Under the pieces are notes generated by a model that ran no database searches, was not told where the DNA came from, and worked only from the letters and a program-made list of their open reading frames with translations. This document shows, piece after piece, positions 1 to 64,000 of a DNA stretch of 64,000 nt. The DNA lies in NCBI GenBank assembly GCA_019637155.1, contig JAHBWE010000005.1, forward strand, positions 372,001-436,000, in the 5' to 3' direction. The position numbers and the translations under genes are program-made. This stretch comes from Labilithrix sp. Lineage in GTDB: Bacteria > Myxococcota_A > Polyangia > Polyangiales > Polyangiaceae. The number at the start of each line of letters is the position of its first letter. Within the stretch, counting starts at the first letter, position 1.

Positions 1-679
1 CCCTTGCCTCCTCGGTCGACGCGCGCGCCTCCGCGGTCGCCGCGCGCTCGTTGCCGGTGGGAATCAAGACTCCGTCGAGGTCTGCCCAGCGCAGCCAGCG
101 CTCGCGGAGGTCCTCGAACACGCCGTCCCAAACGACGAGGCTCAGCCCGATCGACGCGAAGCGCGGCTGCGGCTGGTGGACGTAGACGCCGCCCATGAGC
201 GTGAACGACATCACCTCGCCGGCTCCGGTCTTGCCGAGCGGGTCGAACACCACGTAGTGCGTCACCCGCATTCGTTCGTAGTCGCGCAGCTTGTCGCTGA
301 GCTCGCCGCCGTCGGTGTTGGACACGATCTCGATCACGACGTCCGGCGGCTTGCCGTACTCCCACACGAAGTACGACTGCCGCCGTTCGGGGCCGGTCAC
401 CGGCTTCGGCTCGACGTCGAGGCTCAGGAACGCGTCGGGCACGATCGCCGGATTCTGCGCGATCGCGAAGACGCCGACGTTGGCGGCGGCGAAGAACCGC
501 CGCCCCGGCTTCCAGCCGCTGTAGAGCGACTCCGTGAGCAGACGCATCTGCTTCTCTGCGAACACGCTGTCCACCGGCTTGCCGTCCTCGGTGATGAGGT
601 GGCTAGTGTCCGGCGCGGGCCACGGACCGTCCGTGCCCGGCTCCATGGAGCTCGGAGAGCTGCTTTGTGCCATCGCCAT
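1..679 (-). CDS. Uma2 family endonuclease-like protein (DUF820), C-terminus off the window
   Basis: The minus-strand reading frame is open from ATG at 679 (a second in-frame ATG lies at 673) to the window edge, so the C-terminus is missing. The readable 226 residues carry the Uma2 pattern of a PD-(D/E)xK nuclease fold: VPDAFLSLDV with Asp82, then PPDVVIEIVS with Glu117, then the SDKLRDY lysine at about residue 130, followed by THYVVFDP. The last visible residues are Ala/Glu-rich and look like the start of the helical tail common in this family. Uma2 proteins are abundant in cyanobacteria and myxobacteria; their biological role is not settled. It lies 225 bp downstream of the radical SAM trio on the same strand and is probably a separate unit. 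Confidence 0.85.
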   Translation of the reverse strand, partial: MAMAQSSSPSSMEPGTDGPWPAPDTSHLITEDGKPVDSVFAEKQMRLLTESLYSGWKPGRRFFAAANVGVFAIAQNPAIVPDAFLSLDVEPKPVTGPERRQSYFVWEYGKPPDVVIEIVSNTDGGELSDKLRDYERMRVTHYVVFDPLGKTGAGEVMSFTLMGGVYVHQPQPRFASIGLSLVVWDGVFEDLRERWLRWADLDGVLIPTGNERAATAEARASTEEAR

Positions 680-784
680 CGAGTGTACCTCCCATCGCTT
701 GCGTCGTAGCCATCGCAAGCGACCGAGCACGCCACATGCCCGCACCCGCGCCCAGCGATTCCGCGCCTTTGCCTCCGCTCGCCC

Positions 785-798
785 CTGGCCCGGGCCAG
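785..798. repeat. 14-bp perfect palindrome in a 225-bp gene-free gap
   Basis: CTGGCCCGGGCCAG is perfectly self-complementary, and a related half site (GGGCCAGGCC) follows at about 801. The gap 680-904 between the Uma2 gene and the membrane protein otherwise holds nothing recognisable. The palindrome could be an operator or part of a transcript-ending hairpin for the upstream trio; there is no T-tract. Confidence 0.3.
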
Positions 799-904
799 AT
801 CGGGCCAGGCCAGATGCCAGTTTTTGTGGTTCGCAGTTCGGTGCCAGCGGCGCCGCGCACGTGGACACGAAGCACGCGGCGCGAGGGCGGTGCTGGTCAC
901 TGCG

Positions 905-1426
905 TCACGGCACGAGCAGTCCCTGCGCTGCCGCGAGCACCGCCGCGACGGGCACGGCGACCGCAAGCCCGCGCGCAAGCGCGCGCGGATCACGCCGCGC
1001 ACACAGCCACGCGACGAACGCGATCGCGCCTCCGGCATACCCCGCTGTCCAGGCCCGCCAGAAGTACCCAGCGTGCTCGCTGTAGATCACGAGCGCCGGA
1101 TCGGCATCCCGAACCAGCACCGCCTGACCGATCCGAAGGAGCGCGTACACCCCCGCCGCCCCCACCGCCCCAGCGGCGACGGCCACTCCAAGCCGCGCCC
1201 CATCCGCCGCGTCACCCCCGCCGCTCTCTCCGCGAGCGCTCTCGTCACCGCCCCCGTAATCTCCGCCGCGAGCGCTCTCCTTGCGTGCCGCCGCTGCCGC
1301 CGGCGTGGCGACGGTCGTGCTCTCGTCACCGTCCCCGTCATCTCCGCCGCGAGCGCTCTCCTTGCGAGCCGTCGCTGCCGCCGGCGTGGCGACGGTCGTG
1401 CTCTCGCTGCCTGCGTTCGTCGTCAT
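905..1426 (-). CDS. Membrane protein coupled to the radical SAM gene, N-terminal repeats
   Basis: Unknown family, 173 residues. ATG at 1426 overlaps the TGA of the radical SAM gene (ATGA), so the two are probably translated together. Residues 8-61 hold two copies of a 27-residue polar repeat beginning ESTTVATPAAA and rich in Gly, Asp, Ser and Arg, then a partial third copy. From about residue 77 the protein becomes hydrophobic, with likely membrane segments near 77-100, 128-143 and 151-172. A longer in-frame start at 1588 exists but would run far into the radical SAM gene. Position as last gene of the trio suggests a membrane partner, for example for export or anchoring of the modified peptide; this is inference only. 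Confidence 0.7.
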   Translation of the reverse strand: MTTNAGSESTTVATPAAATARKESARGGDDGDGDESTTVATPAAAAARKESARGGDYGGGDESARGESGGGDAADGARLGVAVAAGAVGAAGVYALLRIGQAVLVRDADPALVIYSEHAGYFWRAWTAGYAGGAIAFVAWLCARRDPRALARGLAVAVPVAAVLAAAQGLLVP

Positions 1427-2709
1427 GTACGGTCGGTCACGCTCTCGTCCCGCGACGCGCTCGCGAGCGTCGCAGGGGTCTGGGGCGTCGCAGAGGGCTG
1501 GGGCGTCTCGGGCGTCGCAGGGGTCTCGGGCGTCGCGGGGGTCTGGGGCGTCGCGGGTGCTTCGTGGCGCGCGGTAACGCGTGGGCACTCGGGGTCTGGG
1601 CCCATCGCGGTTGTGAGGTGGCGTGTCACGACCTTGCAGCCGCCGCGGCAGACCTCACGAAGCGTGCAGGATGCACATGGTTCGGGCGCGGCGCGAGGGT
1701 AGTCGCGGAAGGTCGCGAGGACCGGGTCGTCGGCCCAGCGGGGGCCGACGATGTCCGTCGCGTCGAGGCGCGTTGGCTCCGCGAAGCTGCAGGGGGCGAG
1801 CGCGCCGTCGACGCGCGTCGCCGCGAGCGCGGCGCCGGCTTCGCAGCCGAGGACGCCCCAGCGCGCGAGCTCCTCCGGGCGCGCGGCGAGGTCCGCGTCG
1901 GCGGAGAGGAACGGGACCAGCGCGCAGTCGATGCGAAGACGCATCGCGCCCGCGAGCGACGCGCTTAGCTCGCGCAGGCGGGCAGGGAAGGCGCGGACCT
2001 GCGCGGGGGAGAGGCGCCGGGTGAGGTAGTCGAGCCCCGTCGCGCGGCCCGCCGGCTTGTAGCGAAGGAGCTGCGCCTCCGTCGCGCCGAGCGCGCGCGC
2101 GCGTTCGAGCGTCGCCGCGACGTGGTCGAACGTGGCGCGCGTCAGCACGACGTTCACGCCGACGGCGACGCCCGCCGCCGCGAGTCGCGCGATGGCGTCC
2201 TCCGCCGCGCGCGACGCATCGAACCCGCGCACCGCGGCATAGTCGACGCCTGCGCCGTCGTAGCTCACGTTCACCTGCGCGAAGCGGCGGAGCTGCGCGA
2301 GCTTCCGCTCACCGAGGCCGAGCCCGCTCGTCGTCACGACCGGCGTGAGCCCGAGCGCGCGCGCCTCGTCCGCGAGCGCGCCGAGGTCGTCGCGCAGCGT
2401 CGGCTCTCCGCCGCCGAACGCCACCGTGAACACCCCCGCCGCCGCGAGCGCCCGCAGCCGCGCGACGATCTCGTCGCGTGGCGGCTCTATGCCGTCCGGC
2501 CTCGCGTCGAGGTAGCAGCCCTCACACCCCGCCGCGCAGCGCGACGTCACCGCGACATGCACCTCGAGCGGCGCGCTCGGCCTCGGCGCGGGCTCGTCCC
2601 ACAGCGCGCTCCCGGCGAGCCCGAGCGCGCGCACCCCGTCACGCTCGAGCGCGACGAGCGCAGCATCGATCTTCACCCACGCCCCCCACACCTCGTAGCG
2701 AACGATCAC
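1423..2709 (-). CDS. Radical SAM/SPASM-domain peptide-modifying-type enzyme
   Basis: GTG at 2709 overlaps the TGA of the upstream small gene (GTGA) and gives a 428-residue protein. The radical SAM cluster motif CxxxCxxC is Cys58, Cys62, Cys65, and the SAM-binding GGGEP is at 99-103. The C-terminal SPASM region has the expected seven cysteines, C289, C307, C345, C348, C354, C358 and C375, enough to ligate two auxiliary iron-sulfur clusters. SPASM enzymes typically modify ribosomal peptides (sactipeptide, PQQ and mycofactocin types) or activate sulfatases. A tail after 385 is a low-complexity Thr-Pro repeat. An in-frame extension to 3033 exists, but it would cover the whole small upstream gene. 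Direct coupling to a small Cys-containing gene supports a peptide-maturase role. Confidence 0.85.
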   Translation of the reverse strand: MIVRYEVWGAWVKIDAALVALERDGVRALGLAGSALWDEPAPRPSAPLEVHVAVTSRCAAGCEGCYLDARPDGIEPPRDEIVARLRALAAAGVFTVAFGGGEPTLRDDLGALADEARALGLTPVVTTSGLGLGERKLAQLRRFAQVNVSYDGAGVDYAAVRGFDASRAAEDAIARLAAAGVAVGVNVVLTRATFDHVAATLERARALGATEAQLLRYKPAGRATGLDYLTRRLSPAQVRAFPARLRELSASLAGAMRLRIDCALVPFLSADADLAARPEELARWGVLGCEAGAALAATRVDGALAPCSFAEPTRLDATDIVGPRWADDPVLATFRDYPRAAPEPCASCTLREVCRGGCKVVTRHLTTAMGPDPECPRVTARHEAPATPQTPATPETPATPETPQPSATPQTPATLASASRDESVTDRT

Positions 2710-3029
2710 TCGTCCCCCTCCGCCGTCGCTGCCGCATGCTGCGCCGCAACATCCGCGTGCACTGCAACATCCGATTGCACTGCAGCATCCGAGTGCGCTG
2801 CAACATCCGAGTGCACTGCAGCATCCGAGTGCGCCGCAGCATCCGCGGGCTCCGACGCTGCGCGCGCGGGCGCCTCCTCCTCGAGCGCCGCGCAGACGGC
2901 GGCGAAGACCGCGCCGCCCACCGCCGCCGTGACGAAGAGCGTATCGACCACGCTCCCGATGCTCGAGCAGTTCGCGCCATGCCCGAGCCGCACCGCGCGG
3001 ACGTGCTCCGGCTTCAGCTCCGCGCTCAC
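2706..3029 (-). CDS. Small Cys-containing peptide, candidate substrate of the radical SAM enzyme
   Basis: A 107-residue protein starting at ATG 3029, first gene of the trio. Residues 1-20 are polar (HVRAVRLGHGAN). Residues 21-49 begin with CSSIGSVVD and continue as a Gly/Ala/Val-rich hydrophobic stretch with a second cysteine at 46. Residues 66-98 are a six-residue repeat of the HSDAAV/HSDVAA type. I do not recognise the family. Two cysteines, a Gly-rich hydrophobic segment and coupling to a SPASM enzyme suggest a ribosomally made, post-translationally modified peptide. The unusual point is that the Cys/Gly part is N-terminal or central and the tail is repetitive. It could instead be a single-pass membrane protein that serves as a partner subunit. 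Confidence 0.6.
   Translation of the reverse strand: MSAELKPEHVRAVRLGHGANCSSIGSVVDTLFVTAAVGGAVFAAVCAALEEEAPARAASEPADAAAHSDAAVHSDVAAHSDAAVQSDVAVHADVAAQHAAATAEGDE
2748..2847 (-). repeat. 18-bp tandem repeat inside the small peptide gene
   Basis: Five full 18-bp units (AACATCCGAGTGCACTGC type, read on the plus strand) and a partial sixth encode the HSDAAV-like hexapeptide repeat. The period is a multiple of three, so copy-number change would keep the frame. Confidence 0.85.
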
Positions 3030-3053
3030 ACACGCATCATAGCCCCGAGGCCA

Positions 3054-3215
3054 ACGAAGTGGCTGTCGCGCTCGAGCCCTGAAGAGCGCGCATTCACGCG
3101 CGTGATAGCCGAGACGTCGAAGCGGCCGTCGCGCCCGCTCACGCGCGCGTGATGGCCGACGCGTCGAAGCGGCCGACGCGCTCGAGCCCCGAAGAGGCTC
3201 GCGCTCGCGTGCGCC
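3054..3215. repeat. Imperfect repeats upstream of the radical SAM trio
   Basis: The gap 3030-3220 holds three imperfect copies built from GTCGAAGCGGCCG, CGCGCTCGAGCC and ACGCGCGTGAT blocks, each roughly 45-60 bp long. It is the region that must contain the promoter of the minus-strand trio; no clear promoter boxes are visible. Confidence 0.5.
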
Positions 3216-3220
3216 TCAGA

Positions 3221-4204
3221 TCAGAGCCCGAGTCCGTCGAGGTGCCCCGTGTGCTCCAGCACCAGGAACGCTGCGCCGAGCACGCTCGCCGCGCACGCTG
3301 CCGCGCGGAGCGGACGTGGGGCGCCGCCGGCGGCCGACCACGCGCGCGCCGCGAAGAGGAGGGGGACCAGCACCGCGCCGAGCCACAAGAACGGTCCCGC
3401 CGTCCCGTCCGCGTAGCCCGCCGCGAGCAGCGCGCCGCCGGCCGCCACGTACACCGCGTACGCGACGACCAGCCTCGCCGCCCCACGCACCCGCGCGAGC
3501 ACGAGCGCCCGCCGCCGCGAGCGCGCCACCGCCACCGCCGTCCCCGCGAGCGCCGCGGCGACGAGGAAAATGGATGCATTGTGCATTGTTCGCCGGCGCG
3601 CGAGGCGGCGCACGTCCTTCGCGATGTCCGGGTCGAAGTACCACGTCAGATCGACCTCGGCCTGCTCGACCTCGCCGCGGGTGAGGTGCGCGTCGACCGC
3701 CGAGCGGAGCGCCCGCCGTGCGAGCGGCGCGTCGGCGTGCGGATCGCGCGCCGCGCGGCGCCAGAGCGGGATCGCGTCCTCGACGCGGCCGCTCCGCGCG
3801 TGGGCGTCCGCGACGAACACCCACGCCTCGACGCGCACTAGGCCCTCCGGGAACGACTCGGCCTCGACGAGCAGCGCGTGCAGGTCGGGGCTCGCCTGGC
3901 GCCGCGCGTCCTCGAGCGTCGCGAGCGGGACGAAGTCGCCCTCGCTCCGCGCGCGCAGGTACGCGACCCGCGCCTCCGCCCGTGCAGCGACGTTGCTCGC
4001 CGGCGCCGCGCGGATCGCCTCCTCGTAGCGCGCGAGCGCGTGCGCGTACGCGAGCACCGCCTCGCCCTGCTCCGCGTCCTTGAACGCATCCGCAGGCGCC
4101 GGCTCGGCGCGCCCCGCCTCCTCGCCCCGCTCCGCGTCCGCGCGCGCCGAGTCGGTCAGCGGCGGTGCGACGAGGAGGAGCAAGAAGAGAAGCAATCTGC
4201 GCAT
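3221..4204 (-). CDS. Exported/membrane TPR-like protein
   Basis: 327 residues with an N-terminal signal segment (MRRLLLFLLLLVAPPL). Residues about 40-205 are helical, Ala/Arg/Glu-rich and resemble degenerate tetratricopeptide repeats. Residues about 210-315 contain four hydrophobic segments, the last ending in LVLEHTGHLDGLGL. The arrangement fits an extracytoplasmic helical-repeat domain followed by an integral membrane domain, although topology cannot be settled by eye. No catalytic motif is seen. Its start codon faces the lipoprotein gene at 4237 with only 32 bp between, so the two share a divergent promoter region. Confidence 0.75.
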   Translation of the reverse strand: MRRLLLFLLLLVAPPLTDSARADAERGEEAGRAEPAPADAFKDAEQGEAVLAYAHALARYEEAIRAAPASNVAARAEARVAYLRARSEGDFVPLATLEDARRQASPDLHALLVEAESFPEGLVRVEAWVFVADAHARSGRVEDAIPLWRRAARDPHADAPLARRALRSAVDAHLTRGEVEQAEVDLTWYFDPDIAKDVRRLARRRTMHNASIFLVAAALAGTAVAVARSRRRALVLARVRGAARLVVAYAVYVAAGGALLAAGYADGTAGPFLWLGAVLVPLLFAARAWSAAGGAPRPLRAAACAASVLGAAFLVLEHTGHLDGLGL

Positions 4205-4236
4205 TCGAGCGTTCCCATGATAAGCGGCGGGACACG

Positions 4237-6018
4237 ATGCGCGGACTCCTCCTCCTTGCAGCCCTTGCGGTTCTGCTCGGCGGTTGCCGTGGCTGCAAGA
4301 ACGATCACCCCTACGTTCCGGCAGGCCCCGACGGCGCGGCCGCGACCGCCGACGACGCCGGCGAGGCGCGGCCGAGCGGCCCCGCCGCCCCCGGCCCCGG
4401 CCCCGGCGGCGGCGCCGAGGCGGCCGTCGCGCTCGCGCCCGGCGTGACGAGCTGGCGCGGCGACGGCCTCGTCATCGACGGCGGCGGTCAGGAGATCGCG
4501 CTCCTCCTCGCGCGTGATTTCGACGGCGACGGGAAGACGGACGCGCTCGCGATCTTGCGCCCGCCGCTCGCGGAGCGAAAGCCGGGCGCGTCGACCGGTC
4601 GCCTCGTCTACGTCCGCGGCGGCGAGCCGAACGTGCCGCCCGCCGCGATCGCGGTCGGCCCCGCGCTCGGGCAGTGGCCCGCCTGCGTCGCGACCGCGCG
4701 CCTCGAGAAGGTCGGACCGCGCTCCGTCTTCGCCGAGATCGGCAGCGACTGCCCGAAGGCGATCGGCACGCGCGCGATCTCGGTCGTGCGCCTCGCGCCG
4801 CCCGCGCCGGCGGTCGCGTTCGACGCCATCCTCACCGATCCGCGCGACGCGCCGAGCCTCGGGCTCGCGGTCGAGAGCGCCGATCGCGACGGCGACGGCG
4901 TCGACGACACCGTCCTCCGCTTCACCGTCGACGGCGTCGACGCGCGCCTCGCGTTCTTCGATCGACCGGCCGGTCCGAGCCGCGACCCCGAGGAGCCAGA
5001 GGCCTCCCTCAAGACCGCCGCCGCCCGCATCGCGAAGGCGAAGCCGGACGAGGTCCCCGCGATGGTCGATCGGCTGCGGGCCGCGTACCGCGCGCTCTGC
5101 GACGAAGGGGGCGCGCCGCGCATCACGCACGTCCACGGTGGCCCGGCCCCGACGTGCGGAACGAGCAAGGTGCTCGAGGACGCGGGCATCGCCGCGGTCC
5201 GCGCCTACGCGCAGTCGGGCGACGTCTTCGGCGCGTTCGCGGCGGCGGAGATCGCGCAGGCCGCGCCCGCGACGAAGACCGCGGCGCGGAGCTCCGAGCT
5301 CGAGAAGCACCTCGCGACCGCCGCGCCGGTGGAGAGCGCGAAGGCGGTGCGGGTCCTCGCCACGCTCGTCGACTCGCCCTCGGACGCCGAGCCACAGTGG
5401 GGACCGCTCACGTTCGACGCGACCAACCAGCTCCTCGTCCGCGCAGGCAAGACCGTGACGAGCGTCGACCCGGAGAACGGCGACGAGCACGCGGACGGCG
5501 CCGCGGCCTGGCCGGCGGAGGTCGTGTCGCCGGACGCGACGCGGAGGTGGAGCGCCGCCTTTCAGGTGTGCGACGACGGCGCGGCGCGCGCGAGCTTCAC
5601 CGTCGCGGAGACGAACACGACGATCACGGCGCCGCTCCCCCTCGTGCCGCGGCTCGGCCGCGCGTGCTCCGGGCACGGCGAGCCGCTGCTCGTTCAGCCG
5701 ATCGCGTGGGGGCCGCGCGGGCTCGAGGCCATCGTCGCGGGGCGCCCCTTCATCTTCAAGAGCGAAGGCGCGAACGAGATGACGGCGTCGCCCCTCGCTC
5801 CGTTCCTCGACGAGCGACCGCCGCCCGGCTCGCCGCGGATGGGCGCGAAGATGGCGGTCGCGGTGCCGAACGCGCTCCTCGTCCTCGCGGAGGGAAAGTG
5901 GAGGAACCTCCGCTCGCCCGACGTCAAGCCGAGCGAGCTCCGCGCGTGCACGATCGACGACACGGCTACCCGCGTCGCGTGCGTGCGCCGCGGCAAGGTC
6001 GTCTTGCTTCAGCGGTGA
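4237..6018 (+). CDS. Lipoprotein with FG-GAP/VCBS-like calcium motifs
   Basis: ATG at 4237 is preferred over the in-frame 4165 because it begins directly with a lipoprotein signal, MRGLLLLAALAVLLGGC (Cys17 lipidated). 593 residues. Two Asp/Gly loops, DFDGDGKTDAL near residue 92 and DRDGDGVDDTV near 217, resemble the calcium-binding loops of integrin-like FG-GAP/VCBS repeats. The middle (about 260-370) is helical and Ala-rich, and the C-terminal third is beta-rich. No enzyme motif is visible. Its end overlaps the convergent lipoprotein gene by 10 bp. Confidence 0.75.
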   Translation: MRGLLLLAALAVLLGGCRGCKNDHPYVPAGPDGAAATADDAGEARPSGPAAPGPGPGGGAEAAVALAPGVTSWRGDGLVIDGGGQEIALLLARDFDGDGKTDALAILRPPLAERKPGASTGRLVYVRGGEPNVPPAAIAVGPALGQWPACVATARLEKVGPRSVFAEIGSDCPKAIGTRAISVVRLAPPAPAVAFDAILTDPRDAPSLGLAVESADRDGDGVDDTVLRFTVDGVDARLAFFDRPAGPSRDPEEPEASLKTAAARIAKAKPDEVPAMVDRLRAAYRALCDEGGAPRITHVHGGPAPTCGTSKVLEDAGIAAVRAYAQSGDVFGAFAAAEIAQAAPATKTAARSSELEKHLATAAPVESAKAVRVLATLVDSPSDAEPQWGPLTFDATNQLLVRAGKTVTSVDPENGDEHADGAAAWPAEVVSPDATRRWSAAFQVCDDGAARASFTVAETNTTITAPLPLVPRLGRACSGHGEPLLVQPIAWGPRGLEAIVAGRPFIFKSEGANEMTASPLAPFLDERPPPGSPRMGAKMAVAVPNALLVLAEGKWRNLRSPDVKPSELRACTIDDTATRVACVRRGKVVLLQR

Positions 6019-6599
6019 CGCGGCGCGGTCGTGCAGAGCACGTCGTCCGGATCGCGTGTGCTCTGCAGGCACTGCCGCTTCTGGTCGTTGCAGCGGATCA
6101 CGAACACGCCGTGCGAGGCGAGCGTCGCGAGCGGCACGTTCGCGCGCTGGACGACCGCGTTGAACGGCGCCTTCGCGTCGCAGCCGTCCGACATGAGCAG
6201 GTCGATCTGGCGTCCGCCCGCGACCGCCTCGGTGCGGTTCCACTTCGCCTTGTTGTCGCCCTTGTCCATCGCGAGGCTGATCGGCTTGAGCTTCGCGACG
6301 AGCTCGTTCGCGTAGGCCTCGTCCGCGTTCGCGTCGCCGGGGTGCGGCGCCTTCATCGCGACCATGTACGCGATCGCCTTCATCTGCACTTCTTCCGGCG
6401 CGTTCTGGGTGACCATCGTCTCCGGCTTCGGGATCGGCCGCTCCGGCATCGTGAACGGCGGCGGCGCGGCGTCCTTCGCCGCGACGGTGACGGTCGCGGA
6501 CGGCACCGTGGTCTTGCCCGCGTCGACGGCGGTGGGCTTCGGATCGTCGCAGCCGGCGGCCGAGACGAAGAGGACGAGGAGGAGAGGGGAGTGCTTCAT
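6009..6599 (-). CDS. Small lipoprotein of unknown function
   Basis: 196 residues with a lipoprotein signal MKHSPLLLVLFVSAAGC (Cys17). A Thr/Val/Ala-rich linker follows, then a compact domain containing three C-terminal cysteines (the CDAKAP, IRCNDQKRQC and VLCTTAP segments) that could form disulfides outside the cytoplasm. Family not recognised. Its ATG overlaps the TGA of the DUF4388-DnaJ gene upstream, so the two form an operon read leftwards. Confidence 0.75.
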   Translation of the reverse strand: MKHSPLLLVLFVSAAGCDDPKPTAVDAGKTTVPSATVTVAAKDAAPPPFTMPERPIPKPETMVTQNAPEEVQMKAIAYMVAMKAPHPGDANADEAYANELVAKLKPISLAMDKGDNKAKWNRTEAVAGGRQIDLLMSDGCDAKAPFNAVVQRANVPLATLASHGVFVIRCNDQKRQCLQSTRDPDDVLCTTAPRHR

Positions 6600-7336
6600 G
6601 CGACGAGCGCCCGGTAGGCGGCGGTGACCTCGGCGAAGCGAGCGGACAGCGCGCGCCGCTCCTCGTGCGAGGCCTCGGGGTGGAGATCGGGATGGTACTC
6701 GCGGACGAGCCGCCGGTACGCCTGCTTCACCTCGGGCTCTCCCGCCGCGGAGGAGAGCCCGAGCGTGCGGTACGCGACCACGCGACGGACGTCCACCGAT
6801 CCGGGCATCCCGCTCGCGGGCCGCGCCGTGCGGTACACGCCGCTCGCGGGCTCGACCGCGCGATCGCGCGCGCGCTTCCTCCCGGCGAGGAACTCGTCCG
6901 CGCCGAGCGGCTCGTCCACGAGCGCGCCGCGCGGCGGCCGCACCGCGACGCGGTAGAAGACCTGCGCGTCGACGAGCCCCTCGAGCATCTGGAGCCGCAT
7001 GAGGATCTGCTTTCGCAGCGCGCGCTCCACCACCTGCGGCGCGATCTGGAAATCACGGACGAGCACCTCGCCGTGGAGCCGCTGCGAGGCCATCGCGCGG
7101 AGGAGCGAGCGGCGCAGCACGTCGTCGTCGACGTCCTCCTCGTGGCGGAGGATCTCGCCGAGCGACGCCGCCGCGCGGTCCACCTCGACCGCGGTGACGA
7201 GCCCCTTCGCGAGGTGCACGCGGTGCGCGCGTCCGCCCGTCTCCACGAGCTCCAAGGTGCCGCTCGCCCGCCCGCGGTGGAGCGCGCCGAGCAGATCGCC
7301 GAGCGTCGTAGCCTTGAGCCTCCCGGGAAGCTGCAT
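6596..7336 (-). CDS. DUF4388 (PATAN) - DnaJ domain fusion
   Basis: Start chosen at ATG 7336 (MQLPGRLKATTLGDLLGAL); an earlier start at 7372 only adds a poorly coding leader. 246 residues. Residues 1-90 match the DUF4388/PATAN pattern: LGDLLGALHRGRASGTLEL, then HLAKGLVTAVEVD. Residues about 180-246 form a J domain, beginning YRTLGLSSAAGEPEVKQAY and containing the HPD tripeptide (EYHPDLHPEA) that stimulates Hsp70. PATAN domains are typical of myxobacterial and related signalling proteins. The fusion suggests an adaptor that couples chaperone activity to a regulatory or cytoskeletal partner. Confidence 0.85.
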   Translation of the reverse strand: MQLPGRLKATTLGDLLGALHRGRASGTLELVETGGRAHRVHLAKGLVTAVEVDRAAASLGEILRHEEDVDDDVLRRSLLRAMASQRLHGEVLVRDFQIAPQVVERALRKQILMRLQMLEGLVDAQVFYRVAVRPPRGALVDEPLGADEFLAGRKRARDRAVEPASGVYRTARPASGMPGSVDVRRVVAYRTLGLSSAAGEPEVKQAYRRLVREYHPDLHPEASHEERRALSARFAEVTAAYRALVA

Positions 7337-7416
7337 GGATCGTGCGTAACGAACCACGGCCGGAGCGGCCAAGATCCTGGGAGACCGGCCCCGCCCGCGT
7401 CTATGCTCGGCGTCGG

Positions 7417-7848
7417 ATGCGGCCCCTCGTCTTCGCGCTGATCGTGGCGGCGTGCGCGGTCGGCGCCCCCGCGCGCGCCGACGAGCCGCCGCCGATCTCC
7501 GCGTCGCTCCAGTGCGATCGCGCGGTGGAGCCGGGCCGCGTCCGCTGCACGGTGGAGGCCCGCGTCGCGCAGGGCCGCACGCTGCAGTGGGCCGACGTCG
7601 TCATCGTCGAGCTCCCGGAGCTCGCGCAGGCGTTGAAGGGCCGCGTCGGCCCGGCCGACAGCATCGCGCGCGACGCGACGAGCGAGCGCTGGGCCTTCGG
7701 CCTCGTCGCGCGGAAGCTCGGCGAAGGCGAGGCGAAGGTCCACGTGCGCGCGGTCGTGTGCGCCGCCGGGGCCCCCGCGCCCGAAGAGCGGCGCCCGCGC
7801 TGCGCGACCGCGACCGCGATCGCGACCGCGATCGTCCGCGTCGGCTGA
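7417..7848 (+). CDS. Small exported protein
   Basis: The ATG at 7417 begins a standard signal peptide (MRPLVFALIVAACAVGAPARAD, likely cleaved after ARA); an upstream in-frame start at 7342 would add 25 uncharacteristic residues. The mature protein of about 120 residues contains two cysteine pairs and a beta-rich segment (CDRAVEPGRVRCTVEARV). It may be an immunoglobulin-like periplasmic domain. Family not recognised. Divergent from the DUF4388-DnaJ gene with 80 bp between. Confidence 0.65.
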   Translation: MRPLVFALIVAACAVGAPARADEPPPISASLQCDRAVEPGRVRCTVEARVAQGRTLQWADVVIVELPELAQALKGRVGPADSIARDATSERWAFGLVARKLGEGEAKVHVRAVVCAAGAPAPEERRPRCATATAIATAIVRVG

Positions 7849-7851
7849 CGC

Positions 7852-7896
7852 TTCGAGGCGCGTGCGTTCGAGGCGCGTGCGTTCGAGGCGCGTGCG
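7852..7896. repeat. Three perfect 15-bp tandem repeats between convergent genes
   Basis: TTCGAGGCGCGTGCG is repeated three times without change and exactly fills the gap between the stop codons of the exported protein (7848) and the TPR protein (7897). Confidence 0.9.
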
Positions 7897-8760
7897 TCAG
7901 TGCGTGAGGTTCAGGTGCGCGAGCTGCAGCTTCGCTTCGGCGGTGAACTTCGACTCGGGGAAGCGGCGGATGAGGGAGCGCCACGAGTTCTTGGCGTCGT
8001 TCCAGGCTTGCGTGTCCATCTGGCACCACGCGAGGAGGTAGAGCGCGTCGTCGTGGACCTCCTTGTCGACCGCGTTCTCGGCGAGGCCGGCGAGGATCGG
8101 GATCGCCTCCTTCTGCCGGTTCAGGTGGCGGTACGAGTCCGAGAGGCCGAGGCGCACGCTCGGGCCGATCGACGAGTCGTCCTTGTACTTGAGGGACTCC
8201 TCGAAGGCGGTCGCCGCCTCCGACCAGCGCTGGACGCGGACTTTGTCCATGCCCTGCTGGTAGAGCTGGCCCGCGAGCTCGTTCCGCGCGCGCTCCACCG
8301 CGTCGGCGAACATCGCCGCCTCCGCCTTGCTGAGCGGCTCCTTCTTGACCTGCTCCCACTGCTCCACGATCTCGGCGCGCTTGCCGGTGCGGATCAGCTC
8401 GTAGAACTGCGCCGCGCGCGACTCCGCGCGGGCGCGGTCCTCGTCGCGCTTCTGCGCTTCGCGGCTCTCCTTCCGGAGGCGCTCGTTGTCCTGCGCGCGT
8501 TGCTCCGTCTCCGCCTTGATCTGATCGACGCGCGCGTCCCACGCGAGCTTCAGCGCCGCGAAGACGACGACGACGAACACGATGTACGCGGTGGCGCTGT
8601 TCCAGGAGAGGCGCCGCTCGTAGGTCTGCTGCCGCTTCGCGATCGACTTGATGTCGGCCGAGAGCGCGTTCGTGAGGTTGTTGGTCTTGATGACCGACGC
8701 GCGCGACTCGATGATCTCGCGCTTGATCTCGCGGAGCTCCTCGTCGACCTCGTGCACCAT
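7897..8760 (-). CDS. Single-pass membrane TPR/coiled-coil protein
   Basis: 287 residues. Residues 1-50 are charged and helical, one membrane segment lies at about 56-74 (TAYIVFVVVVFAALKLAW), residues 75-120 form a coiled coil, and residues 140-285 carry TPR-type helices (WSEAATAFEESLKYKDD, YLLAWCQMDTQAWNDAKNSW). The end, FPESKFTAEAKLQLAHLN, resembles the YbgF/outer-membrane-assembly type of TPR. A scaffold role near the inner membrane is likely, but no partner is indicated. It lies divergent from efp. Confidence 0.75.
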   Translation of the reverse strand: MVHEVDEELREIKREIIESRASVIKTNNLTNALSADIKSIAKRQQTYERRLSWNSATAYIVFVVVVFAALKLAWDARVDQIKAETEQRAQDNERLRKESREAQKRDEDRARAESRAAQFYELIRTGKRAEIVEQWEQVKKEPLSKAEAAMFADAVERARNELAGQLYQQGMDKVRVQRWSEAATAFEESLKYKDDSSIGPSVRLGLSDSYRHLNRQKEAIPILAGLAENAVDKEVHDDALYLLAWCQMDTQAWNDAKNSWRSLIRRFPESKFTAEAKLQLAHLNLTH

Positions 8761-8869
8761 CGCGGCCGCTCTTAGCGCATCAGAGCCGCTGGCAGAAGGG
8801 ATTCAAACCGCAGAGTATCGCGGCGCTCTTCCCTCGTTAAGGACCCCGTGGTAATCGCCGAGGACCGAC

Positions 8870-9433
8870 ATGGCAAGCACGACCGACATCCGCAAAGGCC
8901 TCAAGATCCAGATCGACGGCGTGCCGTACCACATCGTCGAGCACCAGTTCGTGAAGCCGGGCAAGGGTCAGTCGTTCACGCGCTGCAGCGTGCGCAACCT
9001 CACGAACGGCAAGGTCGTCGAGCGCACCTGGAAGTCCGGCGAGTCGGTCGAGCTCGCCGACGTCGAGGACCGGAAGATGACGTATTCGTGGGAAGAGGGC
9101 GACAACTACGTCTTCATGGACACGAACACGGGCGACCAGATCTACGTCGGCAAGGACAAGGTCGGCCCCGAGGCGCGCTTCCTCTCGGAGGGCCTCGACG
9201 TCGAGGTCACGCTCTTCAACGGCAACCCGATCGGCATCGACATGCCGCCGAACGTCATCATGCAGGTCGTCACGAGCGAGCCGGGCGTGAAGGGCGACAC
9301 CGCGAGCGGCGCGACCAAGCCCGCCACGCTCGCGACCGGCGCGACCGTCAACGTCCCGCTCTTCATCAAAGAAGGCGAGTGGATCAAGATCGACGTCGCC
9401 TCCGGCCAGTACCAAGAGCGCGTCAACAAGTAA
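8870..9433 (+). CDS. efp: Elongation factor P
   Basis: 187 residues, the normal length. EF-P binds ribosomes stalled at polyproline stretches and promotes peptide bond formation. The N-terminal KOW-like domain contains the VKPGKGQSF loop, where Lys32 is the residue that carries the activating modification in many bacteria. The OB domains follow, with the C-terminal signature EPGVKGDTASGATKPA and VPLFIKEGEWIKID. A GAGGA ribosome-binding site lies five bases before ATG. No EpmA or EpmB gene is in the window. Confidence 0.97.
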   Translation: MASTTDIRKGLKIQIDGVPYHIVEHQFVKPGKGQSFTRCSVRNLTNGKVVERTWKSGESVELADVEDRKMTYSWEEGDNYVFMDTNTGDQIYVGKDKVGPEARFLSEGLDVEVTLFNGNPIGIDMPPNVIMQVVTSEPGVKGDTASGATKPATLATGATVNVPLFIKEGEWIKIDVASGQYQERVNK

Positions 9434-9450
9434 TCGGGTATCCTCCGGGG

Positions 9451-10800
9451 GTGAGTCTTCGCGCATTTGCGGCGTTCGCCGCGGCCGTGATCGTGGCGGC
9501 CGCGTGCGGCGGGACCTCCGCCGAGGCTCCGGCCGGTCCGTCGCAGGCCGGCGTGATCGATCTCGACGGCGGGCCGATCCAGACCACGCCCGACGGACCG
9601 AGCGGGCTCCCTTGCGACGTCGACGCGATCCTCACGACCCACTGCCGGAAGTGCCACGCGCGGCCGCCGCAATACGGCGCGCCGATGCCGCTCCTCGGCT
9701 GGGACGACCTCCAGGCCCCGACGCCGAGCGGCGGCAAGAAGGTCCACGAGATGGTGCTCTCGAAGGTCGCGAACGACGACGCGCCGATGCCGCCGGCGCC
9801 GAACGCGCGCCTCTCGGAGGCGGAGAAGAAGACGCTCTCCGACTGGTCCGCCGCCGGCGCGCCGCGCAGCGCGGAGAGCTGCGCGACCACGCCGCCTCCT
9901 CCTCCGCCCGATCCGGTGACCGGCCTCTCCTGCACCCCGAACAAGACGCTCGCGCCCGCGGCGCCCTACGAGATGCCGGAGAGCGCGGGCGATCAGTACG
10001 TGTGCTGGGGCGTCGACGTCACCGCCGACACGCCGACGCACATCGTCGGCTTCGCGCCGCGGATCGACAACACGACGATCACGCATCACGTCGTGATGTA
10101 CGAAGCGCCCTCGTCGTATCCGTCGACCCCGCAGCCGTGCGACGCCTCCGCGGCGGTGACGTGGCGCATGGTCCTCGGCTGGGCGCCCGGCATCTCCGGC
10201 GTCGAGCTGCCGCCGGAGGCGGGCTTCCCGATCGCGCCGGCCGGGACGCACTACGTCGTGCAGATGCACTACTCGAACCCGCAGCGCCTCAAGGGCGAGA
10301 AGGACAGCACGAAGATCGAGGTCTGCACCGCGCCGCCGCGGCAGCACGAGGCCGACGTGCTCGCGTTCGGGTCGCAGAGCTTCACCATCCCCGCCGCCCC
10401 ACCTCCCGGCGGCGTCTTCACGCGCGAGTGCAGCATCACCGTCCCGAGCTTCTTCGCCGGAATCCACCTCTTCGCCGCCATGCCCCACATGCACAAAATC
10501 GGGCACGCGATGACGACGACGCTCACGCGGCAGGGCGGCGCGCCGATCGACCTCGGCACGATGACCAGCTACGACTTCAACGCGCAGCGCTGGTTGCCGA
10601 TCGACGCGGTGACGCAGAGCGGAGACGTCATCCGCACCGACTGCAGCTGGAAGAACACGACCGGCGCGCCGGTGAAGTTCGGCGAAAAGACGGCCGACGA
10701 GATGTGTTACTCGTTCACCATGTACTATCCACGCATCGCATCGACGCTCTGGAGCTGGGGCCTCCCCGCCCAGACGGCGAGCTGCGTATCGAGGCCCTGA
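9451..10800 (+). CDS. Lipoprotein with heme motif and copper type II monooxygenase-like domains
   Basis: GTG at 9451, 17 bp after efp, starts a lipoprotein signal (RAFAAFAAAVIVAAACGG). 449 residues. An N-terminal module has CDVDAILTTHCRKCHARP, a CxxCH heme-binding motif in the style of planctomycete/myxobacterial cytochrome modules. After a Pro-rich linker, residues about 165-449 resemble the two copper domains of PHM/DBH-type ascorbate-dependent monooxygenases, with THHVVMYE, HYVVQMHYSNP and MPHMHKIG as likely copper ligands. This suggests an extracytoplasmic redox enzyme fed by heme. Substrate unknown. The stop codon is one base before the proposed start of hflX. Confidence 0.8.
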   Translation: MSLRAFAAFAAAVIVAAACGGTSAEAPAGPSQAGVIDLDGGPIQTTPDGPSGLPCDVDAILTTHCRKCHARPPQYGAPMPLLGWDDLQAPTPSGGKKVHEMVLSKVANDDAPMPPAPNARLSEAEKKTLSDWSAAGAPRSAESCATTPPPPPPDPVTGLSCTPNKTLAPAAPYEMPESAGDQYVCWGVDVTADTPTHIVGFAPRIDNTTITHHVVMYEAPSSYPSTPQPCDASAAVTWRMVLGWAPGISGVELPPEAGFPIAPAGTHYVVQMHYSNPQRLKGEKDSTKIEVCTAPPRQHEADVLAFGSQSFTIPAAPPPGGVFTRECSITVPSFFAGIHLFAAMPHMHKIGHAMTTTLTRQGGAPIDLGTMTSYDFNAQRWLPIDAVTQSGDVIRTDCSWKNTTGAPVKFGEKTADEMCYSFTMYYPRIASTLWSWGLPAQTASCVSRP

Positions 10801-10801
10801 C

Positions 10802-12637
10802 ATCGAGCTCTACGGCAACACCAAGGGGCTCTCCCCGTCCGCGACGAAGACGCTCGAGCGCATCTATCGGCGCAAGGTCCCCGTGAACGACATCTCGACG
10901 ACGGAGCTGACGCGGTCGCTCGTCGCCGCGAGCGTCGAGACCGGGCGCCAGGTCGGCGCGCTCGTGCATCGCTCCGGGCAGGTCGACTACGTCGTCGTCG
11001 GCGACGCGGGGAAGCTGATGCTCCCCGACATCGGGCGCCTCCGCGCGGCGGAGGGGCGCTTCCGCGGCCTGCGCCTGATCCACACCCACCTCCGTGGCGA
11101 GGCGCTGACGCGCGACGACATCGTCGACCTCGTGCGGCTCCGCCTCGACCTCGTCTGCGCGATCCAGCTCTCGCCGCGGGGGGAGGCGAGGTCGATGCAG
11201 TATGCATACAACGTCCCGACCGACGATCCCGACGCGCTGCCGTACCGCGAGGTCGGGCCGCTCCCGATCGGACAGGCCCTCGTCGACGTCGGAGAGCTCA
11301 TGTCCGACCTCGAGGCCGAGTTCGCGCGCCAGAGCCGCGGGCGCGAGGTGCGCGGCAAGGACGGCGTCGCGATGCTCGTCCACGTCGGCGAGAAGAGCGA
11401 GCGGAACCGAGGCCAGGACGCGCTCGGAAGACCGAGCGCTCTACGTCACGCCGAGGTGAGCATGAGCGAGCTCCGCGAGCTCGCGCGCACGGCCGGCGTC
11501 GCGGTGGCGGAGGAGATCGTGCAGCTGCGCGATCGCGTCGACCCCAAGTTCGTGCTCGGCAAGGGCAAGCTCGAGGACGTCATCGTCCGCGCGATGCAGC
11601 GCGGCGCCGACGTGCTCGTCTTCGACCGCGATCTCACCCCCGCGCAGAACTCCGCGATCGCGAAGGAGTCGGACCTCAAGGTCATCGATCGCACGCAGCT
11701 GATCCTCGACATCTTCGCGCAGCGCGCGGAGAGCTACGACGGCAAGCTGCAGGTCGAGCTCGCGCAGCTGAAGTACAACATGCCGCGCCTCGGGATGAAG
11801 GACGACGCGCTCTCGCGCCTCACCGGCGGCATCGGCGGACGCGGCCCCGGCGAGACGAAGCTCGAGATCGGTCGCCGCCGCGCGAAGGAGCGCGTCGCGC
11901 ACCTCGAGGCGCAGCTCCGGAAGCTCTCGAAGCGCCGCGAGCAGCGCCGTCACAAGCGCACGCGCGACGGCGTGCCGACCGTCGCGATCGTCGGCTACAC
12001 GAACGCGGGCAAGAGCACGCTCCTCAACGCGCTCACCGGCGCGGAGGTGCTCGCGGAGGACAAGCTCTTCGCGACCCTCGACACGCGCTCGCGCCACTTG
12101 AAGGTGGGCTGGGCGGGCTACGGCGATCGCGAGATCGTCATCACCGACACGGTGGGCTTCATCCGCGATTTGCCGGAGGACCTCTTCGCCGCCTTCCGCG
12201 CCACCTTCGAGGAGGCGGCGGACGCGGACCTGATCCTCCACGTCGTCGACGCGGCCGATCCGGCGAAGGAAGACCACGTCGCGACGACGGAGAACGTCCT
12301 CGCCGAGCTCGAGCTCGCGGAGATCCCGCGCGTCATGGTGTTCAACAAGATCGAGCTCCTCACGAAGATCGACGCGAAGATCTTGCAGAAGAAGCACCCC
12401 GACTCGGTGCAGGTGTCGGCGATGCAGCGCGACTCGGTGCGGCCGCTCTTGAAGCGGCTCGCGATCGAGCTCGCGGAGCGCTGGGATCAGAGCGCGAGGA
12501 TGCCGGTCGCCGCGCCGGTCGATCCCGAGACCGAACAAGAGCTCCCCGACGCGGAGCCCGACCTCCACGCGACGACGCTCGACGAGCTGCTCCGCGCGGC
12601 GGGCCGGCGCGGCCGCCGCCGCGTCCAGGTCACCTGA
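10802..12637 (+). CDS. hflX: GTPase HflX, probable AUC start
   Basis: HflX is a ribosome-associated GTPase that splits and rescues stalled ribosomes. Glycine-rich GGIGGRGPGETKLE precedes the G domain, which has GYTNAGKST (G1), DTVGF (G3) and NKIE (G4). This is the long form with an N-terminal region resembling delta-proteobacterial homologs. The first ordinary start is GTG 10883, but the preceding frame reads ELYGNTKGLSPSATKTLERI, which fits the conserved HflX beginning and lacks any in-frame ATG, GTG or TTG. An AUC at 10802 sits seven bases after a GAGG (10791-10794) and one base after the upstream stop, so I take it as the start. A start at 10883 remains possible. Confidence 0.85.
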   Translation: MELYGNTKGLSPSATKTLERIYRRKVPVNDISTTELTRSLVAASVETGRQVGALVHRSGQVDYVVVGDAGKLMLPDIGRLRAAEGRFRGLRLIHTHLRGEALTRDDIVDLVRLRLDLVCAIQLSPRGEARSMQYAYNVPTDDPDALPYREVGPLPIGQALVDVGELMSDLEAEFARQSRGREVRGKDGVAMLVHVGEKSERNRGQDALGRPSALRHAEVSMSELRELARTAGVAVAEEIVQLRDRVDPKFVLGKGKLEDVIVRAMQRGADVLVFDRDLTPAQNSAIAKESDLKVIDRTQLILDIFAQRAESYDGKLQVELAQLKYNMPRLGMKDDALSRLTGGIGGRGPGETKLEIGRRRAKERVAHLEAQLRKLSKRREQRRHKRTRDGVPTVAIVGYTNAGKSTLLNALTGAEVLAEDKLFATLDTRSRHLKVGWAGYGDREIVITDTVGFIRDLPEDLFAAFRATFEEAADADLILHVVDAADPAKEDHVATTENVLAELELAEIPRVMVFNKIELLTKIDAKILQKKHPDSVQVSAMQRDSVRPLLKRLAIELAERWDQSARMPVAAPVDPETEQELPDAEPDLHATTLDELLRAAGRRGRRRVQVT

Positions 12638-12647
12638 CGAGATCGGC

Positions 12648-15287
12648 TCACCTGACGAGATCGGCCGCGTTACGCGGGTAGAGCTTTCGCTGCGAGAACG
12701 ACCAGCCCATGATGCCGGTGAAGCTCGAGAAGGTCGCGTCCTTCTCGAAGCCGGGGGCGGGGTAAGGACAGAGCTGACCGCCGGTGGTCCCGCAGTTGCC
12801 GAAGCGGCGGAAGAGCTGGTCGTGGATGCGGAGCCCGCCGGGCGACACCTCCATCTCCCAGCGCGCGTCATGGGCCGCGTCCTTCACCCCGTTGAGGTTG
12901 GGGTCCGTGACGACGAAGCTCCCGTCGACGCGCACGAGCAGGCTCTCGTACGGCTCCGCGGCGGCGCGCGCGGCGGTGTTGATCTGGTTGACGTTCACCA
13001 AGAGCGGGACCGCGGGCGTGACCGCGGTGTCGATCACGGTGATGGTGGCGAGCGTGATCTGGTCCTGGTCGAACGGGTTCTTGTGCAGACCCACCGCGCG
13101 GACCTTCTGCCCGAGCCGCGGACCGGTGGACGCGTTGCCCGCGAGCGCGTCGGCCTGGAGGTAGATCCCCTGCCACGGCCCGCCCTCCACCGTCTCCTGG
13201 ATGTAGAGGTGCGTGCTCGCGAGCTTCGCGCTCACGATGCCCTCGACCGCGACGACGCTCGGGACGTCCGGGTGTCCCGCCGCGGCGGGGTTCCGGACGG
13301 TGGAGATCGGGTAGTCGCAGGGATCGGCGCCCGAGCGGCTCTCTGCGCAGGTGTCGCACGCGTCGCCGATGCCGTCGTCGTCCGCGTCGGCCTGATCGGC
13401 GTTCGCGACCGTCAGGCAGTTGTCGATGCCGTTCGGGACGCCGTCGCCGTCGATGTCCGCGCCGCTCAGGTGGTCGCACTCCTGCGAGCCGTCGTTCGGG
13501 CACTCGTCGCACGCGTCGCCGATGCCGTCGTTGTCGGAGTCGGCCTGGTTGCCGCCGTCCATCGGTCGCACGGGGTTGAAGATGAGCGGGCAGTTGTCGC
13601 GATCGTCGGGGATGCCGTCGCCGTCCTTGTCCGACTCGGTGGGGTTGCCGTCGTAGACGGTGGAGCCGCGGACGACGCCGGGGCGCGAGGGGTGGCACGA
13701 CGGCTCGTCGGTCGGCGTCTCGTTCTTGCAGAAGAACGTCGGGTAGAACTTCGTGCCGGCCTCGAGGACGGTCGCGAGCGTGGGCGGGTTGGACGACGCG
13801 CGCACGTCGATGCAGGCCGTCTTCTCCTTGCCGCACACGTCGCCGGGCCACGGCGCGCAACGCGACGTCGCGGGGGGGAGGACCGCGGGATCGGTGATGA
13901 GCGGCGTGTCGCCGTAGAGCGCGGTGCCGCCGCGGAGGACGAGGGCGACGTCCTCGACGCCGCCGTCGATGACGGCGCGGAAGTCCTTGTTCGTCGAGCC
14001 GTCGTAGACCGCGATGTCGGCGAGGTAGCCTGTCTTCAGCATGCCGATCGCGTGGGCGGCGCCGGACGCCATCGCGGCGTTGATCGTGACCATGCGCCAG
14101 AGGTCGGCGTCGGTGAAGTGCTTGTCGAAGTACTTCGTGTTCCAGTCGTCCGCGCAGCGGAGCTCGCGGAACATGTTCATCGAGCCGGAGGGGATCCAGT
14201 CGGTGCCGAGCGCGATCGTCACGCCGAGCATGTCGAGCATGACCGCGGGCGTCGTGTTGCCGTAGAGGTCCACGTTCGAGCGCGGCGACCAGATGACCTT
14301 CGCGCCCGCCTTGCGGATCGCGCGCGCGTCGTCGGTGCGGACCGCGACCGCGTGGATGATGCCGCTCGTCGGCAGGACGAGGTTGTTCTTGCTGTCCTCG
14401 TCGCGCAGGCAGACGAACTCGTTGTGCGCCTCGGGGTCGATGCCCTCCGAGATGTGCGGGACGTAGGCGCCGCGCTGCTCCGCGACGTAGGTCGTGCGGA
14501 TGTTGCTGTAGTCGCACGAGGCGATGATGTTCTTGCCGGGCGTGCCGAGCGGGAACGTGTCGGAGAAGGCGAAGTCGACGGGGAGGCCCTCGAGCTGATC
14601 GGCGTCGGTGTCGAGGTTGCGCATGAGGCCCGACGCGCCGCCGCCGCCGCCGATGATCGAGGTGCCGCCGCTCATGATGAAGCGGAGCTCGCCGTGCGCG
14701 AGGATGGCCGCGGTGCGGACCGAGCTGTTGTACTCGAGGCGCTTGTGGCCGCGCGCGCCCTGCCAGTCGCTGCGGTTCTCGTACTTCTCCGCGTGGACGA
14801 TCGGCTTGTTGTTCTGGAAGGTGATGTGCTCGTGCGCGTTGATGAGGCCGGGCGAGATGACGCCGTCCGGGCACGAGATGATCGTCGCGTCGGCGTACGC
14901 GGGATCGTCCGAGCAGTCGCAGGAGACGCACGCGATGCGGCCCCGCGCGTCGAACATGACCTCACCGCCGTGCAGCACCTCCTCCGGCCCGAGCACGCTG
15001 CCGCGGATGACCTTCATCGCGCCGGCGGTGCCGGCCTTCGTCACCGCGCAGACGCCGCTCGCCACCGGCGCGATCGTGCTCTTGCACTCGGTGACCTTCG
15101 GCTGCGGGTTGTAGTTCGTGTGCGGCTGCGCCGGCTTCGGCGGCGCGATGAAGCCGTCGCCGCCGGCGTCGAAGATGTCGCCGTCAGGGACCTTCACTCC
15201 CTGCGGGTTCTCCTGATCGCTGCAGTGAAGCAGCATGCCGGCCCCGCTCGCGGCGAGGGCAAAAGCCAAGAAGCGCGAAGGGAGCAT
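12648..15287 (-). CDS. Amidohydrolase-family lipoprotein with thrombospondin type 3 repeats
   Basis: 879 residues with a lipoprotein-type N-terminus (SGAGMLLHC, Cys22). The first two thirds are a metal-dependent amidohydrolase: SPGLINAHEHITF supplies the HxH metal motif, followed by GGTSIIGGGGGASG, TSGIIHAVAV, IWSPRSNVDLYG and IALGTDWIPSGSMNM (Asp ligand region). Next come calcium-binding thrombospondin type 3 motifs: DKDGDGIPDDRDNCP, DSDNDGIGDACDEC, DIDGDGVPNGIDNC and DADDDGIGDACDTC. A C-terminal beta domain (about 690-879) completes the protein. It probably acts at the outer membrane or outside the cell. The substrate cannot be read from sequence. Confidence 0.88.
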   Translation of the reverse strand: MLPSRFLAFALAASGAGMLLHCSDQENPQGVKVPDGDIFDAGGDGFIAPPKPAQPHTNYNPQPKVTECKSTIAPVASGVCAVTKAGTAGAMKVIRGSVLGPEEVLHGGEVMFDARGRIACVSCDCSDDPAYADATIISCPDGVISPGLINAHEHITFQNNKPIVHAEKYENRSDWQGARGHKRLEYNSSVRTAAILAHGELRFIMSGGTSIIGGGGGASGLMRNLDTDADQLEGLPVDFAFSDTFPLGTPGKNIIASCDYSNIRTTYVAEQRGAYVPHISEGIDPEAHNEFVCLRDEDSKNNLVLPTSGIIHAVAVRTDDARAIRKAGAKVIWSPRSNVDLYGNTTPAVMLDMLGVTIALGTDWIPSGSMNMFRELRCADDWNTKYFDKHFTDADLWRMVTINAAMASGAAHAIGMLKTGYLADIAVYDGSTNKDFRAVIDGGVEDVALVLRGGTALYGDTPLITDPAVLPPATSRCAPWPGDVCGKEKTACIDVRASSNPPTLATVLEAGTKFYPTFFCKNETPTDEPSCHPSRPGVVRGSTVYDGNPTESDKDGDGIPDDRDNCPLIFNPVRPMDGGNQADSDNDGIGDACDECPNDGSQECDHLSGADIDGDGVPNGIDNCLTVANADQADADDDGIGDACDTCAESRSGADPCDYPISTVRNPAAAGHPDVPSVVAVEGIVSAKLASTHLYIQETVEGGPWQGIYLQADALAGNASTGPRLGQKVRAVGLHKNPFDQDQITLATITVIDTAVTPAVPLLVNVNQINTAARAAAEPYESLLVRVDGSFVVTDPNLNGVKDAAHDARWEMEVSPGGLRIHDQLFRRFGNCGTTGGQLCPYPAPGFEKDATFSSFTGIMGWSFSQRKLYPRNAADLVR

Positions 15288-15360
15288 CGGTTCGATTGTA
15301 GCTGATGCCTAGTGACGGGCCTGTCTCTGTTTGGACACACGTTGTGGTAAGAGCGCGCCC

Positions 15361-17046
15361 ATGGGATCTCGAACGGTCGTCGCGCCGCGTGGGAGCACGC
15401 TCACCTGCAAGGGCTGGGTCCAGGAGGCCGCGCTGCGGATGCTCCACAACAACCTCGATCCCGAGGTCGCGGAGCGCCCGGAGGACCTCGTCGTTTACGG
15501 CGGCACCGGAAAAGCCGCACGATCGTGGGAAGCCTTCGACGTGATCGTCCGCGAGCTCACCGATCTCGCCGACGACGAGACGCTGCTCGTGCAGTCGGGG
15601 AAGGCGGTCGGGCGTTTCAAAACGCATCGCGACGCCCCGCGCGTGCTCATCGCGAACTCGAACCTCGTCGGCAAGTGGGCGACGTGGGAGCACTTCCGCG
15701 AGCTCGAGAAGAAGGGCCTCATCATGTTCGGCCAGATGACGGCCGGCTCGTGGATCTACATCGGCACGCAGGGCATCTTGCAGGGCACGTTCGAGACGTT
15801 CGTCGCCGCGCGGAAGGCGTACGTCGCGCGCACGCACCGGGACGGGCACCTCTGGGTCCTCACCGCGGGCCTCGGCGGCATGGGCGGCGCGCAGCCGCTC
15901 GCCGCGACGATGGCGGGGATGTCGTGCCTCGGCGTGGAGGTCGATCCCGCGCGGATCCAGAAGCGGCTCGACACGCGCTACGTCGACGAGCGGATCGACG
16001 ATCTCGACGCCGCGCTCGCGCGGATCGAGAAGGCGAAGAAGGAGGACAAGCCCGTCAGCATCGCGCTCTGCGCGAACGCGGCCGAGGTCTACCCCGAGCT
16101 CGTGAAGCGAGGCGTGATCCCGGATCTGGTCACCGAGCAGACGGCGGCGCACGATCCGCTCGTCGGCTACGTCCCGCTCGGCTTCACGCTCGAGGAGGCG
16201 GCGGAGCTCCGCAAGGAAGACCCGGAGGGCTACGTCGAGCGGGCGAAGGCGAGCATGGCCGAAGAGGTCGACGCGATGCTCGCGATGAAGAAGAAGGGCG
16301 CCGAGGTCTTCGACTACGGCAACAACATCCGCGCGTGCGCGGTCGAGGCGGGCTGCGCGAAGGCGTTCGACGTCCCCGGCTTCGTGCCGGCGTACATCCG
16401 CCCGCTCTTCTGCGTGGGCAAGGGCCCGTTCCGCTGGGTGGCGCTCTCGGGCGATCCGGAGGACATCGCGGTCACGGACCAGGCGGTGCTCGACGCGGTC
16501 CCGGACGATCCCGATCTCCGCCGCTGGATCGAGCTCGCGAAGGAGCGGGTGAAGTTCCAGGGGCTGCCGGCGCGCATCTGCTGGCTCGGCTACGGCGATC
16601 GGATGAAGGTCGGCCTCGCGTTCAACGAGCTCGTTCGCACGGGCAAGGTGAAGGCGCCGATCGTCATCGGCCGCGATCACCTCGACTGCGGCTCGGTCGC
16701 GTCGCCGAACCGCGAGACGGAGGCGATGAAGGACGGCTCCGACGCGATCGCCGACTTCGCGCTCCTCAACGCGCTCGTGAACACGGCGGCCGGCGCGAGC
16801 TGGGTGAGCTTCCACCACGGCGGCGGCGTCGGCATGGGCATGAGCCTCCACGCGGGCATGGTCGTCGTCGCCGACGGTACGCCGGAAGCCGCGAAGCGCC
16901 TCGAGCGTGTCCTCACCTCCGATCCCGGCATGGGCGTCGTTCGCCACGCAGACGCGGGCTACGAAGAGGCGATCGCGTGCGCAAAGAGCAAGGGCGTGCA
17001 CATCCCGCACGCCGATCATCCGGCCGCGCCGGGTGGGGAAAGGTAG
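15361..17046 (+). CDS. hutU: Urocanate hydratase
   Basis: Urocanase converts urocanate to 4-imidazolone-5-propanoate in histidine degradation, using tightly bound NAD+. ATG 15361 starts [34 protein letters not shown]; the upstream in-frame start at 15331 adds ten odd residues. 561 residues, close to the usual length of about 555. Family signatures include [74 protein letters not shown] and [20 protein letters not shown]. No hutH, hutI or hutG is beside it, so the pathway genes are dispersed. Confidence 0.97.
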
Positions 17047-17090
17047 GTCCAGACCGCGGCCTGGAGGTCGAATTTCCGAAGAATTTCGAG

Positions 17091-17109
17091 TGTAGGCAAA
17101 TGGCCTACA
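17091..17109 (+). terminator. Short hairpin behind hutU
   Basis: TGTAGGC-AAATG-GCCTACA forms a 7-bp stem 45 bp after the hutU stop and 18 bp before the next start. There is no U-tract, so it could be a weak terminator or an operator of the next gene. Confidence 0.35.
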
Positions 17110-17127
17110 GCTTGCTCGAGCCCAGGT

Positions 17128-19218
17128 ATGGGGCTTCGATTCTTGCGGTTCGTGGTGCTGGTCCTCGCCGTCGCCGGCGTCGTGGTGGGGTGCGCGCCGG
17201 AGGGGGAGGAGACCGGATCGTCCGAGGCCGACCTCACGTTCGCGCCGACGGTGAAGGGGAACGTCGGGGGCCGCATCCGGGATCTCACCCCGCAAGAGGC
17301 GCTCGACCTCCGCATCGTCAGCCACGACAAGATCCTCATGTGGGAAGGGATCGTCGAGCACGTCGGCAAGCCCAACGCCGAGGTCCACCTCATCGACACG
17401 AAGCGCTTCGAGGGCCACCTCGGCTACACGCAGCACGGCCTCGGCCGCGGCGCGCAGTACACGGAGGGGAACTTCTTCACCGAGATCCAGTACCCGGGGC
17501 CGCAGCGGCGCTACATGCCGTTCTTCCTCTTCGACTTCCGGAGCGCGCCGATCACGATCGACGGCAAGAGCTTCAAGTGGGTCATGAACATCCGTCGCTA
17601 CAACTACCGCGACAACGAGAAGCAGCTCGCCGACCTGCTCGTGACGATGAAGAACCTCCTCGGCGAGCACGTGATGAAGGGCTACGGCGATCCCGCGCTC
17701 TTCGTCTACGACTCGCCGCCCGCCGCCTTCCTCCGCCGCCCTCACGTCACGCAGCTCGGCGAGCTCACGCGCCGCGGCTTCACGCCGATCACGGAGCCCG
17801 ACATGATCCGCCTCGCCGGCGGCAAGCTCGTCGCGGTCTTGAACCCCGGCACCGCGTACGGCTACTTGAAGCTCGTGAAGGCGGGCGAGGCCGCCGCGAC
17901 GGAGGAGCGCCTCACGCCGCGCCACATCGCCGTGTTCCAGGACACGCCCGATCGCGTCCCGCCCGTCAGCGGCATCGTCACGCTCGAGCCGCAGACGCCG
18001 CTCTCGCACGTGAACCTGCTCGCGAAGAACCGCGGCACCCCGAACGCGTCGACCGCGCAGATCTCCCTCATCCCGAGCATGGAGCCGCTCTTCGACAAGC
18101 TCGTTCGCATGGACGCGAAGGAGGACGGCACGGTCGCGTTCCGTGAGGCGTCGCTCGACGAGGCGACGAAGTTCTGGAACGAGCGCCAGCGGAACGCGCT
18201 CGAGGTCCCGCGCATCGCGCCGATCTCGCTCGACCCCGTCGAGTTCGCGACGGCAGAGGGGGCGGTCGCGGAGCTCCCGAACATCGGCTCGAAGGCCGCC
18301 AACTACGCCGTCATCCAGAAGCTCCTCGGCCCCTCGCTCGTGAAGCCCGGCTTCGCGCTCGGCTTCGCGCACTACCGAGCGCTCATCGCCGGCGCGCCGG
18401 CCGAGCGCCTCATCGCCGACCTCGTCGCGAAGAAGGACACGCTCGCCCCGGAGGACATCGACGCGCGCCTCGCCCAGATCCGCGAGGCGATCAAGACGCA
18501 GACGCCGGAGGCCGCGCTCGCCGCCCCGACCGCCGCCGTCCGCGCGATCGCGGCGAAGCTCCCGGGCGTCGCCCGCATCCGCTTCCGCAGCTCCACGAAC
18601 AGCGAGGACCTCCCCGTCTTCAACGGCGCCGGCCTCTACGAGTCCGACGGCTTCGACGTCGCCGACAGCGACAAGAAGCTCCAGAAGAAGCTCCTCGGCG
18701 TGATGTCGTCGCTCTGGCTTGAGCGCGCCTTCTGGGAGCGCGAGCTCTTCGGCATCAAACACGCCGACGTCGCGATGGCGATCCTCGTGAACCCGGCCTT
18801 CTCCGACGAGACCGCGAACGGCGTCGTCGTCGGCGGCCCCAACGCCGCGGGCACGTTCGCGAGCTGGGTCAACGCGCAGAAGGGAGAGGCCTCCGTCACG
18901 AACCCGCTCGAAGGCGAGGTCCCGGAGTCGTTCACCGTCACCGGTCGGGGCAACCTCACGATCACGAAGCTCGACTCGCGCTCGAACATCGGCGACGTCT
19001 TCCTCGAGGGCAGCGCCGACCGGATCGCGCCCGCGCTCGCCTCGCAGCTCGCCGAGCTCCACGCCGCGACGGAGAAGCTCTACGCCCACTTCGTCGGCGA
19101 GCGCGTCGCCGAGGGCGACACGCAGCCCTACGCGATCGACCTCGAGTACAAGCTGATGACCGAGAACGGCGCCGCGAAGCTGTACATCAAGCAGACCCGC
19201 CTCCTCGCGCTGCGCTAG
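17128..19218 (+). CDS. Lipoprotein with PEP/pyruvate-binding (PPDK-like) domains
   Basis: 696 residues with a lipoprotein signal (LRFVVLVLAVAGVVVGC, Cys22). The N-terminal 250 residues have no clear family. Residues about 275-315 resemble the swivelling phosphohistidine domain of PEP-utilising enzymes, SGIVTLEPQTPLSHVNLLAK, with the His of the LSH motif. Residues about 380-690 resemble the ATP-grasp PEP/pyruvate-binding domain: NIGSKAANYAVIQKL, RIRFRSSTNSEDLPVFNGAG, ESFTVTGRGNLTITKL and YAIDLEYKLM. PPDK/PEP synthase normally works in the cytoplasm, so a lipidated version outside is unexpected. It may have become a binding or structural protein. Followed directly by the structured element at 19227. 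Confidence 0.8.
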   Translation: MGLRFLRFVVLVLAVAGVVVGCAPEGEETGSSEADLTFAPTVKGNVGGRIRDLTPQEALDLRIVSHDKILMWEGIVEHVGKPNAEVHLIDTKRFEGHLGYTQHGLGRGAQYTEGNFFTEIQYPGPQRRYMPFFLFDFRSAPITIDGKSFKWVMNIRRYNYRDNEKQLADLLVTMKNLLGEHVMKGYGDPALFVYDSPPAAFLRRPHVTQLGELTRRGFTPITEPDMIRLAGGKLVAVLNPGTAYGYLKLVKAGEAAATEERLTPRHIAVFQDTPDRVPPVSGIVTLEPQTPLSHVNLLAKNRGTPNASTAQISLIPSMEPLFDKLVRMDAKEDGTVAFREASLDEATKFWNERQRNALEVPRIAPISLDPVEFATAEGAVAELPNIGSKAANYAVIQKLLGPSLVKPGFALGFAHYRALIAGAPAERLIADLVAKKDTLAPEDIDARLAQIREAIKTQTPEAALAAPTAAVRAIAAKLPGVARIRFRSSTNSEDLPVFNGAGLYESDGFDVADSDKKLQKKLLGVMSSLWLERAFWERELFGIKHADVAMAILVNPAFSDETANGVVVGGPNAAGTFASWVNAQKGEASVTNPLEGEVPESFTVTGRGNLTITKLDSRSNIGDVFLEGSADRIAPALASQLAELHAATEKLYAHFVGERVAEGDTQPYAIDLEYKLMTENGAAKLYIKQTRLLALR

Positions 19219-19226
19219 TCTTTCTT

Positions 19227-19319
19227 GTTCGAGAGGGCTCTGCCCTCTCGAGCTCTCCCGCCGGGGGGTTCTTCGCACGCGCTGCGCGCGTGCTGCGACG
19301 CCCCCGGACCCCCGCGAGA
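19227..19319 (+). repeat. Structured intergenic element, copy 1
   Basis: Begins eight bases after the preceding stop. Stem 1: CGAGAGGG (19230-19237) with CCCTCTCG (19243-19250). Stem 2 outer: CCGGGGG (19261-19267) with CCCCCGG (19301-19307), enclosing GCACGCG (19275-19281) paired with CGCGTGC (19287-19293). A second copy with compensatory changes lies at 42864-42955 on the other strand, again behind a stop codon. It probably acts as a transcript end or mRNA-stability element. Confidence 0.75.
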
Positions 19320-19343
19320 GGGTCTTACCGCTCCGCAGAGGGA

Positions 19344-19679
19344 CTACTGCTGTGGGTAGGATGAGACGGCGATGCGGCGGCCGTCTGGGTCGCGGAAGTA
19401 GAGGGTGAAGTCGGTGCGCGCCTCGACTTCGATCTCGGGGCTCGTGGCGAAGCGGTCGCGGGCGGCGGGGGGCAGCGCGAAGCAGAGGAGCTCCTTTGTC
19501 GTCGGGTCGATGCGAGGCTCGTCGGGGTCGCGCTCTTCGAGCATCAGGATGGTGCCGCCGGCGTCGAGCCAGAGGGAGCGCGGGTTGCGGCGGGTGATCG
19601 CGAGGCCGAGGACGCCGGCGTAGAAGCGCTCCAGCGCGGCGAGGTCGTCGGTGCGAAGGGCGAGGTGATGGATCCGCAT
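19344..19679 (-). CDS. VOC (glyoxalase/dioxygenase fold) family protein
   Basis: 111 residues with one vicinal-oxygen-chelate module: MRIHHLALRTDDLAALERFYAGVLGL at the start, an ILMLEERDPDEPR strand-loop, then FTLYFRDPDGRRIAVSSYP with the terminal DPDGxxI motif. His4 or His5 and a later Glu could bind metal. Members include glyoxalase I and antibiotic-resistance proteins, and the specific activity cannot be assigned. Its start codon faces the DHH gene. Confidence 0.88.
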   Translation of the reverse strand: MRIHHLALRTDDLAALERFYAGVLGLAITRRNPRSLWLDAGGTILMLEERDPDEPRIDPTTKELLCFALPPAARDRFATSPEIEVEARTDFTLYFRDPDGRRIAVSSYPQQ

Positions 19680-19708
19680 GCGGCGCGGGCATGCTAATTC
19701 AAGCGGCC

Positions 19709-20680
19709 ATGCGAAACGTCGTCGTCGCCACCCACGGCCATTGCTTCGACGGGCTCTGCTCGGCCGTGATGTACACGCGGCTCCTCCGCCACGTGCGGGC
19801 GGGCGAGGAGCTCGCGTTCTCCTACCGCGGGATGGGCTACGGCCCGGGGCAGAACGGGGTCGACCCCGCGATCCTCACCGGCGACGACAACGCGATCCTC
19901 GACTATCGCTTCTCCGTCGCGCCGTCGCTCAACTGGTACTTCGATCACCACGTGAGCGCGTTCCCCGGCGCGGCGGAGCGCGATGCGTTCGAGGCCGGTC
20001 TCCACGACGCGAAGCGCCACCTCTTCCACGACGGCAAATACGGCTCCTGCACGAAGCTCATCGCCGACGTCGGGCGCGCTCGGTTCGGGCTCGACACGTC
20101 CGATTGCGCCGAGCTCGTGCGCTGGGCGGACATGATCGACTCCGCGTCGTTCCCGAGCGCGGAGATGGCGGTCGAGAAGAGCGAGCCGGTGCTGCAGCTG
20201 ATGACGGTGGTAGAGAACAAAGGCAACGACGCGTTCCTCGCCGCGATGATCCCGCGCCTGCTCGAGCGGCCGCTCGACGAGGTGGCGAAGAGCCAGGACG
20301 TGACGGAGGCGTTCGCGCCGCTCTGGGCGCAGCAGCAGAAGTTCGTCGAGCAGGTCCGCGCCGGGGCCGAGGTGCGCGGGTCGGTCGTCCTCGTGGACCT
20401 GTCGGACGTGGTGATCGACGTCGCGGCGAAGTTCGTGACGTACGCGTACTGGCCCGAGAGCGCCTACTCCGTGCTCCTCACGCGCTCGACGACGAAGTGC
20501 AAGCTGTCGATCGGTTACAACCCGTGGTCCAAGGTCCCGCGCACGCACGACATCGCGAAGATCTGCGAGCGCCACGGCGGCGGCGGCCACCCCGTCGTCG
20601 GCGCGGTGACGCTGAAGGCGGACGAGGTCGCGAAGGCGAAGACCCTCGCCCGCGCGATCGCGGACGAGCTCGCCTCGTAG
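19709..20680 (+). CDS. DHH family phosphoesterase
   Basis: ATG 19709 begins MRNVVVATHGHCFDGLCSAV, the expected first strand with an Asp ligand (FDG); an in-frame ATG at 19691 would add six residues. The NWYFDHHVSAF segment holds the DHH signature, and the C-terminal DHHA1-like part has ERHGGGGHPVVGAV, the GGGH substrate-binding motif. Such proteins hydrolyse phosphodiesters in short oligonucleotides, cyclic dinucleotides or pAp using Mn2+. Which of these is the substrate is not evident. 323 residues. The glycerophosphodiesterase gene follows with no gap. Confidence 0.88.
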   Translation: MRNVVVATHGHCFDGLCSAVMYTRLLRHVRAGEELAFSYRGMGYGPGQNGVDPAILTGDDNAILDYRFSVAPSLNWYFDHHVSAFPGAAERDAFEAGLHDAKRHLFHDGKYGSCTKLIADVGRARFGLDTSDCAELVRWADMIDSASFPSAEMAVEKSEPVLQLMTVVENKGNDAFLAAMIPRLLERPLDEVAKSQDVTEAFAPLWAQQQKFVEQVRAGAEVRGSVVLVDLSDVVIDVAAKFVTYAYWPESAYSVLLTRSTTKCKLSIGYNPWSKVPRTHDIAKICERHGGGGHPVVGAVTLKADEVAKAKTLARAIADELAS

Positions 20681-21349
20681 GTGGTGAAGGTCCTCGGCCA
20701 TCGCGGCGGGCGAGGGGAGGGCTGGCCGGCGGAGAACTCGATCGCGGCGTTCGCGCGCGCGTTCGCGGAGGGGGCGGACGGCGTGGAGCTCGACGTGCGG
20801 CTCTCGCGCGACGGAGTGCCGGTGCTGCTCCACGATCCGAAGCTCGCGGACGGACGCGTCGTCGGGCGCTGCCTCCGCGCCGAGCTCGACGCGGCGACGC
20901 TCGACGACGCGCTCGACGTCTGCCGCGGCAAGATCGTGAACGTCGAGGTGAAGCCCGACGCGCCGCAGCGATTCGCGCTCGTCCGCGCGGTCGCGCGCTC
21001 GCTGGCGCGCGCGGCGCGCGACGTCGAGGTGGTGGTGAGCTCGTTCGACCCCGCGATCGTCCTCGCCTTCGCGGCGCTCGCGCCCCGGCATCCACGCGCG
21101 ATGCTCGTCGGCGCGCGGACCCCGCGCCTCACGACGCGGCTCCCCCTCGCGCTGCGGCGGCTCGTCGTGGCCGCCCATCTCCACGATACGCTCGTGAGCG
21201 CCGCCGTCGCCGCGCGCATCCGTGCGGCCGGCCTCCGCCTCTGCGTATGGACCGTGAACGACGCGTCGCGCGCGTCGGAGCTCGCCGCCCTCGGGGCGGA
21301 GTGGCTCATCACCGACGGCCCGCGAGAAATCGTCGCTGCTACCCGCTGA
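20681..21349 (+). CDS. Glycerophosphodiester phosphodiesterase family protein
   Basis: GTG start at 20681, immediately after the TAG of the DHH gene; a second GTG three bases on is also possible. 222 residues. The GDPD fold motifs are present: LGHRGGRGEGWPAENSIAAF (HR and EN pairs), GADGVELDVRLSRDGVPVLL (ExD metal ligands), HDPKL, VNVEVKP and LRLCVWTVND near the end. It is expected to release glycerol 3-phosphate from glycerophosphodiesters. No signal peptide, so it should act in the cytoplasm. Confidence 0.92.
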   Translation: MVKVLGHRGGRGEGWPAENSIAAFARAFAEGADGVELDVRLSRDGVPVLLHDPKLADGRVVGRCLRAELDAATLDDALDVCRGKIVNVEVKPDAPQRFALVRAVARSLARAARDVEVVVSSFDPAIVLAFAALAPRHPRAMLVGARTPRLTTRLPLALRRLVVAAHLHDTLVSAAVAARIRAAGLRLCVWTVNDASRASELAALGAEWLITDGPREIVAATR

Positions 21350-21417
21350 ATCGCCACGAAAATCGAAATTCGTCCGGCGGCGTGTCGATCCGCGGAGGGC
21401 TCGCGTGTCGTCCGGGC

Positions 21418-21825
21418 ATGAACACGAACATCGCTCTTCTCGTCCCGCCCGCTGCTCCCGCCACGAAGTGGGGCGCCCGCATCGTTGGAGGTCTCGCCAT
21501 GGCGTTCCTCGCGTTCGACGCCGCGATCAAGATCGCGCTCTATGGTCCCGCGGTCGAAGGGTCCGCGAAGCTCGGCTTCACACCCTCCGCCGTCGTCGCC
21601 CTCGGCGCCCTCGAGCTGGTCATGATCCTCCTCTACCTCGTGCCCCGCACCGCGCCGATCGGCGCCGTCCTCTGGACCGGCTACCTCGGCGGCGCGATCT
21701 GCGTCCACGTGCAGCAGGGAGACCCGTGGCTCAGCCACACGCTGTTCCCGATCTACGTCGCGGTCATGCTCTGGCTGCCGCTGTTCCTGCGCGACGAGCG
21801 AGTGCGCAACCTTTTGGTTGCGTGA
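21418..21825 (+). CDS. DoxX-like small integral membrane protein
   Basis: 135 residues with four hydrophobic segments near 21-44, 55-75, 80-97 and 108-124, the layout of DoxX-like (DUF4870/DoxX_2) proteins: RIVGGLAMAFLAFDAAIKI, ALGALELVMILLYLVPRT, IGAVLWTGYLGGAICVHV. Function is generally unknown; some members take part in quinone or redox metabolism. The last codons (RVRNLLVA) are built from an operator half-palindrome shared with the ArsR gene 40 bp later, so the ArsR protein probably controls at least its own gene here. Confidence 0.82.
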   Translation: MNTNIALLVPPAAPATKWGARIVGGLAMAFLAFDAAIKIALYGPAVEGSAKLGFTPSAVVALGALELVMILLYLVPRTAPIGAVLWTGYLGGAICVHVQQGDPWLSHTLFPIYVAVMLWLPLFLRDERVRNLLVA

Positions 21826-21862
21826 ATCCGCGGGTCGGGTATCTTGCAACCAAGAGGTTGCA
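21805..21862 (+). promoter_or_regulatory. Two ArsR-type operators around a promoter
   Basis: CGCAACC-TTTT-GGTTGCG (21805-21822) and TGCAACC-AAGA-GGTTGCA (21845-21862) are near-identical perfect dyads with centres exactly 40 bp apart, about four DNA turns. Between and overlapping them is a plausible sigma70 promoter, TTGCGT (21818-21823), 16-bp spacer, TATCTT (21840-21845). Operator 1 covers the -35 box and operator 2 the start site and leader, ending two bases before the ArsR start codon. Confidence 0.75.
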
Positions 21863-21864
21863 TC

Positions 21865-22194
21865 ATGTCCGTGCGCGCTGAGGCCATCCGGGTGCGGGAC
21901 GCTTCGCCGCTCTTCGCCGCGCTCGGCGACGAGACCCGACTGAAGCTCGTCGCGCGGCTCGCGAAGACGGGGCCCGCCTCGATCTCGCGGCTCAGCGCGA
22001 AGGCCGACGTCACGCGGCAGGCGATCACGAAGCACCTCGAGGTGCTCGCCGGCGCCGGGCTCGTGAAGAGCCGGCGCGTCGGACGCGAGCGCGTCTGGGA
22101 GCTCGATCCCGCGCGCCTCGCCGACGCACATCGTCACCTCGACGCGATCGCGAAGCAGTGGGAGGTCACGCTCGCCCGCCTCGAGCGCGACTGA
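21865..22194 (+). CDS. ArsR-family winged-helix repressor
   Basis: ATG at 21865 is preferred because an upstream TTG at 21844 would put the operator inside the coding region. 109 residues. Typical ArsR pattern: SPLFAALGDETRLKLVARLA, then ISRLSAKADVTRQAITKHLEVL (helix-turn-helix), then GLVKSRRVGRERVWELDPARL (wing). There are no cysteines, and the usual metal-site positions are not evident, so it may be of the non-metal type that often controls SRPBCC or DoxX-like partners. The two dyads at 21805-21862 indicate autoregulation. Confidence 0.92.
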   Translation: MSVRAEAIRVRDASPLFAALGDETRLKLVARLAKTGPASISRLSAKADVTRQAITKHLEVLAGAGLVKSRRVGRERVWELDPARLADAHRHLDAIAKQWEVTLARLERD

Positions 22195-22280
22195 GTCTGG
22201 ATCCCGCGCGCGCGTCGGCGTCCTCACCCCGCCGGCGACGCGGGCGGGGCTCGTGGTTCATCGGGCTCGTGCTCATGGGC

Positions 22281-22709
22281 TCATGCGCCGCGGAAGGGGC
22301 CGGCGCTGGGGCCGTGCGTGCTCGCGTGTTTCGCGAGGCAGCGGATGTGGAGCGGCGCATCGCACTCGTCGCAGGCGGCGCCTTCGGAGGCGACCGTGAT
22401 GCGGTCGTCGCAGGTGGAGCAGCGCTTGCCCGCGACCTGCGGCGCGCTCGGCGCGTCGCTCCAGCGCGGATCGTCGCGCGGCGGCAACGCGCGCGGGGCG
22501 CGGCCGGGGAGGGCGCGCCGAGCGCGGGCGCGGACGATGTCGCCGATGCCCTTCACGACGGACATCCCGCCGAGGACGACGGAGCCGAAGCAGAGGCCGA
22601 CGCCAGGTCCGCCGTCGAGCCAGAGCCCGAGCTCGAAGAGCACGACCGCGCCGAGGGTGCCGGCGACGAGCGTGCGGGCGCCGGAGACGGTGGGCTTCTT
22701 GGAGCTCAA
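22281..22709 (-). CDS. Membrane protein with C-terminal zinc-ribbon-like domain
   Basis: 142 residues. Two hydrophobic segments lie at about 12-32 and 36-54. The cytosolic tail from about 92 has KRCSTCDDRITVASEGAACDECDAPLHIRCLAKH, a C4HC3-like cysteine/histidine array resembling RING or treble-clef zinc fingers. Function not known. The convergent ArsR gene ends 86 bp away. It is followed in the same direction only by that gap. Confidence 0.72.
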   Translation of the reverse strand: MSSKKPTVSGARTLVAGTLGAVVLFELGLWLDGGPGVGLCFGSVVLGGMSVVKGIGDIVRARARRALPGRAPRALPPRDDPRWSDAPSAPQVAGKRCSTCDDRITVASEGAACDECDAPLHIRCLAKHASTHGPSAGPFRGA

Positions 22710-22722
22710 GCTCGCGTCATCG

Positions 22723-23619
22723 TCACTTGTCGCACGTGATCCGCACGACCTCGACGCCGCCAGGGATGTTCTGCGAGAACACGCCGTCGGGCAGCGGCGG
22801 GTTCCACTTCACGTCTTCGTAGCGGAAGAGGACGTCCTGGTCCTGACCCGGGACCTCGACGTGGATGCGTCGCGGCAGCTCGGCGTTGCACTGCGGCCCG
22901 CTCGTGGGGATCGGCGGATCGATCATCGCGGGATCGATCTGCGGGACGGACATCGCGGCCGGTTTATGGTCGGCGAGCTCGGCGTGGTAAAGCGTGATGC
23001 CCTGCTGTTCGACGACGACGTCGAGGACGCGGAGCCGCTGCTCGTTCCACGGTCTCCCGAAGTCGTCGGGGTGGGGCGCGACGTGCACCTTCTCGACCGA
23101 GCCGTTGTTCCCCTTGATCGTCACGACGTAGTAGCCCTTGCCGCTCCACTCGATCGACTCGTCGGCTTCGTCGTGCTTGAGGACGGGCACCTCGCCGCGG
23201 AGGAGCGAGACGAGGACGTGCCCCGGCATCGGCACCGTCGCGATCCGCGCGATGTTGCACTCCGACGCGGGCCCGAACGAGAACCGCCTGGCGCGCAGGT
23301 CGTTGAGGGAGAACTTCTTGCCGTCGCTCGCGAGCGTCCACAAGGTCACCCCGAACGGGCTCACGATGTCGAGGCGGAGCCGATCGGGCCACACCGCGAA
23401 CATGAGGAGGTCGCCGCGCATGCGGCCGTCGCGTTTGTTGAACTGATCGATCTTCGCCGTCGCGTGCACGCCGAGCCCGCAGTCTTGCGTCGCATGCACG
23501 CGGTCCGTCGCCGCGCGCGCCGTCGGCATCCTCGACACGGGCGGCGGCGTCCCGCACCCGGTCCCCGCGAGCAAGCCGGAGGCAACGACGAGTGGCGCAA
23601 CGAAGCGGAGCAAGTCCAT
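22723..23619 (-). CDS. LolA/LolB-fold-like lipoprotein
   Basis: 298 residues with a lipoprotein signal (LLAGTGC, Cys22). The body has alternating strands typical of LolA/LolB or DUF4292 proteins: VHATAKIDQFNKRDGRMRGD, FAVWPDRLRLDIVSPFGVTL, LASDGKKFSLNDLRARRF. In that family a hydrophobic cavity carries lipoproteins or lipids across the periplasm. The match is by pattern only and no lipid-binding residue is diagnostic. It reads leftward 13 bp before the zinc-ribbon membrane protein and may form an operon with it. The gap 23620-23855 upstream holds a duplicated AGGCTCGCGGCTCGCG and nothing coding. Confidence 0.7.
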   Translation of the reverse strand: MDLLRFVAPLVVASGLLAGTGCGTPPPVSRMPTARAATDRVHATQDCGLGVHATAKIDQFNKRDGRMRGDLLMFAVWPDRLRLDIVSPFGVTLWTLASDGKKFSLNDLRARRFSFGPASECNIARIATVPMPGHVLVSLLRGEVPVLKHDEADESIEWSGKGYYVVTIKGNNGSVEKVHVAPHPDDFGRPWNEQRLRVLDVVVEQQGITLYHAELADHKPAAMSVPQIDPAMIDPPIPTSGPQCNAELPRRIHVEVPGQDQDVLFRYEDVKWNPPLPDGVFSQNIPGGVEVVRITCDK

Positions 23620-23855
23620 GCGCGCGTCCTAACACACGAACGCCGCAACCTCATTCCTCCCGCGCGCGCGCCCGCAGCGTTCTCGCGCCGCCCAGCGGTC
23701 GTCGATGTCGTCGATACGGCAGTCACGTTCTCGCTCGCGCGGAGGCTCGCGGCTCGCGTAGGCTCGCGGCTCGCGCGGAGGGGGCGAGAAATGGCGTCGG
23801 CCGCGGTGCCCGGGTGGGCACGCGGCCGAGATGCGCGGCGTGGCGCTTGCGTGGC

Positions 23856-24203
23856 TCAGGCGAGCTTGACGGGGCCGTGATCGTCGCAGTGGCCGTCGTG
23901 GGCGTGGTGGAGGTGGCCGTCGACGACGTAGTCGGTGTGATCGCCGTGGGCGACGGCGTCGTGGCCGCAGCCGTCGCCGTGCTTGTGGGTCTTGTCGTGC
24001 TTGGCGCAGTCGTGAGACGGCGTGCAGTCGGCCGGGTTCGCGCCGCCGACGGTGAGCGTGTGCTCGTCGACGTGATCGCCGTGGACGTGATGCAGGTGCC
24101 CGTCGTGGAGGTAGTCGGTGTGGCCGTCGTGCTCGATCGTCTTGTGACCGCAGTTCGGGCCGTGCGTGTGGTCGTGGTTCTCGTGGGTCTTGTGGTCGCT
24201 CAT
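23856..24203 (-). CDS. Histidine-rich metal-binding protein
   Basis: 115 residues containing 28 histidines and five cysteines, with no signal peptide. It is an internal duplication: HTHGPNCGHKTIEHDGHTDY with DGHLHHVHGDHVDEH, and HKHGDGCGHDAVAHGDHTDY with DGHLHHAHDGHCDDH, joined by a linker with CTPSHDC. Each half could bind several zinc or nickel ions. It lies 31 bp after the SmtB-type sensor gene on the same strand, so it is probably induced by the metal that the sensor detects and acts as a cytoplasmic buffer or donor. Database entries of this type are sometimes mislabelled as threonine dehydratase. Confidence 0.85.
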   Translation of the reverse strand: MSDHKTHENHDHTHGPNCGHKTIEHDGHTDYLHDGHLHHVHGDHVDEHTLTVGGANPADCTPSHDCAKHDKTHKHGDGCGHDAVAHGDHTDYVVDGHLHHAHDGHCDDHGPVKLA

Positions 24204-24233
24204 GGTTTCCTCGATCTGGGTCGGTGAATCGGT

Positions 24234-24707
24234 TCAGGCGCCGTCGGCGTCGTCGTGGACGTCGTCGGCTTTGCCGTGGGTGTGAGGTTCGGATGCGTGC
24301 TCGATCGCGCTGCGGATGAGATCGCTCACGTGGCTGTCGGCGAGCGAATAGAAGATGTGCTTGCCGGCCCGCCGCCGCGCGACGATGCGCTCTGCGCGGA
24401 GCAGGCGGAGCTGCTGCGAGACGGTGGAGAGCCCGACGTTCGCCGCCTCGGCGAGCTCGGTGACGCACCACTCTCCGTCGCTCAAGCGATGAAGCAGCTT
24501 GAGCCGCGAGATGTCGCCCGCCGCGCGGAAGATGGCCGCCGCGCGCTCGAGCTGGTCATCACTGATGACCACGTTCCGCGCCCGCCGCGCATGCTCGTCC
24601 GGTCCGCACACGTCGCGTTCGTGTGCATGCTTCGCCGCCCCGTTCTTGCTCGCTCCGTTCGCTCCGGGGAGGCCTTGGTTCTTGCCAGAAGTGGTCCGCG
24701 TCATCAC
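24234..24707 (-). CDS. SmtB/ArsR-type zinc-sensing repressor
   Basis: 157 residues from ATG 24707 (a second ATG follows directly). The winged helix spans about 50-130: ISRLKLLHRLSDGEWCVTEL, AANVGLSTVSQQLRLLRAER (recognition helix) and RRAGKHIFYSLADSHV. Helix alpha-5 reads DSHVSDLIRSAIEHASE, a match to the DxHx(10)Hx2E pattern that binds zinc at the dimer interface of SmtB, ZiaR and CzrA. The tail EPHTHGKADDVHDDADGA and the N-terminal KHAHERDVCGPDEHAR add more ligands. Operon with the histidine-rich protein gene. A good sigma70 promoter lies just upstream. Confidence 0.92.
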   Translation of the reverse strand: MMTRTTSGKNQGLPGANGASKNGAAKHAHERDVCGPDEHARRARNVVISDDQLERAAAIFRAAGDISRLKLLHRLSDGEWCVTELAEAANVGLSTVSQQLRLLRAERIVARRRAGKHIFYSLADSHVSDLIRSAIEHASEPHTHGKADDVHDDADGA

Positions 24708-24725
24708 TTCACCATGTAATGAATT

Positions 24726-24753
24726 GTTATAGTGACATCGCCCGCGCCGTCAA
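24726..24753 (-). promoter_or_regulatory. Sigma70-type promoter of the zinc-sensor operon
   Basis: Read on the minus strand: TTGACG (24753-24748), 16-bp spacer, TATAAC (24731-24726), placing the transcript start near 24719 and leaving a leader of only about a dozen bases before ATG 24707. The segment 24708-24731 is unusually AT-rich and is the natural site for the repressor, although I see no clean dyad. Confidence 0.65.
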
Positions 24754-24802
24754 GCCCGAGCACCGATCCGACCCGAAAACATGAAGAAACCACGAGAAAC
24801 CG

Positions 24803-25594
24803 CACGCCATCCCGAGTCCCGCCGCCGCTCGCCGCCGCTCGCCGCCGCTCGCCGCCGCTCGGCAGACGTGCACCGGTTGTTCGGCAGATATGCACGGTCT
24901 GTTCGGCAGATGTGCACCGGTTGCTCGGCAGGTATGCACGGTCTGTTCGGCAGATGTGCACCGGTTGCTCGGCAGATGTGCACCGGATGCTCGGCACGCC
25001 GTCCCGAGTCCCGCCGCCGCTCGGCAGATGTGCACCGGATGCTCGGCAGATATGCATCGGTTGCTCGGCAGATGTGCCCGGGATGCTCGGCAGCGGATGC
25101 TCGGCAGATATGCATCGGTTGCTCGGCAGATGTGCCGGGATGCTCGGCACGCCGTCCCGAGTCCTGCAGCCGCTCGGCACCGGTTGCTCGGCAGATATGC
25201 ACGGTCTGTTCGGCAGGTGTGCACCGGATGCTCGGCAGATGTGCACCGGATGCTCGGCAGATATGCACCGGTTGCCCGGGGTGCTCGGCAGGTGTGCACC
25301 GGATGCTCGGCAGATGTGCACCGGATGCTCGGCAGATATGCACCGGTTGCCCGGGGTGCTCGGCACGCCGTCCCGAGTGCCGCAGCCGCTCGGCAGGTGT
25401 GCACCGGTTGCTCGGGAGATATGCACGGTCTGTTCGGCAGATGTGCACCGGATGCTCGGCAGATGTGCACCGGATGTTCGGCAGATGTGCACCGGTTGCT
25501 CGGCAGATGTGCTCGGGATGCTCGGCAGATGTGCTCGGGATGCTCGGCAGATGTGCACCGGATGCTCGGCAGATGTGCACCGGATGTTCGGCAG
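24803..25594. repeat. 22-bp degenerate tandem array with 30-bp interrupters
   Basis: About 28 consecutive units of the type CGGCAGATGTGCACCGGATG+CT fill 24860-25588. Common variants change GTGCAC to ATGCAC or ATGCAT and the end to GGTCTGTT or GGTTGCT. Three 30-bp units beginning CGGCACGCCGTCCCGAGT break the array at about 24986, 25146 and 25363, and a related sequence precedes it at 24803. Two 31-bp units ending in CCCGGGGTGCT are identical. No stop codon occurs in several frames, but the 22-bp period shifts frame, so coding is unlikely. There are no unique spacers as in CRISPR. Confidence 0.92.
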
Positions 25595-25648
25595 AGTCCA
25601 CGTGGTCGCGCGTGGGGTCACGGTGGGCGTGGCGTGGGCGCGAGGGAG

Positions 25649-26398
25649 TCATTCGTCCGCTCCGTGGAGGTCGGCGTACTTTGTGTGGGCGCGGACCTGG
25701 GTGATGGCGCGGGTTTCGAGGCAGAGGGCGGTGAGGTGGCCGCCGAAGCAGCAGCCTGTGTCGATGCCCCAGCACTCGACGTCGGGGAGAGGGCGGTCCA
25801 CGCGCGGGGACTCGAGCGAATGAACCGCGTGGCCGTAGACGACGTGGCTCGGGCCGCGCCAGCGCTCCGTCCACACCACGCCGCGTGGGGCGGCGAGGGC
25901 GCCCTCCGCGAGCGCGATCATCTTGCCCGTCTCCGGATCGACCCAGCGGCATCGAAGCATCTTTTGGGGCTTCTGCTCCGCGCCCGCCACTGACTCGAAG
26001 CCGCCGTGCACCACCGTCCAGCCCGGCGCGGCCTCCGCCGTGATCGGGCGCGACGCGAGCCACGCGCGGTCCTCTTCGTCGAAGGCCTCCCACTGCGCGA
26101 GACGATCGGGCGCGGGGGGCGTCATCGCGTTCTTCTTGCCGAGAGTTCGCTCCTCGTCGACGCGCTTGAACCAGCGTACGAGCTTCTCCTCGTGATTGCC
26201 CATGATCGCGAGGACGTCGCCACGCGCCTCGAGCGCCCGGACCTCGCGCACCACGCCGACCGGGTCCGGACCGCGATCGACGAGGTCCCCCACGAACACC
26301 AGGCGATCCTCGCCCGCACGATAATCCACCGCGCGGAGCAGCTCGCGGAGCTCCTCGAGGCAGCCATGAACGTCTCCGATCGCGAGGGTGCGCCGCAT
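25649..26398 (-). CDS. ApaH/PrpE-like metallophosphatase
   Basis: 249 residues with the calcineurin-like phosphoesterase motifs in order: GDVHG (8-12), GDLVDRG (37-43), GNHE (about 67-70), VVHGGF (about 129) and YGHAVH (about 187), which bind two metal ions. The family includes symmetric diadenosine tetraphosphatases and serine/threonine phosphatases. The short spacing and length resemble the PrpE/PP1-like group, so both activities are possible. The 22-bp array lies just beyond its stop. Confidence 0.9.
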   Translation of the reverse strand: MRRTLAIGDVHGCLEELRELLRAVDYRAGEDRLVFVGDLVDRGPDPVGVVREVRALEARGDVLAIMGNHEEKLVRWFKRVDEERTLGKKNAMTPPAPDRLAQWEAFDEEDRAWLASRPITAEAAPGWTVVHGGFESVAGAEQKPQKMLRCRWVDPETGKMIALAEGALAAPRGVVWTERWRGPSHVVYGHAVHSLESPRVDRPLPDVECWGIDTGCCFGGHLTALCLETRAITQVRAHTKYADLHGADE

Positions 26399-26560
26399 CG
26401 TCGGGCCCGATCATAGCGCCGCGCCGGCGCGCGTGCGGCGAACCGGGACCGCCAGCGCGCGTGCAAACGGGGGAGCGGGAGGCCGCGCGCCGGCGCGCGT
26501 GTGGCGAACGGGCAGCGGAGGCGACGGGGCGCGTCGGGGGCGGGCTATAGTGGACGCGGG

Positions 26561-27742
26561 ATGAGCGACGCGCGGGATCGAAGCGGCGGGGCCGATCTCG
26601 TGCGTGCGCTCGAGTCGGAGTGGCAGGGCGCGCTCGATCGTGTGCTTCGGCCGCTCGGGTATGCGAGCGCGGATGTCGGGCGCCTCGCGCCGCGGGTCGT
26701 CGAGCTGTCGCGTGCGTACAACGAGGGCACGGCGGAGGGGCGGAAGAGCAAGCTGCCGCTCGAGGCGCGCGTCGCGTTCTCGTTTCCGCGCGACGTCCCG
26801 AAAGGCACCGCCGCCGTCCGCGAGATCGTCGCCGACCTCGAGCCGCCGCTCCGCGTCGTCGACCTCGGCGCCGGGCTCGGCGCGATGACGTGGGGGCTCG
26901 CGCGCGCGCTCGAGGCCGCGGGCAAGCGCGGGCGCGTCGACGCGGTCCTCGTCGACGAGGACCCCGACGTCCTCCGCGCCGCGGCGGCGATCGCGCGGGA
27001 GGCGCCGCGCTCCGCGATCGACCTCGCGGTGACGACGCGCACCGGGACCGTTCACGACTTCGTGCCCGAGCGCGCGGACGTCGTGTTCCTCGGTCAGGTC
27101 CTCAGCGAGATGGACCTGCGGCTCGAGGCGGCCGCGCGTGTCGTCGAGCACGCGGCGCTCATCGAGCGGCTGCAAGAGCAGGCGAGGTTCGTCGTCGTCG
27201 TCGAGCCGGCGCTCCGCGATCGGACCCGTCACCTCCACGCCGTTCGTGACGCGCTCGCGGCGCGCGGCGTGTCGATCGCCGCGCCGTGTCTCCACGCCTC
27301 CGCGTGCCCGGCGCTCGCGATCGAGGACGACTGGTGTCACGAGGACCTCGCCGCGCTCGATCTCCCGCCCTGGGTCACGCCGCTCGCGAAGGCGGCGGGC
27401 CTGCGCTGGCAGGGGCTCACGTTCAGCTATCTCGTGCTCCAGCGCGATCCGATCGCGCGACCGGCGCCCGCGGCGGGGACGATCCGATTCCGCGTGACCT
27501 CCGATCTCCTCCGCTCCAAAGGCAAGGTCGAGCTCTTCGCGTGCTGCGAAGACGGGCGCCGTCCGCGCATTCGTCGCCTCGAACGTCACGGCTCCGAGCT
27601 CGACGCGCTTTGTCGCGGCGACGTCGTGACGCTCACGAACACGGAGCGCGATGGTGAGCAAGGAGAGAGAGAGCTTCCGTTCGACGAGCGCGGTCGCATC
27701 GCCGACCACGTCACGATTGACGTCGGACCGGTGCGTCGGTAG
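26561..27742 (+). CDS. Rsm22-like ribosomal small-subunit methyltransferase family protein
   Basis: 393 residues. ATG 26561 is chosen because the upstream in-frame start at 26501 lies in a low-complexity leader. Motifs of the Rsm22 family: LSRAYNEGTAEGR near 52, the SAM site VVDLGAGLGAMTWGLA near 100, and APCLHASACPALAIEDDWCH near 245, where cysteines and neighbouring residues bind a 4Fe-4S cluster in mitochondrial homologs. Bacterial members are thought to assist small-subunit assembly, with catalytic activity uncertain. ThiE follows 12 bp downstream. Confidence 0.88.
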   Translation: MSDARDRSGGADLVRALESEWQGALDRVLRPLGYASADVGRLAPRVVELSRAYNEGTAEGRKSKLPLEARVAFSFPRDVPKGTAAVREIVADLEPPLRVVDLGAGLGAMTWGLARALEAAGKRGRVDAVLVDEDPDVLRAAAAIAREAPRSAIDLAVTTRTGTVHDFVPERADVVFLGQVLSEMDLRLEAAARVVEHAALIERLQEQARFVVVVEPALRDRTRHLHAVRDALAARGVSIAAPCLHASACPALAIEDDWCHEDLAALDLPPWVTPLAKAAGLRWQGLTFSYLVLQRDPIARPAPAAGTIRFRVTSDLLRSKGKVELFACCEDGRRPRIRRLERHGSELDALCRGDVVTLTNTERDGEQGERELPFDERGRIADHVTIDVGPVRR

Positions 27743-27754
27743 CCGGAGACCACG

Positions 27755-28414
27755 ATGAAGGGTCTCTACGCGATCGTCGACACCGGGCTCCTCGCGCGTC
27801 GCGGGACCGATCCGATCGCGTACGCACGCGCGATCCTCGAGGCGCGGCCCGCCGCGTTGCAGCTGCGCGCGAAGGACGTGCCCGCGCGCGCGATCCTCTC
27901 GCTCCTCCGCGCGCTCGGCCCGCTCTGCCGCCAGGCGGGCGTGCCGCTCGTCGCGAACGATCGCGCCGACCTCGCGACGCTCGCCGGTTGTGACGTCGTT
28001 CACATCGGACAGGAAGACCTGCCGTACGACCTCGTTCACCGCATCGCGCCGCAGCTCTCCGTCGGCATCTCCACCCACGACCTCGCGCAGCTCGAGCGCG
28101 CGCTCGCGGACAAACCCGGGTACGTCGCGTTCGGTCCGGTGTTCGCGACGATGACGAAGGTGAACCCGGATCCGGTCGTCGGCATCGACGGTCTGCGCGC
28201 GGCGGCGGCGAAGACGCGCGCCGCGGGCGTGCCGCTCGTCGCGATCGGCGGCATCACGCTCGCGAACGCGGCGGAGGTCGCGCCCCACGCCGACGCGTTC
28301 GCCGTCATCGCCGACCTCCATCCCGAAGGCGCCTCGCTCCGCGAGGTCACCGAGCGCGCGCGCGCGTTCCAGGCTGCGTTCGGCGTCCCGCGGATCCGAT
28401 CCGAGGTGGCGTGA
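27755..28414 (+). CDS. thiE: Thiamine phosphate synthase
   Basis: 219 residues. ThiE joins hydroxymethylpyrimidine diphosphate and carboxythiazole phosphate to make thiamine phosphate. The TIM-barrel motifs are present: LQLRAKD, VANDRADLA, VVHIGQEDLP, VGISTHDL, YVAFGPVFATMTK and VAIGGI. Its product, as thiamine diphosphate, is the cofactor of the pyruvate dehydrogenase E1 encoded at 57243-59234. No other thi gene is in the window. The end overlaps the next gene by four bases (GTGA). Confidence 0.93.
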   Translation: MKGLYAIVDTGLLARRGTDPIAYARAILEARPAALQLRAKDVPARAILSLLRALGPLCRQAGVPLVANDRADLATLAGCDVVHIGQEDLPYDLVHRIAPQLSVGISTHDLAQLERALADKPGYVAFGPVFATMTKVNPDPVVGIDGLRAAAAKTRAAGVPLVAIGGITLANAAEVAPHADAFAVIADLHPEGASLREVTERARAFQAAFGVPRIRSEVA

Positions 28415-29169
28415 GCATCATCCTGAGCAGCATCCTCATCGGCGCGGGCAGCGCGCTCATCGGACGCTTCATCGTGAAACGCCGCGCCGAAGCGGCGCAA
28501 CGTGCGAGCGACGCGGAGAACGAGAGCAAAAAAGAGGAGAAGAAGGAGCCCGCGATCGACGCGGACGAGGCGAAGGCCGCGGCGGAGGTCGAGGCCGAGG
28601 TCCCGACCGCGAAGGACGAGAGCGCGCCGCGCCTCGAGCCGGAGGTGAAGAAGCCGAAGGCGAAGGCCAAGCCCGCGAGCGGCGTGCAGCAGCGGCTCGA
28701 GGGGTTCCTCTGCCAGCTCGGTGACGTCCTCACCCGCGTCACCGGCGAGGAGGCCTGGCTCGCCGGCGGCGTGGTCCTGTCCGAGGAGATCCCGGTCGCC
28801 GTCCTCTTCGTCGCGCCGGACGCCGGGCAGGACTGCGCGATCTACGTCCGGCCGCATCCGCGTTCGAGCCTCTTCTGGCTCGAGCCGCTCGATCCCGCGG
28901 CCGTCCTCGTCGGGGGCGAGCCGCCGAGCTCGGTCGAGCACGCCGGCGTCCGCTTCGATCGCGCGCGGCGTCTTCCGCTCCGGCCGCGGCGCATCGGCGT
29001 CGGCGCGCCCGACGTCGGAGACGGCGTCCTCGTCGCGGAGTACGCGTCCGCCGGCGCCGAGCGCCTCCTCGTCCTCAAGTCGAACAGCGGCGACGTCCGC
29101 GCCTATCGCGGCCTCGAGCTCGAAGAAGGAACCTACGAGGTCATCGCCTCCGGCGAGTCGACGCTCTGA
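28411..29169 (+). CDS. Membrane-anchored protein of unknown function
   Basis: 252 residues, GTG start overlapping the thiE stop. Residues 1-20 form an N-terminal membrane anchor (SIILSSILIGAGSALIGRF). Residues 22-90 are a charged Lys/Glu/Ala linker predicted as helix or coiled coil. Residues 95-250 form a globular beta-rich domain with two short cysteine-containing segments (FLCQLGDV, QDCAIYV). I see no catalytic motif and do not recognise the family; a DUF4178-like fold is conceivable. Confidence 0.72.
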   Translation: MSIILSSILIGAGSALIGRFIVKRRAEAAQRASDAENESKKEEKKEPAIDADEAKAAAEVEAEVPTAKDESAPRLEPEVKKPKAKAKPASGVQQRLEGFLCQLGDVLTRVTGEEAWLAGGVVLSEEIPVAVLFVAPDAGQDCAIYVRPHPRSSLFWLEPLDPAAVLVGGEPPSSVEHAGVRFDRARRLPLRPRRIGVGAPDVGDGVLVAEYASAGAERLLVLKSNSGDVRAYRGLELEEGTYEVIASGESTL

Positions 29170-29252
29170 CCGCGAAGCCGCCGGCTCGCTCCCCTGAGCG
29201 GCACGGCGTGCGAGCGTCGCAGCCCGCGTCCGCGGAGGTGGTGCAGACCTTC

Positions 29253-29329
29253 CGTCGCGCGCATGCGTGTGAGCGTGGCGGGCCGCGAGCGTGTGGCGGC
29301 TACGTCGCGCGCATGCGTGTCAGCATGGC
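29253..29329. repeat. Duplicated 3' end of holB
   Basis: CGTCGCGCGCATGCGTGT and nine further bases occur at 29253-29279 and 29303-29329 with two differences, 50 bp apart. The second copy is the last codons and stop of the delta prime gene (LTRMRAT). The gap 29170-29299 otherwise holds nothing recognisable. Confidence 0.8.
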
Positions 29330-30337
29330 TTCGACGACGAGCTGGGCGGCGCCGTTGCCGGAGAGGTGCTCGAGGGCGGTGAGCGCGTGGCGGCCGCGGG
29401 TCGCGATCGCTTCGGCGTCGGTTCGGCCGGCGCGCGCGGACTCCGCCGCGTTGGCGGCGAGCTTCGAGGCGAGCGCCGCGATGTGCGCGGGGAGACGGTC
29501 CTTGTCCTTCTTCGCCGCCTCCGCGAGGGCGAGGACGGGCTCGATGCCGGGGCTCGTCGTCGCCGCGAGCGCGTCGGCGACGAAGCGATCGCGCGCTTCG
29601 CTCTCGTCCGGATCGGCGAGGAGGACGCCCGCCTCGACGCTGCCGCCCGCGAGCCGCGCGACCTCCGCCGCCCGCGCCGCCTCCACCCCGCCCTCGACGA
29701 GGAGCGCCTGCACCACGTCGTCGGGCAGCGGCGCGAAGCGGACGCGCTGAGTGCGCGAGAGGATGGTCGGCAAGAGCGCCTCCGGCTGGGACGTGAGCAA
29801 GATGAAGTGCGTCTTCTGTCCCGGCTCTTCGAGCGTCTTCAGGAGCGCGTTGGCGGCGGAGTCGCTGAGCTCCTCCGCGCGACGGACGATGAACACCTTC
29901 GCCCGCCCCTCGTGCGGCGCGAAGGCGGCGCGCGCGAGGACGAGCGTGCGGATCTGATCGACCGAGATGTCCTGCGTCTCCGGCGTGCGCCGTCCGATCG
30001 ACGAGGGCGCGTACAGCCCGCGCTCGATCACGACGACGTCGGGGTGGAGCGGCCGCGTGTCCTCGCGCGGCACCGCGCGCTGGCACGCCGAGCACGCGCC
30101 GCACGCGCGCACGCGCTTCGGCTCGGGGGCGGCGGCGGCGAAGAGGCCGCCTCCCTCGTCGCCGCCGCGCCGCTCGCAGACGAGGGCCTGCGCGAGGCCG
30201 AACGCGGCGAGCTCCTTCCCGACGCCGTTCGGGCCCGCGAAGAGATAGGCGTGATGGACCCGATCCGACTCGAGCGCGAAGTCGATCGTGCGGAGCGCGG
30301 TCTCTTGGGCGCGTACGTTGGCGAGGAGATCGGTCAT
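29300..30337 (-). CDS. holB: DNA polymerase III subunit delta prime
   Basis: 345 residues. This clamp-loader subunit has an AAA+ fold: YLFAGPNGVGKELAAFGLA is a Walker A-like loop, CGACSACQRAV is the four-cysteine zinc site, VFIVRRAEELSDSAANALLK is the Walker B/sensor region, and LLTSQPEALLPTILSRTQRV matches sensor I and the arginine-finger motif SRC/SRT. The ATG at 30337 overlaps the stop of the small membrane protein gene upstream; a longer frame to 30616 overlaps that gene entirely and is not used. Confidence 0.92.
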   Translation of the reverse strand: MTDLLANVRAQETALRTIDFALESDRVHHAYLFAGPNGVGKELAAFGLAQALVCERRGGDEGGGLFAAAAPEPKRVRACGACSACQRAVPREDTRPLHPDVVVIERGLYAPSSIGRRTPETQDISVDQIRTLVLARAAFAPHEGRAKVFIVRRAEELSDSAANALLKTLEEPGQKTHFILLTSQPEALLPTILSRTQRVRFAPLPDDVVQALLVEGGVEAARAAEVARLAGGSVEAGVLLADPDESEARDRFVADALAATTSPGIEPVLALAEAAKKDKDRLPAHIAALASKLAANAAESARAGRTDAEAIATRGRHALTALEHLSGNGAAQLVVEAMLTRMRAT

Positions 30338-30621
30338 TTCTCGGACGTCCGGAGGGGCGCGACGGGGCGAAGGAAGAAGAGCTGCAGCCCGCGTCCGACG
30401 AAGAGCGCCGCGACGGCGGCGATGCCGCCCACGATCGGGCGACCTCGCAGCATGACGTACCCGATCGCGAGGACGGCGAGGTACGCGATCGACACGAGGA
30501 GCGGCAGCGCCGGCGCGACCGCCTTCGCCCGCGCCTCCGCCGCCTCCGCGCAGCCCTCGCACGCCGGGCTGTCGCCGATCGAATGCGTCGCCGGCCGATC
30601 GGCATGAACCGCGCACTTCAC
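30334..30621 (-). CDS. Small membrane protein with N-terminal Cys/His motif
   Basis: 95 residues. The start reads MKCAVHADRPATHSIGDSP then ACEGCAEA, a Cys-x2-His ... Cys-x2-Cys pattern like a B-box-type zinc site. Two hydrophobic segments follow at about 39-58 and 63-82. It is translationally coupled to holB through ATGA, though a functional link to the polymerase is not expected. Family not identified. Confidence 0.75.
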   Translation of the reverse strand: MKCAVHADRPATHSIGDSPACEGCAEAAEARAKAVAPALPLLVSIAYLAVLAIGYVMLRGRPIVGGIAAVAALFVGRGLQLFFLRPVAPLRTSEK

Positions 30622-30667
30622 GCCCGCATGCTACACAGCCTCACGACTCAGCCGAAGAGGGACCAGC

Positions 30668-31102
30668 GTGATCAGAGCGTTCGAGCACGTGCACGGGCAT
30701 CTCGGGTGGCTCGGCGCCGCGTTGCTCGTTCATCCCGCCGTGCTCTTGCGGAACCGGAAGCGGCGGGCGCATCTCGCGGTCGCGTCGTCGACGGCGTTGA
30801 TCACCGCCGGGTCCGCGCTCGGGCTCTGGCTCTACGTCGCGTACCGCGAGCAGCTGAAGCGCGACATCTTCCAGGGCTCGCCCGCGGTCGGGCTCCTCTT
30901 CGAGCGGAAGGAGCACCTCGCGTTCGCGGCGGTGATGTTCGCGTGGAGCGGCTGCGCGACGTACTTCGCCGCCGCGGGCGCGAAGGGCGACCTCGCGTGG
31001 ACGCTCCGCACCGTCGCGTTCCGCTCCTTCGTCGCCGCCGCCGCGCTCGCGATCCTCGTCGCCGTGCTCGGCACGTGGGTCGCGGTCTACAAGTCCTTCT
31101 GA
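30668..31102 (+). CDS. Four-helix integral membrane protein
   Basis: 144 residues with a GTG start. Four hydrophobic segments: about 11-26, 37-57, 80-102 and 116-140. The N-terminus EHVHGHLGWLGAALLVHP has several histidines that could ligate heme or metal, reminiscent of small cytochrome b-like or DUF420-like proteins, but this is only a suggestion. Its start codon is 46 bp from the small membrane protein gene on the other strand, and its end overlaps the convergent DUF2961 gene by 16 bp. Confidence 0.7.
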   Translation: MIRAFEHVHGHLGWLGAALLVHPAVLLRNRKRRAHLAVASSTALITAGSALGLWLYVAYREQLKRDIFQGSPAVGLLFERKEHLAFAAVMFAWSGCATYFAAAGAKGDLAWTLRTVAFRSFVAAAALAILVAVLGTWVAVYKSF

Positions 31103-33105
31103 ACGATCGACCACGCCTCGAAGCGCGCCGCGCTCGACTTGCTCCCCGCCGCCGGGATCCAACGCACGGAGAGGCGCGACTTGCCGCGCGTGAGCTGCGC
31201 GGGGACGAAGACGTCGCGCTCGTGCCACGCTCGCGCCGCCGCGATCGGTCCCCACGTCGCGACCGTCGTGACGGCGACGCCGTCGACCTCCAGCGTCGCG
31301 CGCGCCGGCGCCTCGCTGCGATCGGCGAGGCGGCGCAGGAACACGCCCTCGTTCGCCGGATCGATCGCGAGCGTGAATTCGAGCGGGCCCGTCACGTCGT
31401 GCACCGTCGCCGTCAGCGTCGCCGGGCCAGCCACGTCGTTCTCGCCCTCGAACGCGCTCGTCAGCGTGCGCGCGCTCGCGCTCGGGGCGCGGTAGGCGTG
31501 CGCCTGCATCTGCGGGCGGTCGCCGACGTCGAACGCGTCGGTGCGCTCGCGCCGCGCCTGCGCCCGCCGGTAGACGAACGCCGCCGCGGCGTAGCGCGTC
31601 GTGACGCTGTTGCCCGGGCCGTGCTCGGTCGTCTGCCGCAGCGCGCTCGTGAAGCCGATGCCGGGCCAGAGCCGGTACATCGTCGTCGCCCCGTTCTTCT
31701 GGAACTCGGCGCCGGTGTCGAGGAGGTCCGTGCGCGGGCAGCCCTGCATCGGCCGCGTGAACGGCCGCGAGAGGAGCTCGTTGCTCCAGCCGCCGAGGTG
31801 ATCGTCCTCGTGGCCGGTGCCGTGGATCGCGGGCGTGCGCGCGCCGTCGACCATGACGCGCAGATCGCCCTCCCACCATCGCTTCGTCGCGGGCGCCTCG
31901 GGATCGATCGCGAGCACGGTCGCGACGAGCTTCCCGCTCCCGGTCACGTCCGCGTAGACGACGTCGCCGGGCCCCGTCGTCGAGAGCGGGCGCGCGTGCA
32001 CCTCGAGCGTGCCGGTCTCGGCGCGGGGCCAGCGCGGCGGCACGCGATGCACCGACGCCTGGCCGTCGATCCCGTCGATCGCGATGCGCGCGCCGCTCCA
32101 GAACGGGAGCGGGAGGCGCGACTCGAGGAGGCGCGGCTGCATCGTCCACGCGACCGAGTCGATGCGCGCGTAGCCGCGGCCGGAGCCGAAGAACAGGCCG
32201 AGCGGGACGTCGACCTGCGGCGCCGTCGCGCCGTCGAACCAGATCCGGATCCGCGCGGCGGCGAGCGCGTCGTCGGTGAGGTCGGCGGTCGGGACGAAGC
32301 GGAGGAGCTCGATGATCCCTTCGCCCGCGAGGGTGGCGTCGCGATCGATCGGCGCCGGCGTGACCGCGGGCGCGCTCGCGAACCGCGCGACGAGCGCGTC
32401 GTCCTGTCCGGTCGTCCAGCTCGCGACGTCCCAGTCGGCGGGGAACGTGTCGACGTGCGCGGCGTAGAAGCCGGCCGCCTTCTCCGTCGTCACGCGGAGG
32501 CGGCCCCGGAACGCGAGCGGCGCCCACGACGCGAAGCCGCCGCTCGTCTCCTGGTTGTCGTCGACGAGCGCCGCCGCGAACGGCGGAGCGCCGCCGGCGA
32601 AGAGCGCGTCGGCGTCGACGTCGATCCGCGCCGTCGTCTCGTCGTCGAAGTAGAAGCGCACGCGCCCGAGCGCGAGCGGCGTGTCCCCGCTCCCCGCGGA
32701 GGTGAACCAGAGCGTGCGCAGGACGCCGGGGCCGACCTCGTCGAGGAGGACGTGCTCGCCGGTGACGGCGTCGGTGTAGAGCTCGCTGTACGTCCCGCCG
32801 AAGCCGTCGTCGTTGCCGCCGCTGCGATCGAAGCTCGTCACCGCGTGCGTGCGGACGCCGGCGAAGAGGCGCGGCCACGCGTCGATCGCGGCGGCGGTGG
32901 ACGCGACGTCGAACGGCGGCGCGATCGGCGCGAGCGCGGGCGCCGCCGCTGCCTCGCGCCCGGCGTCGGCGAGGACGATCGGCGCGTCGCCGGGCGGCGC
33001 ATCGACGCGACCGGGACGCGCGGGGCCCGCGGGCTCGCCGGGCGGAACGTCGAGCGAGCACGCCGCCGCCGCGGCGACGACGGCGGCGAGCCAACCGCGC
33101 TTCAC
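31087..33105 (-). CDS. DUF2961 (GH172-like) lipoprotein
   Basis: GTG at 33105 overlaps the stop of the enoyl-CoA hydratase gene (GTGA) and starts a lipoprotein signal, KRGWLAAVVAAAAACS. 672 residues. DUF2961 features include LLDEVGPGVLRTLWFTSAG, IRIWFDGATAPQVDVPLGLF with FFGSG, and IHGTGHEDDHLGGWSNEL, similar to the GTGTED motif of that family. Characterised DUF2961 proteins are GH172 enzymes acting on fructan disaccharides or arabinan. A glycan target is therefore likely, but the exact bond is unknown. A beta-sandwich-like C-terminal region follows. Confidence 0.8.
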   Translation of the reverse strand: MKRGWLAAVVAAAAACSLDVPPGEPAGPARPGRVDAPPGDAPIVLADAGREAAAAPALAPIAPPFDVASTAAAIDAWPRLFAGVRTHAVTSFDRSGGNDDGFGGTYSELYTDAVTGEHVLLDEVGPGVLRTLWFTSAGSGDTPLALGRVRFYFDDETTARIDVDADALFAGGAPPFAAALVDDNQETSGGFASWAPLAFRGRLRVTTEKAAGFYAAHVDTFPADWDVASWTTGQDDALVARFASAPAVTPAPIDRDATLAGEGIIELLRFVPTADLTDDALAAARIRIWFDGATAPQVDVPLGLFFGSGRGYARIDSVAWTMQPRLLESRLPLPFWSGARIAIDGIDGQASVHRVPPRWPRAETGTLEVHARPLSTTGPGDVVYADVTGSGKLVATVLAIDPEAPATKRWWEGDLRVMVDGARTPAIHGTGHEDDHLGGWSNELLSRPFTRPMQGCPRTDLLDTGAEFQKNGATTMYRLWPGIGFTSALRQTTEHGPGNSVTTRYAAAAFVYRRAQARRERTDAFDVGDRPQMQAHAYRAPSASARTLTSAFEGENDVAGPATLTATVHDVTGPLEFTLAIDPANEGVFLRRLADRSEAPARATLEVDGVAVTTVATWGPIAAARAWHERDVFVPAQLTRGKSRLSVRWIPAAGSKSSAARFEAWSIVQKDL

Positions 33106-33881
33106 GTGCCGGTGAAGGTCGCGGCGCGCTTCTCGAGGAACGCGCTCATGCCTTCGCGGCGATCGTTCGTCCCGAAGAGCATCGCGAACGCCTGCGTCTC
33201 GAGCGCGTTCGCGGTGTCGAGCGGGACGTCGGCGCCGGAGTAGAGGACGCGCTTGCACTGCGCGATCGCGACGCGGCCCTTCTTCGCGATCTTGCCGGCG
33301 ACGTCCTTCACCTTCGCCAGGAGCTCGGGGCCCGCGACGACGCCGTTCACGAGGCCGATGCGGAGCGCCTCTTCGGCGCCGATCGTGTCGCCGGTGTAGC
33401 AGAGCTCGCGCGCGCGGCCGATGCCGACGCGGCGCGCGAGGCGCTGCGTGCCGCCGAAGCCCGGGATGATGCCGAGGTTCACCTCGGGCTGGCCGAGCTT
33501 CGCCTTGTCGCTCGCGTAGAGGAAATCGCACGCGAGCGCGATCTCGCAGCCGCCGCCGAGCGCGAAGCCGTTGACCGCGCCGATGACGGGGAAGGGGGCG
33601 CGCTCGATGCTGGAGCAGATGCGATGGCCCACCTCGGAGAAGAAGCGCGCGCGCTCCGTCGTCATGTCGAGCATCGCGCCGATGTCGGCGCCGGCGGCGA
33701 AGGCCTTCTCGCCCGCGCCGGTGAGGATCGCGCAGCTCACCGTCGCGTCCTTCGTGAGGTCGGCGAAGGTCTGGCCGAGCGCGACGAGGAGCTCCTCGTT
33801 CAGCGCGTTCAGCTTGTCGGGGCGGTTCAGCGTGACCGTGACGATTGCCCCGTCTCGCTCGGTAAGAACGGTATTGCTCAT
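33102..33881 (-). CDS. Enoyl-CoA hydratase/crotonase family protein
   Basis: 259 residues. ATG 33881 overlaps the stop of the dehydrogenase gene. Crotonase motifs: KAFAAGADIGAML (first oxyanion loop), NGFALGGGCEIALACDFLYA (second oxyanion loop and the catalytic Glu at the end of GGGCE), LGQPEVNLGIIPGFGGTQRL (catalytic Glu of QPEVNLG). It hydrates trans-2-enoyl-CoA to 3-hydroxyacyl-CoA in beta-oxidation or butanoate metabolism. The pair with the dehydrogenase suggests short-chain substrates such as crotonyl-CoA. Confidence 0.94.
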   Translation of the reverse strand: MSNTVLTERDGAIVTVTLNRPDKLNALNEELLVALGQTFADLTKDATVSCAILTGAGEKAFAAGADIGAMLDMTTERARFFSEVGHRICSSIERAPFPVIGAVNGFALGGGCEIALACDFLYASDKAKLGQPEVNLGIIPGFGGTQRLARRVGIGRARELCYTGDTIGAEEALRIGLVNGVVAGPELLAKVKDVAGKIAKKGRVAIAQCKRVLYSGADVPLDTANALETQAFAMLFGTNDRREGMSAFLEKRAATFTGT

Positions 33882-34747
33882 TTCTTTGCTCCCGCCTGAT
33901 CGTACTCGTAGAAGCCGCGGCCGGTCTTCTTGCCGAGCCAGCCCGCCGCGACGAGGTTCCGGAGCATCGTCGGCGCGCGGTACTTGTCGTCGCCGATGTC
34001 GCGGTGGAGCACGTCCGCGATCGCGAGGACCGTGTCGAGGCCGATCAGGTCCGAGAGCTCGAGCGGCCCCATCGGGTGGTTCAGCCCGAGCTTCGCGCCG
34101 GTGTCGATGTCGGCGGCGGTGCCGACGCCCTCCTGCAGCGCGAAGCACGCCTCGCACAGCATCGGGATGAGGATGCGGTTCACGAGGAAGCCGGGCGCGT
34201 CGTTCGACGTCGTGCACGTCTTGCCCATCTTCTCCGCCGCGGCCTTCACCGCGGCGTAGGTCTCCTCGCTCGTCTGCACCGCGCGCACGATCTCGACGAG
34301 CTTCATCAGCGGCGGCGGGTTCATGAAGTGCATCCCGACGACGAGCGAGGGCCGCTTCACCGCGCCGGCGAGCTTCGTGAGCGAAATGCTCGAGGTGTTG
34401 CTCGCGAGGACCGCGCCCGGCTTCATCGCCTCGTCGCACTGCTTGAACAGCTTGATCTTCAGCTCGACGTTCTCGGTCGCGGCCTCGACGACGAGGTCGC
34501 AGTCCTTGAACTCGGCGGGCGAGGCGACGGTCTTGATCCGGGCGACGAGGGCGTCCTTGTCCTCCGCCTTGATCTTGCCCTTCTCGACCTGCTTGCCGAG
34601 GATCGCCGCGATCTTCGCGCGGCCCTTGTCCGCGAGCTCTTGCGTCGCGTCGCAGAGCACGACCGCGTAGCCCGCCGCGGCCGCGACCTGCGCGATGCCG
34701 CCGCCCATTTGCCCGGCGCCGAGGACGCCGATCGTCTGGATATTCAT
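33878..34747 (-). CDS. 3-hydroxybutyryl-CoA dehydrogenase
   Basis: 289 residues, the usual length for the single-domain enzyme. The NAD site is TIGVLGAGQMGGGIAQVAA, with the acidic residue VVLCDAT at the end of the second strand. The catalytic His lies in VVGMHFMNPPPLMKLVEI, and the substrate loop SNDAPGFLVNRILIPM and the C-terminal HPMGPLELSDLIGLD are typical. It oxidises 3-hydroxybutyryl-CoA to acetoacetyl-CoA or runs in reverse. First gene of a three-gene coupled set with crotonase and the DUF2961 lipoprotein. Start codons of this gene and the divergent TPR gene are only 24 bp apart. Confidence 0.95.
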   Translation of the reverse strand: MNIQTIGVLGAGQMGGGIAQVAAAAGYAVVLCDATQELADKGRAKIAAILGKQVEKGKIKAEDKDALVARIKTVASPAEFKDCDLVVEAATENVELKIKLFKQCDEAMKPGAVLASNTSSISLTKLAGAVKRPSLVVGMHFMNPPPLMKLVEIVRAVQTSEETYAAVKAAAEKMGKTCTTSNDAPGFLVNRILIPMLCEACFALQEGVGTAADIDTGAKLGLNHPMGPLELSDLIGLDTVLAIADVLHRDIGDDKYRAPTMLRNLVAAGWLGKKTGRGFYEYDQAGAKK

Positions 34748-34771
34748 GGGCGGGACGACTAGCACGGGGGC

Positions 34772-35584
34772 GTGCGGAAGACAGCGCTCGCCGTCCTCTT
34801 GATCGGAGTCGCGGCCTGCGCGCGGCCGACGCCGATCGAGCGCGCGCAGCAGCTCGTTCGCCTCCATCGCGAGCCGGAGGCGACCGCGCTCCTCCGCGGG
34901 CACCTCGGCGCGCACCCCGACGACGTCCCGGCGCGCCGCCTCCTCGTCCGTGTGCTCGCCTTCGCCGGCGACCTCGAAGGCGCGAAGCGCGAGGCGGAGG
35001 AGATCGCGCGGCGCAGGCCCGACGATCCGACCGCGTGGATCGAGATGGGCCACGCGTACGAGCTCGCGCATCGCTTCGACGAGGCGCTCGCCGCGTACGA
35101 CACGGCGGCGAGCACCGCGCCGGCGTCGCCGCTCGGACCACGCGAGGGCGGGATGCGCGCCGCGCGGTGGGGCGAAGCGGAGGTCGCCGCGCCGCGGCTC
35201 GAGGAGGCGATCCGCCGCGGCGCGAGCGACGCGGAGACGTTCCACGTCCTCGGCCTCGTGCGCTTGAACCTCCGCGAGTACGACGCGGCGAAGGCGGCGT
35301 ACGAGCGCGGGCTCGCCGCCGATCCGAAGAGCAGCGAGAACGTGCTCGGGCTCGCCACCGTCGCGGTCGCGCGCGGCGACGCGCAAGAGGCGCTCGCGGC
35401 GTACGACACCCTCGCGCGGATGAAGCCGCGGCACGCGGCGGCACAGCTCGGGCGCGCGTGGGCGCTCGCGAAGCTGGGGCGGCGCGCCGACGCGGAGCGC
35501 GCGCTCGATCGGGCGGCGGAGCTCGGCGCCGCACCGGCGAACGTCGCGAAGATGCGCGCGGGCTTGAGGGCCGGCGATCTCTGA
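34772..35584 (+). CDS. TPR lipoprotein
   Basis: 270 residues from GTG 34772, with a short lipoprotein signal (RKTALAVLLIGVAACARP). At least six tetratricopeptide-like units follow, for example AWIEMGHAYELAHRFDEALAAY, AETFHVLGLVRLNLREYDAA and AQLGRAWALAKLGRRADAE. It is a likely scaffold in the periplasm or at the inner face of the outer membrane. Partner not known. Confidence 0.8.
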   Translation: MRKTALAVLLIGVAACARPTPIERAQQLVRLHREPEATALLRGHLGAHPDDVPARRLLVRVLAFAGDLEGAKREAEEIARRRPDDPTAWIEMGHAYELAHRFDEALAAYDTAASTAPASPLGPREGGMRAARWGEAEVAAPRLEEAIRRGASDAETFHVLGLVRLNLREYDAAKAAYERGLAADPKSSENVLGLATVAVARGDAQEALAAYDTLARMKPRHAAAQLGRAWALAKLGRRADAERALDRAAELGAAPANVAKMRAGLRAGDL

Positions 35585-35643
35585 ATCGATCGCGCCGGAT
35601 CGAAGCCGGCGATCTCGGTGACGATCGCAGATAAGGTGGAGGG

Positions 35644-35880
35644 ATGGCGGAACGTTCGCTCGCGATGAAGGAGCTCGACGAGGTCTTCGAGGACCTCGTG
35701 ACGTTGCTCAAGAACCCCGAGGTCGGCGCCGAGCTCACCGCGCGCGGCGTCAACACGAGCCTCGCGATCGTCGGCGCGGAGGGGCTCGCCGCCTACGTGA
35801 ACGGCGACAAGGCGCGCGCCGCCGACGATCTGTTCACCGTGGCGGAGGAGATCAAGTCGCGGATGGGAGCGGCGTCATGA
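35644..35880 (+). CDS. Small protein of unknown function coupled to mtnA
   Basis: 78 residues, [20 protein letters not shown] at the start, ending [11 protein letters not shown]. It is entirely soluble, acidic and mostly helical, with a conserved-looking [20 protein letters not shown] middle. Its TGA overlaps the ATG of mtnA (ATGA), which supports it being real and co-translated. A GGAGG ribosome site precedes the ATG closely. Confidence 0.7.
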
Positions 35881-37016
35881 GCGACAGCCTCGGATCGGGC
35901 CGCGTGGGCGTCCCCACGCTCCGCACGGGTCAGGCGCATCCCCATCCGGAGCCGATCGGCGGCTCCGCGTCGTCGCCGGTCGAGCTCATGCCCGGCTACC
36001 GCGTGGTGCTCCTCGATCAGCGGCGCCTGCCGTCGCAGGAGCGCTTCGAGTTCTACGCGCGGCCGGAGGAGGTCGCGCAGGCGATCCGCGACATGGTCGT
36101 GCGCGGCGCGCCCGCGATCGGGATCGCCGCCGCGTACGGGATCGCCGCCGCCGCGATGCAGGCGCGCGGGGACGCCGCGTCGTTCCTCGAGGCGATGCGC
36201 GTCGCGGACGAGGTGCTCCGCGCGGCGCGCCCCACCGCGGTGAACCTCGCGTGGGCCCTCGACCGGATGCAGGTCGTCGTGCGCGACGCCGCCGCGCTCG
36301 ACTTCGCGACGCGCGTCGAGGCGGTGGCGAAGACGGCGCGCGCGCTGCACAAGGCCGAGGTCGACGCGTGCAGGACGCTCGGGCGCCTCGGCGCGGAGCT
36401 CGTCCCCGACGGCGCGACCGTGCTCACGCACTGCAACGCGGGCGCGCTCGCGACCGGCGGCTACGGCACCGCGCTCGGGATCGTCCGCGCCGCGCGCGAA
36501 GCGGGGAAGGAGGTGAAGGTCCTCGCGTGCGAGACGCGGCCGTACCTCCAGGGCGCGCGCCTCACCGCGTGGGAGCTCATGAAGGACAAGGTCCCGGTCG
36601 AGGTGATCGGCGACTCGATGGCGGCGCACTTCATGGCGAAGAAGGCGATCGACCTCGTCGTCGTCGGCGCGGACCGCATCGCGCGGAACGGCGACGCCGC
36701 GAACAAGATCGGCACGTACTCGCACGCCTGCGCCGCCGCCGCGCACGGCATCCCGTTCTACGTCGCGGCGCCGTGGAGCACGGTCGACCTCGCGTGCCCC
36801 AACGGCGACGCGATCCCGATCGAGGAGCGCGACGAGCGCGAGCTCACCCACTTCGCGGTCCCGGAGGGCGGCGAGGCGCAGATCGTCCCCGCCGGCGTCC
36901 GCGCGCGGAACCCGTCCTTCGACGTCACGCCGGCGAGGCTCCTCGCCGCGATCGTGACGGAGCGCGGCGTCGCCCGCCCCGTCACGCCCGAGTCCCTCGC
37001 CGCGCTCGCGCGCTGA
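35877..37016 (+). CDS. mtnA: S-methyl-5-thioribose-1-phosphate isomerase
   Basis: 379 residues. MtnA converts methylthioribose 1-phosphate to methylthioribulose 1-phosphate in the methionine salvage pathway. Motifs: [20 protein letters not shown] (substrate phosphate loop), [19 protein letters not shown] (catalytic Cys) and [20 protein letters not shown] (catalytic Asp of the GADR motif). The N-terminal 30 residues are longer than usual, so an internal start such as [11 protein letters not shown] (35991) is possible, but the ATGA overlap favours 35877. No other mtn genes are nearby. Confidence 0.94.
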
Positions 37017-37019
37017 AGA

Positions 37020-37943
37020 TCAGCGCGTGTGCCGAGCGAAGAAGCGGAAGAGCTCCTCCGTCGCGTCGACGTCGAGGCTCGTCTTGCCCGTCACGATCTC
37101 CGGGAACGCGCCGTCGCCGCTCGGCCAGCTATGGCCGCCGCCTTCGACGGCGTGGAACACCACCTCGGATCCCTCGAGGCACCGCGGGTAGCGCGTCTCG
37201 ACGACGCGGGTGCCGTCGTCTCGGCCGTCGATCGTGCGCGGCGGATCGGCGGGCTCACACGCGTTCAGCGTCACCCAGCGCGCCCGCGTCGCGTCCCCGG
37301 AGAGCACCTCACCGAGGTCGCGCGCGACCGTGCCGCCGCCGTACGGCACGATCGGATCCTCGGTCCCGGCGATCACCATCGCGGAGACCGGCCGCGCCGG
37401 CGCGCACGTGTCGGCGCCGTTCGCGGGCATGAGCGCCCCGACGGCGCCGATCGCCGCGACCCGATCGCCGAGCTCGCACGCGATTCGGAACGACATCATC
37501 CCGCCGTTCGACATGCCTGCAACATACACGCGCTTCGGGTCCACCTCGCGCTCGGCGACGAAGCGGTCCACGAGCGCACGGATGAACGCGACGTCGTCGA
37601 CCTTCTGCTCGCTCGCCTTCGTCACGCCGCGGTAGTCGTTCCACGAGCGGTCCACGCCGTCGGGGTAGATGACGACGAATCCTTCGCGATCGGCGACCGA
37701 GCTCGCGTGCGCCTGGTCTTCCATGTTCACGCCCCGACCGAGCTGGCCGTGGAGCAGGATCGCGAGCGGCCACGTCGCGGTCGGGTCCGCGCCGTGGCCC
37801 GGCGGCAGGCGATAGAGGTACGAGCGCTCGCGCCCGCCGACGTCGATCGTCGCCTCCTCCGTCCCCTCGTCGGGTCGATTCCGACAGCCAGACGTGACGA
37901 CGGCGACGAGGACGACGGCGAAGGCCGCTCGAACGATGTGCAT
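37020..37943 (-). CDS. Poly(3-hydroxybutyrate) depolymerase-like esterase lipoprotein
   Basis: ATG 37943 starts a lipoprotein signal (MHIVRAAFAVVLVAVVTSGC). 307 residues with an alpha/beta-hydrolase fold of the LpqC/PHB-depolymerase type: LAILLHGQLGRG (oxyanion), YVAGMSNGGMMSF (GxSxG nucleophile), VIAGTEDPIVPY (Asp region) and VEGGGHSWPSGD (catalytic His). Close relatives include feruloyl and acetylxylan esterases. The lipidated location suggests action on an external polymer or on cell-envelope esters. Confidence 0.9.
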   Translation of the reverse strand: MHIVRAAFAVVLVAVVTSGCRNRPDEGTEEATIDVGGRERSYLYRLPPGHGADPTATWPLAILLHGQLGRGVNMEDQAHASSVADREGFVVIYPDGVDRSWNDYRGVTKASEQKVDDVAFIRALVDRFVAEREVDPKRVYVAGMSNGGMMSFRIACELGDRVAAIGAVGALMPANGADTCAPARPVSAMVIAGTEDPIVPYGGGTVARDLGEVLSGDATRARWVTLNACEPADPPRTIDGRDDGTRVVETRYPRCLEGSEVVFHAVEGGGHSWPSGDGAFPEIVTGKTSLDVDATEELFRFFARHTR

Positions 37944-37989
37944 GGCGCGCAGGTGGCAACCGTCATGCCAGTACGAGCCTCTCCAAATC

Positions 37990-38008
37990 CCGCGCGATCG
38001 TCGCGCGG
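37990..38008. promoter_or_regulatory. Inverted repeat between esterase and lipA
   Basis: CCGCGCGA-TCG-TCGCGCGG is a perfect 8-bp stem in the 162-bp divergent space between the esterase and lipA start codons. It could be an operator; its closeness to the esterase start (47 bp) makes that gene the more likely target. Confidence 0.4.
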
Positions 38009-38105
38009 TGTGCACGGCGCTTCACCGGTGGACTGGTCCGCGTTCAGGCTCGGCGCGTCATCGCGGAAAAAGGACCGAATTGACCCGGCTTCGGGGGGAC
38101 GCTAC

Positions 38106-39182
38106 GTGACCGGCGTGGCCAGCGATCCCTCACGTCCGGCGTCGCGGTTCGCGCCGAAGCCCCCGTGGCTCAAGGTCCGCGCCCCCGGCGGCGAGACGTA
38201 CACGAACCTGAAGCAGACGTTCCGCGCGCTCGACCTCCACACCGTGTGCGAGGAGGCGCGCTGCCCGAACGTGGGGGAGTGCTGGGGCGAGGGCACCGCG
38301 ACGGTGATGCTCCTCGGCGACGTGTGCACGCGCGGCTGCCGCTTCTGCGCGGTGACGAGCGGCGATCCGCGCGGCGCGGTCGACGTGCGCGAGCCGGAGC
38401 ACGTCGCGCGCGCGATCGCGCGGCTCGGCCTCCAGTACGTCGTCATGACGATGGTCGATCGCGACGACCTCCTCGACGGCGGCGCGGCGCACGTCGCCAA
38501 GACGGTGACGCGCCTCCGCGAGCTCCGCCCCGACATCCTGATCGAGACGCTGCTTGGCGATTTCGGCGGACATCACGATTACGTTGATTTGACGGTGCAG
38601 GCCCAGCCGCACGTCTGGGCGCACAACATCGAGGTGGTGAGGCGCCTCCAGCGCACGATCCGCGACGTCCGCTGCAGCTACGAGAAATCGCTCGGCGTCT
38701 TGAAGCACGTGAAGGACGTCGATCCGGAGCGCATCACGAAGACGTCGATCATGGTCGGCATCGGCGAAGAGGACGACGAGGTGCTCGAGACGATGGCGGA
38801 CCTCCGCGCGGCGGGCGTCGACCTCCTCACGATCGGCCAGTACCTCCGTCCGACGCCGAAGCACGCGGAGGTGCATCGCTTCGTCACGCCGGAGGCCTTC
38901 GCGCGCTTCGCAGAGGAGGGGAAGAAGCTCGGCTTCGCGTACGTCGCGAGCGCGCCGCTCGTGCGCAGCTCCTACAAGGCGGCGGAGGTCTTCGTGCGCA
39001 GCGTGCTCCGGCCGGACGATCCCGCGGCGGCGGGGAAGCTCCTCGAGGAGCGGCTCGCCGAGGCGCGCCGCGCCGCGGCCGCGATCGACGGCTCGGACGT
39101 GCCGAAGACGACGAGCGAGCTCGCCGCGCGCGCGACCGCCGCGTTGCTCCCGGCGACGAGCCTCGTCCGCAAGCCGTCGTGA
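38106..39182 (+). CDS. lipA: Lipoyl synthase
   Basis: 358 residues from GTG 38106 (GTG 38115 is an alternative). LipA is a radical SAM enzyme that inserts two sulfurs into octanoyl-lysine of E2 and related proteins. The auxiliary cluster motif is CEEARCPNVGEC and the radical SAM motif CTRGCRFC, followed by LLGDFGG, YEKSLGVLKHVKD, KTSIMVGIGE, LTIGQYLRPTPKH and the terminal RSSYKA, whose Arg-Ser-Ser is needed for the auxiliary cluster. It would modify the pyruvate dehydrogenase E2 at 55842. The last codons overlap the cupin gene (GTGA). Confidence 0.96.
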   Translation: MTGVASDPSRPASRFAPKPPWLKVRAPGGETYTNLKQTFRALDLHTVCEEARCPNVGECWGEGTATVMLLGDVCTRGCRFCAVTSGDPRGAVDVREPEHVARAIARLGLQYVVMTMVDRDDLLDGGAAHVAKTVTRLRELRPDILIETLLGDFGGHHDYVDLTVQAQPHVWAHNIEVVRRLQRTIRDVRCSYEKSLGVLKHVKDVDPERITKTSIMVGIGEEDDEVLETMADLRAAGVDLLTIGQYLRPTPKHAEVHRFVTPEAFARFAEEGKKLGFAYVASAPLVRSSYKAAEVFVRSVLRPDDPAAAGKLLEERLAEARRAAAAIDGSDVPKTTSELAARATAALLPATSLVRKPS

Positions 39183-40018
39183 AGAGCTGCCGCGTCGCTT
39201 CGATCGTCGCGATCGGCGCCGTCGGCGCGGCGGGGATCGTCGAAGCCTGCGGCGGCGATCGGCCGGCCGCGCCTCCGGTCGTGGCCGCGCCCGCGGCGGC
39301 GGACAAGGACAAGGACAAGAAGGAGGAGGACGCGCTCGAGGTCGCGTTCTTCGAGGGGCGCACGAAGCTCGGTGGTCCGCCGTGCAGCCGGCTCTTCATC
39401 GTCGCGGCGAAGGGGACGGTCACGCTCGCGGACGACGTGCTGAAGACGGGCGACGTGATGATCATCCAGTACCCGGACGATCTCTACGCCGACGCGGACG
39501 GCCTCGCGCTCCGCGTCGTGCAGCCGTTCGCGTGCTCGCTCCGCGACAAACCGGGGCCGGTCGTCTCGCTCCGCCGCGCCCATCTCGCGCGCGAGCTCAC
39601 GTGGGCGGGCGGCCGGATGCACGCGCACCTCGACGTCGGCGCGGACGTCTCGCCGGACCTCTACCTCGGGCGGCTCGAAGGCACCGCCGCCGTCGGCGAG
39701 CATCGTCACGAGACGTCGGCGGAGATCCTCGTCGCGATCGAGGCGGCGGGCACGTTCACGATCGACGGCAAGGCGAGCCGCCTCGGCCCGCGCCAGATCG
39801 TGACGGTCCCGAAGGACACGCCGCACGCGTGGACGCCCGATCCCGGCACGAACCTCGTCGCGGTCCAGCTCTACGCGCCGCCGGGCCCCGAGCGTCGCTT
39901 CCTCATGCTCGACGCCGCCGAGCGCGACGCCGGAGCGCCGAAGGGCTGGTGCGACCCGCCGTTCGCGATCGATGCGAACGGGCACCGGAAGTACCACGTG
40001 GGCTGCCCAGGGCTCTAG
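39179..40018 (+). CDS. Cupin-domain lipoprotein
   Basis: 279 residues, GTG start coupled to lipA. A lipoprotein-type N-terminus (GAVGAAGIVEACGG) and a charged linker (DKDKDKKEED) are followed by two cupin-like modules. The second has EHRHETSAEILVAIEAAG and VTVPKDTPHAWTPD, where two His and a Glu plus a later His form the metal site. The first module lacks an obvious metal triad. Function unknown. Co-transcription with lipA is likely, but no metabolic link is visible. Confidence 0.82.
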   Translation: MKSCRVASIVAIGAVGAAGIVEACGGDRPAAPPVVAAPAAADKDKDKKEEDALEVAFFEGRTKLGGPPCSRLFIVAAKGTVTLADDVLKTGDVMIIQYPDDLYADADGLALRVVQPFACSLRDKPGPVVSLRRAHLARELTWAGGRMHAHLDVGADVSPDLYLGRLEGTAAVGEHRHETSAEILVAIEAAGTFTIDGKASRLGPRQIVTVPKDTPHAWTPDPGTNLVAVQLYAPPGPERRFLMLDAAERDAGAPKGWCDPPFAIDANGHRKYHVGCPGL

Positions 40019-40027
40019 CGTCGCAAA

Positions 40028-40068
40028 GCTCAGCCGCGCCCACATCCTCGTACCGAAAACGGCTGAGC
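40028..40068 (+). terminator. Hairpin between cupin gene and subtilase gene
   Basis: GCTCAGCCG (40028-40036) pairs perfectly with CGGCTGAGC (40060-40068) across a 23-nt loop, ten bases after the cupin stop and 85 bp before the protease start. No U-tract follows, so it is only a possible terminator. Confidence 0.35.
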
Positions 40069-40152
40069 ATGTGCGAGGAGGGGGATCGTGCTTAGCTTTG
40101 TCAGGCCGCCTGGGAAGATCTTTGCCCGGCCGAGCCTCGTAGAAGGAAACCG

Positions 40153-41916
40153 ATGACCAAGCGTTCGCTGCTTCTCGCGTCCTCCTCCCTCGGCCTGCTC
40201 CTGGCGATCCCCGGGCACGCCGCCGCCGCGCCGTCCAATCCCTTCGATCCTCCGCTCCGCGATCTCGTCCCCACCGCCGCGGTGGTCGACGCGCCGGACT
40301 TCATCCCCGGCGAGATCGTCGTCGACGTGAAGGACGACCTGTCCGACGCCGAGATCGAGGCGCTCGGTCGCGAGCTCCACGTCTCGCTCCGCGACAACAG
40401 CCCAGGCGTGAAGGACGACGGCAACATCGAGATCGCCGACGTCGCGCCGGGCGAGATGGCCGCGGTCATGGCCCGCCTCGCCGCGGACCCGCGCGTCGAG
40501 GGCGTCGAGCCGGCCGCGGTCGCGCAGATGTACTGGGCGCCGAACGATCCGAAGTACTCCGAGCAGTGGCACATGACGCGCGCCGGCGCCGAGACGGCCT
40601 GGGAGTACGCGTGCGGGCAGGGCGTCACGGTCGCGGTCGTCGACACCGGCGTCGCCTGTTACGACGAGGGCGGCTTCATGAAGGGCACCGACCTCGCGGG
40701 GACGACCTGCGTCGGCGGCTACAACTTCGTCGGCAAGAACGAGATCGCGGCGGACGATCAGGGGCACGGCACGCACGTCGCCGGCACCATCGCGCAGACG
40801 ACGAACAACGGCATCGGCGTCGCGGGCCTCGCGCACTGCGCGAAGCTGATGCCGGTGAAGGTCCTCTCCGCGCGCGGCTGGGGCACGATGGCGGACGTCG
40901 CGGAGGGGATCCGCTGGGCCGCCGATCACGGCGCGCAGGTCATCAACCTGTCGCTCGGCTCCTCGCAGAAGAGCCCCGTCGTCGAGAAGGCCGTCACGCA
41001 CGCGTACAAGAAGGGCGTCATCGTCGTCGCCGCGGCGGGCAACTCGGGCCGCTCGGTCGGCTACCCGGCGGGATACCCGGGCGTCATCGCGGTGAGCGCG
41101 ACGGACAAGAACGACAACATCGCGTGGTTCTCCTCGCGTGGACCCGAGGTCGCGATCGGCGCGCCCGGCGTCGGCGTCACGCAGCAGACGATCTGCGAGT
41201 CCGGCAAGAACAAGTGCGAGGTCTGGGGCACGTTCAACGGCACGAGCATGGCCTCGCCGCACGTCGCGGGCGCGGCGGCGCTCCTCGTCGGTCAGGGCGT
41301 GACGGATCCGGACGCGGTGAAGGCGACGCTCCAGGGCACCGCGACGCCGAAGGAGGACAAGAACCTCTTCGGCGCCGGCATCCTCGAGGCGGGCAAGGCC
41401 ACGCAGAAGACCCACTGGGCTCACGTCGTCATCCGCCTCGCCGCGCTCGCCGCGATCGCGGCCGTCGTCGTGCGGCGCATCAAGCAGAAGGGCGGCAAGC
41501 TCGAGAAGGGCTCCGGCAAGGTCGCGGGAGCGCTCCTCGGCTCGGTCGGCCTCCTGCCGTTCCTCCCGCTCGTCGGCATCCCCGCTCGCATCGGCGGCGC
41601 GCGCGTCTTCGCGGAGCTCGCGATGAAGCCGCTCGGCGAGTGGACGCTCCTGCTCTCGCCCGCGATCCACAAGTGGCTCCCGCTCGCGAGCGCGCTCCCG
41701 GTCTTCGCGCTCACGGCGCTCATGTTCGGCAACAAGCACCTCCGGCCCGTCATCGGCGGCCTCGCGCTCGGCACCGCGGCGCTCTGCGCGCAGATCGGCA
41801 TCTCGGGCGAGACCTGGTTCGCGATGGGCCCGTTCATGCTCCGCGTCTGGTGCGCGGTGAACGTCGTGCTTTGCATGGCGCTCGCGCGCCTCGCGCTCGA
41901 CGCGAAGAAGGCCTGA
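40153..41916 (+). CDS. Subtilase (S8) serine protease with C-terminal membrane domain
   Basis: 587 residues. A signal peptide (residues 1-25, ending GHAAAA) and an inhibitor-like propeptide (FIPGEIVVDVKDDLSDAEIE) precede the catalytic domain, whose triad lies in VAVVDTGVA (Asp), GHGTHVAGT (His) and GTSMASPHVAGAAA (Ser); AAAGNSG supplies the oxyanion Asn. After about residue 415 a membrane domain begins (HVVIRLAALAAIAAVVVRR), followed by four or five further hydrophobic segments to the end. The enzyme therefore seems to be held in the inner membrane with its protease domain outside. A GAAGGA ribosome site precedes the ATG. Confidence 0.92.
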   Translation: MTKRSLLLASSSLGLLLAIPGHAAAAPSNPFDPPLRDLVPTAAVVDAPDFIPGEIVVDVKDDLSDAEIEALGRELHVSLRDNSPGVKDDGNIEIADVAPGEMAAVMARLAADPRVEGVEPAAVAQMYWAPNDPKYSEQWHMTRAGAETAWEYACGQGVTVAVVDTGVACYDEGGFMKGTDLAGTTCVGGYNFVGKNEIAADDQGHGTHVAGTIAQTTNNGIGVAGLAHCAKLMPVKVLSARGWGTMADVAEGIRWAADHGAQVINLSLGSSQKSPVVEKAVTHAYKKGVIVVAAAGNSGRSVGYPAGYPGVIAVSATDKNDNIAWFSSRGPEVAIGAPGVGVTQQTICESGKNKCEVWGTFNGTSMASPHVAGAAALLVGQGVTDPDAVKATLQGTATPKEDKNLFGAGILEAGKATQKTHWAHVVIRLAALAAIAAVVVRRIKQKGGKLEKGSGKVAGALLGSVGLLPFLPLVGIPARIGGARVFAELAMKPLGEWTLLLSPAIHKWLPLASALPVFALTALMFGNKHLRPVIGGLALGTAALCAQIGISGETWFAMGPFMLRVWCAVNVVLCMALARLALDAKKA

Positions 41917-41925
41917 ACGAATCGC

Positions 41926-42789
41926 TCAGAACGTGCCGCGGGCGCTGAGCCCGCCGGCACCTGGTTGAAGCCACGGCGCGATGCTCGCGTTCCGTGGCTT
42001 CGTCGGTTCGAGGAAGTGCCAGATCAAGCCGCCGGCGATGAGCGCCGCGCCGCTGGCGATCCAGATCGCTCCGAACGTGGGTTGCCCCTTCGCCCGGCCC
42101 GCCTGCACCTGCCTCTCCTCGAGATCCTCGGAGCTCTCGTTCGGTAGCTGGACGCACGTGCTCGTTTCGAGACTGCAGCCGGACGGGAGGTCCGGCGCGG
42201 TGAGGAGCAGCACGACGCCGACGGTCACCGGGATGACGCCCGCGCCGACCACGAGCCACGGCCAGATCGTGTGACCGCCGTCCTCGCTCGACGACGGCAC
42301 CACGTCCCTCACGGCGGGCACCACCATCGTCACCGCGCGCGCCTTCGCGCCCTCCTTCGCGATGATCGTCTCCGTGACCTTCGGCGGTGTGTTCGTGCCG
42401 AGCGGCACGTTGCGCTGGAGCGTGAGCGTGTGCGAGCCGGGATCGATCGGGATCGCCTTGCCGTCGAGCTGGTGGGTGATGACCTCGCCGTCGATCGTGA
42501 GCGTCGCGTCGCCGACGTCGCGCCCGGCCTCGTCCTTCGCGTCGACGACGATCGTCGGCATCGCCGCGAGCACCTGCTCCGCCCACGTCGCGCAGTCGCT
42601 CGCGATCATGGCGGGGCAGTCGGTGCTGCACGACACGAACTGCCGTCGCGCCTCGCGCAGCTTCCCGTCCGCGCGCGCGATCTGCCCGCGCTCGGCGGCC
42701 TTCGCGCACGCGGCCTGGTCGGCGCGCGCGCCGGGCGCCATCCCCACGACCGCCGCTCCGACGAGCCCGACCACCCATCGACGCATCAC
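41926..42789 (-). CDS. Exported PEGA-like protein with C-terminal membrane segments
   Basis: 287 residues with a signal peptide (VVGLVGAAVVGMAPGARAD). A cysteine-containing helical N-part (RQFVSCSTDCPAMIASDC) is followed by a PEGA-like beta domain (ATLTIDGEVITHQLDGKAIPIDPGSHTLTL). Two membrane segments at about 176-198 and 244-262 flank a cysteine-bearing loop. This arrangement recurs in proteins of Polyangia. The role is unknown. Either Met1 or Met2 could be the start. Convergent with the protease gene, nine bp apart. Confidence 0.75.
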   Translation of the reverse strand: MMRRWVVGLVGAAVVGMAPGARADQAACAKAAERGQIARADGKLREARRQFVSCSTDCPAMIASDCATWAEQVLAAMPTIVVDAKDEAGRDVGDATLTIDGEVITHQLDGKAIPIDPGSHTLTLQRNVPLGTNTPPKVTETIIAKEGAKARAVTMVVPAVRDVVPSSSEDGGHTIWPWLVVGAGVIPVTVGVVLLLTAPDLPSGCSLETSTCVQLPNESSEDLEERQVQAGRAKGQPTFGAIWIASGAALIAGGLIWHFLEPTKPRNASIAPWLQPGAGGLSARGTF

Positions 42790-42863
42790 CCGCGAGAGTA
42801 CACGAGAGCTCGTTCTATGCGTGTCGCGCGAGCGGCGCCGAGCGGCAACAGGAACCTCTCCTC

Positions 42864-42955
42864 TGCGGGGTCCAGGGGCGGCGACGCGCGCCCCGCGCGT
42901 GGAGAGTCCCCTGGCGGGGAGAGCTCGAGAGGGGCAGCGCCCCTCTCGAACATGA
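42864..42955 (-). repeat. Structured intergenic element, copy 2
   Basis: On the minus strand it begins seven bases after the stop of the heme-motif lipoprotein gene. Stem 1: CGAGAGGGG (42948-42940) with CCCCTCTCG (42934-42926). Stem 2 outer: CCAGGGG (42914-42908) with CCCCTGG (42878-42872); inner ACGCGCG (42900-42894) with CGCGCGT (42890-42884). Compared with copy 1 at 19227, a G-C pair in the outer stem is replaced by A-T on both sides, which supports pairing in RNA or DNA. Confidence 0.75.
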
Positions 42956-42961
42956 CAAGCC

Positions 42962-44845
42962 TCAGTCGTGGCCGTCGATGCGGGCCTGGAAGATGAAGTA
43001 CGGCGGCATGCACGCGCCCGTTCCTGCCGGCGCGCCGGGGACGTACGAGCAGACGTAGTCGTCGCGGCAGGGGATGTCCACGTTGCAGGCCTGGCGGAGC
43101 GCCAGCTTCGGTGGGCTCATGCACTTCTCGAAGGACTCGCGGCCGCGCGCCATGCACTCGTTGAAGCCGCTCGGCGGGGCCGCGCCGCAGATGACGCGGT
43201 CCTTCAGCTGCCCCATCCGGTTGCAGATGGCGAAGCACGCGCCGCCGGGGAAGCCGCCGGACGCGCCGCTGCAGGAGCCGCCCGGCGTGCCGCGCGCGCA
43301 GAGCGCGTCGCCCGGGTCGAGGTTCTGCACCTTGTCCTGGTTCGGGTTCGTCGACGTCGTGATCCGGTCCTTCTCGCACGCCTCGCCCGGCTTCGGCGCG
43401 CCGTCGGTCACGCAGACGCCGATCGTTCCCTGGCCGATCATGTCCGCGCACTTGAGGCCGGCCATGCAGCTCCAGTCGGCGAAGGACGGGTCCGCGCCGA
43501 GGCCGCAGCTCGCGCCCGCGAGGCCGTCGTTGGTCGCGTGCTCCGCGAACGGCCGCGCCTCTTCGAGCTTCGCCGCGTCGGCGCCGTTCGCGACCGCGCG
43601 CACGAGGCGCATGCGCCACGCGAGCTCCTCGTTGAAGTGCGGCGAGGTCCCGACCGCGAGGCGATTGAGCTTGCTGTTCGTGCCGCGGTCGTCCTCGTTG
43701 CCGAGGACGTGGAAGCCCGCCATCGCGCGGTTCTGGTGGCAGCCCTGGCAGGACTCCTGATCGAGCTTGCGCACGAGGCCGCGCGCGCTCTTCACGTGGG
43801 TGAGGTTCCCGTACGCGACGGTGCGGAGATCGCTCTCGTCGAGGAGCTGCGAAAACGGTTGGTTCACGAGGCGGGCGAAGCCGCGCGGGCCGTGGGAGTA
43901 GACCGTCTTCGCGGAGAGCTCGGCCGGCAGCGTCGCGGTGCCGTGGTCGATGCCGTAGACGTTGTCCTTCACCCACTTCACGAGCGCGGCGCGCTTCGCG
44001 GGATCGGCGGTGATGGCGGGGATGTCGGGCGTGTTGTCGAGCGGCTTCGCCGTCATGCCGCCGTCGGCCGTGCGCTCCCACACGTTCAGCATGTACTGCG
44101 CCTCGCCGCCCATGTCCTTGCGGACGGAGGAGGGCCAGCGCACCGCCTGGAGGTTCGTCTCGAGGGTCACGAACTCGTCGAGGCCGGAGAGCGGACCCTT
44201 CGCCGCCGCGTCCGCGAGCGTCGCGCCGCTGCCGCCGAGCGAGAGCCAGCGGTTCATGCTCGGCGCGCAGCCGGTCTCGCCGTCGCGCGGCAACTGCGAG
44301 TGCACGACCGCGACCGTCATCGGCATGCGCGACGTCGCGCCCTCGCGCGGATCGGCGTAGGCGAGGCGGTAGACGAACCGCGTCTCGCCGCATCCGCCGG
44401 AGGCCGCCGCGCGATCGATGCGGTTCGTCACCGCGACGAGCTCGAAGCGGCTGCGGCTCGAGCGGAGCCAGCGCCGATCGAAGAGGCGATGCGAGGCCGC
44501 CATCCCGACCTTGAGCTCGCGATCGTTGCGCTGGAGCTCGTCGAGGTTCGCGTCCATGGCGGCCGCGATCGACGACCATGCCTTGGTCGTCGCGAGCTTG
44601 TCCGCCGTCGCGTCGTCGGGCTGATCGAAGTGGTGGCCGAAGCCGAAGCCCATCTTCTCGAGCTGGCGGAGCGCCGCCGGCTCCGTGATCGCGGTCGCCG
44701 GCGCGCTGCTCGGATCGAGGCTCGAGACCGCCTGCTCGCCGAGGCCCGTGTCGTCCTCTTCGTCGTCGGTCGTGGCCGTCGTGCACGCGGCGGCGAGGGC
44801 GGCGCCGGCGAGCGCGAGACCGAGTCGGACGAAGGCGGGGCGCAT
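42962..44845 (-). CDS. Lipoprotein with one heme-binding motif
   Basis: 627 residues with a lipoprotein signal ([16 protein letters not shown], Cys21). An early segment [19 protein letters not shown] is followed by a large domain of unknown family. A single heme motif, [19 protein letters not shown], lies near residue 373, and the C-terminal 180 residues are very cysteine-rich and probably disulfide-bonded ([40 protein letters not shown]). It is likely an outer-membrane cytochrome-like or binding protein. The gap 44846-44974 upstream is less GC-rich than its surroundings and probably holds its promoter. Confidence 0.75.
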
Positions 44846-44974
44846 AAGGCTCTGTTCAGCACCGTGTGTGCCAGCAGCCTACACGTGGGTGTGATCCTGA
44901 ATTCAGTAGGGATTACAGGATATTGGCTCGCCCTGGGGGAACGCGGATGCTGGTGTCTCTGCAATCGAACAGGA

Positions 44975-46432
44975 TCACGGCTTAGCCGGCGTGATCTTCC
45001 GCTCGACGTGGGGGAAAGCCCACGCCGCCACGAGCGCCGCTGCCCCGAGCGCGCCCCAGATCCAGGTGATGTGGAGGAGGCCGCGCGAGAGGTCGCCCGC
45101 GATCGCGGCGAGCACCTCCGTCGCGACCGACTTGCGCTCCGGTCCGAGGATGCGCGCGACGAGCTCCGCGCCGCCGTGCGCGCGGGCCTCCGGCGTCGCG
45201 AGGAGCTGGCGCGCGAGGACGACGCCCATCACGCCGACGCCCACCGTGCCGCCGATGCTTCGGAAGAAGATCGTGCTCGCGGTCGCGACGCCGCGCTCCG
45301 AGAAGCTCACGCTCGTCTGCACCGCGATGACGAGCGCGGTGTTCGCGAAGCCCATCCCGACGCCGAACGCGATCCCGCCGAGGCGGAGCTCGCCCGCGGT
45401 CGCGCCGCGTCCGACCGTGACGACGAACATCACCGTCGACGCCGCGACGACGAACATGCCGAAGCGCACGAGCGTGCGGAAGCCGAGCCGCGCGAGGAGC
45501 CGCCCCGAGATCGCGCTCGCGATCGGCCAGCCCACCGCCATCGGCGCGATCGTGGCGCCGGCCTCCGTCGGCGAGGCGCCGAGCACCCCCTGCGCGTAGA
45601 GCGGGACGAACGTGACGATGCCGATCATCGCCGCGCCGGTGACGGCGGACAGCACGCCCGAGACCGCGAGCACGCGTTCGCGGAAGAGGCGCGGCGGGAG
45701 CATCGCCTCCTTCGCGCGCCGCTCCACGACGACGAACGCGACCGCGAGCGCGACGCTCGCGGGGAGGAGGACCCACGGCGCGACGCCCTCGACCCCGAGG
45801 AGCAGCGCGACGATCGCGAGCGAGAGCAAGACCGCGCCGGCGACGTCGAGGGCGTGGTCCTTCTTCGCGATCGACTCGTGCAGCGCGCCGGCGAGGAGCG
45901 CGGCGGAGAGGAGCCCGAACGGCACGTTGACGTAGAACACCCAGCGCCACGAGAGCGCCGCGACGATCACGCCGCCGAGGAGCGGGCCGGCGAGGCCGGC
46001 GATCCCCCAGACCGCGCCGAAGAGCCCCTGCATCTTCGCGCGCTCCTCGACGTCGAAGATGTCCCCGACGACGGTGATCGCGATCGGCTGGAGCCCGCCC
46101 GCGCCGAGCCCCTGCACCGCGCGGAAGGCGATGAGCGCGGTCATCGAGTGGGCCTGCCCGCTCGCCATCGAGCCGACGAGGAAGATCGCCATCGAGGCGA
46201 GGAGGACCGGCTTGCGGCCGTAGAGGTCGGCGAGCTTGCCGTGGATCGGCACCGTGACCGTCGACGTCAGCATGTAGGCCGAGAAGACCCATGCATAGTG
46301 CAAGGCGCCGCCGAGCTCGGCGACGACGGTCGGCATCGCGGTGGACACGACCGTCATCTCCATCGCCGCCATGAACAGCGCGAGCAGCAGCGCGACGACG
46401 GTGAGCGGGCGGTTCGTACGGCGAGCGGCCAT
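44975..46432 (-). CDS. MFS drug/proton antiporter of the DHA2 (EmrB/QacA) type
   Basis: ATG 46432 ([36 protein letters not shown]) is preferred over the in-frame start at 46465. 485 residues with 14 likely membrane segments. Motif A reads [12 protein letters not shown], motif C-like [14 protein letters not shown], and [22 protein letters not shown] and [14 protein letters not shown] are typical of the EmrB/QacA group. It should export a small toxic or native compound, with the substrate not predictable. It is divergent from the YhbH gene with 72 bp between. Confidence 0.93.
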
Positions 46433-46504
46433 TCGAGCGGGCAGCGCATGATAGCTTCGCTCCACGCCCCGGCGATGAGTGATACGCTTCGGTGGAAGGC
46501 CTCA

Positions 46505-47620
<1,116 letters not shown>

Positions 47621-47640
47621 GTCTGGCGCTTTTCCCGCGC

Positions 47641-48657
47641 GTGAAGCTCCTCTCCGTCGCGCTCGTCCTGCTCGCGTTCGCCGCGTGCGCGCCGGCGCGT
47701 CCGGCGGAGGTCGTGCTCGACTCGCACGACGCGGAGCCGCTGACGCCGGAGACCTCGCCGATCGGGCTCCGCCGCAGCCTCGTGGCGGACCAGTACTTCT
47801 GGCTCCGCGCGAAGGTCCTCGAGGGCGAGGCGCCGGCGCCGTTCGTCGACGCGCTCACCGCGATGCGCGAGCTGCGCGCGGACCTCGCCGCCGACCCCAC
47901 CGCCTGGGAGGACCTCGAGGTCCCGCTCGGCACCGTGCGCCGCGCGAGCGAGCTCACCACCGTGTACGGCGAGCTGCCGGTCACACGCGACGTCGGCGGA
48001 CGGCCGATGCAGCTCCGCGCGCGCGCGCTCCGCCTCTCCCGCGCGCTCGAGGCGACGGAGGGCGCGTACCGCGCGGGTCCGTTCCGCGAGCACGACGCGG
48101 AGATCCAGCGCGCGGCGAAGGACCTCGGCGCGCGGCTCCTGCCGCAGGTCGAGACGATCCTCCGCGCGATCGAGGCGGACATGGCGCTCCCCGGCGTGAC
48201 GCGGCCGATCGTCGTCACCCTCGTCGGCGACGCGCCGTACCCCGGCATCTTCGCCGCCGACGCGCGCGGTCGCGCGAGCGCGAGCTTCGTGCGGGTGCAC
48301 GGGCTCGAGGGCGCGGCGCTCTGCGAGACCGTCCTCCACGAGGCGATCCACTCGATCGACGAGCTCACCGTGCGGCTGCCGACGGCGATGAACGCGCTCC
48401 GCCGCGCGCTCGAGGCGAAGGGCATCGGCGACGACGACCCCAGCCTCGAGATGGCGGTGAACACGGTCACGTTCGCGGAGGCGGCGAGCCTCGTGCGGCG
48501 CTTCATCGATCCGAAGCATCGCCCGCTCGGCGAGAGCGGCTTCTACAACCTCTACCCGCCCGCGCGCGCGATCGTCGACGCGTGGGACAAGCACATCAAC
48601 GGCGCGCCGCTCGAAGAGACGATGGATACGATCGCAAAGGCCGTCGCCGCGTCCTGA
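47641..48657 (+). CDS. Lipoprotein with HEAIH zinc-metalloprotease-like motif
   Basis: GTG 47641, 20 bp after yhbH, starts a lipoprotein signal ([21 protein letters not shown]). 338 residues. The notable motif is [14 protein letters not shown] at about residue 225, an HExxH zinc site, followed by a helix and [19 protein letters not shown], where a distant Glu could be the third ligand. The rest is helical and Arg/Glu-rich. I do not recognise a named family. Its place between yhbH and spoVR suggests a role in the same stress or spore-envelope process. Confidence 0.78.
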
Positions 48658-48679
48658 GTTTTTCCGATACGCTCCTCTC

Positions 48680-50242
48680 ATGAGCGAGTTCGCGCTGAAG
48701 ACGGCGCTCCCGCAGTATCTCGTCAAGGAGCAGGAACGCATCGCGAAGATCGCGGAGGGTGAAGGCCTCGACTTCTTCCCGACCGTCTTCGAGATCCTCA
48801 CCTACGACCAGATGAACGAGATCGCGGCGTACAGCGGCTTCCCGAACCGCTTCCCGCACTGGCGCTACGGCATGGAGTACGAGCGCCTCTCGAAGAGCTA
48901 CGAGTACGGCCTCTCGAAGATTTACGAGATGGTCATCAACAACAACCCTTCGTACGCGTACCTGCTCGAAGGCAACTCGCTCGTCGATCAGAAGATGGTC
49001 ATGGCCCACGTCTACGGGCACGTCGACTTCTTCAAGAACAACTTCACGTTCCGCGCGACGGACCTCGACACCGGCGGCCGCACGACCGATCCCGCGACGC
49101 GCCCGAAGGACTACGACCCGAACCGCCGCTGGATCGACAAGATGGCGAACCACGGCGCGCGCGTCCGCCGCCACGTCGCGCGCCTCGGCATCAACAAGGT
49201 CGAGGACTTCATCGACCAGTGCCTCTCGCTCGAGAACCTGATCGATCCGCACGCCGCCTTCCACGGCCGCCGCGCGCAGCGCGACCCGGACGAGGAGGAC
49301 AAGGCGACGGAGATCCCGCGCCTCAAGTCGAAGGACTACATGGAGTCCTTCATCAACCCGGAGGAGTTCCTCGAGGAGCAGCGCCAGAAGATCGAGGCCG
49401 AGAAGGAGCGCGAGAAGAAATTCCCCGCCCACCCCGAGCGCGACATCCTGAAGTTCCTCCTCGAGAACGCCCCCCTCGAGCGCTGGGAACGCGACATCCT
49501 CGAGATCATCCGCGAGGAGGCGCTGTACTTCGTCCCGCAGATGCAAACGAAGGTCATGAACGAAGGCTGGGCCTCGTACTGGCACTCGAAGCTGATGACG
49601 ACGAAGGGCATCCTCGATGCCTCCGAGATCATCGACTACGCCGAGAACAACGCCGGTGTCATGGGGACGAGCGGGGGGCGGCTCAACCCCTACAAGCTCG
49701 GGGTCGAGCTCTATCGCAACGTCGAGGAGCGGTGGGACAAGGGGCAGTTCGGCAAGGAGTGGGAGGAGTGTGACGACCTCGACGCGAAGAAGCACTGGAA
49801 CCTCCGCCTCGGGCTCGGGAAGAAGAAGATCTTCGAGGTGCGTGCGCTCTACAACGACGTCACGTTCATCGACGAGTTCCTCACGCCCGACTTCTGTCGC
49901 GAGCAGAAGCTCTTCTCGTTCGCGTACTCGAACCGCAACGAGCGCTTCGAGATCGAGTCGCGCGAGTTCAAGCAGGTGAAGGAGAAGCTCCTCTTCCAGC
50001 TCACGAACGCGGGCAACCCGTTCCTCTACGTCGAGGACGCGAACTACGACAACCGCGGCGAGCTCCTCATCCGCCACGACCACCAGGGCCTCGACCTCAA
50101 GGCCGACTACGCCCGCGAATGCATGAAGAGCCTCGTCCGCGTCTGGAAGCGGCCGGTGAACCTCCTCACCATCGTCGAGGGCAAGCAGGTCATGGTCCGC
50201 TACGACGGACGAGAGCACTCGACGCGGCACATGCGCCCCTGA
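48680..50242 (+). CDS. spoVR: SpoVR family protein
   Basis: 520 residues, the normal length. Hallmarks: [57 protein letters not shown] (a histidine-rich segment resembling a metal site), [15 protein letters not shown] and the C-terminal [13 protein letters not shown]. SpoVR is needed for spore cortex formation in Bacillus and is widespread outside spore-formers, where it works with YhbH and PrkA. In a myxobacterium it may serve myxospore development or stress survival; that part is inference. Confidence 0.95.
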
Positions 50243-50262
50243 CGACGCCGCGGGGGCTCGCG

Positions 50263-50673
50263 ATGCCGTTCGAACGCGACGAGTCGCACTGGCTGTTCAA
50301 GCTCTCGCCCGACGAGTGGATCCGCTCGGCGACGGGGGAGCTCCGGCGCGCGGAGGCGGCCTACGCGAAGAAGAACGCGCGCGCGGGGCTCGCCGGAGCG
50401 CGCCGCGCCGCGGGGATGGCGCTGAACGGCGCGCTCATCGTGCACCCGAACGACGGCTGGGGCCGCTCGTACATGGACCACCTCCTCGCGCTGAAGGCCG
50501 ACCCCACCGCGCCGGCGCGCGTGCGAGAGGCGGCGGCGACGCTCGTCGACACCCCGCTCCCCGGCGGCGAGCTCGTCGCCCTCCGCACGTCGAACGCGGA
50601 CGCCCGCGTCATCGAAGCGGCGCGCGACGTCGTCGCCCACGCCTACGCGGTCGTGATCAAAGGACAGGCATAG
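50263..50673 (+). CDS. Small helical protein behind spoVR
   Basis: 136 residues starting at ATG 50263, 20 bp after spoVR on the same strand. The N-terminus SHWLFKLSPDEWIRSATGEL and the repeated Ala/Arg-rich helices ELRRAEAAYAKKNARAG and ARRAAGMALNGALIV resemble a HEPN-like four-helix bundle. No catalytic RxxxxH motif of active HEPN nucleases is seen. Function unknown; co-transcription with spoVR is likely. Confidence 0.72.
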   Translation: MPFERDESHWLFKLSPDEWIRSATGELRRAEAAYAKKNARAGLAGARRAAGMALNGALIVHPNDGWGRSYMDHLLALKADPTAPARVREAAATLVDTPLPGGELVALRTSNADARVIEAARDVVAHAYAVVIKGQA

Positions 50674-50723
50674 GGATCGTGTTGGATGACCGAGCGCCAG
50701 TGCGTCGCCGTGTCCGGCGCTGG

Positions 50724-51503
50724 TCACGACCCCGCGGGGAACGTCAGATTCTCGAGGTGCGTGTTTGCGTACAAATTCGACGCACCGAAGGTCACCCTTT
50801 GGAACCGGTAGTCGTTCTGGCCGGATGGGATGATCCCATTCACGACGATCTTCCCCGACGAGTCGGTCACCCGTTCGTCTGAAGAACCGATGAAAGTGAA
50901 AAGGACTCGCTGCCCACCAAGCGGCTCGCCTGCACCGATGCCGCGCCGCAGCGTGACGACGAACTTGCCCTTGGCCTCCGCGATGCTACTGGGCGGGGAT
51001 CCCGGAGGGAGCGTGGAGGCGAGCGGGACGAGCTCGAGCTTCGTCGGCTGCTTTTGGATGTTGATGGGGCTCTCTCCCTGAGACGCGTTGGCCGTCGCGT
51101 CGCCATCGAAGCGGTAGCTCAAGCGAATAAAGGTCGGCTCTACTGTCCCAATGAGCTGAAAGTGCGACGTGAAGCTCGCGATGCCGACCTCGTTGCTCAC
51201 GACGGTCCCGAGGTCGAGGCGCTCCTCGCGCTGGGGGCCAAACCCATAAGTCACGGTCGCGTTCACCCTCTTGCCGGCGATCGTGGCACCTGCCGTGTTC
51301 GTCAGCCTGACGCGGACGCGGTCCGGGATCCCTCTGTAGTACGGTCCGGCCGAGGGGACCACGGTCAGCTTGGTCGCTTGGGCCAACGGCGGGGTCGCGG
51401 GCTTGACGGGCTGGGCTTTGGGCTGGGTGGGCTGCACCTGCTGGGCCCCCGCAGGTCCCGCGAGGAGGGCGACGACGGCGAACGACGACAGACGTAGGCT
51501 CAT
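50724..51503 (-). CDS. Exported protein of unknown function, lower-GC codons
   Basis: 259 residues with a cleavable signal peptide (LSSFAVVALLAGPAGAQ). A Gln/Pro-rich linker is followed by two beta-sandwich-like domains: LTVVPSAGPYYRGIPDRVRV and RVNATVTYGFGPQREERLDLG in the first, KFVVTLRRGIGAGEPLGG and RVLFTFIGSSDERVTDSSGK in the second. These resemble bacterial Ig-like or invasin-type folds. The gene uses noticeably more A and T at third positions than its neighbours, which may indicate recent acquisition. Confidence 0.72.
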   Translation of the reverse strand: MSLRLSSFAVVALLAGPAGAQQVQPTQPKAQPVKPATPPLAQATKLTVVPSAGPYYRGIPDRVRVRLTNTAGATIAGKRVNATVTYGFGPQREERLDLGTVVSNEVGIASFTSHFQLIGTVEPTFIRLSYRFDGDATANASQGESPINIQKQPTKLELVPLASTLPPGSPPSSIAEAKGKFVVTLRRGIGAGEPLGGQRVLFTFIGSSDERVTDSSGKIVVNGIIPSGQNDYRFQRVTFGASNLYANTHLENLTFPAGS

Positions 51504-51608
51504 GAGATCCTCCGGGCGGGTCCTCGCGCTCGCGACGCGGGCGCGGGAGATCTGCTCCGCAGCGTATTGGACGGGCTTGGCGGCAGCCTAGTCAAATCCC
51601 CGTGGACT

Positions 51609-51654
51609 GTAGCCTCACGAGGATCCTGAAGCCCGTAGCCTCACGAGGATCCTG
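51609..51654. repeat. 20-bp direct repeat
   Basis: GTAGCCTCACGAGGATCCTG occurs at 51609-51628 and 51635-51654 without change, separated by six bases, between two minus-strand genes. Each copy ends in the palindrome AGGATCCT. No function is apparent. Confidence 0.85.
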
Positions 51655-51659
51655 TGAGC

Positions 51660-52163
51660 TTAAAGCCGGCTGCGGACGCGGCCGGCCTTGGCGTAGCTCC
51701 AGCCCTGGCCCTGCGCGAACTGCGGGTCGGCGGCGCGGGCGGCGGCGCGCTTCTGGCTCTCCTCTTCGAGCTTGTCGGCGACGGAGATGCGCTCCTCCGG
51801 GTTCTTCTTCGACGTGCCCTTCGGGACGAGGCCGAGGTTCTCGGCGAGGTCCGAAGAGTCGACGACCGAGAGGCGGCCCTTCTTCGGGACCCACTTCGGG
51901 AGGTTCTCGTCCGGCGTCGTGCGGATCTTCGAGTGCGCGAGGTTGTTCGTCGCGAATACGGGGGCCGACGTCTCGAGCGGCTGCTCCGCCTGGACCGGCG
52001 CGGGAGCCTCCGCCTGCGCGGGCGCGACCTGCTGCACCGGCGCGACCTGCGCCGGCGCGGGGGCGGCTTGCGCGTGGGCCGCACCAGGGGCCATCAGCAT
52101 CATGGCGAGGGCACCGAGAGAGGCGGACGCGACGGCGATGGGGAGGTACTTGGAGAGGCTCAC
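51660..52163 (-). CDS. Small exported Ala/Pro/Gln-rich protein
   Basis: 167 residues. Signal peptide with likely cleavage after AHA (residues 1-31). Residues 32-68 are low-complexity Ala/Pro/Gln/Val. The remainder, about 70-167, is charged and contains RTTPDENLPKWVPKKGRLSV and DLAENLGLVPKGTSKKNPE. No cysteines are present. Family not recognised. It faces the TPR lipoprotein gene at 52308, with 144 bp between that probably holds both promoters. Confidence 0.68.
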   Translation of the reverse strand: MSLSKYLPIAVASASLGALAMMLMAPGAAHAQAAPAPAQVAPVQQVAPAQAEAPAPVQAEQPLETSAPVFATNNLAHSKIRTTPDENLPKWVPKKGRLSVVDSSDLAENLGLVPKGTSKKNPEERISVADKLEEESQKRAAARAADPQFAQGQGWSYAKAGRVRSRL

Positions 52164-52307
52164 GCTCGGGGTAGCTGCAACCGCGGTGCCGCGTGGAGGG
52201 CCGCAAAAATCCGCGAGATTTGCGTCTCAAACCGGTACCAATGCGCCATTCATGATCCAGTGGAGGAAGTACCCAGGCTGCTCCCGGCCGGTCTAAGCTT
52301 CTTCGCG

Positions 52308-53450
52308 ATGAGACGCGCGGTCGTCGTACTCGCCGGGGTCCTGATCGCGTGCAAGGAGCCGGAGGCGCCGCCGGCCACGCCCGTCGCCGCCGTTCCGGCG
52401 CAGCCTCCTCCACCGTCGGTCACCGCGCCCGCGCCCGTCGCCACGCCTCCACCGCCGCCGCCGGTCGAGACGTTCCCGCCGCCGAAGCCGACGACGATCC
52501 CGCTCGGCAAGACCGGCGACCCGAGCCTCGACGCGACGCTCTCCGAAGGCGACAAGGCGTTCGAGACCGGCGACCTCGCGAAGGCGCTCGCCCAGTACGA
52601 GGCGGCGAAGAAGGCGGCGCCGAAGCGCGCGGCGCCGCTCGTCGGCATCGCGCGCGTGAAGGTCGCGAAGGCGAGCCCGAGCCTCGCGTACGCGGCGGCG
52701 GAGAAGAACGCGGACGTCGCGGCGGCGGCGAAGGACCTGAAGCGCGCGGCGGAGATGGAGCCCAACTTCGGCGCCGCGCACGTCGAGCACGGGCGCGCGC
52801 TCCTCCTCCTCGGTGACGGCCCCGGCGCGGAGGTCGCGCTCCGAAAAGGAGTGAAGCTCCTCGAGGCCGACGCGGAGGCGCACTCGGCGCTCGGCGTCGC
52901 GCTCCTCGCGAACGGGAAGTCGGAGGACGCGGTCGTCGAGCTCACGAAGGCGAAGGAGCTCGATCCCGGGAGCTCCGCGCGGCGCGGCAACCTCGGCACC
53001 GTCCTCTTCATGCGCGGTCGCGTGCAGGAGGCGATCAAGGAGTACGAGGCGGAGACGAAGATCGATCCCAACGACGCGCACGCGCGCTCGGACCTCGGCA
53101 CCGCGTACCTCGCGTCGAACGACTTCCAGCGCGCGGTGCCGGAGCTGCGGCGCGCGATCGAGCTCGATCCGAAGCGCGCCACGTTCCGCTCGAACCTCGG
53201 CTACGCGCTCCAGCTGCAAGGGAAGACGAGCGAGGCGATCGCCGAGTACCGAGAGGCGCTCAAGCTCGATCCGAAGCTCGCGAGCGCGTGGATCAACCTC
53301 GCGACCGCGCTCGCGCGCGATCCGAAGACGCGCGGCGAAGCCCGCGCCGCGCTCGAGAAGGCGCGCGCGATCGACCCCGCCGATCCGCGGGTGAAGGCGA
53401 ACCTCGAAGAGCTCGACGCGCTCGAGAAGGGCGGCGCGACCTCGAAATAA
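52308..53450 (+). CDS. TPR lipoprotein with proline-rich linker
   Basis: 380 residues. ATG 52308 begins a lipoprotein signal (RRAVVVLAGVLIACKE). Residues 20-70 are a Pro/Ala/Val linker that could span peptidoglycan. From about 80 to 375 there are eight or so tetratricopeptide repeats, for example AHSALGVALLANGKSEDAVV, ARRGNLGTVLFMRGRVQEAI and FRSNLGYALQLQGKTSEAIA. It should act as a protein-binding scaffold in the periplasm. Confidence 0.85.
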   Translation: MRRAVVVLAGVLIACKEPEAPPATPVAAVPAQPPPPSVTAPAPVATPPPPPPVETFPPPKPTTIPLGKTGDPSLDATLSEGDKAFETGDLAKALAQYEAAKKAAPKRAAPLVGIARVKVAKASPSLAYAAAEKNADVAAAAKDLKRAAEMEPNFGAAHVEHGRALLLLGDGPGAEVALRKGVKLLEADAEAHSALGVALLANGKSEDAVVELTKAKELDPGSSARRGNLGTVLFMRGRVQEAIKEYEAETKIDPNDAHARSDLGTAYLASNDFQRAVPELRRAIELDPKRATFRSNLGYALQLQGKTSEAIAEYREALKLDPKLASAWINLATALARDPKTRGEARAALEKARAIDPADPRVKANLEELDALEKGGATSK

Positions 53451-53512
53451 CGACCGGTTTCAACCAGTTTTTCGGGGCCCGACGAGCGCCCCGGAAGATT
53501 GCAGTTTCCAAG

Positions 53513-53542
53513 TTGACGGCGAGAATCGACCTCACATATGGT
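53513..53542 (+). promoter_or_regulatory. Sigma70-type promoter of the cold-shock gene
   Basis: TTGACG (53513-53518), 18-bp spacer, TATGGT (53537-53542). The transcript would begin near 53549 and have a leader of about 92 nt. Confidence 0.7.
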
Positions 53543-53566
53543 CGCGCCGTCCTGAAGCGATTCAAG

Positions 53567-53612
53567 GCAGTACCTGAAGCAGTAGCAGTAGCAGCACCCG
53601 CAGTAGCAGTAC
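53567..53612 (+). repeat. GCAGTA repeats in the cold-shock mRNA leader
   Basis: The hexamer GCAGTA and close variants recur about five times in the leader upstream of the GGAGG ribosome site (53629-53633). The region is less GC-rich than normal here. It may keep the leader unfolded or bind a cold-shock protein. Confidence 0.6.
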
Positions 53613-53640
53613 CGGTAACAGTGGAAGTGGAGGCATCACG

Positions 53641-53862
53641 ATGGCAGTGGGCAAGGTGAAGTGGTTCAACGACGAGAAGGGCTGGGGGTTCATCAAGCAG
53701 GACAGCGGCCCCGATGTCTTCGTTCACTACTCGCAGATCTCCGGTGACGGCCGCCGTCGCCTCTTCGAGGACGAGACCGTCGAGTTCGAGATCAAGGAGG
53801 GGCCGAAGGGCCTCCAGGCGATCAACGTGCTCCGCCAGGGTGGCGCGCCCGCGATGGGCTGA
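53641..53862 (+). CDS. Cold-shock domain protein
   Basis: 73 residues. A CspA-type OB-fold that binds single-stranded RNA or DNA and melts mRNA structure. Both RNA-binding motifs are intact: KGWGFI (RNP1) and VFVHYS (RNP2). The start MAVGKVKWFNDEKGWGFIKQ is canonical. GGAGG stands seven bases before the ATG. It has its own promoter and terminator, so it is monocistronic. The serial number among the family cannot be assigned. Confidence 0.97.
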   Translation: MAVGKVKWFNDEKGWGFIKQDSGPDVFVHYSQISGDGRRRLFEDETVEFEIKEGPKGLQAINVLRQGGAPAMG

Positions 53863-53891
53863 TCGCGCTCGCTAGCTCATCCACCCGAACC

Positions 53892-53926
53892 GAAGCGCCT
53901 GCCTCCCTCGCGGAAGCAGGCGCTTC
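53892..53926 (+). terminator. Intrinsic-type terminator of the cold-shock gene
   Basis: GAAGCGCCTGC (53892-53902) pairs perfectly with GCAGGCGCTTC (53916-53926), an 11-bp stem with a 13-nt loop, followed by TGGTTT. It lies between the convergent cold-shock and phosphoesterase genes. Confidence 0.8.
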
Positions 53927-53930
53927 TGGT

Positions 53931-54848
53931 TTAAACCCACTTCGGGACGGAGTCGACGCGGAAGCTCCCGTCCTTCGGGACGAGGACGTGCGCGGCGATG
54001 TCCTCGAGATCGCCGGCGCCGTTGAACGAGTAGAGGTTGAAGCCCGCCATCCGGTGCTCGTCCTCGTGGTGGAGCGACGCGCTCGTCGCGATGACGGATT
54101 GGAGCGCGCCCGCCTTCGTCTCCCACGCGCGCTGCACGCGGCGGTGGAGGTGCCCGTGGAGGAGGAGGCCGCGCTTCACGTGCGCGATCGCGTCGCCGAG
54201 GTCGCTCGCGTCGACGAGCCCCTCGACCAGCGTCTTCACCCTCGATGGCGGGTTGTGGATCGGGTGGTGGAACGCGAGGACGGGCGTGCGCCGCTTCACC
54301 TCGTCGTGCGCGAGGACGCGCGCGAGCGCCTCGATCTGCTTTTGCCCGAGCTCGCCCGACGCGACGAGCGGCGGGCGCGGCACCGCGCTCGAGAGCCCGA
54401 TGATCGCGAGCGGGCCGCGGAGCTTCACGACCGGGAAGCGACCGAGGTCGATCTCCGCGGCGAGCTCGGGGAGGTCGCTCTCGAGGTACGACGCGAAGAA
54501 GCGCGTGAAGCGCCGCGCCCTCATCGCGCCGCGCGTGTAGAGGTCGTGGTTGCCGGGGACGAGGGTGACGTCCTCGGGCGCGACGCCGAGGTCCTCCTCG
54601 ACGAGGCGCTTCACCGCCTCGAACTCCTGCTCGAGCGCGAGGTTCGTGAGGTCGCCGGTGATGACGACGTGATCGACCTTCGCCTCCGCGACCGCGCGCG
54701 CGACCGCCTTCACGTGGGCGGGGCGATGCTTGTGCTCCCGCTTCAGGCGGAGGTTCACGAGCCCGGTGAAGCGCTTGTTGAGGAACCGCGTGCGGCTCAC
54801 GCCGTCGAGCGCGAGCACGTGGAGATCGGAGAAATGGGCGACGCGCAT
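53931..54848 (-). CDS. Calcineurin-like metallophosphoesterase
   Basis: 305 residues. Motifs in order: HFSDLHV (DxH), VVITGDLTN (GD), VPGNHDLY (GNHD), LAFHHPIH (His ligand) and LLHGHLHR (GHxH). These bind two metal ions in the family that includes cyclic-nucleotide and lipid phosphodiesterases (CpdA, LpxH-like). No signal peptide. The substrate is unknown; the layout most resembles the CpdA/DUF-type group. Confidence 0.92.
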   Translation of the reverse strand: MRVAHFSDLHVLALDGVSRTRFLNKRFTGLVNLRLKREHKHRPAHVKAVARAVAEAKVDHVVITGDLTNLALEQEFEAVKRLVEEDLGVAPEDVTLVPGNHDLYTRGAMRARRFTRFFASYLESDLPELAAEIDLGRFPVVKLRGPLAIIGLSSAVPRPPLVASGELGQKQIEALARVLAHDEVKRRTPVLAFHHPIHNPPSRVKTLVEGLVDASDLGDAIAHVKRGLLLHGHLHRRVQRAWETKAGALQSVIATSASLHHEDEHRMAGFNLYSFNGAGDLEDIAAHVLVPKDGSFRVDSVPKWV

Positions 54849-54863
54849 GGGGCCACCCGAACC

Positions 54864-55835
54864 TTAGCGCGTCGCCGGATCGGCCGCGCAGCGGAAGCCG
54901 ACGTCCTTCAGCGCGAACGGGAAGGCGTACCGCCACGCCGCACGTTGCTTGAACGCGCCGTCGAGGTACGAGCCGCCGCGGATGACGTGGCCGTAGACGC
55001 TGAACGGCGCGCCCTTCGGGTTCGTCTGCGCCGCGCGCGGGTACCCGAACTGCTGTTCGTCGCGGTCGTACCAGTCGGCGACCCACTCCGCCGCGTTGCC
55101 CGCCATGTCGAGGAGGCCGCTCGCGGTCGCGCCGTCGGGGAAGGAGCCGACCGGAGCGAGGCCGAGGAAGCCGTCGCGCCCGTCGGTGCGATCGTCCGCG
55201 TACGAGCCGTGGTTCGAGAGGTGCGGGTTGTAGACGTTGCCCCACGGGAAGGTGTTGTTGACGCGGCCGCGGGCCGCGAGCTCCCACTCCGCCTCGGTCG
55301 GGAGGCGCCCGCCGTCCCAGCGGCAGAAGTCGTTCGCGTCGTCCCAGGTGACGTGCGTGACGGGGAAGGTGGGGACGTCGTAGCGCGGATCGCCGAGCGG
55401 GAACGACGGCGGCGCGCACGCCCCCGCCGACACGCAGCGCGCGTACCGCTCCACCGTGACCTCGGTGACGTCGAGATCGAAATCGCCGACCGTCACCTCG
55501 TGGGCGTGGCCCTCCGCGCGGATCGCGCGCCCGACCGACCACGCGTCGTTGTCCTTGTTGCAGAGGTTGGCGAGCGTCTCCCTCGTGCAGAGCTGGATCG
55601 CCTCCGCCATCTCCTGCGGCGTCGAGCCCATGACGAAGCGGCCGCCGGCGATGCGGACGCGTCCCTGCCGCGGGACCCGCAGCGCGACCACCCCCTGCGC
55701 GGGGGCGGAGAGCTCGGCCGCCGGCAGCCCCGCCCAGAACGGCGCGAGCTTCTGCGGGCGGCGCGCGCCCTCGATTCCCCAGGGCGAGTCGGCGTTCGGG
55801 CCGAGCGCGAGGAGGAAGGCGAGGAGCGCGTGCAT
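54864..55835 (-). CDS. SUMF1/formylglycine-generating-enzyme-like exported protein
   Basis: 323 residues. The N-terminus (MHALLAFLLALGPNADSP) looks like a short signal peptide. The FGE-sulfatase fold covers about 60-323: RVRIAGGRFVMGSTPQEM, DLDVTEVTVERYARCV, FPVTHVTWDDANDFCRWDGG, GRLPTEAEWELAARG, GLLDMAGNAAEWVADWY and YGHVIRGGSYLDGAF. True formylglycine enzymes use two active-site cysteines that are not placed here in the usual C-terminal position, so it is probably a binding or other member such as those fused to signalling kinases. Reads into the pdh operon direction. Confidence 0.88.
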   Translation of the reverse strand: MHALLAFLLALGPNADSPWGIEGARRPQKLAPFWAGLPAAELSAPAQGVVALRVPRQGRVRIAGGRFVMGSTPQEMAEAIQLCTRETLANLCNKDNDAWSVGRAIRAEGHAHEVTVGDFDLDVTEVTVERYARCVSAGACAPPSFPLGDPRYDVPTFPVTHVTWDDANDFCRWDGGRLPTEAEWELAARGRVNNTFPWGNVYNPHLSNHGSYADDRTDGRDGFLGLAPVGSFPDGATASGLLDMAGNAAEWVADWYDRDEQQFGYPRAAQTNPKGAPFSVYGHVIRGGSYLDGAFKQRAAWRYAFPFALKDVGFRCAADPATR

Positions 55836-55841
55836 GGACGA

Positions 55842-57230
55842 TCAGCCGGTGAGGATCCGCATCGGATGCTCGAGGAGATCACGTAGCTCGGCGAGGAACG
55901 CCGCGCCAACCGCGCCGTCGACGACGCGGTGATCGCACGAGAGGGTCATCGCCATCTTCTTGCCGGGCACCACCGCGCCGTCTTTGACCACCGGCTCGGC
56001 GCGGGCTTGGCCGACCGCGAGGATCGCGCCCTCGGGCGGGTTGATGACGGCGGAGAACTCGTCGATCCCGAACATGCCGAGGTTCGAGATCGAGAACGTC
56101 CCGTCGCTCATCTCCTCCGGCTTCAGCTTCTTCGTGCGCGCGCGCGCGGCGAGGTCGCGGACCTCGCGCGCGATGCCGACGACGCTCTTCTGGTCCGCGT
56201 TCCGCACCACCGGCGTGACGAGGCCGTCCGGGATCGCGACCGCGACCGAGACGTCGACGCGCTTGTGGATGAGGATCGCGTCGTCGGTGTACTGCGCGTT
56301 GCACTCCGGTACGCGCACGAGCGCCGCGGCGGCGGCCTTGATGACGAGGTCGTTGAGGCTGACCTTCTCCGGCTTCGGCGGGTTGGGATCGTCCTTCTTC
56401 GCCGGCTTCATGTTCGCGGCGAGGTCCTGGTTGATCGACTCGCGCAGCTTCACGAGCTCGGACACCTCGACGTCGATCGTGAGGTAGAAATGTGGGACCG
56501 TCTGCTTCGACTGGGTGAGGCGCCGCGCGATCGTCTTGCGCATCGGCGAGAGCGGGCGCACCTCCGGCTCCGCGAGGCCGACCTTGGCGAGCGCGGCGCT
56601 CGGGGCCGCGGCGGGCGCGGGGCCGCCGCTCTTCATGCCTTCGAGGTCGGCGGGGACGATGCGGCCGTGCTCGCCGCTGCCCTTCGCGGCGGAGAGGTCG
56701 ATCCCGCGCTCGCGGGCGACCTTGCGCACGTAAGGCGACGCGAGGACGCGCTCTCCGCCGGGGGCGGGGGCGTCTTCGCCGGCGTCCTCCGTCCGCGTGA
56801 GCACGCTGCCGGTCCGCTTCGGCGCGGGAGGCGGCCGCAACGTCGGGGCGGCCTTCGGCTTCGGCTTCGCGGCCTCTTCTTCGGGCTCCGCGCGCTTCTC
56901 CTTCTTCTTCGCGGAGGAGATCGGGGCTTCCTCTTCCTTGGCCGCGCCGCCGCCGCCGCCCGCCTCCGCGACGAGGGCGGACACGTCTTCGCCCTCGCTG
57001 CCGAGGATCGCGACCGGCTGCCCGAGCTTCACCGTCGCGCCTGGCTCGACGAGGATCTTGAGGAGCGTGCCCTTGTCGAAGGCGCGGAACTCCATCGTCG
57101 CCTTGTCGGTCTCGACCTCGGCGAGCAGATCGTCCACGTTGACGGAGTCGCCTTCCTTCTTGTGCCACGTCGCGAGGACGCCCTCCTCCATCGTGGGGGA
57201 GAGCTTCGGCATATCGAGGATCTTCGCCAT
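55842..57230 (-). CDS. pdhC: Pyruvate dehydrogenase E2 (dihydrolipoamide acetyltransferase)
   Basis: 462 residues. One lipoyl domain (residues 1-80) with the modified lysine in VETDKATMEF. An Ala/Glu/Lys/Pro-rich linker follows. The E1/E3-binding domain is at about 160-195 (VLASPYVRKVARERGIDLS, GSGEHGRIVPADLE). The acetyltransferase domain contains the C-terminal SCDHRVVDGAVGAAFL, with the catalytic HxxxD. It passes acetyl groups from E1 to CoA. LipA at 38106 should supply the lipoyl group. No E3 gene is in the window. Confidence 0.96.
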   Translation of the reverse strand: MAKILDMPKLSPTMEEGVLATWHKKEGDSVNVDDLLAEVETDKATMEFRAFDKGTLLKILVEPGATVKLGQPVAILGSEGEDVSALVAEAGGGGGAAKEEEAPISSAKKKEKRAEPEEEAAKPKPKAAPTLRPPPAPKRTGSVLTRTEDAGEDAPAPGGERVLASPYVRKVARERGIDLSAAKGSGEHGRIVPADLEGMKSGGPAPAAAPSAALAKVGLAEPEVRPLSPMRKTIARRLTQSKQTVPHFYLTIDVEVSELVKLRESINQDLAANMKPAKKDDPNPPKPEKVSLNDLVIKAAAAALVRVPECNAQYTDDAILIHKRVDVSVAVAIPDGLVTPVVRNADQKSVVGIAREVRDLAARARTKKLKPEEMSDGTFSISNLGMFGIDEFSAVINPPEGAILAVGQARAEPVVKDGAVVPGKKMAMTLSCDHRVVDGAVGAAFLAELRDLLEHPMRILTG

Positions 57231-57242
57231 GTCGTCCTCCTC

Positions 57243-58232
57243 TCAGGCGCGGCCGCGCGAGACCACGCGCTTCACCGCGGCGATGACGCGGTCCGGCTGC
57301 GGCATGCAAAGCTGTTCGAGTTTCGCGTTGTACGGCATCGGGACGTCGAGGGTGGTGACGCGCAGGATCGGCGCGTCGAGGTAGTCGAAGGCGAGGCGCT
57401 GGATGCGGTCCGCCACCTCCGCGCCGACGCCGCCGTACGGCCAGCCTTCGTGCACCATCACGACGCGGTGGGTCTTCCGCGCGGAGGCGACGATCGTGTC
57501 CTCGTCGAGCGGGCGGAGCGAGCGGAGGTCGACGACCTCGCAGGAGATCTTCTCCTTCGCGAGCGCCTTCGCCGCCTCGAGCGCGACGTGCGTCATGCGC
57601 GAGTACGAGACGATCGTGACGTCGTCGCCCTCCTGGACGACGCGCGCCTTGCCCATCGGCGTGACGTGGTCGCCGTCGGGGACCTCGCCCTTCAGCGAGT
57701 AGAGCGTCTCCGACTCCATCACGAGGACGGGGTTGTCGTCGCGGATCGCCGCCTTCATCAGGCCCTTCGCGTCGTCGACGAACGCGGGCGCGACGACCTT
57801 GATCCCGGGGATCGTCGCGTAGAAGTGCTCCATCGCGTGCGAGTGCTGGCTGCCGACCTGGCGCGCGCTCGCGTTCGGGCCGCGGAAGACCATCGGGCAA
57901 TTGAACTGCCCGCCCGACATCTGGCGCAGCTTCGCCGCGCTGTTCAGGATGACGTCGAACGCGACGGCGGAGAAGTTCCAGGTCATGAACTCGATGATCG
58001 GCCGAAGCCCCACCATCGCCGCGCCGACGCCGATGCTGGCGAAGCCGCACTCGGCGATGGGGGTGTCGATGACGCGGCGCTCGCCGAACTTCTCGAGCAT
58101 CCCTTCGCTGACCTTGTACGCGCCCTGGTAGTGGCCGACCTCTTCGCCCATCAGGAACACGCGGTCGTCGCGCTCCATCTCTTCGGTCATCGCCTCGCGC
58201 AAGGCTTCACGGAATCGGATCGTTTTCGCCAT
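57243..58232 (-). CDS. pdhB: Pyruvate dehydrogenase E1 beta subunit
   Basis: 329 residues. Typical E1 beta sequence: REALREAMTEEMERDDRVFL, MGEEVGHYQGAYKVSEGM, RVIDTPIAECGFASIGVGAA, FMTWNFSAVAFDVILNSAAK, HSHAMEHFYATIPGIKVVAP and VHEGWPYGGVGAEVADRI. It forms the alpha2beta2 E1 with the next protein and helps bind thiamine diphosphate. It lies three bases from pdhA and 12 from pdhC. Confidence 0.97.
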   Translation of the reverse strand: MAKTIRFREALREAMTEEMERDDRVFLMGEEVGHYQGAYKVSEGMLEKFGERRVIDTPIAECGFASIGVGAAMVGLRPIIEFMTWNFSAVAFDVILNSAAKLRQMSGGQFNCPMVFRGPNASARQVGSQHSHAMEHFYATIPGIKVVAPAFVDDAKGLMKAAIRDDNPVLVMESETLYSLKGEVPDGDHVTPMGKARVVQEGDDVTIVSYSRMTHVALEAAKALAKEKISCEVVDLRSLRPLDEDTIVASARKTHRVVMVHEGWPYGGVGAEVADRIQRLAFDYLDAPILRVTTLDVPMPYNAKLEQLCMPQPDRVIAAVKRVVSRGRA

Positions 58233-58235
58233 GGC

Positions 58236-59234
58236 TCAAGCCGCAAAGGGTCCGTCGTAGGTGGTCGATTCGAGGAGCGAGGCGTCGGGCTCGGGGCTCT
58301 TGTCCGCGAACTCCACCGCGTCCATGACCTCCTTCTCGACGAGGTCCTCGAGCTCCTTGAGCCGCTGCTCGCCGTACTCGTCGGCGAGGCGCTGCCGCGC
58401 GCGGAAGAGCGGGTCCTTCTTCTTCCGCTCGTCGAGCTCCTGCGCGGTGCGGTACTTCGCGGGGTCGCTCATCGAGTGGCCGCGGAAACGATAGGTCCGA
58501 ACCTCGACGAGGGTAGGGAGGGAGAGCTCGCGCGCGCGCTGCACCGCCTCGCCGATGCGCTTCTCGACCTCGAGGACGTCCTCGACGAAGAAGCGATCGC
58601 GATCGATGCCGTAGCCGAGTGCCTTCATCGACACGTCCTCGACGCTCATCGAGCGCGAGAGCGGCGTGCCCATCGAGTACTCGTTGTTCTCGCAGATGAA
58701 GACGATCGGGAGCTTCCACAGCGCCGCGAGCGACACGCCCTCGTGGAAGCCGCCGATGCTCACCGCGCCTTCGCCGAAGTAGCAGAGCGTGACGCGGCCG
58801 TCGGCGCGGTACTTCGACGCGAACGCGGCGCCGGCCGCGAGCGGGATGTGCGCGCCGACGATGCCGTAGCCGCCGAGCATGTTCGTCTTCTTGTCGAACA
58901 TGTGCATCGAGCCGCCGAGCCCGCGCGAGCAGCCGGTGTCCTTGCCGTACAGCTCCGCCATCATCGCGCGCGCGCTCATGCCCTTGGCGAGCGCGACGCC
59001 GTGATCGCGGTACGTCGTGACGACGTAGTCCTCGGGGCGGAGCGCGGCGATCGATCCGACCGCGACGGCCTCCTGGCCGATGTAGAGGTGGAGGAAGCCG
59101 CCGATCTTCCCCTGCGCGTACGCGCGGGCGGCCTCCTCTTCGCAGCGGCGGATGAGGAGCATTTGCCGATAGAGATCGGCGAGATGGTCGAGTTGGCTCC
59201 CCGGGCGGGTCGGGGGGTGCGGGTCGTGGCTCAT
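58236..59234 (-). CDS. pdhA: Pyruvate dehydrogenase E1 alpha subunit
   Basis: 332 residues. The thiamine diphosphate motif is CYFGEGAVSIGGFHEG then ICENNEYSMGT, and other E1 alpha signatures include YRQMLLIRRCEEEAARAYAQ, GFLHLYIGQEAVAVG, TTYRDHGVALAKG, GGSMHMFDK and RYRFRGHSMSDPAKYRT (phosphorylation-loop-like region). E1 decarboxylates pyruvate and acetylates the E2 lipoyl group. First gene of the pdhABC operon; its upstream region contains a perfect inverted repeat at 59382. Confidence 0.97.
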   Translation of the reverse strand: MSHDPHPPTRPGSQLDHLADLYRQMLLIRRCEEEAARAYAQGKIGGFLHLYIGQEAVAVGSIAALRPEDYVVTTYRDHGVALAKGMSARAMMAELYGKDTGCSRGLGGSMHMFDKKTNMLGGYGIVGAHIPLAAGAAFASKYRADGRVTLCYFGEGAVSIGGFHEGVSLAALWKLPIVFICENNEYSMGTPLSRSMSVEDVSMKALGYGIDRDRFFVEDVLEVEKRIGEAVQRARELSLPTLVEVRTYRFRGHSMSDPAKYRTAQELDERKKKDPLFRARQRLADEYGEQRLKELEDLVEKEVMDAVEFADKSPEPDASLLESTTYDGPFAA

Positions 59235-59381
59235 CTTTGTCTCGTTGGGGCGTCCACCTTATCCCACCGAAAAAAAGAATCTGGTCACGAAGGTACAAGG
59301 CCAGACGACGGTGCAGCGTTCTTTAAGGAGAGGAGGCCCAGACCTTTCGCTAACCCCGCGAAATGTCTAGGTGACACGTGT

Positions 59382-59400
59382 GCGTCGCATGCTGCGACGC
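59382..59400. promoter_or_regulatory. Inverted repeat in the divergent pdh region
   Basis: GCGTCGCA-TGC-TGCGACGC is a perfect 8-bp dyad, 148 bp upstream of pdhA and 76 bp before the exported protein gene at 59476. The 241-bp gap 59235-59475 is otherwise AT-richer than average and must hold both promoters. Confidence 0.5.
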
Positions 59401-59475
59401 GTCAGCTCGACGCAGTCATCCGATCGGGTGACGGAACTTTCTCGAAGCCGAATCGTCAGAGGAGCTCACCGCATC

Positions 59476-60162
59476 ATGAAGACCATCGCCAAGCTCGTCG
59501 CCGTCGCCCTCGCCATCATCCCCGCCACCCTCGCGACGACGTCCGACGCGAGCGCGTGCGGCATGTCCGTTCGTCTCGAGCCGGTGAAGGCGAAGCCGAC
59601 CCCGGTGCAGGAGATCGCGCGCGCCGAGAAGTCGCTCGAAGGCGGCAACAACAAGGAGGCGGCGCAGGTCGTCCTCGCGAGCTTCAGCAACGTCCGCAAC
59701 GCGACCGCGGGCGCGAACCCGCTCGAGACGCGCGCGCTTCGCGTCTTCGCCCTCGCGATCGTCCGCTCCGGCGGCGCGGTGAACGAGCGCAACGCGGGGA
59801 GCTGGTCGCAGAACGAGTGGACGCCGAGCGCGAACCTCGAGTGGGCGGTGCAGTCGCTCCGCGAGATCGACGCGAAGCGCCCGAACGATCCGACGGTGCA
59901 GGCCGACCTCGGCGAGGCGCTCTCGAAGCTCCCGCGTACGCAGGACGAGGCGCTGAAGCTCCTCGGCGGCCTCGCGCAGAAGGACCTCATGGGCTCGCCG
60001 TTCGCGTACGCCGCGCTCGCGAAGATCAAGGGCGCGAAGGGCGACACCGCGGGCGCGGAGGCGGCGATCAAGCGCTGCGAAGAGATGACGAAGGCCCCGG
60101 GAGTTTGCAAGCCCGCGACCCCGGCCGCGCCCGCGAAGCCGGCCCCCGCCGCGCGCGCCTGA
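59476..60162 (+). CDS. Exported TPR-like helical protein
   Basis: 228 residues. ATG 59476 begins a standard signal peptide ending near ATTSDASAC; an in-frame start at 59371 adds 35 residues that look like leader. The mature protein has three or four helical repeats (IARAEKSLEGGNNKEAAQVV, ANLEWAVQSLREIDAKRPND, GDTAGAEAAIKRCEEMTKAP) that resemble TPRs, and an Ala/Pro-rich tail. Two cysteines near the end may pair. Function unknown. It is 19 bp upstream of the tetraheme gene and probably shares its transcript. Confidence 0.75.
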   Translation: MKTIAKLVAVALAIIPATLATTSDASACGMSVRLEPVKAKPTPVQEIARAEKSLEGGNNKEAAQVVLASFSNVRNATAGANPLETRALRVFALAIVRSGGAVNERNAGSWSQNEWTPSANLEWAVQSLREIDAKRPNDPTVQADLGEALSKLPRTQDEALKLLGGLAQKDLMGSPFAYAALAKIKGAKGDTAGAEAAIKRCEEMTKAPGVCKPATPAAPAKPAPAARA

Positions 60163-60181
60163 TCTCGCGTACGCTCTGCCC

Positions 60182-61417
60182 ATGCGGAACACCCTGGCGA
60201 TCGCGATCGCCGCGGCGGCGCTCGCCGGTTGTCCGAGCAAGAAGACCGATCCCGTCGCGGCGAAGGACGCCGCGGCGCCAGTGATCGCGATCGAGAACGA
60301 ACCGGTGGCGAACGCCGCGCACGGCAAGGAGCTCGTGCTGCAGTTCCAGTGCAATCGGTGCCACGACGGGACGGGGCATCCGGCGGCGGAGGACGGCAAG
60401 CACTGCGTGCATTGCCACGAGAACATCATGACCGACCGCTTCAAGGCGGCGCCGGCGTCGATCGCGCGATGGAAGCCGCGCGTGAAGGAGCTGCAGTTCG
60501 CGCCGTCGCTCGAGGCCACGGGCGCGCGGTTCAGCCGCACGTGGGTCGAGTCGTACTTGCTCCAGCCCGCCGACCTGCGGCCGCACCTGCATCAGTACAT
60601 GCCGCGCCTCGCGATCACGCGCGAAGACGCGCGCGACATCGCGGCGTACCTCGTGCCGGACGCGAAAGAGCCGAAGGCGGAGCCGCTGAAGGCGGACCTC
60701 GGGAAGGGGAGGCAGCTCCTCGAGACGAAGGGCTGCGGGAGCTGTCACGTGATGACCGGTGTCGCCGCGCTGCCGCCGTCGGCGCCGCCGGCGATGGAGA
60801 ACTTCGAGAAGGCGCATCGGCTCGCGCCCGACCTACGCTTCGCGCGCGATCGGATGAGCGCGACGAAGATGCAGGCGTGGCTCGCCGATCCGAAGGCGGT
60901 GAAGCCCGACACGCTGATGCCGAAGATCGCGCTCACGCCGGAGGAGATCAAGGACATCACCGGCTACCTCCTCGAGGCGGAGGTGAAGCCGCCGCCGAAG
61001 CCGGCGAGGTTCGCGCGGCTGCCGGTCCTCGATCGCAAGGTCACGTTCAAGGAGGTCGACGAGAAGGTGTTCCACCGGACCTGCTGGCACTGCCACTCCG
61101 AGCCCGACTTCGCGATCGGCGACGGCGGCCCCGGCAACTCCGGCGGGCTCGGCTTCAAGCCGCGCGGCCTCAACCTCTCGGACTACGCCGGCATCATCGC
61201 GGGCGACGTCGACGACAAGGGCGAGCGGCAGAGCATCTTCGCGAAGGACGACAAGGGCGTGCCGCGCATCGTCGCCGCGCTCGTCGCGCGCCACGACGAA
61301 GAAGAGCAGGGCGCCGAGACGGGCAAGGTCCGCGGCATGCCGCTCGGCTACGACGCGCTCTCGGCGGAGGAGATCCAGCTCGTCGAGACGTGGGCGTCGC
61401 AAGGGCGGCCGAAGTGA
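60182..61417 (+). CDS. Tetraheme c-type cytochrome lipoprotein
   Basis: 411 residues with a lipoprotein signal (IAIAAAALAGC, Cys17). Four CxxCH motifs bind heme c: QCNRCHDG, HCVHCHEN, GCGSCHVM and TCWHCHSE. Residues about 30-90 and 180-260 have cytochrome c-type helices, for example LTPEEIKDITGYLLE. It should carry electrons at the outer face of the inner membrane or the outer membrane. The stop codon overlaps the start of a thioredoxin-like lipoprotein (GTGA), so the two are coupled; that partner could keep heme-site cysteines reduced or assist maturation. Confidence 0.92.
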   Translation: MRNTLAIAIAAAALAGCPSKKTDPVAAKDAAAPVIAIENEPVANAAHGKELVLQFQCNRCHDGTGHPAAEDGKHCVHCHENIMTDRFKAAPASIARWKPRVKELQFAPSLEATGARFSRTWVESYLLQPADLRPHLHQYMPRLAITREDARDIAAYLVPDAKEPKAEPLKADLGKGRQLLETKGCGSCHVMTGVAALPPSAPPAMENFEKAHRLAPDLRFARDRMSATKMQAWLADPKAVKPDTLMPKIALTPEEIKDITGYLLEAEVKPPPKPARFARLPVLDRKVTFKEVDEKVFHRTCWHCHSEPDFAIGDGGPGNSGGLGFKPRGLNLSDYAGIIAGDVDDKGERQSIFAKDDKGVPRIVAALVARHDEEEQGAETGKVRGMPLGYDALSAEEIQLVETWASQGRPK

Positions 61418-61938
61418 CGCGCGCTCTCTTCGTCGCCGTCGCCGTCGTCGCGGCGTGCACGCCGAAGGCGAGCGAGGACGTGAAGCCGGACGTCACGCTC
61501 GCGAGCGTGGCCGCGTCGGCGGCGTCGTCGAGCGCGCCGGCGGAGCGCGGGAAGGTCGTCGTGCAGGCCGCGGCCGCGGACGGCGACGCGATCTCGATCA
61601 TCCGCACCGCGCGCCTCCAGGCGAAGGCGCAAGGGCGCGTGCTCGTCGTGTACGTGAGCGCGACGTGGTGTGAGCCCTGCAAGCGGCTCAAGGCCGAGAT
61701 CGAGGCGGGGAGCCTCGACGATCGCCTCGGCAAGACGACGCTCCTCGCGTTCGACGCCGACAAGGACGTCGAGCGCCTCGGCGCCGCGGGCTACTCGTTC
61801 AAGTTCGTGCCTTACGTCGCGCTTCCGGGGCCGGACGGCCAGCCCGCCGACTCGCAACAGGCGACGGGGAAGGGGAGCAACGCGTGGAAGGAGCTCCTCG
61901 GCAAGCTCGACGCGTGGCAGGCGCAGGCTCCGAAGTAA
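61414..61938 (+). CDS. Thioredoxin-like lipoprotein
   Basis: 174 residues from GTG 61414, with a lipoprotein signal (RALFVAVAVVAACTP). The thioredoxin fold starts near 75: RVLVVYVSATWCEPCKRLKA holds the CxxC active site WCEPC, and the cis-Pro region is FKFVPYVALP. It probably acts outside the cytoplasm on disulfides, plausibly on the tetraheme cytochrome it is translated with. A role in cytochrome c maturation (like CcmG/ResA) is possible but unproven. Confidence 0.88.
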   Translation: MTRALFVAVAVVAACTPKASEDVKPDVTLASVAASAASSSAPAERGKVVVQAAAADGDAISIIRTARLQAKAQGRVLVVYVSATWCEPCKRLKAEIEAGSLDDRLGKTTLLAFDADKDVERLGAAGYSFKFVPYVALPGPDGQPADSQQATGKGSNAWKELLGKLDAWQAQAPK

Positions 61939-61973
61939 CGACGCCCCGAACCGACTGAGACTAGGATGGTCCC

Positions 61974-63206
61974 GTGTGGCGCGGCGTGCTCGTGTTCGCG
62001 ATCACGTACGTGCTCGTCGCGAGCAAGAGCCTGCGCGTCGTCAAGGTCGACCGGCCCGCGGGCGCGCTCATCGGCGCGGTGCTCGCGGTCGCGCTCGGCG
62101 CGCTGACGCCCGAAGAGGCGGCGCAGGCGGTCGACCACACCACGATCGTCCTCCTCTTCGCCGTCATGGGGATGGGGGCGTTCCTCTCCCTCGACGGGTT
62201 CTTCGAGCGCGCGGGGGAGCTCGTCGTCGCGCGGGCGCGGACGACGCGGCGCCTCCTCGGCGCGACGGTCTGGGGCACTGGTCTCCTCTCCGCGATCGTG
62301 ACCAACGACGCGGTCTGCGTCCTCCTCGCGCCGATCGTCGTCGGCTGGATCGAGCGGCATCGCCTCCCGCGCGTGCCGTTCCTCCTCGCGCTCGCGACGG
62401 GCGCGAACACGGGGAGCGTCGCGACGCTGGTGGGGAACCCGCAGAACATGCTGTGCGGATCGCTCGGCCAGCTCCGCTTCGCGCCGTTCCTCGTCCACAT
62501 GGCGCCGGTCGCGCTCCTCGCGCTCGCGATCAACCACGTCCTGCTCCTCCTCATTTATCGGCGTGAGCTCGCCTCCTCGAAGCTCGCGCCGGCGATCGCG
62601 CCGGGACACGTGTTCACGTGGCGATCGTCGGTCACGCTCGGCGTCATCCTCGCCACCGTCGGCCTCTACACCGCGGGCGCGCCCCTCTCGTTCACCGCGC
62701 TCGGCGGCTTCGCCGTGCTCATCGTCGTCCATCGCACCGCGCCGGAGAAGGTCTGGGAGCGCATCGACTGGGCGGTGCTCGTCTTCTTCGGCGCGCTCTT
62801 CGTCGCGGTCGAGGCGCTCGCGAAGAGCGGCGCGGCGGCGCTCGCCTTCCGTCACTTCCCGATCGTCGGCGCGGGCACGAGCGCGGAGCCGGGGTCGCTC
62901 GGCTGGCTGCGCGCGGCGGTGTTGTTCCTGATCGGGAGCAACGTCGTCACGAACGTGCCGTTCATCCTCGTCGTGCGGAGCGAGCTCGAACGGCTCCCCG
63001 ACGCGACCCTCGCCTGGGAGATGCTCGCGATGGCGTCGACGTTCGCGGGCAACCTCACCCTCCTCGGCTCCGTCGCGAACGTCATCGTCGCGGAGAAGGC
63101 GCGCTCCATCGGCGGCCTCCGGTTCTGGGAGCACCTCCGCGCGGGTCTCCCGATCGCGACCGCGACCACGCTCGTCGGGGCGCTCATGACCTACGCGCTG
63201 CGCTGA
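61974..63206 (+). CDS. ArsB/NhaD (SLC13-type) anion permease
   Basis: 410 residues from GTG 61974, with about ten hydrophobic segments. Diagnostic stretches are TNDAVCVLLAPIVVGWIERH, ALATGANTGSVATLVGNPQN (the TxVGNPxN loop of the ArsB/SLC13 ion-transporter superfamily) and NVVTNVPFILVVRSEL (second repeat). It may carry arsenite, sulfate, dicarboxylate or Na+/H+; the family does not fix the substrate. The XRE regulator gene is convergent seven bp away. Confidence 0.9.
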   Translation: MWRGVLVFAITYVLVASKSLRVVKVDRPAGALIGAVLAVALGALTPEEAAQAVDHTTIVLLFAVMGMGAFLSLDGFFERAGELVVARARTTRRLLGATVWGTGLLSAIVTNDAVCVLLAPIVVGWIERHRLPRVPFLLALATGANTGSVATLVGNPQNMLCGSLGQLRFAPFLVHMAPVALLALAINHVLLLLIYRRELASSKLAPAIAPGHVFTWRSSVTLGVILATVGLYTAGAPLSFTALGGFAVLIVVHRTAPEKVWERIDWAVLVFFGALFVAVEALAKSGAAALAFRHFPIVGAGTSAEPGSLGWLRAAVLFLIGSNVVTNVPFILVVRSELERLPDATLAWEMLAMASTFAGNLTLLGSVANVIVAEKARSIGGLRFWEHLRAGLPIATATTLVGALMTYALR

Positions 63207-63213
63207 GGCAGCC

Positions 63214-63582
63214 TCACCGGCGCTTTGGTTTCTTGGTCGCCCGTGAGGGGCGGCTCGGCCGAGCCGAATCGACGACCGCCTGGAGGAGGGCGAGCGCGAG
63301 CGGCCGCTGGTCGGACGGGATCGCGACGGCGATCGCGACGACCTTGTCGAGCCAGCCGTCCTTCGTCGCGTCGCCGAGGAGCTCCGTCGGCGTGGCGTCG
63401 AGCGCGTGTCCGAGTACGAGGAGCGTCTGGACCGTCGGCAGCGCCTCGCCGCGCTCGAGGATCCCGATGTAGTTCGGCGTCAGCTCGACCATCTCGGCGA
63501 GCGTCGCCTGGCTCCAGCCACGAGCCTCACGGCGCGCTCGGATTCGCGCGCCGAGTCGCGTTCCGACCGCGCTCCGCTGCAT
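63214..63582 (-). CDS. XRE-family transcriptional regulator
   Basis: 122 residues from ATG 63582; a TTG at 63621 would add 13. The helix-turn-helix of the Cro/CI type is ARIRARREARGWSQATLAEM, then VELTPNYIGILERGEALPTV. The rest, about 75-122, is a helical dimerisation or effector part. The basic tail ATKKPKRR ends the protein. Target unknown; the divergent gene at 63703 shares its upstream region. Confidence 0.9.
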   Translation of the reverse strand: MQRSAVGTRLGARIRARREARGWSQATLAEMVELTPNYIGILERGEALPTVQTLLVLGHALDATPTELLGDATKDGWLDKVVAIAVAIPSDQRPLALALLQAVVDSARPSRPSRATKKPKRR

Positions 63583-63702
63583 GCGCAGAGAAGAGCCGGA
63601 TGGTTGCCGGAACGCGACCAACTATCCATGTGTGAACGATGAATGGTAGGCATGGGCCGACGAGCTCGTTTGATATATCTCGCAAGATGGTAATTTGCGG
63701 TC

Positions 63703-63987
63703 ATGAGCGATGACCCGGGTGCTCTCGGTGGTGAGCTACGTCGCGCCATCTGGCGCGCGAGCGAGCTCGCGACCACGCTCCGAAACGTCGCCGGCCGGAT
63801 GACGTCGGTCGTCGAAGAGACACGCGCGAACGGCTCGCCGGAGGAGATCCGCCGGAGCGCAGACGAGCTCGCCGGCGTGGTCGGTCAAGGCCTCGACCTG
63901 CTGCTCGAGCTGCGCGGCCTCCAGGGCCGCCTCGAGGCCCTCGCCGCGGTCGCCCCCGCCCAAGGACGCGCCCGTCGAGGCTTGTAA
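63703..63987 (+). CDS. Small helical protein
   Basis: 94 residues, MSDDPGALGGELRRAIWRAS at the start, then two long amphipathic helices (ATTLRNVAGRMTSVVEETRA and a Leu-rich DLLLELRGLQGRLEALAAV) that could dimerise as a coiled coil. No cysteines. Preceded by an unusually AT-rich stretch (TTTGATATATCT and GGTAATTT) that probably holds its promoter. Family not recognised. The remaining 13 bases of the window hold nothing. Confidence 0.65.
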   Translation: MSDDPGALGGELRRAIWRASELATTLRNVAGRMTSVVEETRANGSPEEIRRSADELAGVVGQGLDLLLELRGLQGRLEALAAVAPAQGRARRGL

Positions 63988-64000
63988 CGAACTACGAGTT

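Follow-up and report, generated by a model that had tools for sequence, protein, structure and literature searches.

The radical SAM enzyme with a SPASM domain that is encoded near the start of the window (the whole 64,000-nucleotide stretch that was analysed, C5:372001-436000 of a 10.1 Mb genome in 46 contigs) probably acts as a maturase that binds and modifies the small membrane protein encoded directly upstream of it, with the product retained in the membrane. In this proposal the small protein would be the substrate of the enzyme; its N-terminal strand (VRAVRLG here) is predicted to dock on a reduced, RRE-like sheet at the N-terminus of the enzyme, and docking would place the A-N-[C/S]-S-S-x-G loop that comes next at the radical site. 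We infer that one or more residues of the loop would be modified there, most likely the Cys or Ser at position 21. The membrane helix that follows the loop would keep the protein, once modified, in the inner membrane, as a partner of a TPR protein and of two further membrane proteins, here called MP-A and MP-B; given such retention this would be a system that matures a protein resident in the membrane. The mechanism would thus be RiPP-like, and a released peptide product is probably not to be expected.

The three genes at the core of the locus all lie on the minus strand and overlap one another, as the sequence-only reading had described. The small protein (P0001, 2706-3029, 107 amino acids from a GTG start) shares its stop codon with the start of the enzyme gene (P0002, 1423-2709, 428 amino acids) in a GTGA overlap at 2706-2709, and the enzyme stop overlaps the start of MP-A (P0003, 905-1426, 173 amino acids), a three-segment membrane protein, in ATGA at 1423-1426. 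That reading had proposed looking for the trio elsewhere; the genes are found in the same order in relatives, where neighbourhood genes were taken from codon-scored gene calls. Purifying selection acts on the core of the small protein (dN of about 0.08-0.16 against dS of about 0.4-1.1), and this together with the recurring gene order takes the trio beyond chance. The description of a compact trio stands for the three genes but not for the limits of the unit: the TPR protein encoded upstream (P0004, 3221-4204, minus strand, 327 amino acids, with a signal-like N-terminus and about four membrane segments) is also conserved, and the conserved unit is therefore larger than the trio. Three stretches are lengthened by tandem repeats, namely the tail of the small protein (2740-2845), the tail of the enzyme (1461-1574) and the N-terminus of MP-A (1238-1406); these expansions are local, and relatives do not share them. 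Just downstream of the trio, and outside the unit, is a gene for a putative endonuclease of the Uma2 family (2-688, minus strand, 7.7e-13).

The small protein consists of a leader-like strand (hxhRxG), the motif [AP]-N-[C/S]-S-[S/A/G]-x-G and then a single membrane helix. In the window, on the minus strand, the strand corresponds to residues 10-16 (VRAVRLG, 2982-3002), whose equivalents form a predicted beta strand in two natural fusions; the motif, near-invariant in family alignments and the proposed site of modification, to residues 18-26 (GANCSSIGS, 2952-2978); and the hydrophobic helix, seen in a hydropathy scan and helical in models of relatives, to residues 27-49 (2883-2951). Orthologues of the enzyme at 47-74% identity are present in many relatives, and directly upstream of most of them is a small protein with invariant A-N-C-S-S-x-G-S and L-F followed by a hydrophobic helix. 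The motif is the best-conserved part of the protein, although disordered in models, and the tail varies freely. The two cysteines and the Gly/Ala/Val-rich segment noted previously in the 107-residue protein are indeed there, the latter being the single predicted membrane helix; in the family alignment C21 is invariant across the Cys-type family and C46 is not. Neither the small protein nor MP-A matched a Pfam or NCBIfam family above cut-off, and the small protein had no PDB match by sequence.

The two genes are tied together by their distribution among 379 Myxococcota genomes. With presence of the enzyme called at E <= 1e-70 and that of the small protein by profiles, 83 genomes carry the enzyme; 78 of them also have the small protein, which is found in no genome among the 296 without the enzyme, as raw counts in which shared descent is not factored in. 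The two genes lie within 600 nt of each other in 62 pairs, and in nine genomes they co-occur on different contigs. Of the five exceptions, three (G027, G144 and G200) have the enzyme cut at a contig end and two (G251 and G305) carry fused variants. The pairing is therefore near-obligate, and a small precursor gene co-conserved with its modifying enzyme, one of the hallmarks of a RiPP system, is what is found. The sequence-only reading had staked its case on the small gene being conserved beside homologous enzymes, and on the enzyme not clustering with sulfatase-maturases; the gene is conserved in this position, and no sulfatase-maturase family appears among the matches listed for the enzyme.

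The enzyme itself has the ligands expected of its class. The radical SAM cluster motif, CxxxCxxC (C58, C62 and C65; 2515-2538, minus strand), lies in a match to Pfam Radical_SAM at 1e-15, and the enzyme, whose linker and SPASM cysteines run from C262 to C375 (1585-1926, minus strand), scores 31.4 bits against the SPASM model TIGR04085, whose cut-off is 27. The motif and all seven SPASM cysteines (C289, C307, C345, C348, C354, C358 and C375) had been recognised before; an eighth, C262, in the linker, can now be added. All 11 of these cluster-type cysteines are invariant in 24 homologues. Since this holds for all eight in the SPASM region, they probably suffice, judging from the alignment, to ligate both auxiliary clusters fully. 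In SuiB it is likewise a linker cysteine that completes Aux I (PMC6231123).

This ligation bears upon the idea of the small protein as a regulatory or electron-transfer subunit, its motif entering the enzyme yet staying unchanged, as it would if it served, for instance, to ligate an auxiliary cluster. There is a precedent in CteB, where a cysteine of the substrate ligates an open Aux I site (PMC6231123). With eight invariant cysteines, however, both auxiliary clusters of the present enzyme are probably already fully ligated, and in a sister family described below the motif cysteine is replaced by serine; this explanation is highly improbable.

No NCBIfam equivalog cut-off is passed by the enzyme. 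Its best NCBIfam score is to GeoRSP (TIGR04303), at 87.4 bits against a cut-off of 400, and a literature search on GeoRSP yielded no relevant paper. PqqE and the mycofactocin enzyme MftC are among its best sequence relatives (PqqE 6c8v at 1.5e-28), and both models score in all 24 members, yet the window enzyme reaches only 76.6 bits against a cut-off of 381 for PqqE and 73.8 against 265 for MftC; unlike the PqqE/PqqA/PqqD system, neither a separate PqqD nor a PqqA-like peptide was seen here. The anSME family is not among the NCBIfam matches listed, and its C/S-x-P/A-x-R target motif is absent. The proposal of a peptide-modifying or membrane-peptide system belonging to no named class is supported, in that the small gene co-occurs with the enzyme even when unlinked, the small protein matches no Pfam or NCBIfam family and the enzyme reaches no equivalog level.

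Evidence on how the two proteins may meet comes from natural fusions: the enzyme's own open reading frame has the small protein as its N-terminus in more than 20 genomes. AlphaFold2 models were made of two divergent fusions, L065 (pLDDT 88.7, pTM 0.90) and L106 (pLDDT 88.3, pTM 0.89), from input alignments in which the N-terminus of the small protein rests on five fusion rows. The residues just before the motif form a beta strand in both models (13-18 of L065 and 15-20 of L106; mean pLDDT of the strand block 82 and 77, respectively); the motif is of low confidence in both, and the hydrophobic stretch is helical. As the small part contains no other strand, the pre-motif strand must pair with one from the enzyme part; from the DSSP assignment the partner is presumably one of the enzyme's three N-terminal strands, which are nearest in sequence. 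These belong to a domain of residues 1-45 (2575-2709, minus strand) with three strands and short helices, which appears to be a reduced RRE-like domain from the AlphaFold2 secondary structure of relatives and from a Foldseek match to SuiB. None of the Pfam and NCBIfam RRE or PqqD models matched it; the strand predicted in two fusion models is what hints at possible leader recognition of the RRE type. Strand addition is the mode of leader binding by the RRE domains of CteB, in which the leader is bound as a beta strand, and of NisB and LynD, whereas the SuiB leader binds elsewhere (PMC6231123).

In one fused clade (L196-L203, L140, L168 and L169) the region between the helix and CxxxCxxC has shrunk to a short remnant; in fusions of the L196-L203 type the profile matches start at about position 46 and much of the N-terminal domain is gone. 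Docking in this clade would be in cis, and such erosion would fit a domain whose role is to recruit a separate substrate and which could be dispensed with once the substrate is tethered, although it is an observation only. One enzyme (L135) is on a contig titled as a Klebsiella pneumoniae MAG; it groups with the myxobacterial fusions and the MAG name looks wrong.

The fusions could also be taken to mean that the small protein serves as a membrane anchor or adapter, which recruits the enzyme so that it can modify the TPR protein, MP-A, MP-B or a lipid. A docking strand and a helix are the parts that an anchor needs, a fusion would anchor the enzyme permanently, and tetraether lipid synthase is among the structural matches, albeit well below SuiB. 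An anchor would have no need, however, of the disordered loop in which conservation is highest; furthermore, MP-A and MP-B sometimes lie apart from the small protein or the enzyme, whereas the co-occurrence of the latter two is near-obligate. This alternative is therefore unlikely. The reading of the small protein as substrate carries a tension of its own: if the helix spans the membrane in the fusions, modification would have to come before insertion, as the motif would otherwise be on the opposite face from the enzyme.

Enzymes at 36-46% identity occur in other Myxococcota, Planctomycetota and Geomesophilobacter (Geobacteraceae), among other named genomes, and many of them have upstream a small protein with G-x-N-P-N-S-S-S-x-G at the same place. 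The position of C21 is Ser throughout this sister family. Across the motif forms seen, the Cys/Ser and the Ser next to it are constant, the Asn before them is almost constant, with Ser in L166 and L195, and the Ser after the pair can be Ala or Gly. In the enzyme tree the Cys-type enzymes form one clade (SH-aLRT 98%), and a single branch separates Ser-type from Cys-type partners, such that only one change is needed. Two further small membrane proteins (L056 and L057), starting MRILRxRRG[FY]TTNSSGAxE[FW]LP, lie upstream of radical SAM enzymes of about 31% identity and possibly represent a wider use of Asn-Ser-Ser motifs; this YTTNSSG variant was sought in 141 genomes and not found beyond these two.

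The exchange of Cys for Ser limits the chemistry that can be considered. The earlier suggestion of a crosslink at Cys21 or Cys46 loses weight, as C46 is not conserved and the sister family has Ser in place of C21. More generally, thioether chemistry is disfavoured by this exchange and by the probably fully ligated auxiliary clusters. In anSME both auxiliary clusters are fully coordinated, and Ser or Cys at one site is converted to formylglycine via Cbeta-H abstraction (PMC8326336). The window enzyme resembles anSME, which is among the structural matches of the fusion models, in its SPASM domain, its probable full ligation of both clusters and the occurrence of Cys or Ser at one position; it differs in that no sulfatase was seen nearby. 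Since Ser and Cys appear interchangeable and both clusters look fully ligated, as in anSME, the leading guess at the chemistry, offered tentatively and by analogy, is that Cbeta-H is abstracted and the residue oxidised to a formylglycine-type aldehyde.

A classical peptide natural product, that is, a sactipeptide, ranthipeptide or cyclophane-type RiPP whose core is crosslinked, cut and exported, is what a SPASM enzyme next to a small gene with Cys in its core would first suggest, and the enzyme's fold is closest to those of SuiB and SkfB. SuiB carries out the lysine-tryptophan crosslinking of SuiA that gives streptide. It is the top solved structure found by Foldseek for both fusion models, its SuiA-bound form included, and the match is near full-length, with an N-terminal RRE-like domain, a radical SAM core and a SPASM domain with a linker cysteine in common; identity in the structural alignments is, however, 16-20%, and in place of SuiA there is a membrane-anchored substrate candidate with an N-[C/S]-S-S motif and no Lys-Trp core, and neither exporter nor protease nearby. 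SkfB and CteB share an N-terminal peptide-binding domain and a SPASM/twitch domain with the window enzyme, but they make Cys thioethers, and Cys is not obligatory here; the core cysteine required of a sactipeptide or ranthipeptide is Ser throughout the sister family. Moreover, a membrane helix follows the core, and the motif shows little of the variation seen in diversifying peptide cores. In the neighbourhoods of 80 named loci no protease or exporter is conserved, in keeping with the earlier remark that none of the usual kind is adjacent, and leader removal, export and release of a product are thus not indicated. Such a natural product is improbable.

Among the neighbouring genes, one for a TPR protein with membrane segments comes before the small-protein gene in many loci. 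Of the 80 named loci, 31 have a homologue of MP-A, which in nearly every case directly follows the enzyme; MP-B homologues are also found in 31, and in many relatives they directly follow the enzyme or MP-A. In the window MP-B, a four-helix protein of 144 amino acids (30668-31102, plus strand), stands alone about 28 kb away from the trio; it has an invariant His and a K-E-H segment, and 2 of 10 members show weak profile similarity to COX15/CtaA (best 6.6e-4). In Sandaracinus-like genomes (L188-L190 and L193) the TPR protein, small protein, MP-A and MP-B form an operon with the enzyme in the opposite orientation; genes for proteins of about 490 amino acids precede the TPR gene in these four, with purple acid phosphatase/metallophosphatase domains (Pfam) in L188 and L190. 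Polyangium and relatives (L184-L187, L176 and L183) have a second copy of the small protein start-stop coupled to a protein of about 1100 amino acids, which in L186 has TPR, DUF3857 and transglutaminase-like domains (Pfam). In L178 and L180-L182 the small protein follows TRAP transporter DctP- and TAtT-like genes (confirmed by Pfam in L180) and the enzyme is on another contig. One recurring theme is a helical-repeat partner that is probably periplasmic. In L085 a FixG/CcoG-type gene (Pfam) and a CcoP-like gene belonging to a cbb3 oxidase cluster, some 1.7 kb upstream of the enzyme, come directly before the operon; in L110 a gene of similar size precedes the enzyme, and the link could be coincidence.

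No description of the motif or of the enzyme/small-protein pair was found in the literature searched, which is weak evidence of novelty as subscription papers lay outside the search. The pair, at times fused and widespread, belongs to no described family found in the libraries and literature covered, and it can serve as a marker for a maturation system unnamed in the family libraries searched (Pfam and NCBIfam). It is conceivable, though rather doubtful, that a protein-derived cofactor or reactive group, such as a formylglycine-type aldehyde or a novel crosslink, is built inside a tiny inner-membrane protein for a membrane redox or carrier system present in several phyla, and that the fusions are self-modifying enzymes which have partly discarded their recognition domain. 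Studies of SPASM enzymes have mostly concerned the making of released peptides or of the active sites of sulfatases. The client here would instead be a single-helix protein that stays in the membrane, with a motif that is almost invariant, substrate-enzyme fusions and a Ser/Cys switch that tracks the enzyme tree; these three features make the substrate, the site and the mode of recognition directly testable with short peptides.

Follow-up and report, generated by a model that had tools for sequence, protein, structure and literature searches.

A conserved near-cognate start codon for hflX in Labilithrix and related bacteria

Translation of hflX in Labilithrix sp. almost certainly starts at an AUC codon, and the codon at the same place appears to be near-cognate (AUC, AUU, AUA or CUG) across much of the phylum and also in a second one. 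The gene lies in a 64,000-nucleotide stretch of a 10.1-Mb genome (GenBank assembly GCA_019637155.1, contig JAHBWE010000005.1, positions 372,001 to 436,000 of the forward strand), here called the window, whose numbering is used throughout. Comparison among genomes shows the place of this start, its conservation, its restriction to codons capable of initiation and its specificity to hflX relative to two control genes. We consider our account quite probable, in which fMet would be placed at a near-cognate AUC kept by selection, HflX would likely be made in low amounts, and the start may be subject to rejection by IF3.

Results

An open frame for hflX runs from 10676, just after a TGA at 10673-10675, to the TGA at 12635-12637 (Table 1). 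As an initial annotation of this DNA had stated, it contains no ATG, GTG or TTG before GTG 10883; CTG and ATT are absent from this part as well, and ATC 10727 is the sole other near-cognate codon in frame upstream of ATC 10802. GTG 10883 lies 27 codons downstream of that ATC in the same frame. The spacing given in the annotation also agrees with the sequence, with the ATC one base past the TGA of the upstream gene and seven bases past a GAGG. Read from 10802, the product is a protein of 611 residues that matches the HflX model TIGR03156 with 427.7 bits against a cut-off of 216.75. Predicted folding of the RNA from 10760 to 10860 was no better than that of shuffled sequences (z 0.51) and gave no hairpin signal at the start, and a consensus search for promoters between 8700 and 12800 found none. 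Two further short HflX paralogs without the N-terminal domain are present in the same genome (L002 and L003), and canonical codons are available upstream of their cores. Beyond hflX, the minus strand carries a large lipoprotein-like open reading frame (12648-15287), whose translation we take to combine an amidohydrolase-like part with acidic calcium-binding repeats behind it.

Table 1. Features of the hflX region, in window coordinates
Feature	Position	Strand	Remarks
efp (elongation factor P)	8870..9433	+	directly 5' of hflX in several relatives
Putative lipoprotein gene	9451..10800	+	GTG start, stop TGA 10798-10800
GAGG, weak Shine-Dalgarno-like site	10791..10794	+	seven bases 5' of ATC 10802
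hflX	10802..12637	+	long form (611 codons and a stop) that includes the N-terminal domain; TIGR03156 match
ATC, predicted start codon of hflX	10802..10804	+	first conserved codon; constraint begins here
Extra N-terminal domain of HflX (predicted), about residues 1-186	10802..11359	+	JAMM/MPN-like, perhaps, from about residue 28
GTG, first in-frame canonical codon of hflX	10883..10885	+	residue 28; judged non-start

Across 12 genomes of the genus, identity is about 0.3 at all three codon positions in the columns 5' of the ATC and about 0.9, 0.9 and 0.6 at codon positions 1, 2 and 3 from the ATC onward. The median dN over codons 2-28 is 0.11 and the median dS 0.87 (65 pairs), and in several species a stop closes the frame three or four codons 5' of the start place. 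The codon at that place is ATC in 11 of the 12 genomes and ATT in the other. Initiation at AUC 10802, as inferred in the annotation, is supported as a conserved weak start, and the alignment with related HflX proteins that it had proposed as a check likewise went its way, in that the homologs keep the N-terminal segment.

Two readings would do away with an AUC start altogether. Initiation at GTG 10883 or further downstream, with the preceding segment left untranslated, would use a canonical codon and would suit the JAMM/MPN-like core, which aligns only from about residue 27-29; we nevertheless find it highly improbable, because dN is well under dS in codons 2-28, the valine at residue 28 is shared by just 3 of the 12 genus genomes, and a start at this GTG would remove the invariant residues G5, L18, R23 and R24. 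In the 98 loci without an upstream canonical codon (see below), the next canonical codon lies anywhere between +2 and +59 codons, and six of these loci have none. That the ATC arose by an error of sequencing or assembly, or by recent mutation of an ATG, is an idea that draws what appeal it has from the window's resting on a single assembly. It is hardly credible in the face of independent genomes, which have ATC or ATT in 12 of 12 cases within the genus and also in many other families; a missed ATG or GTG, against which the annotation had advised a check, is excluded by the ATC or ATT that relatives have, each independently, in this codon position.

Within the phylum, start codons were read in 149 of the 319 genomes searched, taking best matches first, and were ATC in 59, CTG in 16, ATT in 11, ATA in 1, TTG in 22, GTG in 11 and ATG in 28, with 1 uncalled. 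Near-cognate codons thus account for 87 genomes, as against 33 with TTG or GTG and 28 with ATG, and this tally preferred any canonical codon at codons -9 to -4, so that near-cognate starts are undercounted. At least one genome with a near-cognate hflX start was found in 31 of 48 families, and in 26 of the 48 every genome read was of this kind. ATG starts occur in six families, with 22 of the 28 supplied by the family of Labilithrix itself, and most of the AUG starts in the phylum sit one codon further upstream; their use by 28 of the 149 genomes means that the weak codon can be lost. At the level of loci, 223 were read and the N-terminus was found in 217, the six without an N-terminal match (L091, L097, L098, L102, L104 and L105) being left out, and removal of 33 duplicates gave 184. 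No ATG, GTG or TTG occurs within 12 codons 5' of the conserved glycine (residue 5) in 98 of these 184, and all 98 carry ATC, ATT, ATA or CTG at codons -8 to -4.

A second phylum came into the survey through one locus from a Deltaproteobacteria bacterium (L093). Its 92 hflX loci, drawn from 3 genomes together with the 108 of 148 genomes that had a match, start with ATC (29), ATT (23), ATA (15), CTG (1), ATG (12), GTG (4) or TTG (4), with 4 uncalled, so that 68 of the 92 are near-cognate. Taking both phyla together, 172 of 276 loci have no ATG, GTG or TTG at -9 to -4 codons from the conserved glycine, and a near-cognate codon is present there in 167 of the 172, compared with 24.5% of like upstream windows, although the loci are related and hence non-independent. 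Neither class of codon was found at -9 to -4 in the remaining five, four of which have ACG there and one a TTG at -3. The ACG codons, at codon -4 in L331, L332 and L349 and at codon -6 in L191, occupy the hflX start place and may be ACG starts. In Escherichia coli K-12 hflX starts with TTG (L109, 1173-1175), likewise a weak start.

The way in which the codon varies also bears on its role. Over 169 sequences, the start place switches among ATC, ATT, ATA and CTG with 42 changes. All four are near-cognate start codons, and the isoleucine-leucine changes of an ordinary inner codon would not be expected to stop at these four. Changes of the third base among AUH loci number 35, as compared with 13 between AUH and AUG. 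On a rough tree, built with FastTree from about 150 residues of the HflX N-terminal domain and bearing 271 labelled sequences, the near-cognate and canonical states exchange 26 times, against 72-86 times in 20 shuffles.

Control genes start canonically in these same bacteria. Thirty EF-P loci among 58 relatives have ATG (28) or GTG (2), 30 Obg loci among the same relatives have ATG (12) or GTG (18), and 30 Obg loci of the second phylum have ATG (27), TTG (2) or GTG (1). With canonical starts in 90 of 90 cases, near-cognate initiation is not a general habit of these genomes. For infC, which encodes IF3, 6 of 30 loci have no canonical start, and in a set of 50 genomes all near-cognate infC starts fall outside the family of Labilithrix (one row, G040, is doubtful, its called ATG lying inside the protein). 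Within that family infC starts canonically in 32 of the 32 genomes placed, so the IF3 loop described for infC is missing from this family in its usual form. An AUC-type infC start occurs in most of the order's remaining families (L129-L158, L416-L435), where hflX mostly starts with TTG or GTG. The infC tally made together with the Obg tally of the second phylum is a loose one, as its 11 GTG calls may fall within the Shine-Dalgarno site. A search of the Labilithrix genome for three G-C pairs around NAT, the mark of an initiator-type anticodon arm, returned two sites, of which one is a tRNA-Met with anticodon CAT and the other is no tRNA according to ARAGORN; a special initiator tRNA was set aside because the sole tRNA found with this pattern has the anticodon CAT.

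Shine-Dalgarno strength was expressed as the energy of the duplex with ACCUCCUU (kcal/mol) and compared with that of shuffled sequence. For near-cognate hflX starts the mean was -8.0 in 58 genomes outside the order (shuffled, -2.5) and -8.7 in 7 genomes within the order but outside the family (shuffled, -4.0). Loci with ATG in the same phylum had means of -1.7 and -2.0. The second phylum gave means of -8.1 to -8.8 for AUH loci, -10.3 for the single CTG locus and -3.4 for ATG loci. The weak hflX codon is thus paired with a strong Shine-Dalgarno site outside the genus of Labilithrix. Within the genus the mean of -3.7 is hardly better than the shuffled value of -2.8, and the chief difficulty for our account of the AUC start is this weak site. 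The GAGG noted in the annotation is where it was said to be; as a Shine-Dalgarno sequence, however, it is weak, the sites of the genus barely exceeding their shuffles.

In the window, efp, the putative lipoprotein gene (which has no Pfam match) and hflX are closely consecutive. The one-base gap before hflX is peculiar to this genome in a comparison with 11 genus-mates, where the space between the lipoprotein-gene homolog and hflX measures 64-114 bases in six genomes and 262 and 315 bases in another two; two others have efp upstream, with its end 9 and 89 bases before hflX, and in one neither gene was found. Of the ten loci in which efp was found, six have its end 9, 13, 33, 62, 66 or 89 bases before hflX. 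efp is the gene directly 5' of hflX in several Labilithrix-like genomes (L013, L015, L018, L016, L044 and L046), and EF-P and HflX both act on stalled ribosomes. Distances to the upstream open reading frame do not differ clearly between AUH/CUG loci and ATG/GTG/TTG loci. Translational coupling of hflX to the lipoprotein gene, as proposed in the annotation, is possible in the window, but with the gaps seen in the genus-mates it finds no support as a general mechanism and is not what keeps the AUC.

The protein itself appears to consist of an extra domain (residues 1-186) and an HflX core from about residue 187. Solved structures of HflX and GTPBP6 align from about residue 186-187 (5ady_6: Z 34.4, 346 aligned, rmsd 2.6), and residues 1-185 are left uncovered by the HflX structure 5ady_6. 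What the annotation called the HflX N-terminus is conserved, then, but is predicted to be this extra domain and not part of the canonical core. AlphaFold models residues 1-210 with a mean pLDDT of 86, including a well-defined strand (3-5) and helix (12-22), and residues 1-22 are modelled as folded with pLDDT of about 90-95. Among solved folds the nearest are those of JAMM/MPN proteins, which align from about residue 27-29 (5ld9_A: Z 7.3, 111 aligned, rmsd 3.7); the 50 rows of structure matches are mostly JAMM/MPN or MPN-like, yet with Z under 8, and the best Foldseek E-value for an MPN chain, large complexes apart, was 0.09 or weaker. A search of the domain against Pfam matched no family. These comparisons are suggestive of a domain that is perhaps JAMM/MPN-like. 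All 29 sequences compared have H94, H96 and D106, residues that, we presume, recall a JAMM motif. Among the 29 aligned sequences, methionine occurs in at least six at only two columns of residues 1-199, namely 73 and 167; an internal ATG start for the HflX core was rejected, as neither column lies directly ahead of residue 187.

Discussion

We propose that AUC 10802 would be read as fMet by the ordinary initiator tRNA, and that selection would maintain a near-cognate codon at the beginning of hflX across much of this phylum and also in another. The weak codon would keep HflX synthesis low; such a limit is likely because the cases measured in Staphylococcus aureus showed reduced output from AUU and AUA starts. 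IF3 would reject the AUC start, so that HflX would rise when there is too little IF3 for the free 30S subunits and fall when IF3 is ample, a form of control that we infer from infC and sigR. HflX of E. coli is described as splitting 70S ribosomes under stress; IF3, according to the same source (PMC9067457), keeps free 30S subunits separate from the 50S. A link between the two would make sense, because one factor splits the 70S particle and the other holds the 30S subunit off the 50S.

Other causes for a weak codon have to be considered. The same data could be produced if the AUC were a fixed dial for low output, as in pcnB, giving constitutively low HflX and sensing neither IF3 nor anything else. 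We put this at a little under an even chance: canonical infC starts in the family of Labilithrix agree with it, as do the ATG loci without a Shine-Dalgarno site (-1.7 and -2.0), where low initiation may persist by another route in keeping with tuning without sensing, whereas most lineages combine AUH with a strong Shine-Dalgarno site, as infC and ccpN do, and ccpN responds to growth medium. It is improbable, by comparison, that termination and reinitiation from an upstream gene, be it the lipoprotein gene or efp, is what makes the weak codon tolerable. The one-base gap in the window, the 9 and 13 bases past efp in L013 and L015, and the weak Shine-Dalgarno sites of the genus would all fit reinitiation, but six genus-mates have the 64-114-base gaps given above and the classes of gap are much alike in AUH/CUG and ATG/GTG/TTG loci. 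To return to control by IF3, its strongest form would join HflX and IF3 in one old circuit run by start-codon discrimination, in which a shortage of IF3 relative to free 30S subunits would increase the use of AUH and CUG starts and so raise HflX and, in many lineages, IF3. We offer this circuit only tentatively, as a rather unlikely extension; in the family of Labilithrix, infC lacks the weak codon, which some genera retain in hflX.

Starts at AUC, AUU, AUA or CUG are known for few bacterial genes, and beyond infC the cases consulted here span one genus or a few species. By contrast, the hflX start appears to be near-cognate in two phyla and in upwards of 30 families, and hflX is the gene of a ribosome-splitting factor, so that control by IF3 of other factors that separate subunits becomes directly testable. 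There is a practical side as well, in that gene finders limited to ATG, GTG and TTG would truncate HflX of these bacteria at its N-terminus or set that end in the wrong place. We found no earlier report of a non-canonical hflX start in the open-access literature.

The likeness to infC that the annotation had drawn gains support from the conserved weak start of hflX. The infC start is given as AUU in E. coli and AUC in Streptomyces (PMC5472188), and it is AUC in other families of the same order. Both genes have a conserved AUH start and a product that acts on ribosomal subunits; they differ in that IF3, as described in that source, represses its own start, whereas HflX would not be autoregulatory, and in that the family of Labilithrix has a canonical infC alongside an hflX with AUC. 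The sigR gene of Streptomyces is reported to have a GTC start repressed by IF3 (PMC5472188) and is, as hflX would be, a gene other than infC that is held back by a non-canonical start, with a start described as misplaced in databases; the sigR case concerns GTC in one genus and was established by experiment, unlike that of hflX, which is known by comparison. In S. aureus, ccpN (AUA) and cvfC1 (AUU) are described as having a conserved AUH start with a strong, extended Shine-Dalgarno sequence, AUU and AUA starts as lowering output, and ccpN as responding to growth medium (PMC13009471). The same pairing of an AUH start with a strong site is seen for hflX outside the genus, though ccpN and cvfC1 are other genes in another phylum and, according to that account, were identified by start-site profiling and reporters. 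A weak start is also shared with pcnB of E. coli, a different gene, where AUU is said to limit translation (cited in PMC1780047). As judged from sequence comparison, hflX can be added to infC, pcnB, sigR and ccpN in the group of genes whose start is non-canonical, and its breadth is unusual.
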